Shown: piece after piece, positions 1-64,000 of the stretch
How positions within the stretch are numbered: position 1 is the first letter of the stretch
How the letters are laid out: each line of letters starts with the position of its first letter
DNA from: Mucispirillum schaedleri ASF457
GTDB lineage: Bacteria > Chrysiogenota > Deferribacteres > Deferribacterales > Mucispirillaceae
Direction: 5' to 3'
DNA: 64,000 bases
Assembly: GCF_000487995.2 (NCBI RefSeq)
Contig: NZ_CP097562.1
Location: forward strand, 679,001-743,000
Notes under the pieces: model-generated
Told to the model about the DNA's origin: nothing
Database searches by the model: none
The model's input: only the letters and a program-made list of their open reading frames with translations
Made by a program: the position numbers and the translations under genes

Positions 1-1242
1 ATCAAATATTAATACAACTTTTTTATTATAAATATTATGAAATTTATTTTTCTTTATAAAAGTAGAAAGTTTTTGAATAGTTGTAACTATTATTTTACTA
101 TCACCCTCTATCTGCTGCTGCAATATACGAGTGCTTTTATTAGATGATACACATCCTTTTTGATATTTTTCATACTCTTTAATAGTCTGATAATCTAAAT
201 CTTTCCTGTCTACCACAAAAAACACTTTATCTATATAATCTGTTTTAGAAGCAAGCAGTGATGTTTTAAATGAAGTTAAAGTTTTGCCGCTTCCTGTTGT
301 ATGCCATATATAGCCGCCTGCATCTATCCCGCCATATATATTTTTATTTTCCGCATACTTTATTTTATTTAATATCCTTTCACAAGCTGCTATTTGATAA
401 GGTCTCATGATTAAAAGATTACTATCTTCTGTTAAAACACAGTATCTTATAATGATATTTAAAATTGTATGGCGGGCAAAAAAGTAGTTTGTAAAATTTA
501 CAAGGTCAGCTATTCTTCTGTTTTCTGCATCAGCCCAAAAAATTGTAAATTCAAACGAATTATTTGTTTTTTTAGCATTTCTTTTTACATGATTATATCT
601 TGTAGTATTAGAATAATATTTAGTATGAGTGCCGTTTGATATTACAAATATTTGTATAAATTCAAAAAGAGAGCTTCCAGCCCAAAAGCTGTCCCGCTGG
701 TATCTATTTATCTGACTAAAAGCAGTCTGTAAAGCAACACCCCGCCTTTTAAGTTCAATATGTATAAATGGCAGTCCGTTAATTAAAACAGTAACATCAT
801 ATATGGATTTATATTTTCCATCATATTCTTTATACTGGTTTATAACCTGTAATTTATTATTATGTATATTATTTTTATCTATAAGATTTATATTTTTAAT
901 AACACCTTTGCTGTTTATAGTATTTGTGATACAGTCATCATTATGTATTATTTTTGCTTTTTCTAAAATACCTTCTTTCTGTATTTCTTTTTTTAAAAAT
1001 ATTTCCCATTCATCTTGTTCAAATTTATAATCATTTAACTTTTCAAGCTGTATTTTAAGGTTAGCTGTTAATTCTTTTTCATTTTTTATATTAATATATT
1101 CATATCCCAAATTTGTAAGATTATGGATAAATTCATTTTCCAACTCTTTTTCTGACTGATATGATTTATTATTTTTTCTTTTATCTTCATACCTTGCAAC
1201 AACAGTATCATAATCTGTTTCGTATAAAATGTTATAATCCAT
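1..1242 (-). CDS. hsdR: Type I restriction enzyme R subunit (HsdR), 3' end outside window
   Basis: The first 414 codons of an HsdR, the ATP-dependent translocase and nuclease subunit that cuts unmethylated DNA with HsdM and HsdS. The ATG at 1242 follows an AAAGGTG ribosome site. The N-terminal nuclease domain carries YDVTVLINGLP and then ELKRRG near residue 163, the family's D...ExK catalytic pattern. The helicase Walker A, TTGSGKT, is near residue 317, and the visible end, VLIFD, enters the expected DEAD/DECH box. HsdR proteins are usually about 1000 residues, so more than half lies beyond base 1. It is the last gene seen in the hsdM-rhuM-hsdS-hsdR order, 121 bases after the hsdS end. No internal stop is seen. 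Confidence 0.93.
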   Translation of the reverse strand, partial: MDYNILYETDYDTVVARYEDKRKNNKSYQSEKELENEFIHNLTNLGYEYINIKNEKELTANLKIQLEKLNDYKFEQDEWEIFLKKEIQKEGILEKAKIIHNDDCITNTINSKGVIKNINLIDKNNIHNNKLQVINQYKEYDGKYKSIYDVTVLINGLPFIHIELKRRGVALQTAFSQINRYQRDSFWAGSSLFEFIQIFVISNGTHTKYYSNTTRYNHVKRNAKKTNNSFEFTIFWADAENRRIADLVNFTNYFFARHTILNIIIRYCVLTEDSNLLIMRPYQIAACERILNKIKYAENKNIYGGIDAGGYIWHTTGSGKTLTSFKTSLLASKTDYIDKVFFVVDRKDLDYQTIKEYEKYQKGCVSSNKSTRILQQQIEGDSKIIVTTIQKLSTFIKKNKFHNIYNKKVVLIFD

Positions 1243-1363
1243 TACTACACCTTTAAATATTGTTTTATGTATTATTTATCAGTCTGTTATACAGGCGAAG
1301 AATTTTATATTATGTTAATCAGTAAAATTTATACTATCTTATCTTTGCTCTGATAGACAAGTT

Positions 1364-1944
1364 TTAAAAACTCAATAATTTATCTCTGTAATATTCATAC
1401 TGCTTTTTTCTTGCTGCTATCTCTGACGGAAGTCCTTCCGTTAAACTGTTACACATTCGCTCAAATTTATCAAGTATATTTACTATTTCTTCCTGCACTT
1501 CAAGGGGCGGGATAGAGATAAGAATATTGTTTAATTTATTAGGTGTTATTTCTATAACTTTTGTTCCGTGTGCTATTTTTATTTTTTGCTTTCTAAAATG
1601 TTCTGATGAAAACCAATAATTTATATATTTTCCATTTTGCTTTGTCTTGATTATTGCTGTATGCCCACCCGTAACAATTTTTTCATTACCTAACCATACT
1701 ACACTTTTGCCTACATCATCAATATTTTCACTTGTTACTGCCATTATTATATCATTATAATATACTTTTTGTAATTTTGAAGCAATTTCATTATCAGTAA
1801 ATGATATTGTCCTATCTGCATTTAATTTATAATAAGTATAAATTTGTCCATAATGTATGCAAGGAATACCTTTTTCTACAAACTCTGATTTTGATAAACC
1901 TTGCCCCCTAATAATATTTGCTACTTCACCTAATTTCTTAACTA
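1364..1944 (-). CDS. hsdS: Distal half of hsdS (second target-recognition domain), out of frame in this sequence
   Basis: This frame is open from the poly-G tract at 1945-1952 to the stop at 1364. It encodes a complete second target-recognition domain ([16 protein letters not shown]..., then MAVTSENIDDVGKSVVW) and a conserved helix ending [12 protein letters not shown]. In this sequence it is in a different frame from the upstream half, which stops at 1942. One extra G in the tract, or two fewer, would fuse them into one 399-residue HsdS, the usual two-domain size. As it stands it could only be translated from an internal start such as the ATG at 1744, which would lose the beginning of the domain. 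Most likely the OFF state of a phase-variable gene rather than a dead one, because the frame is otherwise intact. Confidence 0.85.
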
Positions 1945-2562
1945 CCCCCCCCGTTTTAAAATATTGTCAAATGACAATAACTTATCTCTATAATATTCAT
2001 ACTGCTTTTTTCTAGCTTGTAGTTCAGCTTGTAAATTAGTTGATAATTCTACACAAGTATCTAATATACTAACTATTTCTGCTTGTATTTCTAATGGTGG
2101 AACAGGAATAAGAATAGAATTCCATCTATTAAAATCAAATCGGAATCTAGCACCTGATTCTGTTAAAGAAATAATTTTATTTAAAACAACAGATGATTGA
2201 AGTAAATATAATAAAAATTGTTGCATTAGCTTTGTAGTATCAATCTCAAAAACAACATACATAGGAGAAACTAATGCTTGATTATCTTTCAAATATGCAA
2301 TAGAACCTATATTTAGCCGTGCAGGATTATAGGCAAACATACCTTTATACATAATAGTATAATTTGAAGTATCTTGACTATGAATTATATGTTCACGATA
2401 TTCATCAGCAGGAATTAATCCTTCATTTTTACTAACACTATAAACTTTTATATCTGTAATATTTTTAGCTTTTTTGTTATAGCGTTTTATTAAGCTACCA
2501 ATACTTCTAAACTCTATACCATCAGGACATAATTCTTTTACCATTTTTTCTATTTTATTCAT
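1942..2562 (-). CDS. hsdS: Type I restriction specificity subunit, single-domain form (HsdS)
   Basis: A 206-residue HsdS half. It has a start region ([20 protein letters not shown]), one target-recognition domain, the [13 protein letters not shown] motif that opens the conserved helix, and [12 protein letters not shown]. It then runs into the G tract and ends RGG-stop. HsdS binds DNA and sets the recognition site for both methylation and cleavage. Full-length subunits have two such domains; half-length ones can dimerise and recognise a symmetrical bipartite site, which is established for some truncated HsdS proteins. So this product may be active with a different specificity. It begins 3 bases after the rhuM stop, so it is co-transcribed. 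Confidence 0.9.
1945..1952 (-). repeat. G8 homopolymer tract in hsdS, probable phase-variation switch
   Basis: Eight consecutive G residues on the coding strand, where the rest of the locus is over 65% AT. With G8 the reading is CGG GGG GGG TAG, a stop. With G9 or G6 the frame continues into the second recognition domain; with G7 it stops two codons later. Slipped-strand mispairing at such tracts is an established switch, for example in the NgoAV hsdS of Neisseria. Confidence 0.85.
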
Positions 2563-2565
2563 ATA

Positions 2566-3585
2566 TTATATATCCTGTTTTTTACTTTTCAATATTTTCC
2601 TGCTGAATTTATCAAAATCAGAATTAATTTTTTGTGTTTTATTAAAAACATTATATTCCTGCTCTGCTTTATCTTTTGCCATATTCATTGAAATACTGCC
2701 TTTATTAGATAATATTTCGTATCTTCTAAAATTTAAAAATTCATTTATACTTGCAGAAAATTCTTCCATTGTAAAAGTATTTTCTCTCTCTATTAAATCT
2801 TCAATATAATCAAAATAGCCAGTTACTGCCCTTTCAAGCTGTCTTATTTCTTTTTCTGATAAATAATTTTTTGCAACTAATACATCAGATTTTAATATTC
2901 TTCCCAAAGGTGCATTCTTCCAAGTTGTTAAACCCATACTTTTTTTACTGCTGTCAGCACTTTTATATATTATCTCTGCAGCTGTTTGATGAGTAATTGC
3001 ATAATGAAATTTGTTTTGAATAGCAGCAAAAAAATCTTTTGTTACAGAAGAATTTTTATTATAATCAATAGAGCATTCTGCAAAAATATCTGTTATCTGC
3101 TGCCATATTCTTCTTTCACTTGCTCTAATTGAGCGAACTCGTTCTAACAGCTCTTTAAAATAATCTTTGCCAAAAGTAGTTTTTCCCTGCTTTAATCTTT
3201 CATCATCTAAAACAAAACCTTTTTGTATAAATTCTTTTAAAACACCAGTAGCCCATATTCTAAATTTAGTAGCTTTTGTAGAGTTAACACGATAACCAAC
3301 TGAAATAATTGCATCTAAATTATAAAAATTTACTTCTCTTATTTGCTCTTTTCCTGATATTGCTCCATGTTGAGTGGCTATTTCCATTTTGGAAATAACC
3401 ACTTTTTCTGCCAATTCACCTTCTGCAAATATATTATTTAAATGTTTATTTATTGCTGGAACATTAACCCCAAAAAGTTCTGCCATAGATTTTTGAGTAA
3501 GCCATATTGTTTCGTCTTTTACTACAACATTTACAGATATATTTTCAGATATATCACTGTATAGCATAAATTCAACTGGTGTCAT
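2566..3585 (-). CDS. rhuM: RhuM family protein
   Basis: A 339-residue protein of the RhuM (virulence RhuM, COG3943) family. The N-terminal part carries the family's helix-turn-helix-like region (IWLTQKSMAELFGVNVPAIN) and the typical VNFYNLDAIISVGYRVNS and FRIWATGVLKEF motifs. The long helical C-terminal part includes QLERAVTGYFDYIEDLIER. Its biochemical role is not established; RhuM genes are often found inside type I restriction loci, as here between hsdM and hsdS. The ribosome site is AGGTAT. A truncated second copy of its first 30 codons lies upstream at 3733-3858, so the intact gene has been displaced about 270 bases from the hsdM stop. Confidence 0.85.
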   Translation of the reverse strand: MTPVEFMLYSDISENISVNVVVKDETIWLTQKSMAELFGVNVPAINKHLNNIFAEGELAEKVVISKMEIATQHGAISGKEQIREVNFYNLDAIISVGYRVNSTKATKFRIWATGVLKEFIQKGFVLDDERLKQGKTTFGKDYFKELLERVRSIRASERRIWQQITDIFAECSIDYNKNSSVTKDFFAAIQNKFHYAITHQTAAEIIYKSADSSKKSMGLTTWKNAPLGRILKSDVLVAKNYLSEKEIRQLERAVTGYFDYIEDLIERENTFTMEEFSASINEFLNFRRYEILSNKGSISMNMAKDKAEQEYNVFNKTQKINSDFDKFSRKILKSKKQDI

Positions 3586-3650
3586 TTTATTATACCTACT
3601 CTCTTTATTAATAATTAATTGTTTTTACCATTCATTAATATAAACCAATA

Positions 3651-3760
3651 AAAATAGAAATCACACTTTCTATTTTTATTTCCTATGAAAATATTTTGTG
3701 GTGAACAAAATATTTTTGCATTCAGGGGAAAGCTAGAAAGGGGAAAAATTCCCCTTTCTA
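3651..3760. repeat. Three consecutive perfect hairpins between rhuM copies
   Basis: Three perfect inverted repeats in 110 bases: 3651-3660 with 3667-3676 (AAAATAGAAA), 3688-3698 with 3706-3716 (AAAATATTTTG), and 3734-3745 with 3749-3760 (TAGAAAGGGGAA, 3-base loop). The last includes the end of the truncated rhuM copy. They may terminate transcription between hsdM and rhuM or mark a small insertion. Confidence 0.6.
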
Positions 3761-3858
3761 AATAGTTTAGTAAGCCATATTGTTTCATCTTTTACTACAA
3801 CATTTACAGATATATTTTCAGATATATCGCTGTATAGCATAAATTCTACTGGCAGCAT
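3733..3858 (-). pseudogene. Truncated duplicate of the rhuM 5' end
   Basis: A 41-codon frame whose first 30 residues (MLPVEFMLYSDISENISVNV and onward to IWLT) match the rhuM start almost exactly. It then departs into KLFRKGNFSPF-stop. The DNA match covers roughly 3768-3857 against 3495-3585 with only a few mismatches. Its ATG directly abuts the hsdM stop codon, the expected position for a coupled gene, so this is probably the original rhuM start, broken by an insertion or duplication. The product is too short to keep the family's function. Confidence 0.75.
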
Positions 3859-5424
3859 TTATATATCCCCTAACTCATTTATAATTTTATTAATATTATC
3901 TCTTAAAACCTGCTGTTTTTTTACTATTGCTTCTATTTCAGCATTAAGGACATTAACATCTATCTTCTCTCTTGTATCTTCAAGCTCTACATAAGTGTTT
4001 ACTGATAAATTATAATTTTCTTCAACTACCTTTTCATACTTTATAAAAGATGAAATATATTCTATATTTTTTCTTTCTTCATAATATTTTAAAATATTAT
4101 CAATATTTTTATCTGTAAGCTTATTATTATTTGTTACTTTTACATATTCTTTTGAAGCATTAATAAATAAAATGCTGTTATCTGATTTATTCTTTTTTAA
4201 TACCATTATACATGTTGCAATAGATGTGCCGTAAAAAAGATTTTCTGGAAGCTGTATAATGCAGTCTATAAAGTTATTATCTACTAAATATTTGCGGATT
4301 TTCTGCTCTGCACCACCCCTGTAAAAAATACCGGGAAAACATACTATCGCTGCTGTGCCGCTGCTTGCAAGCCATGAAAGAGAGTGCATAATAAAAGCAA
4401 AATCTGCTTTTGATTTAGGTGCAAGCACACCGGCAGGGGAATATCTAGGGTCATTAATTAAGACAGGGTCTTCATCACCTTTCCATTTTGTAGAATATGG
4501 CGGGTTTGAAACTATTGCTTCAAAAGGCTCATCATCATAATGATATGGTTTTATTAATGTATCACCATGAGCTATGCTGAATTTATCATAAGGAATATTA
4601 TGTAAAAACATATTAATACGGCATAAGTTGTATGTAGTAATATTTGTTTCCTGTCCAAAAAAACCTATTCGCACATTGTTATGTCCTAATATTTTAGCAT
4701 ATTTCAATAAAAGGGAGCCGCTGCCACATGCAGGGTCATACACTTTATTTACTTCCTTTTTACCTGATAATGTAAGCCTTGTTAAAAGCTCAGATACTTC
4801 CTGCGGTGTATAATATTCCCCTCCACTTTTGCCTGCATTTGATGCATACATTCCCATTAAAAACTCATAAGCATCACCAAAAACATCTATTGTGTTATCT
4901 CCATAGCTTAAAAGGTTCATAGAAGCTGTGCCGCTCATCAATTTTCTTAATTTTTCCACCCTTTCTTTTATTGATGCTCCCAGCTTTTTGCTGTTTACAT
5001 CAAAATCATCAAACAAGCCTTTAAAGTTATCTTCGCTTTGCCTGCTGACAGCAGAATTTTCTATACTTCTAAATATATTATGAAGTGTTTCATTTAGATT
5101 TTCATCACTACCAGCCCGTTTATACACATTATAAAAAAGCTGACTTGGATATATAAAATAACCTTTTGTATCAATAAGTTCATCTTTTATATCATCAGTT
5201 ATGCTGCTGTCATCCAGCTCTTGATAATTAAAACTGATATTGCCTGCTTCATGCTCGTTTTTATTAATATAGTCAGTAATATTTTCAGATATATACCTGT
5301 AAAAAAGCATACCTAATACATACTGCTTAAAATCCCAGCCGTCTACAGTCCCCCTTAAATCATCAGCTATATTCCATATTATTTTATGAAGTTCTGCTCT
5401 TTCCCGCTCTTTTTTATTATCCAT
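3859..5424 (-). CDS. hsdM: Type I DNA methyltransferase M subunit (HsdM)
   Basis: A 521-residue N6-adenine methyltransferase, near the usual family length. The N-terminal helical HsdM domain begins LHKIIWNIADDLRG. The catalytic domain has the SAM-binding motif DPACGSGSLL and the adenine-methylation motif SNPPYS. The helical C-terminal tail contacts HsdS in this family. It modifies one adenine per half-site as an M2S complex and is also required for HsdR cutting. It starts 14 bases after radA with an AGGAAG ribosome site, so the restriction locus sits directly behind the ruv-radA operon in the same direction, and read-through from it is possible. Confidence 0.95.
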   Translation of the reverse strand: MDNKKERERAELHKIIWNIADDLRGTVDGWDFKQYVLGMLFYRYISENITDYINKNEHEAGNISFNYQELDDSSITDDIKDELIDTKGYFIYPSQLFYNVYKRAGSDENLNETLHNIFRSIENSAVSRQSEDNFKGLFDDFDVNSKKLGASIKERVEKLRKLMSGTASMNLLSYGDNTIDVFGDAYEFLMGMYASNAGKSGGEYYTPQEVSELLTRLTLSGKKEVNKVYDPACGSGSLLLKYAKILGHNNVRIGFFGQETNITTYNLCRINMFLHNIPYDKFSIAHGDTLIKPYHYDDEPFEAIVSNPPYSTKWKGDEDPVLINDPRYSPAGVLAPKSKADFAFIMHSLSWLASSGTAAIVCFPGIFYRGGAEQKIRKYLVDNNFIDCIIQLPENLFYGTSIATCIMVLKKNKSDNSILFINASKEYVKVTNNNKLTDKNIDNILKYYEERKNIEYISSFIKYEKVVEENYNLSVNTYVELEDTREKIDVNVLNAEIEAIVKKQQVLRDNINKIINELGDI

Positions 5425-5438
5425 ATACTTCCTGCAAA

Positions 5439-6782
5439 TTATAGTTTTAATAAATCATTTATGTTTTTCACATTAACTAATTTTATATTTTTACTTTTTT
5501 CATGTTTATTATTAGTATATAAAGTTTCCACTCCAAATTTAGAACATTCATTTATTCTGCCTTGTATATTGGAAACAGAGCGGATTTCTCCAGTCAAGCC
5601 AACTTCCCCTGCAAAAGCCATTGTATATGGCACTGGCTTATCTTTAAATGATGAAATAAGGGCAGCACATACTGCTAAATCTGCACTTGGCTCATTGATT
5701 TTAATTCCACCTGCAATATTTAAATAAACATCTGCACCAGATAAGTTTAAGCCGCCCTTTTTTTCTAAAATAGCAATAAGCATTGCAAGCCTGTTGTTGT
5801 CATAGCCTGTGGCATTTCTTTTAGGGTATTGAAAAAATGTTGGTGCAACAAGTGCCTGTATTTCTATTAAAAAAGGTCTTGTGCCCTCTAACACAGGGCA
5901 TATTACTTTGCCGCTTGCCTGACTGCTGTCTTTATCAAAAAAGGCTCTGTCCCCTGCTTCTATTAAACCAGACTGGCTCATTTCAAAAATACCCACTTCA
6001 TCAGTTGAGCCAAACCTGTTTTTAACAGAGCGGATTATGCGGACTCCCCTTGAATAATCGCCCTCAAAATAAAGAACAGTATCAACTAAATGTTCTAATA
6101 CTTTCGGACCTGCAATATTGCCGTCTTTTGTTACCTGCCCTATAATAAAGACAGTAAGACCAGTGCTTTTTGCAAGCTCTACAAGCCTGTATGTAACATG
6201 GCGAATCTGCCCTACTGCACCGCCGCCTGAAATAATTTCTTCACTTGTAATTGTCTGTATAGAATCTATTATTAAATAATCATACTGTTTAATAGCTGTA
6301 GCAGAAAGCACATCTTCAAAAGAAGTAGTTGTTAAAAGCTCTAAATTATCAGCTGTAACATTTAGTCTGTCTGCCCGCATACGGATTTGTGATGGTGATT
6401 CTTCACCTGATACATAAAGCACTTTTTTATTTTTCTTATTTAATATGCCTGCAACCTGCAATATAACAGTAGATTTGCCAATACCCGGCTCGCCGCCTAT
6501 TAAAACAACAGAACCTTTAACTATACCGCCACCTAATACCTGATCCAGCTCTTTTATGCCTGTTTCAAAGCGGTGAGTTTCTATACCTGCCACATTTGAT
6601 AAAATAACAGGTGTGTTTTTAGGAATATAGTTTTGATTATAAGATGATTTTGATGATGACTGCTTTTCAATAACTTCTTCTACCAGCGAATTCCACTGAT
6701 TACATTCTGGACATTTTCCCATCCATTTAGACTGGACTGCTCCACAGTTCTGGCATACATAAGTTGTTTTTAATTTTGCCAT
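5439..6782 (-). CDS. radA: DNA repair protein RadA
   Basis: A 447-residue RadA, a branch-migration ATPase that works with RecA. It has an N-terminal zinc finger (CQNCGAVQSKWMGKCPEC), a RecA-like ATPase core with Walker A GGEPGIGKST near residue 97, the RadA signature KNRFGSTDEVGIFEM, and a C-terminal Lon-protease-like domain (GGIKINEPSADLAV). The length matches the family. Its start overlaps the ruvB stop by one base (TAATG), so translation is coupled. It is the last housekeeping gene before the restriction locus. Confidence 0.96.
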   Translation of the reverse strand: MAKLKTTYVCQNCGAVQSKWMGKCPECNQWNSLVEEVIEKQSSSKSSYNQNYIPKNTPVILSNVAGIETHRFETGIKELDQVLGGGIVKGSVVLIGGEPGIGKSTVILQVAGILNKKNKKVLYVSGEESPSQIRMRADRLNVTADNLELLTTTSFEDVLSATAIKQYDYLIIDSIQTITSEEIISGGGAVGQIRHVTYRLVELAKSTGLTVFIIGQVTKDGNIAGPKVLEHLVDTVLYFEGDYSRGVRIIRSVKNRFGSTDEVGIFEMSQSGLIEAGDRAFFDKDSSQASGKVICPVLEGTRPFLIEIQALVAPTFFQYPKRNATGYDNNRLAMLIAILEKKGGLNLSGADVYLNIAGGIKINEPSADLAVCAALISSFKDKPVPYTMAFAGEVGLTGEIRSVSNIQGRINECSKFGVETLYTNNKHEKSKNIKLVNVKNINDLLKL

Positions 6783-7810
6783 TATTCATCTTCCAAAAAT
6801 TCTTCAATAGAAGTTTTATGATTATAACGGATACCTAAATGGTCATAAGTTATTTTTGATGCCACTCTGCCCCTTGGAGTTTTTTGAATAAACCCTTTAT
6901 ATATTAAAAATGGCTCTATAACATCTTCTATGGTATCTTTTTCTTCGCTTGTTGCTGCAGCTAATGTTTCTAAACCAACAGGGCCGCCATCATATTTTTC
7001 TATAATAGTCATTAAAAGCCGTCTGTCGTTTGCATCAAGCCCCGCATTATCTATTTCTAGCCGTTTCAGTCCGTCGTAAGCAATATCAAGAGATATTATG
7101 CCCTTATTAAATACATGGGCAAAATCTCTCATTCTTCTAAGTATTCTATGGGCTATCCTTGGAGTGCCGCGGCTGCATTTAGCTATTTCTAAAGCTGCTT
7201 TTTTTTCTATGGGAGTGTTTAAAAGACCAGCACCGCGGGTAATAATCTGGGCAAGTTCTTCATCTTGATAAAATTCAAGGCGGATAATCATACCAAACCT
7301 GTCTCTAAGTGGAGATGTTAAAAGCCCTGCACGAGTAGTTGCCCCAACAAGAGTAAATTTTGGCAAATCTATACGCATACTTCTTGCGCCCGGTCCCTGA
7401 CCTATTAATAAATCAAGCTTAAAATCTTCCATAGCTGGATATAATATTTCTTCCACACTTGAATGCAGCCTGTGTATTTCATCTATAAAAAGCACCTGTC
7501 TAGGTGTCAGGTTAGTTAAAAGTGCTGCTAAATCACCAGATTTTTCTATGGCAGGTCCGCTTGTTACAGTAATATTTACACCTAACTCATGAGCTATTAT
7601 ATTTGCAAGAGTAGTTTTTCCAAGACCGGGTGGACCATAAAAAAGGCAGTGGTCAAGGCTGTCCCCCCTTTCCTTTGCTGCTTTTACATAGACTTTTAAG
7701 TTTTCTATGACTTTTTTCTGCCCTGTATAATCATCAAAACATTCAGGACGAAGTGCACCAAGCTTATCTTCATTTGTTTCTGATATGCTGTAAATATCTG
7801 TTTCTTTCAT
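6782..7810 (-). CDS. ruvB: Holliday junction branch migration ATPase RuvB
   Basis: A 342-residue AAA+ motor that drives RuvA-bound Holliday junctions during recombinational repair. Visible features are Walker A GPPGLGKT, Walker [10 protein letters not shown], the sensor/arginine-finger region [18 protein letters not shown], and the C-terminal winged helix ending [16 protein letters not shown]. The start overlaps the ruvA stop by one base (TAATG). The gene lies in the conserved ruvC-ruvA-ruvB order. Confidence 0.97.
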
Positions 7811-8382
7811 TATTTTTTACCTGATAAAAACTGCAGAGCATTTTTTAAAACTGTTTCAAAATCATCATTTGGACTGCATTTTTCAACAGCTTTTCTGCTT
7901 TCAGGCACTTTATAGCCTAAGTTCACTAATGCACCAACAACTTCTTCTCTTATATCCTGCGGTGCATAAACAACCTGCTGGTTTTCAAATTTATCTTTTA
8001 ATTCCACAACTATTCTTTCAGCTGTTTTTTTACCAATACCCGGAATAGTTGAAAGCATTTGATGGTCTGATGATGATATGGCAGCAATAAGGCTTTCACA
8101 TCCTATGCCACCAAGAATTTTTACTGCCATTTTAGGACCAATACTAGAAACTGATATAAGCATTAAAAATAACCGTTTTTCTTCTTTTGTTGCAAAGCCG
8201 TATAAATATATGCCGTCTTCTCTGACAGCCATATAAGTATAAAGCTCACATATTTCCCCCAAACTTCCAACAGATGAATATGTTGCAAGTGAACATACAG
8301 CTTCATAAGCTATGCCACCAGTATCTACAACAATCATATTCGTATCTTTTTCTAGTATTACCCCTTTTATTTTATAAATCAA
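7810..8382 (-). CDS. ruvA: Holliday junction DNA helicase subunit RuvA
   Basis: A 190-residue RuvA, the tetrameric junction-binding partner of RuvB. It has the N-terminal OB fold ([13 protein letters not shown]), paired helix-hairpin-helix motifs ([14 protein letters not shown] and [14 protein letters not shown]), and the small RuvB-contacting C-terminal domain ([11 protein letters not shown]). Translation begins at a TTG codon: a GGGGG ribosome site lies eight bases upstream and there is no better ATG. It is 22 bases after ruvC. Confidence 0.96.
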
Positions 8383-8404
8383 AAGGAATACCCCCTTTAT
8401 AAGA

Positions 8405-8893
8405 CTATATTACAATGCTTCTCGTTTCATTATATGCAAGACATAAGGCACATGCAAGTGCATCTGTAACATCTAACGGCATTCCGCCTTTTACAACAAT
8501 ATTTAACTGCAATTCAACAAGTTTTTTTACCTGCTCTTTTTCTGCCTTGCCATAGCCTGTAACAGCTTTTTTTATCTGCAATGCAGTAAACTCTTTAACA
8601 GGTATATCGTGTGCTATCATAGCAGCAATTAAAGCACCGCGAGCCTGCCCTAAAAGCAATGCACTTTTTGCATTAACTGAATGGAAAATATCTTCTACTG
8701 CACCCATATCTGGCTTATATTCTAAAATAAGCTCTACCACACCACTGATTAATGCTCCAAGACGAAATGGCAGCGGGTCACTGGCTTTTGTTTTTATAAG
8801 ACGATGGGCAATATATTCCACCTTTCCAATATCAGCATATACAATGCCCACACCTGTCTTATTAAGCCCCGGGTCTATTCCCATAAAAATCAT
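8405..8893 (-). CDS. ruvC: Holliday junction resolvase RuvC
   Basis: A 162-residue RNase H-fold endonuclease that cuts Holliday junctions symmetrically. The acidic active-site positions are visible: GIDPGL near the start, AVEDIF in the middle and PLDVTDALACALC near the C terminus. The length is normal for the family. It starts 6 bases after yebC; an in-frame ATG four codons in (MGIDPGL) is an alternative start. Confidence 0.95.
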   Translation of the reverse strand: MIFMGIDPGLNKTGVGIVYADIGKVEYIAHRLIKTKASDPLPFRLGALISGVVELILEYKPDMGAVEDIFHSVNAKSALLLGQARGALIAAMIAHDIPVKEFTALQIKKAVTGYGKAEKEQVKKLVELQLNIVVKGGMPLDVTDALACALCLAYNETRSIVI

Positions 8894-8899
8894 ATTATA

Positions 8900-9643
8900 T
8901 TAAAGCTCATCAAATACAGAATCATCTATTTTATAATTGCCATATACTTCCTGAACATCATCTAAATCTTCTAATGCTTCAACAAGTGCAATTAATTTTT
9001 TAGCTGCTTCGCCTTCCACATCTATTGTAGTTTTAGGTTTCATAGAAAGCTCTGCAAAATCTATTTGAATATTGTTTTCTTCTAAATGTTTTTTTACATT
9101 TTCAAATTCAGCAGGCTCTGTGGTGATAGAATAAATATCCCCGTCTGTTACCACATCTTCTGCACCTGCTTCTAATACATAGTTCATAATATCATCTTCA
9201 GAGCATGCAGTAACTGGCACTTCTATAATACCTTTATTTTCAAACTGCCATGCAACTGAGCCGGCTTCTGCCATAGAGCCGCCCCTTTTTGTAATAACAG
9301 TGCGCACTTCCATAATAGTTCTGTTTCTGTTATCTGTAAGAGTTTTTACTAAAATACCAACACCACCGGGAGCGTATCCTTCATAAGTAATGTCTTCAAA
9401 TATCTGGTCATTACCCTCACCTGTGCCTTTTTTGACAGCTCTTTCCACATTATCTTTTGGCATATTTGATGCTCGTGCTTTATCAAGAGCTAAGCGAAGA
9501 CGAGAGTTAGAAGCAGGGTCGCCACCGCCAATTTTTGCAGCAACAGTCAACTCTCTTGCTATTTTAGTAAAAATTTTACCTTTTTTATTATCCTGTGCTT
9601 CTTTTCTATGCTTAATATTTGCCCATTTACTATGTCCTGCCAT
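8900..9643 (-). CDS. yebC: YebC/PmpR family protein
   Basis: A 247-residue YebC family member. It opens with the signature MAGHSKWANIKHRK and contains GGGDPASN and YEGYAPGGVG, followed by the conserved C-terminal domains. Family members act as transcription regulators (PmpR type) or help ribosomes through stalling motifs; sequence alone does not decide which. It is first in the yebC-ruvC-ruvA-ruvB-radA operon, a common arrangement. A strong ribosome site (GGAGG) precedes the ATG. Confidence 0.95.
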   Translation of the reverse strand: MAGHSKWANIKHRKEAQDNKKGKIFTKIARELTVAAKIGGGDPASNSRLRLALDKARASNMPKDNVERAVKKGTGEGNDQIFEDITYEGYAPGGVGILVKTLTDNRNRTIMEVRTVITKRGGSMAEAGSVAWQFENKGIIEVPVTACSEDDIMNYVLEAGAEDVVTDGDIYSITTEPAEFENVKKHLEENNIQIDFAELSMKPKTTIDVEGEAAKKLIALVEALEDLDDVQEVYGNYKIDDSVFDEL

Positions 9644-9693
9644 AGTGATATTCCTCCACTTTATATTAACTTTTTTTGCATTATAGACTATAA

Positions 9694-9722
9694 AAGATAA
9701 CCTATATAGAAATTAAAATCAA
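9694..9722 (-). promoter_or_regulatory. Predicted sigma-70 promoter for the yebC-ruv-radA operon
   Basis: On the minus strand TTGATT (9722-9717) and TATCTT (9699-9694) are separated by 17 bases, about 50 bases before the yebC ATG. This is a pattern match in AT-rich DNA. Confidence 0.45.
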
Positions 9723-9749
9723 TAATATTATTTTAAGTTTATCATATTT

Positions 9750-10174
9750 TTTTTATGGCAGTGTATAATAAATTAAAGCTGCAGATTTACTTAGATACTT
9801 CGCCTTATAAGACTCAGGATGGCAGTGCAGCTTTCACATTTCAGTAAGACATGGAAGCATTTCCCGACCAAATAGGGAGGAAACAGAAATGCATAGTTGG
9901 ACTTAATTTGAAAATAAAGGATAAATTTAGACACTTCGCTTAAAAATCAAGCTCAGTATAAACTTATGAATTTTAAAATCTCCTGCTATACTTATTATAT
10001 GGCTTAGTTCAAAATTTTTGGGTAAGTCCACATATACATATAACTATTGACGATAACTCATATATTCTGTTATAACCAGTATCATATCTAGAAATCTCTT
10101 TTTAAGAGTTTCTATTTTCTATAACTTTTAAGTAAAAAAGAAAACTTTTTTCATAATTTAATGGTGGAACATCT
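9750..10174. other. Gene-free stretch with dispersed-repeat fragments
   Basis: No coding frame of note. It holds pieces of the dispersed repeat described at 39335-39452: the spacer-like CAGTGTATAATA at about 9757, the half-unit TAGATACTTCGCC at 9792, and a second half-unit (TAGACACTTCGCT) at about 9930. A solo IS-like end follows at 10000-10030. A small hairpin at 10090-10113 (AGAAATCTC... paired with GAGTTTCT) lies upstream of the HNH gene. Confidence 0.6.
10000..10030 (+). repeat. Solo terminal inverted repeat of the IS3-type element
   Basis: Thirty-one bases starting TGGCTTAGTTC and ending GGGTAAGTCCA match the orfB-side end of the intact element at 16139-17590. No transposase sequence lies beside it. 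It may be a relic of a deleted copy or a minimal non-autonomous end. Confidence 0.65.
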
Positions 10175-10474
10175 ATGCAGGATTTTTTTATACCTCAGGC
10201 AACTGAAAACGAAATAGCAAAAGAAAAAGCAAAGGCTAGAAAATTAAGAAAAACTAACTGGTGGCATGAAAAAATATCTCATGGAGAATGCTATTACTGT
10301 GGTAAAAATTTTAATCCAAAAGACTTAACAATGGACCATGTAGTGCCATTAATAAGAGGCGGTAAATCAACTAAAAATAATATTGTTCCTGCCTGTAAAG
10401 AGTGCAACAATGTTAAAAAACATAAACTGCCTGTTGAATGGACAGAATATTTAGAAAATATAAAGAAACAATGA
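10175..10474 (+). CDS. HNH endonuclease family protein
   Basis: A 99-residue protein with a compact HNH nuclease fold. Two zinc-binding knuckles (CYYCG and CKEC) flank the catalytic DHVVPLIRGGKSTKNN segment. A charged lysine-rich helix precedes the domain. The ribosome site GGTGG precedes the ATG. Stand-alone HNH proteins of this size serve varied roles, including restriction, phage functions and repair, and nothing adjacent fixes the role here. It stands alone, upstream of the exported-protein family. Confidence 0.85.
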   Translation: MQDFFIPQATENEIAKEKAKARKLRKTNWWHEKISHGECYYCGKNFNPKDLTMDHVVPLIRGGKSTKNNIVPACKECNNVKKHKLPVEWTEYLENIKKQ

Positions 10475-10552
10475 TTTTTATATATATTTGTGTTGTAAAA
10501 ATTTTATGCTGCTGTTAAAATAACTATTAATTAATATATGAGAGTATTACTT

Positions 10553-11002
10553 ATGAAAAAAATATCATTGTTAGCTTTTCTTTTGATTTTCACTTTTTCT
10601 TATGCTTATGCTGGAGAAAAAGAGTTCTTTCAAGAATCAATGCGGACTATTTTAGAAACTGGTGGTAAAATAAAAAATATTACAGATATTCTTAAACCAA
10701 ATACAAGGCTTTATATATACAAACAGCTTCCAGCTATGAAAGAAACATTATCTACAAGTATAGAAACTATTAATAAAATTAGAACTCAAGCATTAGATGA
10801 AATCAATAATACAACTTTACAGACAGTGCTGCAGGACACTGCTTCTATACAAATTTTAACAATCAATGTTGCAACAGAATTACTTGAAATATATGAAAAT
10901 AATGGAGCTATTACAGAAAGAGAATATAGAAGTGTAGTTTCAAAATATGAAAAAGAAGCAAAAAGACTGCAACGCTCATTAGAAAAATATAAAAATATGT
11001 GA
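10553..11002 (+). CDS. Exported helical protein, family member 1
   Basis: A 149-residue protein with a clear signal peptide (MKKISLLAFLLIFTFSYAYA, cleavage after AYA). The mature part is predicted helical and ends in the motif NGAITEREYRSVVSKYEKEA that recurs in the neighbours. The ATG at 10553 is preferred over the one five codons upstream because the signal peptide then starts MKK and an AGAG lies just before it. It is the first of nine adjacent genes with the same size and helix pattern. Family not recognised; it is probably periplasmic. Confidence 0.75.
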   Translation: MKKISLLAFLLIFTFSYAYAGEKEFFQESMRTILETGGKIKNITDILKPNTRLYIYKQLPAMKETLSTSIETINKIRTQALDEINNTTLQTVLQDTASIQILTINVATELLEIYENNGAITEREYRSVVSKYEKEAKRLQRSLEKYKNM

Positions 11003-11007
11003 TAAAA

Positions 11008-11604
11008 ATGAACGAACAGGAATTTAATCTATCTAAAATAATAGCAGAAGCTGGTGCTAAAAATGCAACAGGTGAAATTAAAAACTTTGCTGATGATATA
11101 GACCTTTTAAGCTCTGGGCTTGAAGCCCGCTTTGAAGATATTAATGACCAGATAGATAAAGTTGTTAAAATGCTTGATATTACAAAATATCAGCTTACAA
11201 GAAACGATGTTTTTAAAATGCGTAATACTTTAAAAAATCTTGAGCATAACTTGACTATTTTAAAAGCAAACTTTGCAGGGCTTAAAACATATAAAATGCG
11301 TGTTTTTATTAACCTTTTAGACAAACAAAACCGTTTTAAAATAGCAAAAGGATATGAAATTATTAAACGATTTTCAGAAAATGAAGCACTTACTTTTCAA
11401 GAGTATAAAGGCATTGTTACAAAATATGAAAAAATAGATGAAAAACTAGGCGAAGAAATTATGGACTGCCTTTACAACCAGTTAAGCAAAGAAGAATATA
11501 GAATGATTTTAAATAAATATGATGATAAAGAACAGACAGTAGGAAAACAGTTTATTAAAACCACTATGCTTGTGCTTGCTCTTGCAGGTGGAATGCAGGA
11601 ATAG
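11008..11604 (+). CDS. Helical protein without signal peptide, family member 2
   Basis: A 198-residue protein, mostly amphipathic helix, lacking the N-terminal signal its neighbours have. It carries the shared C-terminal pattern twice in diverged form (ENEALTFQEYKGIVTKYEK and QLSKEEYRMILNKYDDKE), so it may be an internally duplicated or cytoplasmic member. Its start lies 5 bases after the member 1 stop (a GTG overlapping that stop is an alternative), so the two are probably coupled. A hydrophobic stretch (TTMLVLALAGG) is at the extreme C terminus. Function not recognised. Confidence 0.65.
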   Translation: MNEQEFNLSKIIAEAGAKNATGEIKNFADDIDLLSSGLEARFEDINDQIDKVVKMLDITKYQLTRNDVFKMRNTLKNLEHNLTILKANFAGLKTYKMRVFINLLDKQNRFKIAKGYEIIKRFSENEALTFQEYKGIVTKYEKIDEKLGEEIMDCLYNQLSKEEYRMILNKYDDKEQTVGKQFIKTTMLVLALAGGMQE

Positions 11605-11624
11605 AGTCTTTGCAGGGAGAAAAT

Positions 11625-12119
11625 ATGAAAAAGTATATATATTTTTTACTTTTTATAATGCTGTCTTTTGGAACTGCTTATGCAGATAATAAGAAAGATT
11701 TGTTTGATGATTATGGCATATATACTAAAGAAATGGATGAGCAGATAATAACTGTAAAAAAAGAAGTATATACAGAAATATATAATATAAAAAAACTGAT
11801 GCTTGAAAATAATCAAAAATCAGTTAATGAAAAGCTTAATATTATTCGCAGTAAAATTCAGCAGCTTGATAACTATATAAAAGACAGCAGTAAAACACTA
11901 AAAACAGAAAATATGAAACAAGCTCTTACATATCCTGTATATGAGCTTTCTTTTTATGAAAAAGTAATAAAAGAAACTGCAGGATATTATTATAAAAAAG
12001 GGTCAATTACAAAAAAAGAAATAAAAGAAATTGAAAAAAAATATAAAGACGAAGAAACAGCTGTAAAAAAACAGGCAGAAATTATACGAAATGATTTTTT
12101 TAAAGCTGTTTTTGAGTGA
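11625..12119 (+). CDS. Exported helical protein, family member 3
   Basis: A 164-residue protein with a signal peptide (MKKYIYFLLFIMLSFGTAYA). The lysine-rich helical mature part has the family tail (YYKKGSITKKEIKEIEKKYK). The ATG at 11625 is chosen because a GGGAG ribosome site lies just upstream; the TTG five codons earlier is part of that site. It is 20 bases after member 2. Function not recognised. Confidence 0.75.
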   Translation: MKKYIYFLLFIMLSFGTAYADNKKDLFDDYGIYTKEMDEQIITVKKEVYTEIYNIKKLMLENNQKSVNEKLNIIRSKIQQLDNYIKDSSKTLKTENMKQALTYPVYELSFYEKVIKETAGYYYKKGSITKKEIKEIEKKYKDEETAVKKQAEIIRNDFFKAVFE

Positions 12120-12143
12120 TGTAATAAAAATTTAGGTAAAATA

Positions 12144-12653
12144 ATGAAACGATTTTTAATACTTTTTATATTTTTATTTTCAGTATCAGGAATTTGTTCT
12201 GCAGCATCAGCAAAGTATGATGATATTGTTGCAGAATATATTGTTTACAGAGAAATAGAACAAAAAATTGAAGATGCACTTACAAAAATTGAGAAAATAA
12301 TGATAAAAATAGATAGTGCATCAGAAAGTAAAAACAATAAAGATATAAAAGCAAATATCAAAACAGTTGAAAGTCAAATGAAAGTTGTTGAGAAACAAAT
12401 AAAAGCACAAATAATGAAAATCAAAACAACAGAAGTAAAACAGTATTACGATGTAAAGTTTAGATATTTTCAGCTTTTTAATAACTTTGTAAAAGATACA
12501 GCAGATGTTTTTATTAAAAAAGGAAAAATCAGCGACATTGATAAAGAGACTTTAATAAAAAAATATACTCCACAATTTGATAAACTTAATAAAGAAGATT
12601 TAGAAATATCAGAAGTATTAATGGATATAATACGACCTGAACAATGTGAATAG
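12144..12653 (+). CDS. Exported helical protein, family member 4
   Basis: A 169-residue protein with signal peptide MKRFLILFIFLFSVSGICSA. It is the closest relative of the next gene: both have the central helix EVKxYxxVxxxYxxLxxxF, the tail VFxKKGKxxxxDKExLxxKY and a final I(R/H)P. The spacing (24 bases after member 3) and a TAGGT ribosome site suggest one transcript. A cysteine at the end of the signal (GICSA) does not make a good lipobox. Function not recognised. Confidence 0.75.
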   Translation: MKRFLILFIFLFSVSGICSAASAKYDDIVAEYIVYREIEQKIEDALTKIEKIMIKIDSASESKNNKDIKANIKTVESQMKVVEKQIKAQIMKIKTTEVKQYYDVKFRYFQLFNNFVKDTADVFIKKGKISDIDKETLIKKYTPQFDKLNKEDLEISEVLMDIIRPEQCE

Positions 12654-12668
12654 AATAAGGAGAAAATA

Positions 12669-13190
12669 ATGAAAAAAATTTTAATGTATTTACTTTTAGT
12701 ATTTATTACAGCAGGATTATGTTTTGCTGCCTCATCAAAAGAAGAAATAACACAAGACCTTAATTTATATAACAGCGACATAAACCCAAAAATCGTAGAT
12801 GCTCTTTCTAAAATAGAGCAGGAAATGGTAGAAATTGATAATATCATTGAAGGCAAAAGCAAAAAAGATATTAAAACCATCATAAAAATTGTTGATAACC
12901 AAGTGCAGACTATTGAAAAGCACATGAATGCTCAAGCTCCAAAAATTAAAACTCCAGAAGTTAAAAAATATCATAATGTAACCCTTGCCTACATTAAACT
13001 CCGCAATAATTTCCTAAAAGATGTTGCAGATGTGTTTACAAAAAAAGGCAAAGTAGATGAAAAAGATAAAGAAATTTTAACAAATAAATATGCAGGAGAA
13101 TTTGACAGACTTAATAAAGAAAATGCAGAAGCATTAAAAGTTTTAATGGAAGTTATTCACCCTGCCCCTGCTGGAAATACTGCAAAATAA
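12669..13190 (+). CDS. Exported helical protein, family member 5
   Basis: A 173-residue paralogue of member 4 with signal peptide MKKILMYLLLVFITAGLCFA and a strong AAGGAG ribosome site. The mature region is almost all charged helix (KIVDALSKIEQEMVEIDNII, EVKKYHNVTLAYIKLRNNF, VFTKKGKVDEKDKE). A perfect 12-base-pair hairpin follows the stop, separating members 1-5 from 6-9. Probably periplasmic; function not recognised. Confidence 0.75.
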   Translation: MKKILMYLLLVFITAGLCFAASSKEEITQDLNLYNSDINPKIVDALSKIEQEMVEIDNIIEGKSKKDIKTIIKIVDNQVQTIEKHMNAQAPKIKTPEVKKYHNVTLAYIKLRNNFLKDVADVFTKKGKVDEKDKEILTNKYAGEFDRLNKENAEALKVLMEVIHPAPAGNTAK

Positions 13191-13208
13191 ATGTAACCAG
13201 TTAATATT

Positions 13209-13237
13209 ATGGCTTGAATATTTATTATTCAAGCCAT
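13209..13237 (+). terminator. Hairpin after family member 5
   Basis: ATGGCTTGAATA and its exact complement (13209-13220, 13226-13237) around a 5-base loop, followed by a weak T run. Likely a transcription end or RNA-stability element between the two halves of the family cluster. Confidence 0.6.
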
Positions 13238-13276
13238 ATTCTTTATATAGTAATACTTAAACTATGTGAGGTTGAT

Positions 13277-13879
13277 ATGAAGAAAGCAACTGTTGGTATC
13301 ATAATTTTATTAATTACAGTTATTTGTATTGCTGTCGCTGTTATTTTAACACCAAAAGAAGAAACTGCTGCTAACACTGAAAACTCTCAGCAAAATACTA
13401 ATTATGATGAAGCATATTTAGAATTTAAAAGATATATTACATCTTCTAAAGAATTACAACAAGACACCAAATATTATATAAATCAAATAAGATATGATAT
13501 TGTAAATACTTTTGATACATTAAACCATGAGACAGATGAACTGCTTGATATTATATTTGATAACAAAACTGCTGATATAGAAGAAAAATTAAAATCTATT
13601 AAAAAAGGTGACGCAGAATTATCTGAAAAAATAGATGCAGCAATTAATCAATTTGTAACTGATGATTATAAATCTGCTTTTGCTGCCCTGCAAAAATATA
13701 TGAGCCTGCAAAATCAAATGATTTATAATATTGCAGATATTTATAAAAAAGAAAAAAGTGTAAGCTATGAAATGTTTACTGGCATGCTGCATACAACTCA
13801 TCAGGATATGAGCCAGCAGGAAATAGATTATATAAACTTCTTATCAAGTGTTGATTATTATGCTGATAAAGAAAAATAG
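13277..13879 (+). CDS. Membrane-anchored helical protein, family member 6
   Basis: A 200-residue protein with an uncleaved-looking N-terminal membrane segment (VGIIILLITVICIAVAVIL) followed by a threonine- and asparagine-rich linker, then the helical domain typical of this cluster (YYINQIRYDIVNTFDTLN ... LQNQMIYNIADIYKKEKS). The ATG at 13277 has GAGG upstream; the longer frame from 13214 would start inside the preceding hairpin. Its last 20 bases overlap the next gene, suggesting coupling. Function not recognised. Confidence 0.7.
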   Translation: MKKATVGIIILLITVICIAVAVILTPKEETAANTENSQQNTNYDEAYLEFKRYITSSKELQQDTKYYINQIRYDIVNTFDTLNHETDELLDIIFDNKTADIEEKLKSIKKGDAELSEKIDAAINQFVTDDYKSAFAALQKYMSLQNQMIYNIADIYKKEKSVSYEMFTGMLHTTHQDMSQQEIDYINFLSSVDYYADKEK

Positions 13880-14369
13880 TATAACACTATTAACTTTACT
13901 GCTGATATTTACCATTTCTGCCTGTGCAAAAACTGATAAAATTATGCTGCAGAAAGATATAAGCAGATACTCTGCAATTGAAGAAGAATTAAATATTAAA
14001 ATTAAGCTGATTAATACACAGATGACTTCTACTATTGCAAAATATAAAAGAACGAATGATTTTACACAATTTGAGCTGGATAACAAGCAGATTAATGACG
14101 AACTTTTAAGGCTTCTGCAACTTGCAAAAGAAGTAAATATATATATATCATCAAAGGAAATGAAAAATTATCATAAAATCACGGTTAAACTTATAGAAAT
14201 ACAAGCTGAATATGTAAAAGTTACTATTGAACAGTTTAAAACATTAGGTGAGCATGGTAATAATGATGCAAAATCTACACAGCTTAAATATAACAGAAAA
14301 ATAAGAGCACTGCAAAAACAACAGGATAAACTTTTAGAAGAAATTATAGAAAAAATTTATGAAAAATAA
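13860..14369 (+). CDS. Predicted lipoprotein, family member 7
   Basis: A 169-residue protein whose N terminus reads MLIKKNSITLLTLLLIF and then TISAC, a usable lipobox with cysteine at about residue 22. The mature helical part includes the family's central helix (EMKNYHKITVKLIEIQAEYV). The start overlaps the end of member 6 by 20 bases, so translation is probably coupled, since no good ribosome site is seen. Likely anchored to a membrane facing the periplasm. Function not recognised. Confidence 0.7.
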   Translation: MLIKKNSITLLTLLLIFTISACAKTDKIMLQKDISRYSAIEEELNIKIKLINTQMTSTIAKYKRTNDFTQFELDNKQINDELLRLLQLAKEVNIYISSKEMKNYHKITVKLIEIQAEYVKVTIEQFKTLGEHGNNDAKSTQLKYNRKIRALQKQQDKLLEEIIEKIYEK

Positions 14370-14382
14370 ATGGAGCTTGTTA

Positions 14383-14886
14383 ATGAAAAAAGTATTATTT
14401 TTATTTTTAATATTATTACTTGCAGCTGCATGCAGTAAAAAATTAAACACAATTGAGCAGGATTATTATATAATCATACATGATATTGTTCCATTGCAGG
14501 AGCATTTTGCAAATAAATCTTCAGAGCCTGTATATAAATTAAAAGATGCTCTTGAACAGGGTGCAGAATTTGATGTAGATAAAGCGATAAATGATATAGA
14601 AAAAGTGCAGGCTGATACTAAAAATACTGTTACAGAAAAATCAAAAAATATAAAATCAGATATTGGCAAAAAATATATAAGTATAAAAATGGAATATATT
14701 GACAGTGTATGTAATTTTTCAAAAGGTATGCTTACTAATTTTAAAAACCTGCAGGATAAGTCTATGAAAACATTTATAGAAATCCTTGCAAATGATGTGG
14801 CAGTATCTGGAGAAAAAATAGATAATCTTCTAAAAGAAGAAGCAAGAGTTTTAGACGAAATTAAAAATATGATTGAAAAGAAATAA
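14383..14886 (+). CDS. Predicted lipoprotein, family member 8
   Basis: A 167-residue protein with the textbook lipoprotein signal MKKVLFLFLILLLAAAC (cysteine at residue 17). The helical mature region contains the family's central helix in diverged form (IGKKYISIKMEYIDSVCNF). GGAG precedes the ATG at 14383 by 8 bases; the frame upstream of it overlaps member 7 and is not needed. Function not recognised. Confidence 0.75.
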   Translation: MKKVLFLFLILLLAAACSKKLNTIEQDYYIIIHDIVPLQEHFANKSSEPVYKLKDALEQGAEFDVDKAINDIEKVQADTKNTVTEKSKNIKSDIGKKYISIKMEYIDSVCNFSKGMLTNFKNLQDKSMKTFIEILANDVAVSGEKIDNLLKEEARVLDEIKNMIEKK

Positions 14887-14887
14887 T

Positions 14888-15430
14888 ATGAAATATTTAT
14901 CTGTTTCTGCCTGTTTTATTGTTTTATCATCATGTGCTGCTAAAAATAATACAGCATCTTTTTTGCAGCATGAAAGCAAAAGCACTGATATAAAAGCAGA
15001 ATATACAGAAACAGAGAATAATATTGAAAAATACAAATATCAGTTAGAAGATAAGCTGTTTTTAATAACTAAAAATATTATGGAAGATGAAAAAGAAATT
15101 ACAAAAGCCCTTTCATATAAAAGAATGGTGCGGTTTATAGGCTATATTAAAAAAGAGCTGGATAAATCATTAGAAATTATTGATGAATATCAGAAAAAAA
15201 GCGACAATGCAGAATATCAAAGTCATATAGAATATGTAAAATGCACATACCTTGTAACAAAATCATCATATCTTTATATGGAATCAGTCATTAAAAGTGA
15301 GCAGGAAAACCAGTATATAAAATATCTTGATAAATTTAAAGAGAAACTTAGAAATAATACTGCTGCCATATTCCTAAAAGATATGGAAAAATGCGAACAA
15401 ATTAAAAATATCTACACAAAAAACAGATAA
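14888..15430 (+). CDS. Predicted lipoprotein, family member 9
   Basis: A 180-residue protein with signal MKYLSVSACFIVLSSC (lipobox LSSC) starting one base after the member 8 stop. The mature part is charged helix with the same two-helix layout as its neighbours (YKRMVRFIGYIKKELDKSL; YQSHIEYVKCTYLVTKSSYL), though it is the most diverged. It is last in the cluster and is followed by a promoter for the superoxide reductase gene. Function not recognised. Confidence 0.7.
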   Translation: MKYLSVSACFIVLSSCAAKNNTASFLQHESKSTDIKAEYTETENNIEKYKYQLEDKLFLITKNIMEDEKEITKALSYKRMVRFIGYIKKELDKSLEIIDEYQKKSDNAEYQSHIEYVKCTYLVTKSSYLYMESVIKSEQENQYIKYLDKFKEKLRNNTAAIFLKDMEKCEQIKNIYTKNR

Positions 15431-15446
15431 TTTTAATATAAAATAC

Positions 15447-15475
15447 TTGCATAAATAAGATAAAATAAGTATATT
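15447..15475 (+). promoter_or_regulatory. Predicted sigma-70 promoter for superoxide reductase
   Basis: TTGCAT (15447-15452), a 17-base spacer and TATATT (15470-15475), 31 bases before the ATG at 15507. A good match to the consensus. Confidence 0.6.
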
Positions 15476-15506
15476 TTAAAGATAAAACATAAAACAGGAG
15501 GCAAAT

Positions 15507-15878
15507 ATGTCTATATCTAACTCTATAAAAACAGCTGATTTTAAAGCAGAAAAACATGTACCAGTTATAAAAGTAGTAAGCCGTGATGGCGATACTGCAG
15601 TTATTGAAGTATCTGTTGGTGCTGAAATTGCACACCCAAATACTACTGAGCATTTTATTGCTTATATTGATTTATATTATAAAGGCGAAGCAGCTATTCA
15701 GCATATTGGCAGAGCAGAGTTTTTAGCTCATGGCGAATCTGCAAAAGGTGCAAATCAAGGTGCACTTCATACTGAACCTGTTGCATTATTTAAATGCAAA
15801 CTTACTGCTTCTGGCGTTCTCCATGCTGTAAGCTACTGCAATATCCATGGCTTATGGGAATCAGAATTAGCAATCTAA
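15507..15878 (+). CDS. Superoxide reductase, neelaredoxin type (class II)
   Basis: A 123-residue iron protein that reduces superoxide to peroxide without releasing oxygen, typical of anaerobes. The non-haem iron ligands are visible: the His of EKHVPVI, the two His of HPNTTEHFIAY, and the Cys and His of SYCNIHGLW. The Lys of EKH, which guides superoxide to the iron, is present. The extra N-terminal rubredoxin-like CxxxC domain of desulfoferrodoxins is absent, hence class II. GGAGG precedes the ATG. It is monocistronic, with its own promoter and terminator. Confidence 0.9.
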   Translation: MSISNSIKTADFKAEKHVPVIKVVSRDGDTAVIEVSVGAEIAHPNTTEHFIAYIDLYYKGEAAIQHIGRAEFLAHGESAKGANQGALHTEPVALFKCKLTASGVLHAVSYCNIHGLWESELAI

Positions 15879-15915
15879 TTTAAATATACAAACTTATTGG
15901 TTTTTTAAGCCTTTG

Positions 15916-15944
15916 GGGTTATTCTTATGAATAACCCTTTTTTT
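15916..15944 (+). terminator. Rho-independent terminator after superoxide reductase
   Basis: GGGTTATTC paired with GAATAACCC around a TTAT loop, followed by seven T residues. Confidence 0.85.
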
Positions 15945-16018
15945 ATTATTCAAAAGAATTGTAATGTATTTAATACTTCGCCTTTGACTCAGTAAGACAT
16001 ATAGCTTTCACATTATAA

Positions 16019-16136
16019 GTCATTTTGAGCCTGATTTTATAGGCGAAAAATCTAGATTATTATATTACAGCAGTGTATAATATTTTTAAAATATCTTGGT
16101 TTTAGATACTTCGCTATATTTCAAGCTCAATATGAC
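16019..16136. repeat. Dispersed inverted-repeat element, copy interrupted downstream by the IS
   Basis: A 118-base unit: left half GTCATTTTGAGCCTGATTTT...GGCGAAAAATCTA, AT-rich spacer with TTACAGCAGTGTATAAT, right half TAGATACTTCGC...CTCAATATGAC, roughly the inverse of the left. Other copies are at 25984-26099 and 39335-39452. The IS begins three bases beyond its end. The half-unit resembles the widespread GTCATTCTGAGC...GCGAAGAATCT miniature elements of many bacteria. Confidence 0.75.
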
Positions 16137-16161
16137 CTTGAACTTACCCAAAAATTTTGAA

Positions 16162-16962
16162 CTAAGCCACTAAATAAATTTCTTTTTCCTGTAAAGGTGT
16201 AAGTCCATTAGCTTTTATTCTGTAATTATTATAGAAATCAATATATTTTTCAAGTTCATATTTAAACTGTTCTATATTTTTGAATTTGTTAATATAAACC
16301 AATTCACATTTTAAAGTAGCAAAGAAACTTTCCATAACAGCATTATCATAGCAGTTGCCACGCCTTGACATACTCTGCTCTATATTATTTTCCTTTAATA
16401 ACTTTCTAAATTGATTAGCCTGATATAATATACCCTGGTCTGAATGTATCATTAACCCTGTTGTATCTTTTGTTTTATCTATTGCCTGTTTTAAATTATC
16501 TATTACCATTTCTTCATTATTATATTTGCTTACACTGTATGCTGTTATTTCTCTGTTATACAAATCCATTATTGCTGATAAATACACCTTTTCATTATTA
16601 ATTTTTATCTCTGCCACATCTGTTACCCATTTTAAACATGGTCTCTCACTTGTAAAGGCTCTGTTTAATTTATTGCTGCATATATGACTTACTCTGCCTT
16701 GTTTATACCTTTTCTTAACCCTGATTAGTGATGAAATTTTTAGTTCTTTCATCAATTTATACACTGTCTTCCTGTCATAAGTATAACCCAGTTTCTCTAA
16801 TACCTTTGATATTCTTGGATAACCATAAGTCTTGTTAGATTTTTCATATATTTCTAATATAGATGTCTTGACTTCTGCATATTTATCTAATGCAGCAGGC
16901 TTTTTAACATTATAATAGTAAGTGCTTCTTTTCATATTACTCACAGACAACAGGATATCCAA
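16162..16962 (-). CDS. IS3-family transposase OrfB (DDE catalytic part)
   Basis: A 266-residue integrase-fold transposase. The DDE triad sits in WVTDVAEIKI, MIHSDQGILYQ and NCYDNAVMESFFATLKCE, and the IS150-type N-terminal helix-turn-helix reads NKTYGYPRISKVLEKLGY. The frame continues upstream of the TTG at 16962 into orfA territory (TEKAQIITALRLYYSLD), and orfA ends at an A5G run, so the active protein is probably an OrfAB fusion made by -1 frameshifting, as known for this family. All catalytic residues are present, so the element may be active. Confidence 0.92.
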   Translation of the reverse strand: MDILLSVSNMKRSTYYYNVKKPAALDKYAEVKTSILEIYEKSNKTYGYPRISKVLEKLGYTYDRKTVYKLMKELKISSLIRVKKRYKQGRVSHICSNKLNRAFTSERPCLKWVTDVAEIKINNEKVYLSAIMDLYNREITAYSVSKYNNEEMVIDNLKQAIDKTKDTTGLMIHSDQGILYQANQFRKLLKENNIEQSMSRRGNCYDNAVMESFFATLKCELVYINKFKNIEQFKYELEKYIDFYNNYRIKANGLTPLQEKEIYLVA

Positions 16963-16988
16963 ACTGTAATACAGCCTTAATGCAGTTA

Positions 16989-17546
16989 TTATTTGTGCTT
17001 TTTCTGTTGAACTCTCTGTTCCTTTGACTGCATTAAGGCTTCCAGCTTTTTTAAATATGCATTCTCCGCTGACTTGTAATAAAGCTCTTTTTCAAGCTCT
17101 GATATTCTCTCTTTTAATTGTCTTACTTCTTCACTATCATCTGATTTAGTGAGTTTAATATCAGTAGAGTTTGAGTGTTTACTCTTTTTACTGTTCGGGA
17201 TATTCTTATCTGACATATTATCTCCAATAAACTTACTGCAAAACTTATTCCAGTCATATATTACTGATGCTGATGGTATATTAAAATATAGTGCTGTCTG
17301 CTCATAACTTAAATTATTTGATGCCTTATAAGTTAACACATTTAATTTAAAATCTCTACTATATTCATTGCGGGTAAAGCTATGATGTAAACTTGATTCG
17401 CCTGAATGCTTATATCTGTTATAGATATTACATATTACTCCTTTATGAATTTTACAGCATCTTGATAATTCACTGGCACTCATTATTCCATTTTCTATGA
17501 CTGTTACTAGATATTTCTTAAACTCATAGCTGTATTTTCTTGCCAT
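16989..17546 (-). CDS. IS3-family OrfA (DNA-binding part of transposase)
   Basis: A 185-residue OrfA. It has two helix-turn-helix regions (SASELSRCCKIHKGVICNIY and LSYEQTALYFNIPSASVIYD), then a leucine-zipper coiled coil (EVRQLKERISELEKELYYKS) that in this family mediates multimerisation. It ends QQKKHK at CAG AAA AAG CAC, the likely -1 slip site into orfB. The ATG at 17546 follows AAGGAG by 5 bases. Confidence 0.88.
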   Translation of the reverse strand: MARKYSYEFKKYLVTVIENGIMSASELSRCCKIHKGVICNIYNRYKHSGESSLHHSFTRNEYSRDFKLNVLTYKASNNLSYEQTALYFNIPSASVIYDWNKFCSKFIGDNMSDKNIPNSKKSKHSNSTDIKLTKSDDSEEVRQLKERISELEKELYYKSAENAYLKKLEALMQSKEQRVQQKKHK

Positions 17547-17593
17547 ATACACTCCTTATATGGCTAGTACAACTTTTTCGGGTAAGTTCACCT

Positions 17594-17702
17594 AGAGTTT
17601 CCACATTGCAGTCATTTTGAGCCTGATTTTTTAAAGGCGAAAAATCTAGATTATTATATTACAGCAGTGTATAATATATTTAAATTATATGGTTTTTATA
17701 TA
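17594..17702. repeat. Half of a dispersed repeat on the far side of the IS
   Basis: Holds the left half-unit GTCATTTTGAGCCTGATTTT starting at 17611, then GGCGAAAAATCTAGA and the spacer TTACAGCAGTGTATAAT. The matching right half is lost. Together with 16019-16136 it shows the IS split a tandem repeat array. Confidence 0.65.
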
Positions 17703-17787
17703 CTGTTCCTTTAAATCTCTGTATAATCTGAACTTTTTAAAACACTATCAATATTTTATCAATTCTTTCATAAAATTAGAAAAAATT

Positions 17788-19101
17788 TTATTTTTCAGAG
17801 CTCTCTAAATCATTTTCTACTTCTTCTGCCAGATTTTCACCTGCTAATTCTTTATTTTCTGACAAAAATTTATCAAGTTCTTTTTGTGTAACTCTAACAG
17901 CAAGACCCACAATTTCATCCATTTTCTCACCATTTTCTTGTGCATTCTCAATAGCTTTTGTCATAATTTTCCAGAAAAAAGTATCTAAATTTTTAACACC
18001 GTTAATAAATGAATCATTTACTTCCCCTTTTGTTTGGTTCATATAAGGTATAAGCACTGCCTGTGCAGTATGAGTGAAAAATTTAAATTCTTCATCTGAT
18101 GGGCTGATACCTTTTGAAAATTCATCAATAACAGAATGCATACCGTCCCTAAATGATGTAATTTGAGAAGCAATATCCCAAAAAGCTTTTGCAGGGTCTT
18201 TTGGACGGTTTCCACCAAGTTTTGTATCAAGCTCTGCAACAGTCTGTCTGATAGGAAACATTACATTATCATACTTATCAACAATCGTCTGCACAGGTAT
18301 AACACTGCCTTTTCTAACATTTCCAGTAACAACTGTAAGCACAGCATTATATTTGACATATACCCTTGTGCCGTTTTCCATAGCAACATCTGCTAAGGCT
18401 TTTATCATTTTGCCAAAAGCAGATGCATCAATTGCTTCAAAAAACTTACGCATACGCAGAAGTGCCAGTTTTGTATCTTTCATAAATGGAATAATTTCTT
18501 TAACATACTCTCTTTGCAGTTTATTAATAGATTTACCCATTATATATTCAAAATGATGCAGTTTATCTCTAAAATCATTAAGTTTTATATAAATAATTTT
18601 AGCTTTTGCATTTACAGAATACTGCTGCATTAAGAAAAACCATTTATCAAGATAGTTTTTAATAGTTTTTAATGTAGTTCTAGGAACAATGGATTTTGCT
18701 TCCTGGTCTTCAGAAACATACATTGCAAACTTTTCTTTATGCATAGGAAAATAGTTTGTTTTAGATTCTAAACAGGTTTGACCTATGCGTTCCATATATA
18801 TAGCAGAAACAGTTGTGAGTTTATGAGCAAGTGCACCTTCTTCAGCATCCCCTAGTTTATTAAAAGCATCATCCATAAGTTTGGATATGTCACCTAAATC
18901 ATCAAGAAAATTACGCTTTGATTCTGTTTTTTTATCAGCTGGGTCAATACCAGTAAAACCATCTATCAGCTTTTCATAGTTAGGGTTGTCTTTTAAAAAT
19001 GCAACAAGAGACATTCTTAAACCTTTTCTAACATTTCCATATTTAGTTTCCAGTTCTTTACACTTCTCAGCCTTTAATACTTCATCTGCTATCATTGCCA
19101 T
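17788..19101 (-). CDS. Hypothetical helical protein
   Basis: A 437-residue protein I do not recognise. It has no signal peptide, membrane segment or cysteine-rich region, and looks mostly helical, with a hydrophilic acid-rich C terminus (ENLAEEVENDLESSEK). Motif-like segments include NYLDKWFFLMQQYSVNAKAK, RMRKFFEAIDASAFGKMIKA and KLGGNRPKDPAKAFWDIA. The ATG at 19101 follows AGGGG by 9 bases. Its codon use looks like that of the surrounding genes. It stands alone between the IS and the binding-protein gene; a cytoplasmic location is likely. Confidence 0.8.
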   Translation of the reverse strand: MAMIADEVLKAEKCKELETKYGNVRKGLRMSLVAFLKDNPNYEKLIDGFTGIDPADKKTESKRNFLDDLGDISKLMDDAFNKLGDAEEGALAHKLTTVSAIYMERIGQTCLESKTNYFPMHKEKFAMYVSEDQEAKSIVPRTTLKTIKNYLDKWFFLMQQYSVNAKAKIIYIKLNDFRDKLHHFEYIMGKSINKLQREYVKEIIPFMKDTKLALLRMRKFFEAIDASAFGKMIKALADVAMENGTRVYVKYNAVLTVVTGNVRKGSVIPVQTIVDKYDNVMFPIRQTVAELDTKLGGNRPKDPAKAFWDIASQITSFRDGMHSVIDEFSKGISPSDEEFKFFTHTAQAVLIPYMNQTKGEVNDSFINGVKNLDTFFWKIMTKAIENAQENGEKMDEIVGLAVRVTQKELDKFLSENKELAGENLAEEVENDLESSEK

Positions 19102-19245
19102 AAGTCATAACCCCTGATTAATGATATAAATACTACTACTTTTTAGATTATCAAGTTTTTTATATCTATGCAATAAAAATATAATATTTTTATACATTAT
19201 TTAAATAACAAATTTTTATTTATTTTAGTATAAACTTATAGTGAA

Positions 19246-19271
19246 AAAGCCTCCGATAGAGCGGAGGCTTT
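19246..19271 (-). terminator. Terminator after the LivJ-type gene
   Basis: AAAGCCTCCG paired with CGGAGGCTTT around a six-base loop, between the two minus-strand genes. The tail after the stem on the minus strand is TTCACTATAAG, so the U run is short; the AAA/TTT ends of the stem add to it. Confidence 0.7.
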
Positions 19272-19294
19272 ACAGTATAAATATTTATAATTAA

Positions 19295-20494
19295 TTAATT
19301 TAAGTTTTGAGTGCCAAATGAGCCGTCTGCTTTTTTAACCACTTCTAAAAGAAATGGCTCTTTTACAGCACTGCCTGTTGCATCAATAGACATTTTACCA
19401 GTGATGCCTTCAAAATCTTTTATTTCCATAAGTTTTGCTCTTATTGCATCTCTTTGAGAAGCATCTGAACAGTCTGTAACATTAGCAGCTTTCATTGCTT
19501 CAACAAGCAAGTATGCAGCATCATAACCTTGTGCAGAAAATGTATCTGCTTCTTTGCCTTTTGCAAGCATTTTAGCTTTAAAAGACTGGATATTAGGGCT
19601 GTCTATTTCAGCAAAAAAAGCAGTAAAAAACATAGCACCAACTGCTGCATCTCCTGCAATATTCCACAAATCTGGTGACTGGAAACCATCTCCACCAACA
19701 AGCGGAGCTTTTAAACCTTGAGTCTGCTTAGCTAAAAGAAGTCGTGCAGCTTCCTGATAATATCCTGTAAATATTACTGCATCCACATCACTGTTTTTGA
19801 TAGAAGTGATTTGTGCAGAAACATCAGTATCACCGTCATTAATTGACTGTTCAATTACAACTGTGCCACCTGCATTTTTAACTGCATCTCTAAAAAAGTT
19901 TGAAAGACCGACAGAATATTCATTATTAGTAGATGTAATAAGGGCAATTTTTTTAAAACCTTTATTATGCACTAAATATTTTGTCAAACTCAATGCACCG
20001 TCAGAATCTTGCAATGTGTTACGAAAAGCAAACGGAATATGCTCATAACCATCTCCAGTTCTTCTTTCTGTAACATGCTCTGCTGTTGCACCAGTAGAAA
20101 TTGCAACTGTGCCACCGTCACTTGCAAGCTCTCTCATTGCAAGAAAACTGCCTGATGTAATTTCTCCAATAATAGCACAAGAATTTTCTTTTAAAAGACG
20201 CCTTGTTAAGTTTACAGCATCAGTTTTTTCACCACGGCTGTCGTAATGAGCAAATTTAATCTTTTTGCCATTTACACCGCCATCAGCATTAATTTCTTCA
20301 AAAGCAATTTGTGCTCCTAAAACAGTTTTAGAGCCGTAATCAGCAATAGGTCCTGTTTCAGGATTTTGACCGCCTATTATTAACACATCAGCATCTGATG
20401 AAGCATTATTATTACCCGCTTTTTTACAGCCTGCAAGAGATAATACTGCAAATACAGATAAAGCTGTTATTAATAAAAGTTTTTTAAAAGACAT
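19295..20494 (-). CDS. Branched-chain amino acid ABC transporter substrate-binding lipoprotein
   Basis: A 399-residue periplasmic binding protein of the LivJ/LivK type. The lipoprotein signal is MSFKKLLLITALSVFAVLSL then AGC. The two-lobed binding fold carries family motifs (GPIADYGSKTVLGAQIAFEE, INADGGVNGKKI, SVGLSNFFRDA, TGYYQEAARLLLAKQTQG, FSAQGYDAAYLLVEA). It would deliver leucine, isoleucine, valine or a related ligand to LivHMGF permeases, none of which lies nearby, so it is an orphan receptor gene here. GGAGG precedes the ATG. Confidence 0.9.
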   Translation of the reverse strand: MSFKKLLLITALSVFAVLSLAGCKKAGNNNASSDADVLIIGGQNPETGPIADYGSKTVLGAQIAFEEINADGGVNGKKIKFAHYDSRGEKTDAVNLTRRLLKENSCAIIGEITSGSFLAMRELASDGGTVAISTGATAEHVTERRTGDGYEHIPFAFRNTLQDSDGALSLTKYLVHNKGFKKIALITSTNNEYSVGLSNFFRDAVKNAGGTVVIEQSINDGDTDVSAQITSIKNSDVDAVIFTGYYQEAARLLLAKQTQGLKAPLVGGDGFQSPDLWNIAGDAAVGAMFFTAFFAEIDSPNIQSFKAKMLAKGKEADTFSAQGYDAAYLLVEAMKAANVTDCSDASQRDAIRAKLMEIKDFEGITGKMSIDATGSAVKEPFLLEVVKKADGSFGTQNLN

Positions 20495-20627
20495 AATATT
20501 CCTCCATTTATCTTATCCTGTAATAGCTTAATATAATAAATTGCTTATAAAATAAATACAAGTAAAAAATTTATTTTTTTAAATATTTTATATTGAAATA
20601 GATAAAATTATATAGTAAATACTTTCA

Positions 20628-21218
20628 ATGAATATATTATTACATCAATGCTGCGGGCCATGCTCTATATATCCTGTTATTACCATGCAGGCTCAAGGGC
20701 ATAATATTACAACTTATTTTTTTAACCATAATATACATCCTGTTCAGGAATATTATAAGCGTATGGAAGGAGCTGTGCTTGTTTCAAGACATTACAATAT
20801 TAAATGTATAGTAGAAGATTATTATGGATTAGTAGAATTTTTACGCCAAAATGTTTATCATGAAAATGAACGCTGCAAATACTGTTATGAAAGAAGACTT
20901 TTAAAAACTGCAGAAAAAGCAAAAGAATTAAGAATGGACGCATTTTCATCAAGTCTTTTATACAGTAAAATGCAAAATCATGAAGTTATAAAAGAAACAG
21001 CAGAAAAAGCAGCAAAAAAATATAATATACCTTTTTATTATTATGATTTTAGAGAAGGCTGGCAGAATGGCATAGATATTTCAAAAGAACTTGAAATATA
21101 CAGACAAAACTACTGTGGCTGTATATACAGCGAAGAAGACAGGTTTTTAAGCCAGCTTTCAAAAAAATATGCTAAAAAATATGAAGAAATTAATGAATAT
21201 TATGAAAGTATTAAATAA
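20628..21218 (+). CDS. queH: Epoxyqueuosine reductase QueH
   Basis: A 196-residue QueH (formerly DUF208), the iron-sulfur enzyme that reduces epoxyqueuosine to queuosine in tRNA wobble modification, replacing QueG. The conserved cysteines are present: the N-terminal HQCCGPC, the central ERCKYCYERR and the C-terminal NYCGC. The FSSSLLYSKMQNH segment is also family-typical. The length is normal. No other queuosine gene is adjacent. The ribosome site is weak. Confidence 0.92.
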   Translation: MNILLHQCCGPCSIYPVITMQAQGHNITTYFFNHNIHPVQEYYKRMEGAVLVSRHYNIKCIVEDYYGLVEFLRQNVYHENERCKYCYERRLLKTAEKAKELRMDAFSSSLLYSKMQNHEVIKETAEKAAKKYNIPFYYYDFREGWQNGIDISKELEIYRQNYCGCIYSEEDRFLSQLSKKYAKKYEEINEYYESIK

Positions 21219-21242
21219 AAATAATAACTATTACTATTTTCC

Positions 21243-21271
21243 TTGCAAAATAATTTATAATAATATATAAA
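21243..21271 (+). promoter_or_regulatory. Predicted sigma-70 promoter for the cytochrome b5-like gene
   Basis: TTGCAA (21243-21248), a 17-base spacer and TATAAA (21266-21271), 28 bases before the ATG. A good consensus match. Confidence 0.55.
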
Positions 21272-21298
21272 GCAAGTATCAAATATTAGGAGAACAAA

Positions 21299-22087
21299 AT
21301 GACAAAAGAACAATTAAAAGAATTTAACGGTGAAAATGGTAAACCTGCATATATTGGATATAAAGGCAAAGTATATGACTTATCAAAAAGTGATTTCTGG
21401 ACAGGCGGCAGACATATGGGTAGATTTCAAGCAGGAGAAGATTTAACAAACAGTATTGATATGAGCCCACATGGAGAACAAAATATTTTTCGTTTTGAAG
21501 AAGTTGACATATTAGAAGATGGCACAACTCAGGAAACAAATACTGAAACAGTTGTTCCTGATTCAGAAAGTATGCTTTCTGATATGGATAAAAAAATGAT
21601 GGCAAAAAGACAGTGGTATAAAAAGAACCACCCACACCCAAAAATTATCCACTTCTCTATTGGTATGTTTGGTATGGCATTTTTTGTGCAGGTTCTTGCT
21701 GCTGTTCTAGGCGGCAAATCAGGCAGTTTCCTTGCAGCTACATCACTTGTGGCAACAGCATTTGGAACACTGTTTTTAATTCCTGCAATAGCTTCTGGTG
21801 CATTAAGTTTTTATATTAACTATAATGGCTTTGCAAACTCTATTCTGAAAAAGAAAATGATTGGCTCAGTAGTTTTATTAATCACTGGTGTTGCAGCAGT
21901 ATTAATTGGTAAAATGGAGCTTACAGCTGCAGGTCATATTTTAGGTGCTGGGGATACACTTGTTTCATTTTTAAAATATAACCCATTAAAATCAATCTAT
22001 TCTATTTTTACAGTTATAAATATGGCAGTTGTTACTTTTATTGCATCTAATGGTGGTAAAATAACTTGGCCGCAGGATAAAAAATAA
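21299..22087 (+). CDS. Cytochrome b5-like haem/steroid-binding domain fused to DUF2231-type membrane domain
   Basis: A 262-residue two-part protein. Residues 1-75 resemble the bacterial cytochrome b5-like domain (GKPAYIGYKGKVYDLSKSDF, TGGRHMGRFQAGEDLT, MSPHG), with two candidate haem-ligand histidines. After an acidic linker, residues 105-260 form a membrane domain with four hydrophobic segments that opens HPHPKIIHFSIGMF, the DUF2231 signature, whose His could also bind haem. This suggests a membrane electron-transfer protein. GGAG precedes the ATG. It starts a run of plus-strand genes. Confidence 0.8.
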   Translation: MTKEQLKEFNGENGKPAYIGYKGKVYDLSKSDFWTGGRHMGRFQAGEDLTNSIDMSPHGEQNIFRFEEVDILEDGTTQETNTETVVPDSESMLSDMDKKMMAKRQWYKKNHPHPKIIHFSIGMFGMAFFVQVLAAVLGGKSGSFLAATSLVATAFGTLFLIPAIASGALSFYINYNGFANSILKKKMIGSVVLLITGVAAVLIGKMELTAAGHILGAGDTLVSFLKYNPLKSIYSIFTVINMAVVTFIASNGGKITWPQDKK

Positions 22088-22096
22088 GGATAATAG

Positions 22097-22948
22097 ATGC
22101 AGACATTACATATTTCTCACAACGATTTAGACGGCTTAGGCTGTGGAATATTAATTAAAAAATTTATGTCTGGAAATATTAAAACAGCATATCTTGGCTA
22201 TGATGATATAGACAGATATATTGAAGATAATTATCAATACTATGACAGGATTATAATAACAGATGTATCCCCGCAGTATGGCACTGTAGAAATGCTGGCT
22301 GGTGAGAAAGATGTATTAATTATTGACCATCATGCAAGCAGTGAAGCATTAAAAGATTTTCATTTTACATACCACAATATTACAAAATGTGCAACACTAC
22401 TTACTTATGAATACCTTTTAAAAGAAGGTTATAAAGCAGAAGAATATGAAGAATTTGCCCGCTGTGTTAATGATGTTGATATGTGGTTTTTAAAGCGGGA
22501 AGACAGTTTAAAAATGAGTGTTCTTTTCAACCTTATGGGTATTACAAGGATGGAAGAACGCTTTTTATCTACTCCCTATAAATGCTTTACCGATACAGAA
22601 AAACTTCTTATTAAATTAGAAGAAGAAAGACGAGACAACTATATTAAAAAAGCTATGAGAAATATTGAAACTTTAAAAGATAAGGATGGTTTAACTTTTA
22701 CAGTAGTTTTTGCAGAAAGTTATGCTTCAGAGCTTGGAAACTATATCATAAGTGAAGATATTTCTGATTATGTAATGCTTATAAATGCTCAGTCAAAAAA
22801 AATATCTCTCCGTTCAAGAAAAGATGTTGATATTCGCCATATTGCAGAAAGAAATGGCGGTGGCGGCCATAAAAATGCAGCTGCTTTTTCTATAAAAAAT
22901 GAAACATTTGATTTAGATAATCTGCTGAAAAATACAGGTGTTATATAG
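22097..22948 (+). CDS. DHH/DHHA1 family phosphoesterase (NrnB-like)
   Basis: A 283-residue phosphoesterase. The metal-binding motifs of the DHH domain are HNDLDGLGCG near the N terminus, ITDVSP, IIDHHAS and NDVDMW. The DHHA1 substrate domain ends with ERNGGGGHKNAAAFSI. This layout matches oligoribonuclease NrnB and relatives that degrade short RNAs or cyclic nucleotides; the exact substrate cannot be read from sequence. It lies 9 bases after the cytochrome b5-like gene and directly abuts engB. Confidence 0.85.
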   Translation: MQTLHISHNDLDGLGCGILIKKFMSGNIKTAYLGYDDIDRYIEDNYQYYDRIIITDVSPQYGTVEMLAGEKDVLIIDHHASSEALKDFHFTYHNITKCATLLTYEYLLKEGYKAEEYEEFARCVNDVDMWFLKREDSLKMSVLFNLMGITRMEERFLSTPYKCFTDTEKLLIKLEEERRDNYIKKAMRNIETLKDKDGLTFTVVFAESYASELGNYIISEDISDYVMLINAQSKKISLRSRKDVDIRHIAERNGGGGHKNAAAFSIKNETFDLDNLLKNTGVI

Positions 22949-23524
22949 ATGAATGCATCATTTATCTTATCTGCAGCAAAACCTGAGCAGTTTATAAAAA
23001 GTGATTTACCTGAAATATGCTTTGCAGGCAGAAGTAATGTAGGGAAATCATCAATGATTAATAAAATATTAAGCCGTAAAAATCTTGTAAAAGTAGGCAA
23101 TACTCCGGGGAAAACAAGACTTGTAAATTTTTTTAATATTGGTGAAAAATATATTTTCACAGATTTACCGGGCTATGGATATGCTGCTGTTTCTAAATCA
23201 GAGCGAGCATCATGGGGAAAAGTAATAGAATATTATTTTGCTAATAGAAAAAACTTAGCCTTATGTGTGCTTCTTCTTGATATAAGGCGTGTTCCTAATG
23301 ATGATGATATGAAAATGATAGCTGCTATGCAGTCAAGAAATGTTCCATTAATTGCAGTGCTGACAAAATCTGATAAACTATCAAATAATGAAAAAACAAA
23401 GCAGATAAAAATAATATCTGAAAAAACACTTATTTCAAAAGAAAATCTGATTGTTTTTTCCGCTGTTACAGGCACAGGGAAAGAGCAGATATGGCAAGAG
23501 ATAGAAAAAATTACAGCTATTTAA
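22949..23524 (+). CDS. engB: Ribosome biogenesis GTP-binding protein EngB/YsxC
   Basis: A 191-residue GTPase needed for large ribosomal subunit assembly. G motifs are visible in order: G1 AGRSNVGKSS, G2 in GNTPGKTRL, G3 DLPGYGYA, G4 TKSDK and G5 FSAVTGTG. The length is normal. It starts immediately after the DHH gene stop, and its 3' end overlaps the next gene by 34 bases. Confidence 0.95.
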   Translation: MNASFILSAAKPEQFIKSDLPEICFAGRSNVGKSSMINKILSRKNLVKVGNTPGKTRLVNFFNIGEKYIFTDLPGYGYAAVSKSERASWGKVIEYYFANRKNLALCVLLLDIRRVPNDDDMKMIAAMQSRNVPLIAVLTKSDKLSNNEKTKQIKIISEKTLISKENLIVFSAVTGTGKEQIWQEIEKITAI

Positions 23525-24084
23525 TTAGTATATTAAAAATTATCTCCCCTGTTCTTTTTGCACTTTTTATCCTTATTGCAAATATTATTTCAAAATCTGA
23601 TTTGCAGGAAGGTTCTTTTAAAATATTAAATGATAATGAATACATCGCTTCTTTCATATCAGATACAGCAAAAGCAGAAAAAAGTATTATATGTGCTTTA
23701 TTTATGTATAAAATAGATAACTATAATATTAACAATTTGGAAGAGCCTGTGCCACTGATTACTTCTGCATTTATTAATGCAGCAAAAAGAAATGTAAATG
23801 TTACTATAATTTTTGAAAAATCAAGTGATAAAGATGACTTGTCAAACAAATATAACACAAATACTGCAGCATATTTAGAAAAATATGGTATAAAAGTCTT
23901 ATTTGATAATGAAAGTAAAAAACTGCATGCAAAACTATGCTTAATTGATGATAAAATTATTTATACAGGCAGTCATAATTTTACATACAGTGCTATGAAA
24001 AGAAACAGTGAAAATTCTGTTAGAATAGTATCTTATGATGAAGCAGAAAAAATAAAAGAATATTTTACAAAAATACAAGAATAG
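23491..24084 (+). CDS. Phospholipase D-like domain protein, membrane-anchored
   Basis: A 197-residue protein with one N-terminal membrane helix (ISPVLFALFILIANII) and a single PLD-type HKD motif, HAKLCLIDDKIIYTGSHNFT. Single-HKD proteins of this size generally work as homodimers and cut phosphodiester bonds; some are secreted nucleases (Nuc type), others act on lipids. The catalytic part should face the periplasm. The start overlaps engB by 34 bases and lacks a strong ribosome site, so expression is probably coupled. Confidence 0.8.
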   Translation: MARDRKNYSYLISILKIISPVLFALFILIANIISKSDLQEGSFKILNDNEYIASFISDTAKAEKSIICALFMYKIDNYNINNLEEPVPLITSAFINAAKRNVNVTIIFEKSSDKDDLSNKYNTNTAAYLEKYGIKVLFDNESKKLHAKLCLIDDKIIYTGSHNFTYSAMKRNSENSVRIVSYDEAEKIKEYFTKIQE

Positions 24085-24134
24085 TGTAACTTTTTTTTAT
24101 TATAAACGACTATATATCATAATGGAGTAACAAT

Positions 24135-24677
24135 ATGAAAAAATTAATATTATCCAGCCTTTTAATAATAATCTTTTGTTCTGCTGGATTTGCACAAAAA
24201 AGCAGATATGCAGGAGTTCCTGTGCCTATATCATTAACAAACCCATTAAGCTTTAACGGCACTTATAAAGTAGAAAGGTTAATTATTAGAAACAGCGATA
24301 ATACACTGCTTGATTCCAGCAACAGTTATGATGTATATGATGATAAAGGTATTGCAACAATCAATATGAAAATAAGCCAGAATAATGTTGCTGTTGATTT
24401 AATATATAAAATGCAGATGGTAGGTCCTGCTTTTAAACGGGCAGAAATATCTAATTATTCTTTTTTGTATGACAGCCAGACTTTTACAGCACAAAGACCA
24501 TCTGGCACATCACTTTCCAGTGCTCTTTCCTCAATAGGTATGACAATATATGACCATGAAGACTTAATATGGGAAATGCCGTTTGAAAAAGGATATACTC
24601 TTATTTTAAAACTGGAAAAGAAAAACGATATTTCTACTATAATAGATAAAAAGCCTTTTATAATTATTGAGGAATAA
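24135..24677 (+). CDS. Exported hypothetical protein, paralogue 1
   Basis: A 180-residue protein with signal peptide MKKLILSSLLIIIFCSAGFA. The mature part is predicted mainly beta, and contains SFNGTYKVERLIIRNSD, MKISQNNVAVDLIYKMQM and LIWEMPFEKGYTLILKLE. The same three elements recur in order in the following gene, so the two are tandem duplicates. Probably periplasmic, lipocalin- or META-like in size, but no family is recognised. GGAG precedes the ATG. Confidence 0.75.
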   Translation: MKKLILSSLLIIIFCSAGFAQKSRYAGVPVPISLTNPLSFNGTYKVERLIIRNSDNTLLDSSNSYDVYDDKGIATINMKISQNNVAVDLIYKMQMVGPAFKRAEISNYSFLYDSQTFTAQRPSGTSLSSALSSIGMTIYDHEDLIWEMPFEKGYTLILKLEKKNDISTIIDKKPFIIIEE

Positions 24678-24678
24678 T

Positions 24679-25212
24679 ATGCATGTTATTTTAATACTTC
24701 TTGTAATGCTGGCAAACTATACTTTTGCTTTTGCAGAAATTTCTGAGCCTATGACAATAAATATTATAGAAAATCCTGTAAGTCTTAACGGCACTTATGA
24801 AATAGAAAGGTTTGTCATATTAAAAGATAAGCGAATATTTATAGATTCAGATGATAAAAACTCTATTACAGGCAGCAAAGGTCAAGTAACTATTGATTTA
24901 AATATTACAGGCAATATTATTAATTCCACATTAAAAATGCAGATGAAAGGCAATATTTTTGAAGAAGGCTCAGCTTTTGCAGGATATGACTTTATTTACT
25001 CCACAAGAGTTATACCAATGCCTGCAGATAATAAAAAAAATAAAGTAAATTTAGAAGATAAAATTTCTGCCATAGGTCTGCATTATTATAAAAATGAAAA
25101 CAGGGTTATATGGGAAATACCTTTTGAGCAGGATAAAATTATTATTATGATACTTGATAAAACAAGTAATAAAATAAAAAATCTTTCTCATTCAAAATAT
25201 ATGTTTTTATAA
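24679..25212 (+). CDS. Exported hypothetical protein, paralogue 2
   Basis: A 177-residue paralogue of the preceding gene, starting one base after its stop. It has a signal peptide (MHVILILLVMLANYTFAFA) and the shared elements SLNGTYEIERFVILKDK, LNITGNIINSTLKMQM and VIWEIPFEQDKIIIMIL. The ATG at 24679 is preferred over a TTG at 24667 because GAGGA lies just upstream of it. Function not recognised. Confidence 0.75.
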   Translation: MHVILILLVMLANYTFAFAEISEPMTINIIENPVSLNGTYEIERFVILKDKRIFIDSDDKNSITGSKGQVTIDLNITGNIINSTLKMQMKGNIFEEGSAFAGYDFIYSTRVIPMPADNKKNKVNLEDKISAIGLHYYKNENRVIWEIPFEQDKIIIMILDKTSNKIKNLSHSKYMFL

Positions 25213-25287
25213 ATAATATTGTTTATAAGTAATATAAACACTGCTATAAAATAAATAAGTATAAAAAAAGTATAATTTTTATATATA

Positions 25288-25314
25288 TTGACACTATATA
25301 TTATAATTTGTCAA
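25288..25314. promoter_or_regulatory. TTGACA inverted repeat upstream of the DUF1269 gene
   Basis: TTGACA (25288-25293) and TGTCAA (25309-25314) form an inverted repeat about 35 bases before the ATG at 25347. The first arm is a perfect -35 hexamer, though the base pattern 17 bases downstream (TCAAAT) is a poor -10. It could be a promoter, an operator or both. Confidence 0.35.
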
Positions 25315-25346
25315 ATTTTATATCAAATAATACAAAGGAGTAGAAT

Positions 25347-25847
25347 ATGAGTAAATTAATAGTTGTTTCTTATGATGATGAATTAAAAGCTGAACAGGTC
25401 AGGCTTGATTTTTTGAAAATGCAGAAAAGTTATCTTGTAGAATTAGAAGATGCTGTTGTTGCTGTAAAAAAACAAGATGGTAAAGTAAAACTTCGCCAGA
25501 TGAATAATTTAACTGCATTTGGTGCATTAGGTGGTGGTTTCTGGGGTATGCTTATTGGTGCAATCTTTTTAAATCCACTGCTTGGGTTTGCAATAGGTGG
25601 TGCAGCTGGAGCAGTAAGCGGTGCATTAAGCGACATAGGTATAGATGATAATTTTATGAAACAGCTGGCAGAGCAAATGAAACCCGGCACATCTACACTT
25701 TTTATTCTTCTTCACTCTGATTTAAGCGATAAAGCATTAGCAGAGTTAAAAGGAACTGGTGGCACAATTATTCAAACATCTCTTGCAAGTGAAGATGAAG
25801 AAAAACTACAAAAAGCTATTTCAGAAACAGGAACTGAAATAAAATAA
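25347..25847 (+). CDS. DUF1269 family membrane protein
   Basis: A 166-residue protein of the DUF1269 family. The soluble N-terminal part (LIVVSYDDELKAEQVRLDFL) and VVAVKKQDGKVKLRQM precede a glycine-rich hydrophobic hairpin (GALGGGFWGMLIGAIFLNPL then GFAIGGAAGAVSGALSDIGI). A second soluble part (MKPGTSTLFILLHSDLSDKA) follows. Function is not established; relatives are linked to stress and membrane roles. AAAGGAG precedes the ATG. Followed by a strong hairpin. Confidence 0.85.
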   Translation: MSKLIVVSYDDELKAEQVRLDFLKMQKSYLVELEDAVVAVKKQDGKVKLRQMNNLTAFGALGGGFWGMLIGAIFLNPLLGFAIGGAAGAVSGALSDIGIDDNFMKQLAEQMKPGTSTLFILLHSDLSDKALAELKGTGGTIIQTSLASEDEEKLQKAISETGTEIK

Positions 25848-25858
25848 TAAATTAACTT

Positions 25859-25888
25859 TATAATGTGGAAAATATTTTTCCACATTAT
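25859..25888 (+). terminator. Hairpin terminator after the DUF1269 gene
   Basis: ATAATGTGGAAAA paired with TTTTCCACATTAT around a 3- to 4-base loop, 12 bases after the stop codon. The stem is long; the trailing sequence (ATAAGTG) is not a clear T run. Confidence 0.65.
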
Positions 25889-25921
25889 ATAAGTGCAGCA
25901 AATATATATATTTTACATAAT

Positions 25922-25952
25922 TGGTCTTATCCAAAAATTTTGTGTAAGTCCA
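25922..25952 (+). repeat. Degenerate solo IS-like end
   Basis: TGGTCTTATCC followed by AAAAATTTTGTGTAAGTCCA matches the IS3-type terminal repeat with several mismatches. No transposase is nearby; a probable relic. Confidence 0.5.
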
Positions 25953-25983
25953 CCAGTATTGACATACAGTTTTCACGCTATAA

Positions 25984-26099
25984 GTCATTTTGAGCTTGAT
26001 TTTAAAGGCGAAAAATTTAAATTATATATAACAGCAGTGCATAATATATTTAAAATATCTAATCTTTTAGATACTTCGCCTTATCACTCTCAGTAAGAC
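25984..26099. repeat. Dispersed inverted-repeat element
   Basis: Same layout as 16019-16136 and 39335-39452: GTCATTTTGAGC, GGCGAAAAATTTA, spacer AACAGCAGTGCATAATATA, then TAGATACTTCGCC ending CTCAGTAAGAC. Slightly diverged. Confidence 0.75.
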
Positions 26100-26391
26100 C
26101 TAATTTAGTTTAAATTTTCTCTTTTTGTATTCATTATGAGCAAAGGTATAACTGAAAACTGTTCGTTTAACTGATTAGTTTAATACTAAGCATATTATAT
26201 TTAAATTAAACAGTGAAAACAATGGAATAATATCTATAACTATAAGTGGGTGAGATAAGCATGTTGCAGGACTATGCAACAACTATACAATGGCTATGCA
26301 ATTTTCAAAAACTTAAAACAATTTTAACTTTTTTTCACGATTTTTATGTTTCCTTATCTCATCATTTGACTAAAAAATATCTTATCACGAT

Positions 26392-26480
26392 ATAAATAAA
26401 AGAATGCTCTGCCATTGCTTATTTTGCTCTCAAATATCTCGCATGTTTTATTTACATACATATAATATGGTTTATCATTT
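26392..26480 (-). pseudogene. Relic of a third polymorphic-toxin N-terminal module
   Basis: Read on the minus strand this gives NDKPYYMYVNKT and then CEIFESKISNGRAFFY, matching the shared N-terminus of the two toxins at 27489 and 29790 with few changes, then degenerates. It lies directly after the putative immunity gene, the position where the next toxin gene of the array would start. Its 5' end overlaps that gene's stop codon. Confidence 0.75.
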
Positions 26481-27476
26481 AGATATTTGTTTATATTTTT
26501 CTGTATATTTTAAGTATTTTTTGTTCATTAATATATCATACCATTCTTCTGGAACTTCATAATCCGTTAATTTTAAAAACTCTTTCGCTTTTTCTATGCT
26601 TAATTTATCAAATTCATTAAAGAAATTTAATACATATTCTTTCCATCTTTCATATCCTGCTTTATCTAATTCACAAAATAATTCTTCTATTGTCTGATAT
26701 TTTAGTTTATATAATTCATCACTTTCTTCATCTTTTATTTCTACATAATCAGGATCCCATGGCAGTGGAACTTCATATAAAAATATTGATGATAATTTTA
26801 ACTCTTTTACAGCATGTAACAACTCATTATTATTGGTTATTATTTCATATACTTGCTGCATTTCATAAGTTCTTTCTATATCTCCATAACCATAAAGCTG
26901 ATATACTGCTAAAAACAAGACTGTATCTTGATTTTCAAACTTTAACTGCATTTTACCTCGTTCTATGCCTGCATCTTTATTCACACGCTTTTTATAATTA
27001 ATATTTATATACGATAAAACATTAGATAATGACTTATCATTCGCTTCAGGAATATATGTTTTTATTATATTTACTATATTTATGCCTGTATCTAAAAACT
27101 TATCTGTTATGATAATTCTATTATATCTATATAAGCATGCTACCTTAAAAAGATATACTTTTGGATATTCATCAATGTCAGTATATATATATGGTTTATA
27201 CTTTCTACCTTTTTTTATACCATATATTTTTATATCTTTTATATAGCTCCTTATATCAATATCATCAAGTTTACCCAGTATTATACTACTTGTAAGCAAA
27301 ACAATTAAAATTATAAATCCAAAAACCAATTGTCCTTTTGCAGTTCTTAATGACGGAAATATTTCAGCTGAAATATATAATAAAGATAATAAAATGCATA
27401 TTCTTATTACACTCTTGATGCCAGATTTAACTTTATATACTATATTGTTTAATTTAAAATGTTGATTTTCCACCAA
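26475..27476 (-). CDS. Putative immunity protein, two N-terminal membrane helices
   Basis: A 333-residue protein with two adjacent membrane segments (IRICILLSLLYISAEIF and GQLVFGFIILIVLLTSSIIL), then a hydrophilic, tyrosine-rich cytoplasmic-looking domain. No family recognised. It starts 12 bases after the toxin-like gene at 27489 with an AGGAGG ribosome site, so it is translated with it. Position and membrane location fit an immunity protein against a membrane-active toxin; that is inference from context. It could also be an accessory protein. Confidence 0.6.
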   Translation of the reverse strand: MVENQHFKLNNIVYKVKSGIKSVIRICILLSLLYISAEIFPSLRTAKGQLVFGFIILIVLLTSSIILGKLDDIDIRSYIKDIKIYGIKKGRKYKPYIYTDIDEYPKVYLFKVACLYRYNRIIITDKFLDTGINIVNIIKTYIPEANDKSLSNVLSYININYKKRVNKDAGIERGKMQLKFENQDTVLFLAVYQLYGYGDIERTYEMQQVYEIITNNNELLHAVKELKLSSIFLYEVPLPWDPDYVEIKDEESDELYKLKYQTIEELFCELDKAGYERWKEYVLNFFNEFDKLSIEKAKEFLKLTDYEVPEEWYDILMNKKYLKYTEKYKQISK

Positions 27477-27488
27477 TCCTCCTTTTTA

Positions 27489-29003
27489 TCAATCTATAAA
27501 AAGCTCTGTTCCATAGTAACCCCATAATCCACCAATGAAAGAACCAACTATTCCTCCTATTACTGTTCCAGCAAATGGTATGCCTGATCCTATAGATGCT
27601 CCAATTTTTGCACCAATCCATGCACAGCCCCAACCGCTTACTTGCTTTGTTAATTCTTTTGTAAGTGGATTTACAGAATTAGTTTCTATAGATTGTTTTG
27701 TCGCCGTTGCTAATTCTTGTATTGTTATGATGATGGCAACTGGATATAACATGTTCTTTGCAACCATACCTGTCTTATACTGATATGGTCTCATAACTGC
27801 ATCTATGGATTTTTTATCTGCACCCTTAACAAGCACTTCTTGGTCAACTATTGCTTTATGTCTTGCGTCGTTATTTCGTATAACAGCATGTATATCAACT
27901 TTATTTTTATTCATTAACTTTTTATTAGCATCAATAAAAGCTTCTGAAATTTCTTCTGTAGAAATAAGTGTTGCTCCTGACTGTTTTAATTTATTAATAT
28001 CAATATATAATTTTTTGCTACTGCCATTTATATTAAATCTCTCTGCACCGTTTGATAATGTTGATGCAGAAACATATTGACTATTTTTAGTGGTTCCCCT
28101 TACATGACTAACAATACTATTGCCAGATTCTGGACTAACTGCATATAAACCATATTTCTCAGGAAATACTTTCAAATCTGCTTTAAAGCCTATTAATTCT
28201 CCATTTGAATGATAACTTATGGCATATTCTACTGTTTTGTATGTATATCTTACTAGAAACCCATTTTTACCAAATTCATCAACTACAATATAAAAATTTA
28301 ATGGCAAATCTATTTGTTCTATTTTATTATCACTAATTTTTATACCATTTATATTATTATTAAAATTTCTAATATCTATATAATTAATATTAAAATATGG
28401 GATAGGAACAAATACATAATTATTGTTCTCTATTTGTTTTACTTCATCTTTGGATAATATTTTATTTGGAATTATTGATATTATCTCTCCAGTCTCTGAT
28501 AGTTGGTGAAATTTCTCATAAAGCTTAATTGAGGGTTTTAAAACTGTAATATTTGATAAAGATTTTAATTCCCTGTTATTTAATAACATATAGCCCCATT
28601 TTATTTTATTTGTATCTTCTACATTACTATATGCTTTAAATTTATGCTCTAAACTTAATCTATTAACTTTACTTGCTGCTATTTCTTCTATATTATATAA
28701 TTCAATTCCAGATATTATATCTTGTGGTATATCTCCCTTATTTTTATTAAAAGTTCTTTCTGCTTTTTTATTTTTCCTGTCTGTCTTATTTATCAGCATA
28801 AAATCTAAACTTTTACTGTTAGCTGCCTTTTTACTTGCAAAATCTGCCTTATTAAAAGAAAACAATACTTTCTGGTTACTGTTTGTTTCTTCTGGGTTAT
28901 AATAAAAGGATGCTCTGCCATTGCTTATTTTGCTCTCAAATATTTCTCCTGTTTTATTTACATACATATAGTATAATCTATCATTTATATATTCTTCATT
29001 CAA
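27489..29003 (-). CDS. Polymorphic toxin-like protein with glycine-zipper C terminus
   Basis: A 504-codon frame. Residues 13-86 (MYVNKTGEIFESKISNGRAS to KAERTFN) are identical to the start of the toxin at 29790; the rest is unrelated to it. The C-terminal 100 residues hold a hydrophobic helix (MLYPVAIIITIQELATA) and a glycine-zipper membrane segment (GAKIGASIGSGIPFAGTVIG), which suggests a membrane-inserting toxin. The listed start is a TTG with no good ribosome site. An upstream ATG at about 29056 would begin MKFLIS but meets a stop at once, because ten bases present in the sister copy are missing. So the 5' end may be broken and the gene a silent cassette. Confidence 0.65.
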   Translation of the reverse strand: MNEEYINDRLYYMYVNKTGEIFESKISNGRASFYYNPEETNSNQKVLFSFNKADFASKKAANSKSLDFMLINKTDRKNKKAERTFNKNKGDIPQDIISGIELYNIEEIAASKVNRLSLEHKFKAYSNVEDTNKIKWGYMLLNNRELKSLSNITVLKPSIKLYEKFHQLSETGEIISIIPNKILSKDEVKQIENNNYVFVPIPYFNINYIDIRNFNNNINGIKISDNKIEQIDLPLNFYIVVDEFGKNGFLVRYTYKTVEYAISYHSNGELIGFKADLKVFPEKYGLYAVSPESGNSIVSHVRGTTKNSQYVSASTLSNGAERFNINGSSKKLYIDINKLKQSGATLISTEEISEAFIDANKKLMNKNKVDIHAVIRNNDARHKAIVDQEVLVKGADKKSIDAVMRPYQYKTGMVAKNMLYPVAIIITIQELATATKQSIETNSVNPLTKELTKQVSGWGCAWIGAKIGASIGSGIPFAGTVIGGIVGSFIGGLWGYYGTELFID

Positions 29004-29076
29004 TGTTTCATCTAAACTTGTTAAGGTTATATCTAACTGATTAAAAATTTCATTTCATCTAACTAATTTAATAAAA
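28746..29076 (-). repeat. Toxin 5' module, copy 2
   Basis: Near-identical at DNA level to 31368-31709: over the 230 bases encoding the common N-terminus there are only about four to six differences, nearly all silent. The match continues through the leader and, more weakly, into the 3' end of the preceding immunity-like gene. Confidence 0.8.
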
Positions 29077-29079
29077 GAT

Positions 29080-29568
29080 TTATTTATTTGTTCTTATTAT
29101 CGTTGCACTAAAGGGATTAGTTCTTGATATTTCTTCATCTATACATAATGCCTTATTTGACTCTTTATTATATGATATTTCATAATATCTTGTGCAGTTA
29201 TCTATTGTATCATAGTAAAATTTTATAGAAGAAACATCAACATACTTTGAAAAAATACCTTTATATGTAATGTAAGCAATAGCTTTATTTTGAAATAAAT
29301 CAAAATTATAATAACAACCTGATTTATTTTGATTATCACAAAATACTAAATGAAATCTATTATCTTTAAAATTTGAATTACCTGTTATTGCTAAATTAGA
29401 TAAATTATCACATAAGCTTAACACTGTTTGTTCAGAAAGTTGCGGACTTATAGTAATATTTGTATGAGTTACAAAAGATGTAATTATAAGAAACCAAAAA
29501 AAAAGTGATGGAGGACCTGTGATAATTAAAAATAAAATTTTTTTTAAAGTTTTTTTGTTGTTATTCAT
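29080..29568 (-). CDS. Putative immunity protein, single membrane helix
   Basis: A 162-residue protein with one N-terminal membrane segment (ILFLIITGPPSLFFWFLIIT) and an extracytoplasmic-looking domain with several cysteines (LSLCDNL, LVFCDNQNKSGCYYNF, TIDNCTRYY, ALCIDEE). No family recognised. A truncated homologue of its C-terminal 40 residues survives at 31711-31845, upstream of the other toxin gene, so the gene type recurs at the same place in each cassette. It is the second small gene after the toxin_44-like gene. Immunity is inferred from position. Confidence 0.6.
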   Translation of the reverse strand: MNNNKKTLKKILFLIITGPPSLFFWFLIITSFVTHTNITISPQLSEQTVLSLCDNLSNLAITGNSNFKDNRFHLVFCDNQNKSGCYYNFDLFQNKAIAYITYKGIFSKYVDVSSIKFYYDTIDNCTRYYEISYNKESNKALCIDEEISRTNPFSATIIRTNK

Positions 29569-29581
29569 ATTTTATTCCTAC

Positions 29582-29797
29582 TTAGTATAATATTATAAAA
29601 GAGTAACATATGTGAATTATACTAACAAAATATACTGCAATATAAGGGTCTAATAAACCAACGATAAATCCTTTTACATCGGTATAGAAAAATAGTAATA
29701 TACCTATATATAAGACATCAGATGTAATAATGAATATAAATAGAATATAGTATATCTGAAATAACATTGAACGAAAAAAATTTTTTATTTTATTCAT
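29582..29797 (-). CDS. Small two-helix membrane protein, putative immunity
   Basis: A 71-residue, very hydrophobic protein with two membrane helices (YYILFIFIITSDVLYIGILL; YIAVYFVSIIHICYSFIIL). The ATG at 29797 overlaps the end of the toxin gene, whose GGAGAG serves as ribosome site, so the two are tightly coupled. That coupling makes it one candidate for the toxin's immunity protein, although a membrane protein is unusual for a nuclease-type toxin. No family recognised. Confidence 0.6.
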   Translation of the reverse strand: MNKIKNFFRSMLFQIYYILFIFIITSDVLYIGILLFFYTDVKGFIVGLLDPYIAVYFVSIIHICYSFIILY

Positions 29798-31589
29798 CTG
29801 GACACTCTCCATTTTGAAAATAATATTTCAAAAGATCATTACCAACTATATATGATAATATATCATAAGCATTTATAAAACTGCCTTTTACATATTTATC
29901 ATATATAGAAAAACCTATTTTAATAGCTGCTTTATCACATTGCGTATCACCTTTTGTGAAAGAATGATTAGATTCTTTCTGAGCTAAATCTGCTCCATCT
30001 AACAATGTATTTTCACTAAATCTACAATATTTACCTGCCACACCAAAATCTATATTTGACCATACATCATATGGGATTTCTTTATCTATATATACATGAT
30101 GATAACGCCTTGATAAGCCCATACTTGGAAACAAGGCTGATAACTGCCACTTATGGTCCCAAAAACTATCTGTTTTAACTGCTTCATAAAATAAAAAATA
30201 TGGTTGAGCTGTTCCATATAACGGTATCATATCATAAAATGGATTTGAGAACCTTATAATATCTTGAGCAACACTGCTTTTTAAATTATTTTCAATTTCC
30301 CCTGCCATATAATTTGCTACATCAACTGCATCAAAACCAAGCTGAATATATTTACCTTGTTCTAATACTGCCCTTTCTACAAATGGACATAAGATAACTG
30401 CACATTCCTGCTCGCTATTATTTAGCACATAATAATAAATATTTTTTACTTTATTGTAAATAATCTTTCTTTGATATGCTTCTTTTATTTCTGAAACAGA
30501 TTTAGAGATATACTCTGTTGCTGCTATAACACTCACATTACCTGTAACTTCTATTTTATCTGTGCTAAAGGATGCAAAATCTATATCTAATGGATTATTT
30601 TTATATTTATCTATTATTTCTTTGCAGGCTTCTTTTAACGATAATTCCCATATTTCTCTATTATTATCATCTTCTTTCTTGTAATTTGATTTTAAATCTG
30701 TTCGTATAGTGATTTTTAACCATTTCAAACCTGCTATACCATATGAAAAATGGTTGAAATTATTATCATAATTGTCGGCTTCTATTTTTATGCCAAAAGT
30801 ATATAGTTTTTTAATATTATCATCTTTTGGATTACCTTTCAAGCATAATTCTGGGTCTTTATTGTATAAATATTCTGCTTCATTTTCAACATTGATAACA
30901 TACAATGACCTGCCATAATAGGATGTATATTTTTCTGATAAGTAAAGCTTATTAAATATCGGTTTTTTATCAGGAAAGATTATATAAAAATTATATCCTT
31001 TCAAACCTTTAAGAAATATTAATGATTTATTATATATTGCAGCTACTATTACTATCTCTTGATTTTGATGCAGCTGTTTTCTTTTTTCTTCATTAAATAT
31101 ACTGCTTGGTGTAAAATGAAAATAATCTCCTGTATTGATATATTCTATTTCTTTACAATTTAATATTTTATCTTTATCATACAGTATATTTAATTGATTG
31201 AGTGGTATAGTAAAATATCCCCATTGGATTTTATCTATATACTCTGAAGATGTATGAACATTAAAATGATGTTCACAGATAAAAAAATCATCTTTTGCAG
31301 ATAACTCATCTATATTAACAAGTTCTATTTTATCTATAACATTATGAAACACATCCATTAAATTTATATTAAAAGTTCTTTCTGCTTTTTTATTTTTCCT
31401 GTCTGTCTTATTTATCAGCATAAAATCTAAACTTTTGCTGTTAGCTGCTTTTTTACTTGCAAAATCTGCCTTATTAAAAGAAAACAATACTTTCTGGTTA
31501 CTGTTTGTTTCCTCTGGGTTATAATAAAAGGATGCTCTGCCATTGCTTATTTTGCTCTCAAATATTTCTCCTGTTTTATTTACATACAT
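29790..31589 (-). CDS. Polymorphic toxin with C-terminal toxin_44-like domain
   Basis: A 599-codon frame. Residues 1-74 are the shared module; the middle is unique. Residues about 440-570 match the layout of bacterial toxin 44 (Ntox44), a predicted RNase: FWDHK near residue 477, then DVWSNIDFGVAGKY, LLDGADLAQ and DKAAIKIGFSIYDKY. The family match is from memory. No signal peptide is seen, which fits export by a contact-dependent or type VI route. The usable start is unclear: an upstream leader (MKFLISDFKLDIILTSLDET and three more codons) hits a stop through a one-base deletion relative to the sister copy. Possibly a silent cassette. Confidence 0.65.
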   Translation of the reverse strand: MYVNKTGEIFESKISNGRASFYYNPEETNSNQKVLFSFNKADFASKKAANSKSLDFMLINKTDRKNKKAERTFNINLMDVFHNVIDKIELVNIDELSAKDDFFICEHHFNVHTSSEYIDKIQWGYFTIPLNQLNILYDKDKILNCKEIEYINTGDYFHFTPSSIFNEEKRKQLHQNQEIVIVAAIYNKSLIFLKGLKGYNFYIIFPDKKPIFNKLYLSEKYTSYYGRSLYVINVENEAEYLYNKDPELCLKGNPKDDNIKKLYTFGIKIEADNYDNNFNHFSYGIAGLKWLKITIRTDLKSNYKKEDDNNREIWELSLKEACKEIIDKYKNNPLDIDFASFSTDKIEVTGNVSVIAATEYISKSVSEIKEAYQRKIIYNKVKNIYYYVLNNSEQECAVILCPFVERAVLEQGKYIQLGFDAVDVANYMAGEIENNLKSSVAQDIIRFSNPFYDMIPLYGTAQPYFLFYEAVKTDSFWDHKWQLSALFPSMGLSRRYHHVYIDKEIPYDVWSNIDFGVAGKYCRFSENTLLDGADLAQKESNHSFTKGDTQCDKAAIKIGFSIYDKYVKGSFINAYDILSYIVGNDLLKYYFQNGECPDE

Positions 31590-31709
31590 ATAGTATGGTT
31601 TATCATTTATATTTATTCATTTAATGTTTCATCTAAACTTGTTAAGATTATATCTAATTTAAAGTCACTGATTAAAAATTTCATTTCATCTAACTAATTT
31701 AATAAAAGA
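31368..31709 (-). repeat. Toxin 5' module, copy 1
   Basis: The counterpart of 28746-29076. It includes the leader, which is 10 bases longer here (TTTAAAGTCA on the plus strand) but lacks one base further on. The copies' high identity next to unrelated 3' parts is the signature of cassette exchange. Confidence 0.8.
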
Positions 31710-31710
31710 T

Positions 31711-31845
31711 TTATTTATTTGTCATTATTATCTTTGCACTAAAGGGGTTTCTTCTTGATATTTGTCCATCTATACACAATGCCTTATTTAACTTTGGATT
31801 ATATGATATTTCGTAATATTTAGTGCAATTATCTATTGTATCATG
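31711..31845 (-). pseudogene. 3' fragment of an immunity-like gene
   Basis: Reads HDTIDNCTKYYEISYN, then KALCIDGQISRRNPFSAKII and a stop, clearly homologous to the C-terminus of the gene at 29080. Its 5' part has been replaced by the IS relic starting about 31846. It shows that another toxin/immunity cassette once lay upstream. Confidence 0.8.
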
Positions 31846-32391
31846 TATATGTTAGAATAAATTAAATAGAGAATTTACAAGTGATAGACCAGCATTAAAA
31901 TGGGTAACAGATGTAACAGAGATAAAAATAAATAATGAGAAGTTGAACTTATCAGTCATAATGGATTTATATAACAGAGAAATCAAAGCATACAGCATAA
32001 GTAAATATAATAATGAAGAAATGGTAATAGATAATTTAAAACAGGCAATAGATAAAACAAAAGATACAACAGGGTTAATGATATATTCAGACCAGGGCAT
32101 ATTATATCATGCTAATGAGTTTAGAAATTTATTAAAGTCCTATAATATAGAGCAGAGTATGTCAAGGCGTGGCAACTGCTATGATAATGCTGTTATGGAA
32201 AGTTTCTTTGCTACTTTAAAATGTGAATTTGTTTATATTAACAAATTCAAAAATATAGAACAGTTTAAATATGAACTTGAAAAATATATTGATTTCTATA
32301 ATAATTACAGAATAAAAGCTAATGGACTTACACCTTTACAGGATAATAAATTTATTAAGGTGGCTTAGTTCAAAATTTTTGGGTAAGTTCA
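31846..32391 (+). mobile_element. Truncated IS3-type element
   Basis: The last 540 bases of the same IS type as 16139-17590, in the opposite orientation: an orfB fragment followed by the terminal repeat (32361-32391, TGGCTTAGTTC...GGGTAAGTTCA). The other end and all of orfA are missing. It abuts the immunity relic. Confidence 0.85.
31852..32368 (+). pseudogene. Truncated IS3 transposase orfB
   Basis: A 5'-truncated orfB, closely similar to the intact copy (FTSDRPALKWVTDVTEIKI, MSRRGNCYDNAVMESFFATL). All three DDE residues survive, but the N-terminal part is gone and a TAG interrupts the reading at about 31858. The uninterrupted part could be translated from about 31943 but would lack the first catalytic Asp. 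Inactive. Confidence 0.85.
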
Positions 32392-32852
32392 TATCTAAAA
32401 ATGTAATAATTTAAATATATTATACACTATTGCAATATATGCAATTTAGATTTTTTGCCTTTAAATTCAGGCTCAAAATGAATTATATTGTTAGAAATAA
32501 TATAATCTTATTTAATAGATGAAATATATATACAATAATCATAAAAAATATTTATTGATTATTTTTTCTATACTTATAAAATTATCACGAATACTTGCTT
32601 TAAATAAATCTGCCATTTCTATTATTTTTTAATTACATCAATATTACATAAATTAATACTTTAATCATAAACTAATGCTCTTAATACTTCTTTGCATGAA
32701 AGGTTATACTTCGTTTTTATTTTTATTGTATATTTGCTATTAGTATTATTAATTTCTAAAATATTTTTTAAAACCTTAAAAGCAATATAATTAATAAAAA
32801 ATAATATAGTATTGATAATGTATATTTTCATAAACTTAAACATTTTACTAAA
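32392..32852. other. Gene-free AT-rich stretch
   Basis: Contains an inverted half-unit of the dispersed repeat at about 32441-32480 (TTTAGATTTTTTGCC ... CAGGCTCAAAATGA). The rest is featureless AT-rich sequence. A 75-codon frame on the minus strand starts inside the atp terminator and is not credible. Confidence 0.55.
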
Positions 32853-32879
32853 AAAAGGGTGCTTAAAAAGCACCCTTTT
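32853..32879 (-). terminator. Terminator of the atp operon
   Basis: AAAAGGGTGCTT paired with AAGCACCCTTTT around AAA, just after atpC; on the minus strand it is followed by further T residues. Confidence 0.88.
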
Positions 32880-32900
32880 ATATATCAAATATAATGAATA

Positions 32901-33296
32901 TTAATTATTTAAAGCTGTTTCGCAGAATTTTAATGCAGTTTCTTTTTCCCTGCGGATATCATTGTCAGCTATTTCACCAGCTAACTCTGCACTTAATACA
33001 TCATACTCAGCTTTAATTTTTGCAGCATCAATGTCTTTCACATATACTGCTTTTTCAACTAATACATTAACTTTATTATCTGCTACTGCAAGAAACCCTT
33101 TAGATACTATAACCTTAAATGTTTCTTGACCTATTGCATAGGTAAGCACACAAGGCACTAACTCTGTGCAAAATGGGGAGTGATCTGGATATAAACCAAA
33201 TGCACCGCATAACCCAACAGCAAAAACATTATCTACCTCTGATGATACAAGTAACTTTTCAGGTGAAACAAGTTCAAGAAACAATTTATCAGCCAT
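32901..33296 (-). CDS. atpC: ATP synthase epsilon subunit
   Basis: A 131-residue central-stalk subunit that couples the rotor to F1 and can inhibit ATP hydrolysis. The N-terminal beta-sandwich motif GLCGAFGLYPDHSPFCTEL and the C-terminal helix pair are present; the length is normal. It is the last gene of the operon, 2 bases after atpD. Confidence 0.93.
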   Translation of the reverse strand: MADKLFLELVSPEKLLVSSEVDNVFAVGLCGAFGLYPDHSPFCTELVPCVLTYAIGQETFKVIVSKGFLAVADNKVNVLVEKAVYVKDIDAAKIKAEYDVLSAELAGEIADNDIRREKETALKFCETALNN

Positions 33297-33298
33297 AA

Positions 33299-35577
<2,279 letters not shown>

Positions 35578-35639
35578 TAAAAGCTCCTAATCTCCTAAAA
35601 TTATCAGTGAGCATACTTACAGATTGCTCTGTGGTCATT

Positions 35640-37148
35640 TTATGCAGTAAATTGTTTTTTAAATGTTTCTAAAGCAGATTTCATTTTATTAGTTAAATCA
35701 TCAGAAATAGCTTTTTTCTCTGCAATTTCTTCCAGTATGCCTAAACCACTAGATTTAAGATATGATAGATAGTCCTGTTCAAACTTTCTAACATCTTTAA
35801 CTTCTATATCATCTAAGTAGCCATTAATTGCTGCAAATATAACAGCAACTTGTTCTTCAACTGGGAATGGTTTGTTTTTATTTTGTTTCAAAAGCTCCAT
35901 TAAACGACTTCCGCGAGTAAGCTGTTTCTGAGTAGCTGGGTCTAAGTCACTGCCAAACTGAGCAAATGCTGCCATTTCTCTGTATTGAGCAAGCTCAAGA
36001 CGAAGTTTACCAGCAACTTGTTTCATTGCTTTAATTTGAGCAGAACCACCAACACGAGAAACTGAAATACCTGCATTAACAGCTGGACGGAAACCAGAGT
36101 TAAAAAGGTCTGTCTCTAAGAATATCTGCCCATCTGTGATAGAAATAACATTTGTTGGGATATATGCAGAAACATCCCCTGCTTGTGTTTCAATAATTGG
36201 CAGTGCTGTTAATGAGCCAGCACCTAAATCATCATTTAATTTAGCAGCTCTTTCTAATAATCTAGAATGTAAGTAGAATACATCACCAGGATATGCTTCA
36301 CGACCCGGTGGGCGGCGAAGTAATAATGACATCTGTCTGTAAGCTGTAGCATGCTTAGATAAATCATCATAGATTAAAAGAGCATGTTTGCCATTATCTC
36401 TGAAATATTCACCCATTGTGCATCCTGCAAGAGGAGCAATAAATTGAAGTGGAGCAGGGTCAGAAGCTGTTGCTGCCACAACAATTGTATAATCCATAGC
36501 ACCATGCTCTTCTAATGTTTGAACAACTTGTGCAACTGTTGAGCGTTTTTGACCTATTGCAACATAAACACAAATCATATTCTGCCCTTTTTGGTTGATA
36601 ATAGTATCAAGAGCAATTGCAGTTTTACCAGTCTGGCGGTCACCAATGATAAGCTCCCTTTGACCTCTGCCTATAGGTATCATTGAGTCAATCGCTTTAA
36701 CACCTGTTTGAACTGGTTCATGAACTGGTTTTCTTAATACGATACCAGGAGCAACTTTCTCAATAACATCTGTTTTTTTAGCATTGATAGGACCTTTGCC
36801 GTCAATTGGCTGACCAAGGGCATTTACAACCCTGCCTACAAGTTCCTCACCAACAGGAACAGATGCAATTTTACCTGTGCGTTTTACAGTATCACCTTCT
36901 TTAATACCAAGATAATCACCCATAACAACAACACCGACATTGTCTTCCTCTAAGTTCAATGTCATACCATAAATACCGCCAGGAAACTCAACTAATTCCC
37001 CAGCCATAACATTGTCAAGCCCGTAAATTTTTGCAATACCATCGCCTGCGCTGATTACGGTGCCAACTTCCTCCATAGCAACCTTTTTATCAAAATCTTT
37101 GATTTGGTCGCGTATGATCTGGCTTATTTCTTCCGCTTTTATGTGCAT
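35640..37148 (-). CDS. atpA: ATP synthase alpha subunit
   Basis: The 502-residue non-catalytic F1 nucleotide-binding subunit. It has P-loop GDRQTGKT and the alpha/beta signature [17 protein letters not shown]; the N-terminal helix ([15 protein letters not shown]) contacts the delta subunit. Length normal. It follows atpH by 57 bases. Confidence 0.98.
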
Positions 37149-37205
37149 AAAGCCATGCTCCTTGAATATATTCTTTTACTTATGAAACCATAAGTTTAAC
37201 AAATC

Positions 37206-37748
37206 TTATATTAATGATGCTTTTAATTTGTCAAGCTGACCTTTGATTGTAGCATCATAAAGTCTGCTTCCAAGCTTCACTTTCACACCACCAATAACTG
37301 ATGGGTCAATCTTGTCTTTTAATACAATAGTTTTGCCTGTTAAATGCTCTAATCTTTTAACAAGTTCTTTTTTAACTGCATCATTTGCAGCCTCAGCAAA
37401 TACTGCCTCTGCTTCAACTTTGTTTTCTGCTTCCATGATAAACTGTTGAACAGATTTCTCAATATCAGCAAATAATGTAAGACGCTTTTTCTCAATTAAA
37501 ACAGCTATAAATTTATACAGCTCATCAGATATTCTGCCTGACTTTTTTAATGCTGAAAATATAGCAAGTTTTTCATCATTAGAGATAGTTGGGTTTTTTA
37601 TCACATTAGCAAAATCACTGCTTGTGCTGCAAAGAGACGCAAGAGCAGAAAACTCTTCCCATATTTTTGCTGCACTTGATGCATGGTTTTGGTTAATGTA
37701 TGAGAAAAAAGCACCTGCATAACGACGCGCAATAGTATTGTTACTCAC
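37206..37748 (-). CDS. atpH: ATP synthase delta subunit
   Basis: A 180-residue stator subunit linking F1 to the b stalk. The N-terminal six-helix domain (IARRYAGAFFSYIN) and the C-terminal signature IDPSVIGGVKVKLGSRLYDA are visible. It is 3 bases after atpF. Confidence 0.94.
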   Translation of the reverse strand: MSNNTIARRYAGAFFSYINQNHASSAAKIWEEFSALASLCSTSSDFANVIKNPTISNDEKLAIFSALKKSGRISDELYKFIAVLIEKKRLTLFADIEKSVQQFIMEAENKVEAEAVFAEAANDAVKKELVKRLEHLTGKTIVLKDKIDPSVIGGVKVKLGSRLYDATIKGQLDKLKASLI

Positions 37749-37751
37749 CTG

Positions 37752-38294
37752 CTACTCCCCTATACGCTTAACGTATTCATCTAATATTTTAGCAGCTTTA
37801 CCGCCGCTTATTTCTTTAATAAGTTTTTGCTCTGCCTGATTTGCTGCCAACTCTACAGCTTCATGGTGCAGCTCTTGTATAGCACGCTCTTTTTCTGACT
37901 CTATCATATTAATAGCAAACTGTTTCATTTGTTCAACATGCTTTTTAGCATCAGCAATCATATATTCTCTTTCTGATTCTGCTGCTTTTTTAGCATTTGC
38001 TTTCATTTCTTCAAGCTCTTTTTCAAGCTCTGCCATTTTAGCTTCATACTGCTTTACTTTAGCCATAGCCTCATCTTTTGCAGTTTCAGCCTCAGCAAGT
38101 GCTGCTTTAATATCTTCAGTTCTTTGGATAAGCATAGCTTTGATTCTTTTAGCTGTAAGAAAATATAAAAGTGCTGCGAAAATAACAAACATTGCAACAC
38201 GCCAGCCAAATGTTTTCCAGTCAAGCTCACCACCAGCAGCAAATGCAGTTAATGGAAAAGAAAGCAAAGCTGTTAATAAAAATGCTTTTTTCAC
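37752..38294 (-). CDS. atpF: ATP synthase b subunit
   Basis: A 180-residue peripheral-stalk subunit. It has an N-terminal signal-like stretch (MKKAFLLTALLSFPLTAFAA), then the membrane anchor (WRVAMFVIFAALLYFLTAKR) and a long charged coiled coil rich in Ala, Glu and Lys. An extra N-terminal signal before the anchor occurs in b subunits of several delta- and epsilon-proteobacteria-like lineages. It pairs with the shorter b' subunit encoded just upstream. Confidence 0.92.
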   Translation of the reverse strand: MKKAFLLTALLSFPLTAFAAGGELDWKTFGWRVAMFVIFAALLYFLTAKRIKAMLIQRTEDIKAALAEAETAKDEAMAKVKQYEAKMAELEKELEEMKANAKKAAESEREYMIADAKKHVEQMKQFAINMIESEKERAIQELHHEAVELAANQAEQKLIKEISGGKAAKILDEYVKRIGE

Positions 38295-38306
38295 CTGCTC
38301 CCCCTT

Positions 38307-38738
38307 TTATGCCACATTACCAGAAATGGTTTTGTATATTATTTCACTAATATCTTTTACTTCTTTTTGTAATGTCTGTTTAGCAGCTTCATAAGACTGT
38401 TTTAACTCATTACGGGAAACATCTGTAGATTTTGCAATTTCTGCTTTTGCTTCTGCAATAATAGCTTCAACTTCCTTTGCTGCTTCATCTTTCATTTTAA
38501 TTTGATAAGCAGACATTTCTGCCCTGACAGCAACAAGTTTTTCTTCGTAAGCTTTTTTAGAATCTTCAACAGATGCAAGCCCTGAATCTGCTGTTAATTT
38601 AAGCTGTTTAATCTTTTCATCTCTAGATTCAATAGTAGCTTTTACTGGGTTAAGGTATAAAAACTTAGCCATAATAATGACTACAATAAGAAGGAAAAGT
38701 TGGATAAAAAGAGTTTCATCTAAACCGATAGAAATCAT
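38307..38738 (-). CDS. atpF: ATP synthase b' subunit
   Basis: A 143-residue second b-type subunit with an N-terminal membrane anchor (TLFIQLFLLIVVIIMAKFLY) and a coiled coil. Two different b-type genes imply a b/b' heterodimer stator, as in phototrophs and many anaerobic lineages. It is first in the operon. The a and c subunit genes are not in the window, so the Fo genes must be split off elsewhere. Confidence 0.88.
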   Translation of the reverse strand: MISIGLDETLFIQLFLLIVVIIMAKFLYLNPVKATIESRDEKIKQLKLTADSGLASVEDSKKAYEEKLVAVRAEMSAYQIKMKDEAAKEVEAIIAEAKAEIAKSTDVSRNELKQSYEAAKQTLQKEVKDISEIIYKTISGNVA

Positions 38739-38843
38739 CAGCCACGCTCCTTATTAGATTTGGTAGTATATTTTGCTAGAATAACACAAAATATATCTGA
38801 GATAAAATATGCTGATACCTAAGCATAATTTTACTAACAATAT

Positions 38844-38872
38844 ACTCTATCAGTAATCTTTTAATGTGTCAA
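38844..38872 (-). promoter_or_regulatory. Predicted sigma-70 promoter for the atp operon
   Basis: On the minus strand a perfect TTGACA (38872-38867), a 17-base spacer and TAGAGT (38849-38844), about 105 bases before the first ATG. Confidence 0.55.
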
Positions 38873-39722
38873 GATTAAAACAGCTTTGTATTCTTATTTT
38901 TTGTTAATACAGTAACAGTTGTTTATCAAAAATGCGAGCATCATTATTTATTCTTACAAAGTAAAAATTTTTATAAAAAAATGTTCTAGTCTACAAACAT
39001 AGCAAAACATCACAGTTCAGTATAATCTATATATATTTGCTTTTTTATTATAATTATTTTTTAGTATCTAATACTATAAATCCTGTCTTTTGTTTTTTCC
39101 AGCTTCCTTATTGTTTTTACTATTATTTTGAATTCATCATATATCATACTAAATACTGTCTTATTATTACTTTTATTTTTAAAAATATTTACATTCTGCT
39201 TATCAGAGCAATATTTATAAACATCACATACAATGTCTTTTAACTTCAATTTATTATTAAAATAAACAAACTGTTTTTTTAGATACTTCACTTATACATT
39301 AAGCTAAGTATTAACATACGATTTCACAATATAAGTCATTTTGAGCCTGATTTTTTAAAGGCGAAAAATCTGCATTATATATATTACAGCAGTGCATAAA
39401 TATTTAAATTATTTGTATTTTTAGATACTTCGCCTTTCAGGCTCAGTATGACCTGAAGCTTTTGCATTGCAGTAAGACATGTAAGCAAGTTCTGTAAGAC
39501 AATGCAGGGACAGGAAATCCCGTATGAAAGAATAATAAATAAACTACTTCGTTTTTCAGTCTCATTATTTCTGCTTTTACTTTCAATATTCTTGCTATAT
39601 ATTGCTCCTTTCTACTTTCTACTTTATATCTATATTAATAAAAACATCCGCACTTTCTTTTCCACAGGCATTATACTAAGTATCTATAAATAAAAAATAT
39701 ATATGTTTTCTTTATAAAACAA
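38873..39722. other. Gene-free stretch of about 850 bases with dispersed repeats
   Basis: It contains a half-unit (TTTAGATACTTCACTT) at about 39277, a complete dispersed repeat (39335-39452), and a tail with TTTTGCATTGCAGTAAGAC and ACAATGCAGGGACAGGAAAT. The short frames here (for example 39061-39291 minus) have no recognisable homology or ribosome site, and I do not accept them as genes. Confidence 0.6.
39335..39452. repeat. Dispersed inverted-repeat element, best-preserved copy
   Basis: A 118-base unit. The left arm runs from GTCATTTTGAGCCTGATTTT to AGGCGAAAAATCT; the spacer includes TTACAGCAGTGCATAA; the right arm runs from TTAGATACTTCGCCTTTCAG to GCTCAGTATGAC. The arms are imperfect inverses of about 36 bases, so RNA from it would fold into a long hairpin. 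Confidence 0.8.
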
Positions 39723-39755
39723 CGGAGCTGAAAAATTATCCATTAATCAGCTCCG
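39723..39755 (-). terminator. Terminator after pgk
   Basis: CGGAGCTGA and TCAGCTCCG (9 base pairs) around a 15-base loop; the minus-strand side is followed by TTGTTTTAT. Confidence 0.65.
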
Positions 39756-39782
39756 CTCATATAATACAGCAATACTATTTTA

Positions 39783-40964
39783 CTATCTTAAAATATCAAT
39801 ACCCGGAAGTGTGCCAAATTCAACATATTCTAAAGATGCACCACCGCCTGTTGAAATGTGAGATATATTAGCAGCAACACCTGCTTTTTTAACAGCAGAA
39901 ACAGAATCACCACCGCCAACAATAACTGTAACACCAAGAGAAGCAAGTTTATTTGCAATAGCAAAAGTGCCTTCTGCATAAGCAGGCTGTTCAAATACAC
40001 CCATAGGACCATTCCAAAGAACAGTTTTGCAAGGCTCTAATGCCTTTGTATATTCTTCTCTTGATTTTGGACCAATATCAAGCCCCATGTAACCATCAGG
40101 GATTGCCTGCTCATTGCAGACACTAGGCTCACCGCCAAATTTATCAGAAATAATGTGGTCGCATGGAAGCAGTATTTTAATACCTGATTTATCTGCCTGA
40201 GAAAGAACATCTCTAACTGTATCCATCTGCTCATCTTCTACTAATGATGTGCCTGTTGAAATACCTTTATATTTTAAGAAAGTGTAAGCCATAGCACCAC
40301 CAATTAAAATTACATCAGCAATTTTTAAAAGACTTTTAATAACCCCTATCTTATCGCTTACTTTTGCACCACCAATTATTGCAGCTAATGGTTTTTCAGG
40401 GTTTTTAATGAGTTTATCAAAATATTTTGCTTCTTTTTCAACTAAAAATCCAGCTGCTTTATCATTGATTAACTCTGCTGCACCATAAACTGAAGCATGT
40501 TTTCTGTGGCATGTGCCAAATGCATCGTTTACATATACTTCAAATGGTTTTGCAAGTTCTTTTGTAAATTCTGGGTCATTTTTTTCTTCCCCTTTATAAA
40601 AACGGACATTTTCAAGTAAAATAACTTCACCGTCTTTCATATTATTAACTGCATCTTCTACAACTTTGCCAACACAGTCTTCTACAAATTTAACAGGGAA
40701 AATATTTTTTGCATTAATATAGTCTGCAACAGGTTTTAAAGAAAACTCCATTTTCTTTTCGCCTTTTGGTCTTCCTAAGTGGCTGCATAAAGCAACACGA
40801 GCACCCTGCTCCATTGCATATCTAATAGTTTTTGCTGCTTCCTGAATACGAGTATCATCACCAACAACACCATCTTTTATAGGCACATTAAAATCAACCC
40901 TGATAAATGTTTTTTTACCTTTTAAGTTTAAATCTTTGATGCTTTTAACCATATTGTTCTCCAA
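39783..40964 (-). CDS. pgk: Phosphoglycerate kinase
   Basis: A 393-residue glycolytic kinase that makes ATP and 3-phosphoglycerate from 1,3-bisphosphoglycerate in the cytoplasm. It has the signature KTFIRVDFNVPIKDG, the substrate-binding SHLGRPKG, GGAKVSDK, the nucleotide-binding WNGPMGVFE and the C-terminal GGGDSVSAV and STGGGASLE. Normal length. It is downstream of gap with a hairpin between them. GGAG precedes the ATG. Confidence 0.98.
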   Translation of the reverse strand: MENNMVKSIKDLNLKGKKTFIRVDFNVPIKDGVVGDDTRIQEAAKTIRYAMEQGARVALCSHLGRPKGEKKMEFSLKPVADYINAKNIFPVKFVEDCVGKVVEDAVNNMKDGEVILLENVRFYKGEEKNDPEFTKELAKPFEVYVNDAFGTCHRKHASVYGAAELINDKAAGFLVEKEAKYFDKLIKNPEKPLAAIIGGAKVSDKIGVIKSLLKIADVILIGGAMAYTFLKYKGISTGTSLVEDEQMDTVRDVLSQADKSGIKILLPCDHIISDKFGGEPSVCNEQAIPDGYMGLDIGPKSREEYTKALEPCKTVLWNGPMGVFEQPAYAEGTFAIANKLASLGVTVIVGGGDSVSAVKKAGVAANISHISTGGGASLEYVEFGTLPGIDILR

Positions 40965-40993
40965 ATTTAAAAATATGAAATGATAAAAAAATG

Positions 40994-41012
40994 GGGGAGC
41001 ATAAAACTCCCC
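40994..41012 (-). terminator. Hairpin between gap and pgk
   Basis: On the minus strand GGGGAG and CTCCCC around TTTTATG, followed by C and seven T residues. This is a good intrinsic terminator, so pgk may be expressed at a lower level than gap or have its own promoter. Confidence 0.7.
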
Positions 41013-41035
41013 GCAGAATATATATTATAATCAGA

Positions 41036-42113
<1,078 letters not shown>

Positions 42114-42252
42114 ATAAAAAAACTAAAAATATCTTAAAATTTATCATTTTTTTTCAATATGTATTTATGAATATAAATAGTTATTTTTTCTTGCATTAAG
42201 GTTGTGATTTATATAACATATAAAATAAATAATATTTTTAAAGGTATTTATT

Positions 42253-42945
42253 ATGAATAAAATATATTTTACAAAAGAAATGATTGATTTTTATGAAACA
42301 CTTGCAAGAAACAATAATAAAGAATGGTTTGCAGAAAACAGACATATATATGATAATAAAATAATTCCTGCTGCAAAAGAATATGTTATAGACATGGGTG
42401 AAAAATTAAAAACTATTGTGCCAGATATTTCCTATGCTCCAAAAATAGACGGCTCTATTTTCCGCATACATAAAGATGTGAGAATAAATAAAGGCAAACC
42501 GCCTTTTAAAACTCACCTTGGCATAATATTCTGGTCTGGTGCATCAAGGCTTGAAAGCCCGTGCTTTTATCTGCATATTGAGCCGCCTTTTTACTATACA
42601 GGAGCAGGCATTGCAAAGTTCTCTCCAGAAATGCTTGCTGCATACAGGATTATGGTAAACAGTAAAAAATATCAGGATATTCTTATAAATATTAAAAATA
42701 CAGCACAGGAAAATTATTTTAAAATACTTGGAGAAAAACTTAAAAATGTGCCAAAAGGTATTGAGCCTTTAAATGAAAATGCAGCCGACTTTTTAAAATA
42801 CAAGCACATATATATTAATGATGAAATGCCTTTAAATAAAGACTTTTTTAGTGAAGATTTTTTTGCCTATACCTTTAATATATTTAGCAAGATGAAAGAT
42901 TTTTTCATTTTTATATCAGATGTAGTAAAAAATTCTAAATCTTAA
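42253..42945 (+). CDS. DUF2461 family protein
   Basis: A 230-residue protein of the DUF2461 (TIGR02453) family. It has the family pattern: NNNKEWFAENRHIYD near the start, DGSIFRIHKDVRINKGKPPF then KTHLGIIFW, and YLHIEPPFYYTGAGIAKFSP. The family is widespread but its function is not established. The ribosome site is AAAGGT, 8 bases before the ATG. It is followed at some distance by the ankyrin/TPR gene. Confidence 0.9.
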   Translation: MNKIYFTKEMIDFYETLARNNNKEWFAENRHIYDNKIIPAAKEYVIDMGEKLKTIVPDISYAPKIDGSIFRIHKDVRINKGKPPFKTHLGIIFWSGASRLESPCFYLHIEPPFYYTGAGIAKFSPEMLAAYRIMVNSKKYQDILINIKNTAQENYFKILGEKLKNVPKGIEPLNENAADFLKYKHIYINDEMPLNKDFFSEDFFAYTFNIFSKMKDFFIFISDVVKNSKS

Positions 42946-43027
42946 TATCTGTTTTGGCATACAGCTTGCTATATAGTTCAGTAAGTGAATGAAAAAAGTG
43001 AATTTATTGATTATAAGGAAGTGAAGT

Positions 43028-44239
43028 ATGGGTTTAGGTATTGAAGAAAGATATGATGAATTTTTAAAAGCATGTCAGGCAAATGATTTAGAATTAGTAG
43101 AAGATTTAATTTTTGACAGAAAATTCAGACTTGATGTAAACCGTCCATTAAAAGATGGAACAAATGCAATAATTATTGCTGCTCAGGAAGATAAATATCA
43201 GCTTGTTAAACTATTACTTTTAAACGGAGCTGATGCAAACTCTAAAATACCAAATGGCTGGAATGTATTAATGCTTGCTATTAGAACAGGCAATTATGAT
43301 ACATGCAAACTTTTAATTGATAAAGGTGCAAATATCAATGAAAAAAGCCCTGAAGGTATAACTCCATTAACTCTTGCTGCTTTTTGTAATAACTTTGAAA
43401 TAGTAAAACTGCTTGTACAAAAAGGTGCAGATGTTAATGCTGTAACAGAAGATAAAAAAACACCTTTAAATCAGGCAAAATCTAAAGAAATTAAAGAGTT
43501 CTTAATAGAAAATGGTGCTGTTGATACATCAACAGATACTACTAACTATAAATATACAGCAAAAGTTTTAAAATCAGCTCAGGAAAACTTTGAATTTGGT
43601 CAAGAACTGCAAATGCATAACCTTTATAATGAATCTATTATTTATTTTGACAAAGCAATAGAAATGGATAAAAAATTTGCAAGAGCATACACCGGTAAAG
43701 GATTATCACTATTAATGACTGGTAAATATTATGAAGCTATTGCATACTGTGCAAGAGCAGCTTACATGAACCCTTATGATTCAGAAGCCTTTTTATATAA
43801 AGGTGATGCTCTTACAAAAATTGATAAAAACTTAGAAGCATTAAGCTCTTACGATAAAGCATTAAAAATAAACCCATCATCAGCTATATGCTACATAAAC
43901 AAAGCAGACTGCCTTGCTGCTATGAATAAAATTGACGCAGCATTAAAAGTATATGAATCTGCAGCAATTTTAAAACCAGATTTAAGAGAGATTTATACGA
44001 AAAAAGCAGCTCTGTTAAACAAAATACATAGATATGAAGATGCAGTTGTTAATTATGACAAAGCAATAGAATTAAATCCATATATTGCAGTTACTTATAA
44101 TAATAAAGGTGTTGCAATGCATAAATGTGGCAAACTTGCAGAAGCCATAAAATGCTTTGAACAGGCTATTGAAATAGACCCTGAATATGAAAAAGCTATT
44201 GCAAATAAAGAATTTTCCTTAAAAGAAATGGCAGGCTGA
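43028..44239 (+). CDS. Ankyrin-repeat and TPR-repeat protein
   Basis: A 403-residue scaffold-type protein. Residues about 10-175 form four to five ankyrin repeats (DGTNAIIIAAQEDKYQLVKL, NGWNVLMLAIRTGNYDTCKL, EGITPLTLAAFCNNFEIVKL). Residues about 190-395 form six TPR repeats (ESIIYFDKAIEMDKKFARAY through EAIKCFEQAIEIDPEYEKAI). No signal peptide or membrane segment is seen, so it is presumably cytoplasmic, and no enzymatic motif is seen. Combining the two repeat types in one bacterial protein is uncommon. GGAAG lies just before the ATG. Confidence 0.88.
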   Translation: MGLGIEERYDEFLKACQANDLELVEDLIFDRKFRLDVNRPLKDGTNAIIIAAQEDKYQLVKLLLLNGADANSKIPNGWNVLMLAIRTGNYDTCKLLIDKGANINEKSPEGITPLTLAAFCNNFEIVKLLVQKGADVNAVTEDKKTPLNQAKSKEIKEFLIENGAVDTSTDTTNYKYTAKVLKSAQENFEFGQELQMHNLYNESIIYFDKAIEMDKKFARAYTGKGLSLLMTGKYYEAIAYCARAAYMNPYDSEAFLYKGDALTKIDKNLEALSSYDKALKINPSSAICYINKADCLAAMNKIDAALKVYESAAILKPDLREIYTKKAALLNKIHRYEDAVVNYDKAIELNPYIAVTYNNKGVAMHKCGKLAEAIKCFEQAIEIDPEYEKAIANKEFSLKEMAG

Positions 44240-44250
44240 TTTTAGTTTAC

Positions 44251-44320
44251 TGGGAAGCTGTGTTAGTATATGGCAGTTTTTTCCTGTAAGGGAACTGATT
44301 TGCTATAATACAACTTCCCA
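44251..44320 (+). terminator. Long imperfect hairpin after the ankyrin/TPR gene
   Basis: TGGGAAG (44251) pairs with CTTCCCA (44320). The inner arms CTGTGTTAGTATATGGCAG and CTGATTTGCTATAATACAA pair imperfectly, with a small TTCC/GGGAA hairpin at the tip. A possible terminator or structured RNA end. Confidence 0.5.
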
Positions 44321-44801
44321 TATTTATTAATACATAGTAATAAAAATTTTAAAATTTTCCTTTTATACTGTATATGTATATTATATATGAGTATCTATCA
44401 AATCTAGAAGTGCTTTATAATATTCAATAAATGTAATTTTAAATAAATCGTATTATAATAATTAATAATATCAGGCTCAGAATTAGGAAAAACAAAGTTC
44501 CACAAAATACCTGCTTTATACATTTTATAAAATATGTCAAATAAGGTGAAGTAGCTAAAAATCAGATACTTTAAATATATTATGCACTTATGCAGTATAA
44601 ATAATTTAGATTTTCTGACTGTAAAATTCAGGCTTTAAATGACTATAATAAAAATTTTTGGGTATATCCATAGCTTTTCATTAAAGTTATGCAAAGGAAG
44701 TATTATCAGGGCTGACATCTAAACTGCTAAAAAAATACATTTTTCCGCAGTTTAGCTGCCAGTTTCAAATAGTGATTATTTGTTTTATATTAATTTTAAG
44801 T
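44321..44801. other. Gene-free stretch with inverted repeat half-unit and solo IS-like end
   Basis: Holds a reversed half-unit of the dispersed repeat at about 44605-44643 (TTTAGATTTTCTGAC ... CAGGCTTTAAATGAC), followed at once by AAAAATTTTTGGGTATATCC (44650-44669), a degraded IS-like end. TTCCGCAGTTTAGC at about 44742 may form the chemoreceptor's transcript end with AACTGC upstream. Confidence 0.5.
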
Positions 44802-46289
44802 TTAACTGTATCTAAGAATGAGTTTGTCTAATATAGATACTAAATCTTCAACATCTTTTTCAAGTTCTTCAACAAGTTTTTTGTTTTCATTAAATTTATT
44901 GTTTTCTATATTACTCATAACTTGAATACCTAAATCATGAACTTTTTTATGTATTGGCTCAATTGCTCTGAAATCTTTATCATCGCTATATTTTTCCATA
45001 CCATCGCTGTAATAAAATTTACCAAAAGAACAAGTCTGATGGTTAGGAAGCTGTATAACATTTTTCATATAATTATTAACAAGCAGTCTTCTCATAAATG
45101 CAACATGGGCTGTTTTTGCAGCGATAAATGAACCTGCTTTGGATGCATATTTAATATTAGTAAATTTAGTTTCAAGAGTATTTAATGATAATGCCATATC
45201 ATTAAATGCCTTAAAAAGCTCAGCAAGATTATTTATAGACAGCTCTGATGCATCACTCATTTCTTTTAAGTTTGAGCTTATTTCATAAATAACTGCATTT
45301 TGTTCTTCAGATGCTGCCATAATTTCACTAATAGACTGGTTTAAATCAAGGCTGGAATTATATATATCTTGAAAGTTGTTAAATGAAGAATCAATACCTG
45401 CTCTTTGTTCCATAAGCATTTTTGTAATAACATCCATTCTTTGTGTAACTGTTGAAATACTTTTCTGCATATCACTTACTGTTTCACCAATCTGTTTAGT
45501 AGAGTGAGATGTTTTTTCTGCTAAATTTCTAACTTCATCTGCAACAACTGCAAACCCGCGTCCTGCTTCACCTGCACGAGCAGCCTCAATTGCAGCATTT
45601 AATGCTAAAAGGTTAGTCTGGTCAGAAATTTCATTAATAACAGCAATAACTATCGCAATTTGGTCTGCATTATCATTTAATACACTTACTTCACTATTTA
45701 ACTCTTTTATAGTGCTGTCAATATTGTCACTAACATCTCTTGCCTTTTCTATCATTGCCCGTCCTTCGTTAGTGAGTTCAACTGTTATATTTGATTTTTC
45801 ATTGATAGTGTTGGTATTTACTGTAATATTTTCTGTTGCAATAAGCATTTCTTTTGAAACAGTGTTAATAGACTGAGAAATTTCATTATTTTTTTGAACT
45901 AAATCATTTGTTATCATAAGGTTTTGGGTAACAAACAGCCCCTGCTTTCCAGTAGTGGCAACAGTATCCAATGTGCTTAAATAATCATTTTCTGTATTAC
46001 ACATATACTTATTAATACTATTGTAAAACTTTTCCATATCAGGATTCTGTTTTATATCTTTTGAAGAAATACGGACTGAAATATCATTAGTTTGATTTGC
46101 AATGTTATTCATTAGTCTATCAGCTGAAATAAATCCTTTTGTCTGAAAATGATAAACTAAAAAATATCCTAATATGATGACTGCACTCATTAATGCATCA
46201 ACTATAACAGGCAGATTTAAAAAGATTATCAATGGAAATAAAATTAAAGAAAGAATTGTTACAACTAGATATAAATATTTAACTTTCAT
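44802..46289 (-). CDS. Methyl-accepting chemotaxis protein with C-terminal CZB domain
   Basis: A 495-residue chemoreceptor. Two N-terminal membrane helices ([38 protein letters not shown]) have almost no periplasmic loop between them, so it senses from the cytoplasm or membrane. The signalling hairpin tip reads [20 protein letters not shown]. The C-terminal CZB domain, a zinc-binding module, has its ligands in [18 protein letters not shown] and [15 protein letters not shown] receptors respond to zinc or hypochlorous acid. It is monocistronic. Confidence 0.9.
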
Positions 46290-46319
46290 AAAAGACTCCT
46301 ATGCTACACATTATTTAGT

Positions 46320-46730
46320 ATATACATAATATAATGACTTTTGTAAATAATTTTTTTTGACTAATGTAAAAAAACAATATTATCCTTAACACTTGCTATC
46401 TTTTTTTAAAAAAAATAAAGTATAAAACTAATTTTTTAATCAAAGATATAAATAGTGCTGCAAAATATATAAAGCAATCATATAAAGGGCATACTGAGAG
46501 TGATTTTTAAGCATTGAATATATTATACAATACTGTAATATGTATAATTTAGATTTTCGCATGTAAAATCAGGCTTTAAATGACTATAATAAAAATTTTT
46601 GGGTAAGTCCATATAGAGCTATTGATAAAATAAAAATTCTTAATACTATATTTAAGATAAAAAATATAATAACCTGCATTATTAAACATTAGCAGTATTT
46701 ACTATAATATTTTAAAAATATATAAAAAAA
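46320..46730. other. Gene-free stretch with repeat half-unit and solo IS-like end
   Basis: Contains a reversed half-unit at about 46545-46584 (TTTAGATTTTCGCATG ... CAGGCTTTAAATGAC) directly followed by an IS-like end AAAAATTTTTGGGTAAGTCC (46591-46610), the same pairing as at 44605-44669. The rest is AT-rich without features. Confidence 0.55.
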
Positions 46731-46749
46731 TGGGGAAGTTTGCTCCCCA
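46731..46749 (-). terminator. Terminator of the dapF-dapA-dapB operon
   Basis: On the minus strand TGGGGA and TCCCCA around a 7-base loop, followed by seven T residues. Confidence 0.8.
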
Positions 46750-46771
46750 AAAATATATTAAATATAAATAA

Positions 46772-47575
46772 TTAAACAAGTCCTAATACATTTTGCATAT
46801 TATACATTCCCTTTGGCTTATCAGCAAGCCATAAAGCTGCAGTAACTGCACCGCCTGCAAATGTCTTTCTTGAATGTGCTCTGTGAGTTATCTCTATCCT
46901 TTCTCCATTTCCAAAGAAAAATACAGTGTGGTCACCAGCTACATCACCGCCCCTTAAAGTCTGTATCCCTATTTCATTTGGTTTACGCTCACCAATAATG
47001 CCATGTCTTGCATATACTGCATTTTCTGCTAAATTTAAACCTGCACCTTTTGCAGCAGCTTCTGCCATAGCCATAGCTGTGCCGCTTGGAGCATCTTTTT
47101 TCATATTATGGTGAGTTTCCACAAGCTCTATATCATAACCTTTTAAAAGTCTTGCTGCTTCTTTTATTAATTCTAATGCGACATTAACACCAAGGCTCAT
47201 ATTTGGTGCAAGCACAACAGGCACTTTTTCTGATAATTTTTCTACTGCTTTTTTCTGCTCATCAGAAAAACCTGTGCTGCCAATAACTATTGGTTTGCCT
47301 GCTTTTTCATAAATAGAAAGGTTATTATATGTAGGTTCTGCACCTGTAAAATCTATTATCACATCTGCATTTTTTGCACTTTCAAGTATGTCATCAGTAA
47401 TAACTGGACCACCTTTGCCGCATCCAGCAGTTTCATATAAATTCTGACCTAAAACATCACTTCCTTTTCTATCAACTGCACCTGCTGCATCAGCATTTTC
47501 ATTATTATACACTGCCTCTGCAATATTTTTGCCCATTCTGCCTGCTGCACCTATAATACATATTTTTACAGCCAT
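46772..47575 (-). CDS. dapB: 4-hydroxy-tetrahydrodipicolinate reductase
   Basis: A 267-residue enzyme of lysine and diaminopimelate synthesis. It has the nucleotide-binding GAAGRMGKNIAEAV, the conserved FTGAEPTYNN and STGFSDEQ, the catalytic ETHHNMKKDAPSGTAMAM and the C-terminal HRAHSRKTFAGGA. Normal length. It is the last gene of the dap operon, 14 bases after dapA. Confidence 0.97.
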   Translation of the reverse strand: MAVKICIIGAAGRMGKNIAEAVYNNENADAAGAVDRKGSDVLGQNLYETAGCGKGGPVITDDILESAKNADVIIDFTGAEPTYNNLSIYEKAGKPIVIGSTGFSDEQKKAVEKLSEKVPVVLAPNMSLGVNVALELIKEAARLLKGYDIELVETHHNMKKDAPSGTAMAMAEAAAKGAGLNLAENAVYARHGIIGERKPNEIGIQTLRGGDVAGDHTVFFFGNGERIEITHRAHSRKTFAGGAVTAALWLADKPKGMYNMQNVLGLV

Positions 47576-47589
47576 TTATATTCTCCTTA

Positions 47590-48474
47590 CTAATCTCTGA
47601 CTATTTTAATATTAAGTTTTTCCATAATGGATTTTAATTTTTGAGTATTTTCTTTTGTCATTTCCACAAGCGGCAGGCGTATTTCATTTTCTGCAAGCCC
47701 CATCATATAAGCTGCTTTTTTAGCAGGTATAGGATTTGTTTCAAAAAACATTCCTTTACATAGGTCTAAAAGCTCATAATGGAGTTTTCTTCCAAGCAGC
47801 ATATCATTATTTAACATGGCTTTACACATTTGAGCCATTTTTTTAGGTGCAGCATTTGCAACAACAGAAATAACACCCTTTGCTCCCATTGCCATCATAG
47901 GAAAAGTAAGAGAATCTTCTCCAGAAATTACATCAAAACTATCATCAGTATGCTGCAATACAGCCCCTGCCTGGTCAAGAGAGCCGCTTGCTTCTTTAAT
48001 ACCTACTATATTTTTAATTTTAGAAAGGCTGATAACTGTATCTGGCAGCATATTAACACCTGTTCTACTTGGCACATTATATAAAATTATAGGTATATCT
48101 ACATGTTCAGCAATAGTTTTAAAATGCTGATATAAACCCGCCTGTGTAGGTTTATTATAGTATGGAGTAATGGAAAGCACAGCATCTGCACCTGATTTTT
48201 TAGCATGCTCTGTGAGAAATACAGATTCCTTTGTGCTGTTTGAACCTGCCCCTGCAATTACAGGTATTCTTTTTTTAGCCTGCTCAATAACTATTTCTAT
48301 AACATGGCAGTGCTCTTCATGGGAAAGTGTTGCAGACTCTCCTGTTGTGCCGCATGGAACAATAGCATCAGTGCCTTCTGCAATATGAAACTCTACAAGT
48401 TCTCTTAATGCTTTTTCATCAACTTCATTATTTTTAAATGGTGTAATAAGTGCAACTATACTGCCTTGAAACAT
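47590..48474 (-). CDS. dapA: 4-hydroxy-tetrahydrodipicolinate synthase
   Basis: A 294-residue aldolase condensing pyruvate with aspartate semialdehyde. It has CGTTGESATLSHEEH, the catalytic Tyr in LYNVPSRTG and the Schiff-base Lys in VGIKEASG. TIM-barrel length is normal. It follows dapF by 12 bases with a CGGAGG ribosome site. Confidence 0.97.
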   Translation of the reverse strand: MFQGSIVALITPFKNNEVDEKALRELVEFHIAEGTDAIVPCGTTGESATLSHEEHCHVIEIVIEQAKKRIPVIAGAGSNSTKESVFLTEHAKKSGADAVLSITPYYNKPTQAGLYQHFKTIAEHVDIPIILYNVPSRTGVNMLPDTVISLSKIKNIVGIKEASGSLDQAGAVLQHTDDSFDVISGEDSLTFPMMAMGAKGVISVVANAAPKKMAQMCKAMLNNDMLLGRKLHYELLDLCKGMFFETNPIPAKKAAYMMGLAENEIRLPLVEMTKENTQKLKSIMEKLNIKIVRD

Positions 48475-48486
48475 AATATCCTCCGC

Positions 48487-49299
48487 TTAATAATTATATG
48501 CTTCTTCCTTTAACTCTGCTGTATATATCCTGCGTCCTTCTCCTTGAAGATACACAGTGTTATCATCATAATATACCGTAAGGGTTTTTCCTCCATAAGT
48601 CAATAGGTGGACAGGTCCTTTTACAAGCCCCTTTTTAATGGCAACAATGGCAGAAGCAGCACATCCTGTTCCGCATGCCAAAGTCTCACCTTCCACCCCT
48701 CTTTCATAAGTCCTTATTTTTAAAGAATTTTCTCCAGTTACTTCTATAAAATTAACATTGGTGCCATTTACTGCAAAATCTTTATTATATCTTATATCTC
48801 TGCCTAGTGAAAATACATCTGTTTCTGCAATATTATCACAAACCAAAACAGCATGTGGAACGCCAGTATTAACTGAATGAATATTATATTTTTTTCCACA
48901 TGCAGTAATTTTTTTATCAAGCTCTAAACTATGTGGAGAAGTAAGCATTGTTTTTACTTCATTATTTTCCATAATTTCAGCTTTAATAATGCCTGCAAGA
49001 GTTTCAAATGCCATACTTTTACCTGCTATATTTTCAATAAAAGCATATCGTGCAGCACACCTTGCTCCATTGCCGCACATTTCTGCAACTGAGCCGTCAG
49101 AATTAAAAAACTGCCATTTAAAATCAACCGTGTCTGATTTTTCAATAAAAATTACACCATCTGCCCCAACAGATAAACCTCTTGCACAAACTTTTTCTAT
49201 AAAATTTTTATTATATAATGATATGTATTTACCATCTCTATTATCTATTACAATAAAATCATTACCATTGCCGCTCATTTTAGAAAATGTAATATTCAT
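48487..49299 (-). CDS. dapF: Diaminopimelate epimerase
   Basis: A 270-residue cofactor-independent racemase converting LL- to meso-diaminopimelate for peptidoglycan and lysine. Both active-site cysteines are present: AEMCGNGARC and ETLACGTGCAAS. The N-terminal KMSGNGNDFIVID is typical. It is the first gene of the dapF-dapA-dapB operon, and no lysine riboswitch was recognised upstream. Confidence 0.97.
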   Translation of the reverse strand: MNITFSKMSGNGNDFIVIDNRDGKYISLYNKNFIEKVCARGLSVGADGVIFIEKSDTVDFKWQFFNSDGSVAEMCGNGARCAARYAFIENIAGKSMAFETLAGIIKAEIMENNEVKTMLTSPHSLELDKKITACGKKYNIHSVNTGVPHAVLVCDNIAETDVFSLGRDIRYNKDFAVNGTNVNFIEVTGENSLKIRTYERGVEGETLACGTGCAASAIVAIKKGLVKGPVHLLTYGGKTLTVYYDDNTVYLQGEGRRIYTAELKEEAYNY

Positions 49300-49474
49300 A
49301 TTTGCCCCATTATTTTAATCGTGTAACAATGAATAACATATTTATCATAATATTTCAATTAATTTTATATTCATATAAATACATCTATAATATTTTTAGT
49401 TTTGATTAAACTGCTGGTTTATGCAAATGTATAACCTATTGACATTTTTTCTTTTTAATATATATTATATCCCT

Positions 49475-49942
49475 ATGAGTAAAAATGCAAATAATTCAAA
49501 CCTTGCTACAAATAAAAAGGCTTATCATGAATATGAAATTTTAACTGAGTATGAAGCAGGTATTGAGCTGCATGGCACAGAAGTAAAATCTATCCGTGCA
49601 GGTAAGATGAACTTAAAAGAATCTATTGTAAAAATAATGAAAAATGAAGTTTATCTTATTAACTGCCATGTTTCCCCTTATGAGCAGGGCAATATTTTTA
49701 ATAAAGACCCACTCCGCACTAGAAAACTACTCATGCACAGGAAAGAAATTAACCAGCTGATAGGTAAAGTGCAGGAAAAAGGGCTTACGCTAGTTGCAAC
49801 AAAGGCATACTTAAAAGGAAGAAAAATAAAAATGCAGGTAGCTCTTGCAAAAGGTAAAAAACTCTACGACAAAAGACAGACTATAAAAGATAAAGATATT
49901 AACAGAGAACTTGAAAGAGATTTTAAATTAAAATTTAAGTAG
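49475..49942 (+). CDS. smpB: SsrA-binding protein SmpB
   Basis: A 155-residue tmRNA-binding protein that delivers tmRNA to stalled ribosomes. It has the conserved [33 protein letters not shown] and the basic C-terminal tail [20 protein letters not shown]. The ATG at 49475 is chosen because the match to the family starts there; the longer frame from 49421 adds a hydrophobic stretch not found in SmpB. The tmRNA gene lies 97 bases downstream. Confidence 0.95.
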
Positions 49943-49990
49943 TTTGTATTGAGTTAGCAGGCGGAGTTTACTTATACAAGTAAATGAGCA

Positions 49991-50019
49991 TTGTGAGCAA
50001 AAATATAACGCAGTATTAC
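49991..50019 (+). promoter_or_regulatory. Possible ssrA promoter
   Basis: TTGTGA (49991-49996), 17 bases, TATTAC (50014-50019), about 20 bases before the mature 5' end, which would be trimmed by RNase P. Confidence 0.4.
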
Positions 50020-50039
50020 GGAAAATTGTAACATATTAA

Positions 50040-50385
50040 GGGGGTGCTTGGTTTCGACAGGGAGCCAATATCCTCAAATGCATGTCAAGGCTGTCTGAGC
50101 CCTTGCCAAAACTCAGGCAAAAAAGTAAACGCTAACGACGAATTAGCTCTCGCTGCATAGTGTCAGCGACGCTCTTATAGACTGTCCGCCCATGACGGAC
50201 TGTAAGAGTGTCAACTAATATGGGCTGGTATCTGCTTTGCTCTGGAGCAGGTATAAGACTTTAAGAGCTTTCCCCAAACTTACTTTGTCTGTGGAGATGG
50301 GCGGGGAAGATTTAAGCACAGACTAAACATGTAGTATTTGTGGAAGTAAGCTTTTTGGACAGGGGTTCGATTCCCCTCACCTCCA
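50040..50385 (+). ncRNA. ssrA: Transfer-messenger RNA (tmRNA)
   Basis: A 346-base tmRNA. The 5' end GGGGGTGCTTGGTTTCGACA and the 3' T-arm and acceptor (AGGGGTTCGATTCCCCT then CACCTCC and A) are diagnostic. The acceptor stem pairs GGGGGTG with CACCTCC. CCA is not encoded, so it must be added. The tag frame is at 50131-50160. The molecule rescues ribosomes stalled on broken messages together with SmpB. Confidence 0.97.
50131..50160 (+). other. tmRNA tag-peptide reading frame
   Basis: The resume codon GCT begins the frame ANDELALAA, followed by TAG. It resembles the common (A)ANDENYALAA tag with a shorter middle; the LAA end is the ClpXP-type degradation signal. Confidence 0.85.
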
Positions 50386-50386
50386 T

Positions 50387-50428
50387 AAATATATCAAGGG
50401 ATGGCTTTTGTCATCCCTTGATATATTT
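50387..50428 (+). terminator. Terminator after ssrA
   Basis: A 16-17 base-pair stem (AATATATCAAGGGATG with CATCCCTTGATATATT) starting 2 bases after the tmRNA, ending in a T-rich strand. Confidence 0.85.
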
Positions 50429-50478
50429 ATATAGTGGGAATTGGTAAATCGTAAGATATTAAACTTTTTGATATATAA

Positions 50479-53403
50479 TCAAGTAAATATTTTATTAATA
50501 GAGCAACTATCTATTCTATGTTCTTCTAACAAATTATTTGATTGTTTATCTTTATTATAATAATATAATTGTATTTCAATATTTTGTTCCATTTTATCAA
50601 ACTTATATGGATTACTATTAAATATATTTCTAAAACCTTGAATTTTCTCTATTGGATTTTGTTCGTGTATAAGTCCTTTTGGATCAACAAATACTACTTT
50701 ATATTTATTTTTTAATTTAATCCAAAAAATAAAATCTGGATAAAACTTATATTCACTATTATATGTATTTATATAAGGTATATATATTCCTTTATCATAA
50801 TATTGATTAATTTTTGAAAAATACCACCATTCTACACTATCACTAATATTACCAATATACTTCAATAGATCATCAATAAATATTTTCTCACTTTCAACAT
50901 CAATTGAATTTTTAAATTCAAACTCTGCTATATCTGATATGAATACTGGATTATAATAATGTGTTGTAATTTTTTTGATTGACTTACTAACAATTTTTGC
51001 ATGACTTAATGCACTAACAGCCTCTAGTACTTTATTCTGGTCTCCACTTGACATAAAATTTATTATTTCAGCTTGAATATCAGCAATAGTTTTTTCATTA
51101 GAATGCATTATTTTATCAATTTTATCTGATAAATCATTATAAGTATGATCATTGGTAATCTTGACTTCTATATATTTATAATGAATAATATCATGATCTG
51201 TAATATTTCTAAATTTACTAAATAAATGCCGTTGTTTTGTATAAAACTCTAACATATTTATCAATAAATTCTCATTTATTAAAGCTTCATCTTTACATGA
51301 TTTAACTATTTCTATTTGCTCATTATTTTCAATATTTTTACATAATTTTGGAAAATATTCAATATATTCACTTTTATTATGAATATATTCAAATAAAAAT
51401 ATTGTCTTTTTATTCTTAATAAAGCATTTTATTTCATCAAGTTGTTTTTTTGTTATTTTATAAATTTTATCACAATCTGCTATTTGATCATACTCAGGTA
51501 ATAATAAATCTTCTTTTTGTGATATTGGTTGAATTTTATCACTAATATTTATGTAATTATAATCACCCTTTTCATCATATAATGATTTTAAAATAGAATT
51601 AATATTTTCTTGGTTTGTTGCAAATATGAATAAACTTTCTATTAATTTAATAGCATCATCAAATGAAACACTATTATTTGGTTCATTTTTTACTTGAATT
51701 GAGTCACAAACAGGTAAATAATCATTACGTTTACGATAATTCTTCATTGGCTCAATTCTAACACCACGTCCTATTGCTTGTAAAATAAGTTTACTATTTT
51801 CACTATTCATACCAAGTCCAATAAAATGAATAATGTTAGGTCTGTTTGAATCCCATCCTTCAATAAACATTCTTGAACCTAATAGCATAGTATATGTACT
51901 AGATTCATTGTTAATTTCTGAAAAATAATTTGAATCATCAATTGAATAGATTTCCGAACTCTTAGGTAATACATCTTCAATCCAATTATGAGCATCTGAA
52001 AATTTTAATAGTGCAAAAGGAGTATTTGAATTTTTTAATTTTAATGCAACTTCAGATTTATTATTGGACGATAATTTATATACTTCTAAAATACTCTTTG
52101 TATTATTATAAGCATTTAGAGAATACATTCCTATATCTTGAATTGTAATTGATTTTATAAAATCAATAGGAACATAGCCATCATCTCCAATAGTATAAGC
52201 TGGGTTAGGTTGGATATCACTTAATAGTATTGCCATTGATTCTTTAAAAATATTTTCGTCAATAGAATTATTTATTATATCATTTAATACAATAAAAAAT
52301 TCTTTTAAATCACTTTTTATACTGGAAGTATATTTCTTATTAATACTATGTGCAAAAACTAATAATAGCGGATTATGATAATAACTATATAATAACTTCT
52401 TTGCTTTCTTTTGTGCAGTTAATAAAAGTAAACTTTGTATAATTGATATTTTTTTTTCTAAATTAGTATCGAGTTTATTAAATCCATAGTTCATAACTCT
52501 TATTTGTTTTCCATAACCACTTCTAATGAATTTATCAAGATTCATATTATAAACAGTATTAATTCTTTTTATTGTGTCAATAAATGTGGCAGAAAAATTA
52601 AACATAAATCCTTTTGATGACAATAAATGAAAATATGCTTGCGATGAACTATCCTCATCTCCTTTGTGAGCTTCATCTAAAAAAACATACCATTCACCAT
52701 TATTATATACTTCTTCATAATTAATTCTTTTTCCTTCTTTATTCTTTTTAGATACTAACTTTTCACTAACAACAGATGAAGTAGTAGTATAATATACTTT
52801 TATTGATGGACCATTATAATATTTATTTTTTTTAAAATCCTTTAAAGGTACAAACTCTATCTCAATATCACTATTCTTATTAAAAATTTCTATATGTGTT
52901 TTTATTTGCTCTATAATAGTATCATTAGCTGATGAAATCATTATATCATAATTTGGGATTTTTTTATCTAAAATTAACATACTCAACATTTCTATTAATT
53001 TTATAATTACCAATGTTTTCCCACTACCCGTAGCCATCCAAAAACACATTTGTTTAAAAAAAAGTGAATTTATTCCAGAAATTGTATTTAATAAATCAAA
53101 ATCTTTATGATAACACTTATCAACACTATTTTTATATGTTTGAAATATGTTATTTATATCATTAATTTTATATTTATTTAACCTATTAAAATATTGTTGT
53201 ATATAATTAGTATTATTACTTTTATAAGTAAAATATAATACCACAAGAGCATTTTTTAATGCAGACAGTTGGAAATCATGCAAAGTCCATGTTAAACCAA
53301 ACTGCTTATTTATATAACTTTCCCAATCATTAGGTAATAACGAAATATTATTTTCTGCAAATTTTTCTAAATAATTGTTATACATTAATAAGTATCCCAC
53401 CAA
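50479..53403 (-). CDS. res: Type III restriction enzyme Res subunit
   Basis: A 974-residue ATP-dependent restriction subunit. The helicase motor has Walker A in WMATGSGKTLVIIKLIEML near residue 125, the DEAH box in FLDEAHKGDE near 240, and motif VI in QAIGRGVRIEP. The C-terminal nuclease carries the PD...DxK pattern (FYPDFIFWIKLKN, VVFVDPKGL) near residue 890. Length fits type III Res. It overlaps the end of mod by 19 bases. The AT content looks even higher than in its neighbours, suggesting acquisition. Confidence 0.93.
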   Translation of the reverse strand: MVGYLLMYNNYLEKFAENNISLLPNDWESYINKQFGLTWTLHDFQLSALKNALVVLYFTYKSNNTNYIQQYFNRLNKYKINDINNIFQTYKNSVDKCYHKDFDLLNTISGINSLFFKQMCFWMATGSGKTLVIIKLIEMLSMLILDKKIPNYDIMISSANDTIIEQIKTHIEIFNKNSDIEIEFVPLKDFKKNKYYNGPSIKVYYTTTSSVVSEKLVSKKNKEGKRINYEEVYNNGEWYVFLDEAHKGDEDSSSQAYFHLLSSKGFMFNFSATFIDTIKRINTVYNMNLDKFIRSGYGKQIRVMNYGFNKLDTNLEKKISIIQSLLLLTAQKKAKKLLYSYYHNPLLLVFAHSINKKYTSSIKSDLKEFFIVLNDIINNSIDENIFKESMAILLSDIQPNPAYTIGDDGYVPIDFIKSITIQDIGMYSLNAYNNTKSILEVYKLSSNNKSEVALKLKNSNTPFALLKFSDAHNWIEDVLPKSSEIYSIDDSNYFSEINNESSTYTMLLGSRMFIEGWDSNRPNIIHFIGLGMNSENSKLILQAIGRGVRIEPMKNYRKRNDYLPVCDSIQVKNEPNNSVSFDDAIKLIESLFIFATNQENINSILKSLYDEKGDYNYINISDKIQPISQKEDLLLPEYDQIADCDKIYKITKKQLDEIKCFIKNKKTIFLFEYIHNKSEYIEYFPKLCKNIENNEQIEIVKSCKDEALINENLLINMLEFYTKQRHLFSKFRNITDHDIIHYKYIEVKITNDHTYNDLSDKIDKIMHSNEKTIADIQAEIINFMSSGDQNKVLEAVSALSHAKIVSKSIKKITTHYYNPVFISDIAEFEFKNSIDVESEKIFIDDLLKYIGNISDSVEWWYFSKINQYYDKGIYIPYINTYNSEYKFYPDFIFWIKLKNKYKVVFVDPKGLIHEQNPIEKIQGFRNIFNSNPYKFDKMEQNIEIQLYYYNKDKQSNNLLEEHRIDSCSINKIFT

Positions 53404-55748
53404 ATTAATTTTTTAAATGTATTTAAATAAGTTGCATCTATAATGATATTATCCATATCTATTTCTCCAATTGTATCAAGGAGCAACATATTTTTATTAA
53501 TTTTTATTATATCATACCCAAACAGATTAGATAATGTTTCTGCAATATCACTATATTTATAATGTTCATCTTGAAAATTTGTATATCTATCACCAAGTTT
53601 TGCAAAATCAATTAGTATTTTATCATCTTTATAAGTAATAACATATGATAGTTTCTCATCCCATATCAAAATGTCATTTAAATTATTATGTTCTACATAT
53701 CTTGCACTAGCTAAAACATCCTCATATGTTTCTAATTCATAATATTTAACAAAACCTCCAATTTTAAGATTATTTTCTTTTTTCAATGATTCACTTACAC
53801 CAGATATTTTTCCATATAATGTTTGTTTTATACGTGGTATTATTACAGAATAAAAATGCTCACCCATCTCTACACCTATCCACTTTCGTCCCATTTTATG
53901 TGCAACATTTATTGTAGTTCCTGTGCCTAAAAAACAATCTAAAACTATTGAATCTGAATTTGATGATACACCAATTATTCGTTCCAATAATCTTTCTGGT
54001 TTTTGAGTTAATTTATATTCTGATGCAAGTTTAATATATTCTGCTGACATATTAAATACACTACTTATATCCCATACATCTGGACAAGCAACTATACTAT
54101 AATACCCAATATTATCTTTTCCATTTTGAGCTTCTTTAGATTGATCTTCAAGTGCAGGTATAAAATTTAAATAACGTTTAATCTTAATGCTATTAAATAT
54201 ATAATTACCTGTTTTACTATATAACAATATATCATCATGTTTTTTTGCATACTCTTTCTTGCCTTTTCCACCCATAAAATATTGCCAAACGATATGATTA
54301 ATCAGCAAGTCAGAACCAAAAACATTATTAAGTATTAATCTACCTAAATAATTAGCCCTATAATCCAAGTGCAAATAAAATGAGCCATAATTACTTAACA
54401 TATTCTTACAAATCATTAATCTATTATCAATAATAGTAGACCAAGTCGAATCTTGAAAATTATCTATATATCCAAAATCACTCCCTGTATTAAAAGGTGG
54501 ATCAATATAAATTAAATCTATTTTTTCATTATATTTACTTTTAATAGTATTTAAAGCCTGAAAATTATCACTTTTTACTAATATACCATCTATGTGTTTA
54601 TCAATATCATCAAAACATGCTAAAATCTTATACTTTAAAGAACCACTAATATTTTTTGTATCTAATGGAAGATATTTATATTGCTCATCTTTTAAGTTAA
54701 TCCATTTCCAACTTTTTGGAATAAATTCATAATTTAACCATTCATCATATTGCTTTCTTGGTTGTTCAGAGATTAGTATATCAATAATATCAACAGATAA
54801 CATATCTATAGTAATAATATAATTAGAATTTTTCACCATTTTTGGTTTTTCCCAAATGCTTTTTAATTCATTTTCAAAACGAGCAATTAGCTCAATTATT
54901 TCAATTGCTAATTTTCTAACATCATGATATCTGTTTATAGTTTCTTCAGTAAACTTAGTAACAACATCTTTACCTATTTCTTCAAATAAATATATATCTA
55001 ATTGTTCATTTAAAAACTCTTTTGCATTTTTATGTATAAAATAATCTATATCAGATTGTTTATTAAATTTCTTTATTGCATCATATAAATCATCTTTATT
55101 ATATAGACTATATATTTTTTTTATTTCTTTCAGAAAATTATCACAATCTTTTTTATTTAATATATTATAGCCATCAATTATATCTTTATTACTTACAACA
55201 TTGATACATACTTCACACAATATTCCTTGTTGTTCATTTAATTTTTTTATATTTTTATTTTGGATTATATAATAATAAGTGATTTTCTCATTAGCAATTT
55301 GTCGTTCAATTAAAGAAGTATCAAAAACATATTTGACATTATTCATATCAAAAGTCATAGATTCAAATACTTTCTCTGTTTTAATATAATATAAATCTTG
55401 TGTTTTCCAAAATAATGCAACATCCTTATTATCTTTTAATTGTACATAATTAGTATTATATACCTTTACATTACTATAAAAGGGAGTCCCTGTGTCATTT
55501 AAATATTTATTAAAAAACGTATATATTTTTTCATATATATGTTTTATGTACTCTTGTTGTTCTTTGTTAGTTGTTGCTAAAGAATATGACAATAACTGTT
55601 CTGTTTCCTTAATAGTCTTAATAATATCTTGATAATATTGGGATTTGATATATATAAGATTTATATAACCACTATTTCCCTCTAAATTTTTAATTCTACC
55701 TAAATATATATCTTCTAATTTTTTTAGAAATTCTATTTGAAAATCCAT
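53385..55748 (-). CDS. mod: Type III DNA methyltransferase Mod subunit
   Basis: A 787-residue N6-adenine methyltransferase that sets the specificity of the Mod-Res complex. The catalytic motif IDPPFNTGSDFGY is near residue 410 and the SAM motif LDCFLGTGTTINVAHKMG near residue 605, the order of the beta class. The region between them should be the target-recognition domain. The N-terminal 380 residues are longer than in typical Mod proteins (about 650 in total) and show no known motif. No simple-sequence repeat that would make it phase-variable is visible in the coding region. Confidence 0.92.
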   Translation of the reverse strand: MDFQIEFLKKLEDIYLGRIKNLEGNSGYINLIYIKSQYYQDIIKTIKETEQLLSYSLATTNKEQQEYIKHIYEKIYTFFNKYLNDTGTPFYSNVKVYNTNYVQLKDNKDVALFWKTQDLYYIKTEKVFESMTFDMNNVKYVFDTSLIERQIANEKITYYYIIQNKNIKKLNEQQGILCEVCINVVSNKDIIDGYNILNKKDCDNFLKEIKKIYSLYNKDDLYDAIKKFNKQSDIDYFIHKNAKEFLNEQLDIYLFEEIGKDVVTKFTEETINRYHDVRKLAIEIIELIARFENELKSIWEKPKMVKNSNYIITIDMLSVDIIDILISEQPRKQYDEWLNYEFIPKSWKWINLKDEQYKYLPLDTKNISGSLKYKILACFDDIDKHIDGILVKSDNFQALNTIKSKYNEKIDLIYIDPPFNTGSDFGYIDNFQDSTWSTIIDNRLMICKNMLSNYGSFYLHLDYRANYLGRLILNNVFGSDLLINHIVWQYFMGGKGKKEYAKKHDDILLYSKTGNYIFNSIKIKRYLNFIPALEDQSKEAQNGKDNIGYYSIVACPDVWDISSVFNMSAEYIKLASEYKLTQKPERLLERIIGVSSNSDSIVLDCFLGTGTTINVAHKMGRKWIGVEMGEHFYSVIIPRIKQTLYGKISGVSESLKKENNLKIGGFVKYYELETYEDVLASARYVEHNNLNDILIWDEKLSYVITYKDDKILIDFAKLGDRYTNFQDEHYKYSDIAETLSNLFGYDIIKINKNMLLLDTIGEIDMDNIIIDATYLNTFKKLIWWDTY

Positions 55749-55920
55749 TAATATGCTCCATTTAATACAATATGATATTACCTATATTATACATAGATGT
55801 GTAAAAAAAACAAGTTTATAATAATGCTATTAATTTTTTATAATAATTATGCGATATAAATATTTATACTAATGTGGTAAAAGTTATATAATACAGGTGA
55901 TAAATATTATCCACTATATC

Positions 55921-58900
55921 CTAATCATCAACATACCCTTCTGGCAGGTGGTCATTTCCAGATACTTTATCTAAAAAGAATGAGAGCAGTGCAGGTATTA
56001 CAAACATGGTAAACACTGTTGCAAGGGCAAGACCGCCTAATATTACACTTCCCATACCACGATAAAGTTCACTTCCTGCCCCTGGTGCTATAACAAGTGG
56101 CAGCATACCAAAAAGTGATGTAGCTGTGCTCATACTAATAGGGCGTATCCGTGTTTTTAAAGCAAGGCGAACTGCTGCTTTGCCATTCATACCAAGTTTT
56201 ATATAGTTTAATGACTGATACACTATTAAAATAGGGTTATTTACTACTGTCCCCACAAGCATAATAAAGCCAAGCATAGTAATAATGTCAAGCGGCTGCT
56301 CTGCAATAAACAAGTCTGTTAAAGCAAGCCCCATAAATCCGCCTGTTGCTGCAAGTGGGATAGAAAATAATATGATTAATGGGTATAAAAAATTATTAAG
56401 CAGTGCTGCCATTAAAAAATATGTAATAATAACTGCTAATATAAAGTTGCCAGACAAAGCATTTTTAGCATTTTCAAGTTTTGATGAAGCTCCACTTGTA
56501 GATATAATTATACCATTCAGCAGTCCTTCTGCCCGCATTGGCTCAATTACTTTATTCATAATATTATCACGAAGTTCTTCTAATACCATACCTTTTTGCA
56601 GTATAATTTTAAATTCAAAAGCTCTTTGAGAATTAAAACGCCTTATTCTTTCTACACTTAAAACTTCCTTAACATCAAACAAATTAGCAACAGGGACAGC
56701 AAGCCCAGTAGAAGAATTTACTACAAACTCGCTGACTTCTACAGGGTTTGTTTCCATATTTCCAGTTTCTTTTTCTTCATAAGGTCCACGGAGTGAAATA
56801 TCTATGGTGCCTATTTCTGGATCTTTAAATTCACCTATTTTTCTGCCGTCTAAATAAACATCTACTGCTACACCCACTTCTTCAGTAGTAAGCCCTGAAG
56901 CCATAATTGCTTCCCTGTCTGGATTAAGCTGCACTTCTGGATAAACTGGATTTGCTGACGGGCTTATCTGCATCTGCACATCTGCCATTTCCTGATATAT
57001 TCTTACCTGAATAAGCTGGACAATAGATATTAACTGGTCATAACTCATATTGCCAGATACATTCATTTTAAATTCGTTACCCTGTCCGCCGCCAACTTTA
57101 AATAATGGTGATTGAGAAGTAGAGCCGCGAATACCGGGTATCTGGTTTACAATATTTTGCAGTAATGGTTTATAGTCACCTGCTCGCTGTTCGTCTGTGC
57201 TTGTTAATATTGCCCTTACATTTGCACCGCCAGCAAATCCAAATGTATTAATGCGTGGATAGCCGTCTAAATCCTGCTGCATATATGGCTCTAATTCTTT
57301 ATAAAAAAAATTACCAATCTTTCTTCTTTCTGCTAATGATATACCCGGTGGAACGGTAAGTTTTGTTTCTATCATATTTTTATTGCCAAGTGGAAGATAA
57401 TCCATTTTAGGCATTAAAATATAAGCACTTATCAAAGATACAGCAGTTAAGCAGGTAACAAATATTATCCTTGTGCTGACTTTTGCATTTATTTTATCAG
57501 AAACACTTACTGTAAAATTAACTATTTTTGAGCCAATATTTCCAACAGTTTCATTAAAATGCTGGATTTTATTATGAAATTTTGAATGTGAATTAAACTT
57601 AAACTTATCAGTTTTTTCATATATTACTTTTGTTGCAACAGGTATTACAAATACTGATGTTATAAGGCTTAAACCAACTGATGAGCTGACAGCTATTGCA
57701 ATATCCCCAAAAAGCTGTCCTGCTTCTTCTTTTATAAAAACAATAGGAAGAAATACTGCTATTGTTGTAAGAGTAGATGCTAAAATTGCACCCCATACTT
57801 CTCTTACTGCATCATAAGCTGCCAAGACTGCCTTTTTACCCATTTTCATGTGCCTGTCAATATTTTCAAGCACAACAATAGAGTTATCTATAAGCATACC
57901 AACAGAAAATGCAATACCTGCAAGACTTATTACATTTAATGACCGCCCTAATGCATTCATTATAAAAAATGTGCCTATAATACATATTGGAATAGTTGTG
58001 GCAATAACAAGTGTTGAACGGATACTTCTTAAAAAAATTAAAAGCACAATAACTGCTAAAAGTCCGCCTGCAATAATATTAGATTTTACTAGACTTACAG
58101 CATTTAAAATATATCCACGCTGGTCTGACACCCAGATAAATTCTATGCCGTTATCTTTTAATATAGTATTATTTAAATCATTTATTACTTTTTCCAAATC
58201 GTTAGTTAAATCTAATATATTATAGCCTGCCTGAGCAATAATACCGATATTCATAGCATTTTTATTATTATATCTAACAAAAGCATCCTTTTTCTCATAG
58301 CCGTAATCAACATGAGCTACATCGCCAAGTTTAAGCCTTGAATTATCACTGCTTACAATTACAATATTTGCTATATCATCAGGGGTTTTACCTTCTCCAA
58401 TAGTTCTAAAACGATAATTTTTTGCACCATAAGCTCTTGTTCCTGCTGAAACATCAATATTTTCTTTCTTAACTGCATTAATTATTTGAGAAAGGCTGAT
58501 ATTATATGCCCCCATTTTATATGGGTCTACAATAATCTGCACCTGTTTTGCCCTGCCGCCCCAATACCACATATCTGCAACACCCTGAACACGCTCAATA
58601 TATGGTTTGATTACTTCTTCAAAGTAGCTTAAATATTCATCTACACTTCTTGTATTGCCGTCTCTTGTTGTAAGCATTAATTCAACAGACGCAAATGAGT
58701 CGCTGTCTGCTGAGCGGATAGTTGGTTTATCCATATCATCAGGATACCCTTTAACTTCATCAAGTTTGTTTGATACAAGAAGTATTGCATCATCAACATT
58801 AACAGATAAATCAAAAGTAAGTTTTACATTACATCTGCCTTCCATAGCAGCACTTTCAAACTCTATCAAGCCCGGTATACTTTTTAATACTCTTTCCTGC

Positions 58901-59091
58901 CTGTCTATAATTTCTTTTTCCATATCATAAGGGGATGCACCTGTCCATGTTGTGCGAATAGTAATCTGCGGATATTCTATATTTGGAATAAGACGGTATG
59001 GCATATTCAAAGCAGCCTGCACACCAAAAAGCACTACAAAAAAGACTGCTACTAATACTTTTACAGGGTTCTCTAATGCATATTTAATCAT
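55921..59091 (-). CDS. RND-type efflux pump inner-membrane transporter
   Basis: A 1056-residue AcrB/MdtB-type pump with twelve membrane helices expected and two large periplasmic loops. It shows the N-terminal MIKYALENPVKVLVAVFFVV, the proton-relay region GMLIDNSIVVLENIDRH (one of the usual two adjacent Asp is replaced by Asn), and the second-half MLGFIMLVGTVVNNPILIVY. It probably exports drugs, detergents or bile-type compounds with the adaptor encoded 4 bases upstream. No outer-membrane TolC gene is next to it. Confidence 0.93.
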   Translation of the reverse strand: MIKYALENPVKVLVAVFFVVLFGVQAALNMPYRLIPNIEYPQITIRTTWTGASPYDMEKEIIDRQERVLKSIPGLIEFESAAMEGRCNVKLTFDLSVNVDDAILLVSNKLDEVKGYPDDMDKPTIRSADSDSFASVELMLTTRDGNTRSVDEYLSYFEEVIKPYIERVQGVADMWYWGGRAKQVQIIVDPYKMGAYNISLSQIINAVKKENIDVSAGTRAYGAKNYRFRTIGEGKTPDDIANIVIVSSDNSRLKLGDVAHVDYGYEKKDAFVRYNNKNAMNIGIIAQAGYNILDLTNDLEKVINDLNNTILKDNGIEFIWVSDQRGYILNAVSLVKSNIIAGGLLAVIVLLIFLRSIRSTLVIATTIPICIIGTFFIMNALGRSLNVISLAGIAFSVGMLIDNSIVVLENIDRHMKMGKKAVLAAYDAVREVWGAILASTLTTIAVFLPIVFIKEEAGQLFGDIAIAVSSSVGLSLITSVFVIPVATKVIYEKTDKFKFNSHSKFHNKIQHFNETVGNIGSKIVNFTVSVSDKINAKVSTRIIFVTCLTAVSLISAYILMPKMDYLPLGNKNMIETKLTVPPGISLAERRKIGNFFYKELEPYMQQDLDGYPRINTFGFAGGANVRAILTSTDEQRAGDYKPLLQNIVNQIPGIRGSTSQSPLFKVGGGQGNEFKMNVSGNMSYDQLISIVQLIQVRIYQEMADVQMQISPSANPVYPEVQLNPDREAIMASGLTTEEVGVAVDVYLDGRKIGEFKDPEIGTIDISLRGPYEEKETGNMETNPVEVSEFVVNSSTGLAVPVANLFDVKEVLSVERIRRFNSQRAFEFKIILQKGMVLEELRDNIMNKVIEPMRAEGLLNGIIISTSGASSKLENAKNALSGNFILAVIITYFLMAALLNNFLYPLIILFSIPLAATGGFMGLALTDLFIAEQPLDIITMLGFIMLVGTVVNNPILIVYQSLNYIKLGMNGKAAVRLALKTRIRPISMSTATSLFGMLPLVIAPGAGSELYRGMGSVILGGLALATVFTMFVIPALLSFFLDKVSGNDHLPEGYVDD

Positions 59092-59095
59092 AATA

Positions 59096-60184
59096 TCAGC
59101 CTATTTTAGAAGTTATTTTAATTTTTACACCATTATTTACTGCATTATTGCCGTCTAATACTATCTGGTCATCTTTCTTTAATGAGCCTTCTGTTACAGA
59201 GCTTACTGCTGCATAGCCACCGTTATAGCCTATTATTTTCACTGGGATAAATCTTACTCGCTCATCTTCTGATACTTTAAATACTCCCTTAACACTGTTT
59301 CGCTCTACAACAGCATCTCGCGGAACTAATAAGGAATGGATTTTACTGCCTGATGGGATTAAGGCGATTACAAAAACTCCTTCTTTTAAATCTGGGTCTT
59401 GACCTAAATCTATCCTTGTTAAAAATAATCTGGTGGCTGGGTCACCTTTGGAATTGATAGATAACACTTTGCCAGTATATTCTTTACGGCTTGTCTTAAC
59501 TGTTACTGACTGACCAGCTTTAATATAGGGAAGCACTGTTTCTGGAATATAGACTTTTGCTTCATAAGTCAAGGTAGCTACTCCTGCTACTACTCCGCCA
59601 GAATTAACCCATTCGCCAACTTCCACATTCTTACTAATCACTACTCCTTTTAACGGGGATTTGATTACCATTTTATCTTTCTGAGTCTCTAACTGCTTCT
59701 GCTGTGACAAGGATGATATATACATACTTTGTGCATTTGTGTAATCTGTTAATGAGTCTTGATATTTCTGCTGAGATATGGAATGCTGGTTATATAAGGC
59801 TTTATTGCGGTTAAAATCTCTTAATGCTTTATCTAAATTAGATTTTGCCTGCTTAGTAGATGCTTCTGCACTTGATACACTGTAACTTAATAAACTGTCA
59901 TCTAAACTTGCAAGTGGCTGACCTATCTCTACTGCATCGCCTTCATTTACATATACTTTTAATACTTTGCCTGCACTTTCTGCTGCTACTTCTGAGCTTT
60001 CACTAAAATAGGCTGAACCCGTTATCATCATTGTTGGAAAGCTCATCCCTTCTGACACTTTCTCTACTGTTACTAATACTACACGCTCTTTACTAGATGA
60101 TATGCCTGATGGTTGTTTTTGTGCTGATACTAAAAATGGAATAAAAAGAAGGATAATTAAAATTACTAAAAAGCACTTTTTCAT
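59096..60184 (-). CDS. RND efflux periplasmic adaptor subunit
   Basis: A 362-residue membrane-fusion protein with a signal peptide (MKKCFLVILIILLFIPFLVS). It has the lipoyl half-motifs (AAESAGKVLKVYVNEGDAVE and MVIKSPLKGVVISKNVEVGE) flanking a coiled-coil hairpin (STKQAKSNLDKALRDFNRNK), then the beta-barrel. It links the inner-membrane pump to an outer-membrane channel. The ATG at 60184 is favoured over 60196 because GGGG lies just before it and the signal peptide then begins MKK. Confidence 0.92.
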   Translation of the reverse strand: MKKCFLVILIILLFIPFLVSAQKQPSGISSSKERVVLVTVEKVSEGMSFPTMMITGSAYFSESSEVAAESAGKVLKVYVNEGDAVEIGQPLASLDDSLLSYSVSSAEASTKQAKSNLDKALRDFNRNKALYNQHSISQQKYQDSLTDYTNAQSMYISSLSQQKQLETQKDKMVIKSPLKGVVISKNVEVGEWVNSGGVVAGVATLTYEAKVYIPETVLPYIKAGQSVTVKTSRKEYTGKVLSINSKGDPATRLFLTRIDLGQDPDLKEGVFVIALIPSGSKIHSLLVPRDAVVERNSVKGVFKVSEDERVRFIPVKIIGYNGGYAAVSSVTEGSLKKDDQIVLDGNNAVNNGVKIKITSKIG

Positions 60185-60314
60185 AAACAGCCCCATAACA
60201 CTGACATATATTTTAATAGATTATTACTATTAGTAAAAGTTCAGCAATTTTGCAAGCCCAAATTAAAATATAAGCAGTGTTATGAAGCATAATCATACAT
60301 TTTAAATTATAAAA

Positions 60315-62381
60315 TTATCGTAATACCCTCATAGAGTTTAATAATGCAAGTAAAGCAACACCTACATCGCCAAATACTGCCATCCACATTGAAGCAATAT
60401 CAAATAAGCCTAAAATTATAAACAATGCCTTAATACCAAGGGCAAAAACAATATTCTGCCATATAATTCTTTTTGTTTTTTTAGCAACTTTTACTGCATC
60501 TGCAAGTTTAACTAAAGAATCATTCATTATAACAACATCAGCTGTTTCAATAGCTGCGTCACTTCCTGCTGCTCCCATAGAAACACCAACATCTGCCATA
60601 GCAAGAACTGGTGCATCATTTATACCGTCTCCCACATATAATGAATAACCGCTTCCTTTATATTTATCTGCAAACTCTTTAAATTTTACTGCCTTGTCAC
60701 TAGGCAGTAAATCATAATAATATTCTTTAATACCAGTATCTTTTAATGTGGTTTCTGTTGCATATTTATTATCTCCTGTTAAAACAGTAATGTTTTTAAT
60801 GCCTGTTTCATACAGTTTATTAACAGCTTCAATAGTATCATCTTTTAGTTCATCGCTTATTATAATATAGCCTGCATATTCTTTATCTATTACCACATGG
60901 GCAACACTGCCTAAAATATTACATACACTTTCATCATGAATAGTATTTGTAAAGTGCAGCAGGCTGTCGTTTCCTACCATTATTTCTTTATCTTCTATAG
61001 ATACTTTTACTCCCCTGCCGCTTATTTCTTCATATTCATTAATGGAATAATTAATATTTCCTGCATAATCTACAATAGAGCGTGCAATCGGGTGGCTTGA
61101 TTTACTTTCTGCAACAGCAGCATATTTAACTATTTCATCTTCAGAATATTTACCAAAAGATTTTACTTCTGTAACTGTAAAAATACCTTTTGTAAGAGTG
61201 CCTGTTTTATCAAATGCAACAGCTTGAATATTTGATAATGCTTCAAGATAATTTGCACCTTTTATCAATATGCCTTTTTTAGATGCTCCACCAATGCCGC
61301 CAAAATAACCTAACGGAACACTGATTATTAATGCACAAGGGCATGACACAACTAATGCAACTAATGCACGATAAAGCCACTGACTAAATGAGCCCATATC
61401 TAAAAGCGGCGGCACAACAGCTATTATAAAAGCTGTAAAAAACACAACTGGTGTATAATATGATGCAAATTTTGTAATAAAATTTTCAGTTTTTGCTTTA
61501 TTTGCAGCAGCATTTTCCACCATATCTAAAATTTTTGATGCTGAACTTTCTGCAAATATTTTTTCCACCTGCACTTCAATAATACCTGTTAAACTTATCA
61601 TACCAGATAAAACTTTATCGCCAATTTTAGCACTTCTTGGAACAGATTCGCCTGTTAATGCTCTTGTATCAAGAGATGTTTTTCCTTTAATAATTTTGCC
61701 GTCAAGTGCTATTTTTTCTCCAGCTTTTACAATTATAGTTTCGCCAATATTTATAGTTTCAGGGTTAACTCTGCATTCTTTGCCACCACGCAGAACAACA
61801 GCATAATCTGGGCGTATTTCTAAAAGTGAATGAATAGAACGGCGGCTTTTATGAACTGCCAAATCTTGAAAAAACTCACCAGCTCTGTAAAAAAGCATAA
61901 CTCCAACAGCTTCTTCATGGCTGCCTATTGCCCATGCTGCAAGTGTTGCAAATGTCATAAGAAAATTTTCGTCAAATATTTTACCATGACGAAGATTTTT
62001 TATAGATAGTAAAATTACATCTTTACCTGCAACTAAATAAACTATTACTAATACTGCATAACTTACATAAGACATGGGTGGTGTTTGAAAAGTATGCAGC
62101 ATATAAAACCCTGCTCCAAAAGCAGCAAGCAGAACACCTAAAAGCATCAGCTCATTTTTTACATTAAAACTTTCTTCCTGCTTTTTTTCATGTATAACAA
62201 CACCTTTTTCTATTTTATCAATAGCCTGCTGCACCTGATATATATTATCAGTATCTATCATTAATGTTTTTGTGGCAAAAACTACTGCTGCATCTTTTAC
62301 GCAGGCAAGATTTTTTACACCTTCTTCTATTTTTGCAGCACACATTGGACAGTCTAAATTTTCAAGTGTATACTTTTTCAT
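60315..62381 (-). CDS. Zn/Cd/Pb-type P1B ATPase
   Basis: A 688-residue heavy-metal exporter. It has an N-terminal metal-binding domain with CPMCAAK, a membrane CPC motif in SCPCALIIS (the Zn/Cd/Pb or Cu subgroups share it), the phosphorylation site DKTGTLT, the SSHPIARSIV histidine motif and GDGINDAPVLAMADVGVSMG. The ATG at 62381 is chosen because AGAGG precedes it and it falls 4 bases after the arsR stop; the upstream ATG at 62399 lies within arsR. Expression should follow metal sensing by the ArsR protein. Confidence 0.93.
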   Translation of the reverse strand: MKKYTLENLDCPMCAAKIEEGVKNLACVKDAAVVFATKTLMIDTDNIYQVQQAIDKIEKGVVIHEKKQEESFNVKNELMLLGVLLAAFGAGFYMLHTFQTPPMSYVSYAVLVIVYLVAGKDVILLSIKNLRHGKIFDENFLMTFATLAAWAIGSHEEAVGVMLFYRAGEFFQDLAVHKSRRSIHSLLEIRPDYAVVLRGGKECRVNPETINIGETIIVKAGEKIALDGKIIKGKTSLDTRALTGESVPRSAKIGDKVLSGMISLTGIIEVQVEKIFAESSASKILDMVENAAANKAKTENFITKFASYYTPVVFFTAFIIAVVPPLLDMGSFSQWLYRALVALVVSCPCALIISVPLGYFGGIGGASKKGILIKGANYLEALSNIQAVAFDKTGTLTKGIFTVTEVKSFGKYSEDEIVKYAAVAESKSSHPIARSIVDYAGNINYSINEYEEISGRGVKVSIEDKEIMVGNDSLLHFTNTIHDESVCNILGSVAHVVIDKEYAGYIIISDELKDDTIEAVNKLYETGIKNITVLTGDNKYATETTLKDTGIKEYYYDLLPSDKAVKFKEFADKYKGSGYSLYVGDGINDAPVLAMADVGVSMGAAGSDAAIETADVVIMNDSLVKLADAVKVAKKTKRIIWQNIVFALGIKALFIILGLFDIASMWMAVFGDVGVALLALLNSMRVLR

Positions 62382-62385
62382 TTCA

Positions 62386-62733
62386 TTACCTCTTTTCATT
62401 TATATGCTCTAATCCCATTAAAAGAATACTTGTAATATGGTTATCATCAAGGCTGTAATATACATTTTTACCTTCCTGCCGTGATTTTACAATACATGTC
62501 TGCCTTAAAAACCTAAGCTGCTGTGAAACAGTAGACTGTTTTAATGATAATGCAGCACATATATCATATACACAAAGCTCTACTTCTTTTAAGGCAAACA
62601 ATATTTTTATCCTTGTTGTATCTGCAAATACTTTATAAAAAAGTTCCAGTGCTGCAAAAGAATATTCAGAAGGCAGGCTCTGCCTTGCTGTATGCACTGC
62701 TTCTGCATCAATAATTTTGCTTTCATCTCTCAT
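62386..62733 (-). CDS. ArsR/SmtB family metal-responsive repressor
   Basis: A 115-residue winged-helix repressor. The alpha-3 region has ELCVYDICAAL, then the recognition helix LKQSTVSQQLRFLRQ and the wing VKSRQEGKNVYYSL. The C-terminal helix DDNHITSILLMGLEHINE has the Asp, His, Glu/His spacing of the alpha-5 zinc site of SmtB-type sensors. It is co-transcribed with the P-type ATPase and should repress both until zinc or cadmium binds. An inverted repeat lies upstream. Confidence 0.92.
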   Translation of the reverse strand: MRDESKIIDAEAVHTARQSLPSEYSFAALELFYKVFADTTRIKILFALKEVELCVYDICAALSLKQSTVSQQLRFLRQTCIVKSRQEGKNVYYSLDDNHITSILLMGLEHINEKR

Positions 62734-62761
62734 AAAAAACTCCTGTATTTATAACATCAAT

Positions 62762-62783
62762 TCATCATATCATTATATGATGA
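62762..62783. promoter_or_regulatory. Probable ArsR operator
   Basis: TCATCATA (62762-62769) and TATGATGA (62776-62783), exact inverse arms around 6 bases, 29 bases upstream of the arsR ATG, in the gap shared with the divergent response-regulator gene. Confidence 0.55.
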
Positions 62784-62842
62784 TATATAACATTAAAAAT
62801 AATACTTGTCAAGAAGAAATTTTCAATGTAAATATATTTATT

Positions 62843-63538
62843 ATGAGTGATAAAATTAATATATTAATCGTCGAAGACGAAATCAAAGTTGCAGAAACAA
62901 TTAAGTCCTACTTAGAAAAAGAAGGCTTTAATGCTTCTTTTGCTATTTTAGGCTCAGCAGCGGTGAATATTTTAAATGAAAAAACATTTAATTTGATTAT
63001 CCTTGACTTAATGCTGCCAGATATTTCTGGTGAAGAAATTTGCAAAATGGTTAGAAAAACAAGCGATGTTCCTATTATCGTCCTAACTGCCAAAAGCTCT
63101 GAGGATTCAAAAGTTAATGTTTTAAATACTGGTGCTGATGATTATCTTATTAAGCCAGTTTCTCCAAGGGAGCTGGTAGCAAGAGTAAAAGCAGTGCTGC
63201 GTCGTGCAGGGCTTTTCAGTGAAAATAGTGCTGTGCCTTACAATGACGGTTTATCCATTGATTTTGCTTCAAGGACTGTTAAGAAAAATGATATAGAAAT
63301 TACCTTAACGCCTAATGAGTATAAACTGCTTAAATTTCTTGCCCAGAATGCTGGCAGGTATTTTTCAAGAGAAGATTTAATTGAAGGTGCTATTGGTGCT
63401 AAATATGACGGATATGACAGAGCAGTTGATTCGCACATTAAAAATCTTCGCCAAAAAATTGAAGATAACCCTAAAAGCCCAAAATATATTGTTACTCAAT
63501 ATGGAGTAGGTTATAAATTTGCTGGAACTAAAATATGA
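62843..63538 (+). CDS. OmpR/PhoB family response regulator
   Basis: A 231-residue two-component regulator. The receiver domain has acidic residues VEDE, the phosphorylated Asp in LIILDLMLPD, and the conserved Thr and Lys in IVLTAKSS and YLIKPVSP. The C-terminal winged helix contains LTPNEYKLLKFLAQNAGRYF and the wing DRAVDSHIKNLRQKIEDN. The ATG at 62843 starts the receiver fold; the longer frame from 62717 overlaps the divergent arsR gene. Its stop overlaps the kinase ATG (ATGA). Confidence 0.95.
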   Translation: MSDKINILIVEDEIKVAETIKSYLEKEGFNASFAILGSAAVNILNEKTFNLIILDLMLPDISGEEICKMVRKTSDVPIIVLTAKSSEDSKVNVLNTGADDYLIKPVSPRELVARVKAVLRRAGLFSENSAVPYNDGLSIDFASRTVKKNDIEITLTPNEYKLLKFLAQNAGRYFSREDLIEGAIGAKYDGYDRAVDSHIKNLRQKIEDNPKSPKYIVTQYGVGYKFAGTKI

Positions 63539-64000
63539 AATTAAGCATTAAAAAGCAGTTTTTATTGCTTTTTCTGCTTGTTACTATTGTTTCGCTCTTT
63601 ATTCTGTCCTTTATGCTTAGGACCAGTATTGACAGCTGTTTCTATGATTATAAATGGGCAGAACAAAGCAAAATATTTGATTTAATCGTATCCCGTCTTG
63701 AAACATTTTATGCTGAACATAAATCATGGGATAGTTTTAATGGCAATGAAATAGGCAATCTGGCAATGAAAGAAGGATGTTATTTTACCTTATATGATAA
63801 CGAAGGTAAATTAATATGGACTTCTGAGCATACTATTGCTGCCAGAAATAATACTTCATCAGTGCATAGATACTGGCGTAATATTTATCCTGTAAATTAT
63901 AAAAATCAAATAAAAGGTAAAGTGTATATTGTCCAGTTTACTGACAGTATTTTTACTCAAAAAGATATTACTTTTAGAGAAAGTGTTCTTACATATATAC
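63535..64000 (+). CDS. Sensor histidine kinase, N-terminal part only
   Basis: The first 155 codons of a membrane kinase. It has an N-terminal membrane helix (QFLLLFLLVTIVSLFILSFM) followed by an extracytoplasmic sensor domain (ETFYAEHKSWDSFNGNEIGN, YFTLYDNEGKLIWTSEH). The kinase core lies past the window edge. The ATG overlaps the response-regulator stop, so the two are coupled and form one system. Confidence 0.85.
   Translation, partial: MKLSIKKQFLLLFLLVTIVSLFILSFMLRTSIDSCFYDYKWAEQSKIFDLIVSRLETFYAEHKSWDSFNGNEIGNLAMKEGCYFTLYDNEGKLIWTSEHTIAARNNTSSVHRYWRNIYPVNYKNQIKGKVYIVQFTDSIFTQKDITFRESVLTYI

Follow-up and report, generated by a model that had tools for sequence, protein, structure and literature searches.

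Eight of the nine small proteins encoded by a compact gene array of Mucispirillum are, on the evidence of controlled profile comparisons, old duplicates that share one ancestor. We propose, with a probability of about 0.4, that this Mucispirillum-specific operon encodes a hetero-oligomeric envelope scaffold, in which paralogous four-helix bundles and the ninth protein would come together in a complex.

The array was studied in a window of 64,000 nucleotides (the whole stretch of DNA that was analysed), which is part of a 2.35-Mb single-contig genome. It consists of nine co-directional, tightly packed open reading frames of 149-200 amino acids each at positions 10553-15430 of the plus strand. 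All nine, called as consecutive genes in the original prediction, were confirmed. The genes and elements considered here are the following:

10175..10474, plus strand: HNH-nuclease-family gene, 99 aa (PF14279/PF01844 above cut-off)
10553..11002, plus strand: member 1, Sec signal peptide, predicted periplasmic, 149 aa
11008..11604, plus strand: member 2, signal-less, probably cytoplasmic, 198 aa
11625..12119, plus strand: member 3, Sec signal peptide, predicted periplasmic
12144..12653, plus strand: member 4, Sec signal peptide, a young or fast-evolving copy of member 5
12669..13190, plus strand: member 5, Sec signal peptide, predicted four-helix bundle
13208..13238, plus strand: hairpin with a 13-bp stem, between members 5 and 6
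13277..13879, plus strand: member 6, predicted N-terminal transmembrane anchor and periplasmic domain
13860..14369, plus strand: member 7, predicted lipoprotein (ISAC-A)
14383..14886, plus strand: member 8, predicted lipoprotein (AAAC-S), gene turnover at this position
14888..15430, plus strand: member 9, predicted lipoprotein (LSSC-A), last gene in every array
15507..15878, plus strand: superoxide reductase of the desulfoferrodoxin family (PF01880, 93.7 bits), possibly co-transcribed
15915..15938, plus strand: terminator-like hairpin with a T-run, 3' of the superoxide reductase gene, end of the unit

The intergenic spacing within this array ranges from -20 to +86 nt. Across the genus the gaps measure -23 to +34 nt, except near lost or extra copies and after member 5, where the gap is 22-164 nt. 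Signal peptides, anchor and lipoboxes were assigned by inspection and not with a signal-peptide program, and the start sites and signals (four Sec signal peptides, three lipoboxes, one anchor and one protein with none) agree with those described before. The signal peptides of members 1, 3, 4 and 5 end in A-x-A or similar, the lipoboxes of members 7, 8 and 9 read ISAC, AAAC and LSSC, and the signal type of each member is constant among its orthologs in the genus. Members 7, 8 and 9 are predicted to be lipid-anchored, probably in the outer membrane. Besides the lipobox cysteine, C119 and C169 of member 9 are invariant, a pair that suggests a periplasmic disulfide.

Exported proteins resemble each other through their signal peptides, and hence kinship was assessed on the mature parts alone, using leave-one-group-out HMMs with shuffled and reversed sequences as controls. 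Members 1, 3, 4, 5, 6 and 7 outscored every shuffled control (for member 1, 16.7-25.5 bits against a shuffled maximum of 5.1). With member 8, 7 of 11 sequences beat all shuffles and the remainder fell below the best shuffle. Member 2 was borderline with the core-family profile; with an HMM of members 1 and 3 it reached 17.9-23.6 bits, the best of 500 shuffles reaching 13.7 and the best reversed sequence 0.3. It aligns collinearly with the family over 111 columns, a match that is weak on its own (E 0.0046). Member 2 also carries an extension (residues about 145-183), lacking in the other members, that repeats the family's C-terminal E-Y-x4-6-KY motif, and this second copy was likewise picked up by the HMM of members 1 and 3. 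Profile-profile comparison linked members 3, 4, 5, 6, 7 and 8 over 60-134 columns and connected members 1, 2 and 3 via the C-terminal hairpin; the linked pairs scored 34-206, whereas column-shuffled profiles reached at most 21.6. Member 9 scored between -10 and -0.7 with the HMMs, within the control range, and obtained an hhalign probability of 1.7%. The earlier view of nine proteins of one fold, with low pairwise identity except between members 4 and 5, is therefore right about the identities and holds as one family for members 1 to 8; since member 9 is undetectable in the family tests, we speak of eight, plus one. Member 9 would be either an unrelated lipoprotein or a relative that has diverged past recognition.

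As had been predicted, no known family accounts for these proteins: searches of Pfam, NCBIfam, PADLOC, PHROGs and the PDB gave no convincing match. None of the members reached the cut-off of a Pfam family. The weak sub-cut-off matches scattered over the sequence libraries are expected from lysine-rich helical sequences. One candidate, the VirB5-like family (PF07996), was discarded, as it matched member 4 only, at 21.3 bits against a cut-off of 24.7, and 1 of the 52 family sequences. With the family as query, a PDB sequence search retrieved nothing beyond apolipoproteins, coiled coils and designed bundles, all at E 0.004 or worse, and with member 2 it gave zero matches. Rfam gave no match, and literature searches turned up neither a description of the array genes nor data on their expression or localisation. 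A mobile origin was also considered and set aside, member 5 being unmatched in phages and member 2 in plasmids and viral contigs; the GC content of the array is in the range of the other window genes. Members 1 to 8 are a new orphan family with an unusual anatomy, and to call them a machine would exceed the evidence. Elsewhere in the window, at 24135-24677 and 24667-25212 (plus strand), two adjacent genes encode exported proteins, each about 180 aa long. The two proteins are mutual paralogs, share the motifs NGTY.[VI]ER.[IV]I and [IV]WE.PFE, and have no Pfam match, which makes them another small group of duplicated, exported orphans.

The fold was predicted with AlphaFold2 from the 52 family sequences for member 5, with a mean pLDDT of 82.9 and a pTM of 0.78. 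The model consists of four long antiparallel helices (residues 21-60, 68-92, 96-126 and 131-163), and the prediction for member 5, which is of good confidence, is thus an antiparallel four-helix bundle and not the two-helix hairpin that had been anticipated. The shared motifs noticed at the outset fit this model: the conserved KT motif sits at the turn that joins helix 2 to helix 3, and the turn into helix 4, with the start of that helix, holds the G-x-[IV]...KY tail. The model of member 2, from ten near-identical sequences, is poor (pLDDT 47.7); at that low confidence its helices (23-58, 65-89, 95-123 and 130-156) have the same layout as in member 5. A search of solved structures with the fold yielded generic bundles only. 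According to the guidance of the structure-search tool, a Z under about 13 between helical bundles may mean a common arrangement only.

The presence of the array in related genomes, a check proposed with the original prediction, was then established: it occurs in 10 of 10 Mucispirillum genomes examined, at one locus each and in the same order, and 41 other genomes of the phylum gave no convincing match to the family, to member 2 or to member 9. Matches obtained in other genomes with full-length profiles were discarded, as they were mostly to signal peptides. With mature-part profiles, the best match outside the genus (E 0.001 over 48 residues, within larger proteins) was unconvincing. A scan of a large genome collection, done with one protein only, found three Mucispirillum contigs, with member 5 copies 84-88% identical. 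Within the genomes searched, the array is restricted to Mucispirillum.

Wherever the contig extends that far, the array is flanked by the HNH gene on one side and the superoxide reductase gene on the other. Among 46 genomes of the order, 44 have the HNH gene in single copy, array-less ones included, and 43 have the superoxide reductase gene. As both are nearly universal in the order, also where there is no array, they are ancestral neighbours, and the HNH gene is probably outside the system. The sister genus g3 has alaS, the HNH gene, pckA and the superoxide reductase gene with no array, and in g2, also devoid of the array, the HNH and superoxide reductase genes lie apart. Because these neighbours are present without the array, the array arose or arrived at this site in the Mucispirillum stem. 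Just downstream of the superoxide reductase gene, the window carries an IS3-type transposase pair (16162-17552, minus strand), and those loci of the genus that extend past this gene have other genes in its place. The gene at 17788-19101 (minus strand) codes for a 437-aa protein whose best Pfam match is below the cut-off.

In a tree built from 71 mature sequences, the members fall into separate clades, each with a long stem and short tips. The stems measure 1.9-2.9 changes per site for members 1, 2, 3, 6 and 7; member 4 is nested in the member 5 group, and the clade of member 8 is less strongly supported. The long branches make the order of the duplications unsure, and as read from the tree the main duplications are older than the radiation of the genus. 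The median dN/dS over the same close genome pairs was 0.05 for member 2, 0.12 for member 1, 0.14 for members 5 and 7, 0.17 for member 8, 0.18 for member 9, 0.26 for member 3, 0.31 for member 6 and 0.46 for member 4. A pooled value of 0.72 for member 8 was rejected as an artefact of mixed non-orthologous copies. The neighbouring HNH and superoxide reductase genes gave 0.09-0.10, and the signal-less member 2, which is ∼90% identical across the genus, is hence the most constrained member, about level with these housekeeping neighbours. No sign of positive selection was seen at the level of whole genes. Separate long-stem clades and low dN/dS values indicate that duplication took place early and that the copies have been maintained in place since.

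Some positions of the array are less stable. Member 4 is present in only 2 of the 10 genomes, and position 8 is occupied by different copies in different species. In one genome (G005), member 3 is reduced to a remnant and the copy at position 8 is broken (L040, 4965-5256 and 7479-8102), which may reflect gene loss or an error of the draft assembly; some genomes are drafts, so that individual gene breaks may be assembly errors. Since genomes can lack members 3, 4 and 8 or carry a substitute, some parts of the array are dispensable.

The original prediction had offered two readings of the different cell locations, a multi-layer envelope system or rapidly diversifying surface proteins. The locations are conserved for each member, and such differences would fit the former. 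The latter is contradicted by separate ortholog clades, by dN/dS values of 0.05-0.46, by the fixed order and by the constraint on member 2. A related explanation is that the exported paralogs each bind host or mucus ligands alone, as in the PFam54 family of Borrelia, some being one-to-one and others variable in number. In PFam54, the orthologs of clades I, II, III and V correspond one-to-one, and the number of clade IV genes varies (PMC11109050). The confinement of a low-identity array of exported paralogs to one host-associated genus, and the turnover at position 8 and of member 4, speak for such a function. However, the apparent location of four or five members is the periplasm or the cytoplasm and not the cell surface, the most conserved member lacks a signal, and in place of diversifying selection and high copy-number variation most members are one-to-one orthologs with no gene-level positive selection. 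We consider independent ligand binders of this kind unlikely, if still worth bearing in mind.

Immunity proteins are often small, exported and clustered, and the array could in principle confer immunity or exclusion against periplasm-delivered toxins, phages or conjugation, the location of each member being matched to the site of attack. T6SS and T4ASS genes have been reported in Mucispirillum (PMC5285517). Nevertheless, the same set is conserved genus-wide at one locus under purifying selection, no toxin genes adjoin the array in the ten genomes, and neither PADLOC or PHROGs matches nor phage or plasmid relatives of the members searched were obtained, which makes an immunity function very improbable.

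The array genes are presumably co-transcribed. The gap between members 5 and 6 contains a stable fold in 8 of 10 genomes, with z values of -2.5 to -5.0 relative to dinucleotide shuffles, whereas two other gaps of the same genomes have no hairpin (z +1.1 to -1.8). In five genomes the stem is identical save for one C-G to T-A change, which is matched on both sides, and three other genomes have an unrelated stem at the same place. The element is either an intra-operon RNA structure or a DNA palindrome, the latter being possible because 10 of the 11 stem pairs never vary in the main sequence type. On one side of it lie members 1-5, which are soluble, and on the other members 6-9, which are membrane-anchored. 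In E. coli, conserved RNA structures protect parts of transcripts and alter gene ratios within an operon (PMC5927463); by analogy, the hairpin might alter subunit ratios here.

The superoxide reductase gene lies 76 nt 3' of the array, ahead of the first clear terminator, and its co-transcription would point to oxidative stress. Together with the soluble periplasmic bundles and their generic structural likeness to the ligand-binding four-helix bundles of chemoreceptors, this raises the idea of independent periplasmic helpers, chaperone-like or ligand-sensing, that are co-expressed and act in parallel in folding or stress tolerance. This idea seems doubtful to us, however, in view of the ancestral status of the HNH and superoxide reductase genes as neighbours in genomes without the array, and of structural Z scores that lie within the noise of helical bundles.

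Distinct copies, fixed locations, fixed order and purifying selection make a set of specialised parts, rather than a reservoir of variants, the best reading of the array, and the retention of distinct, non-exchanged copies argues for a division of labour. We favour a heteromeric scaffold because it best explains the joint retention of the members and their mixed locations. One ancestral exported bundle would have been duplicated before the known Mucispirillum species split, and the copies would have become fixed by compartment: member 2 in the cytoplasm, members 1, 3 and 5 (and 4 in some genomes) in the periplasm, member 6 with an inner-membrane anchor, and members 7, 8 and 9 with a lipid anchor, probably in the outer membrane. 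The soluble bundles 1-5 would pack between the inner-membrane partner and the lipoproteins, and the hairpin after gene 5 may allow the soluble subunits to be produced in amounts unlike those of the anchored ones. Against a complex, the signal-less member 2 may never meet the other members, the members could have separate jobs, and member 9 has no recognisable relation to the family. The fuller version of the proposal, a trans-envelope assembly built from one four-helix-bundle fold retargeted to cytoplasm, inner membrane, periplasm and outer membrane, is speculative and on present grounds rather unlikely.

Orphan genes are usually single, and here a whole genus-specific operon, with members 1-8 from one ancestor, keeps each copy in its own predicted compartment across Mucispirillum. 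If the members form a complex, the array would illustrate how one fold can give a lineage a new envelope structure. The genus dwells in the mucus of the gut and has been linked to inflammation in mouse models (PMC5285517), and a genus-defining envelope system is for that reason a reasonable place to seek its special traits.

Among solved structures, the top score was obtained with LntA of Listeria (PDB 2xl4), also a secreted helical protein (Z 10.6, rmsd 4.5 over 130 residues); but identity is 7%, the TM-score 0.39 and Z below about 13, and the array proteins carry no evidence of action on host cells. PDB 2ap3, a Staphylococcus aureus protein of unknown function, is a helical bundle too (Z 9.6, rmsd 3.8 over 144 residues), but with 10% identity, a Z below about 13 and no sequence match. 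The ligand-binding domains of the chemoreceptors Tar, Tsr and Vc1313 have in common with the array proteins a periplasmic antiparallel four-helix topology, at a Z of about 7.5 that is tied with unrelated and designed bundles; the array proteins differ in that they stand alone, without transmembrane or signalling parts, and match at E 0.1 or weaker with no Pfam match. In its layout, the array resembles Borrelia PFam54, where diverged exported paralogs likewise stand in tandem in a single genus, some forming a one-to-one core and others varying, and it differs in that its members bear differing export signals (one having none), form a chromosomal operon and evolve under strong purifying selection.
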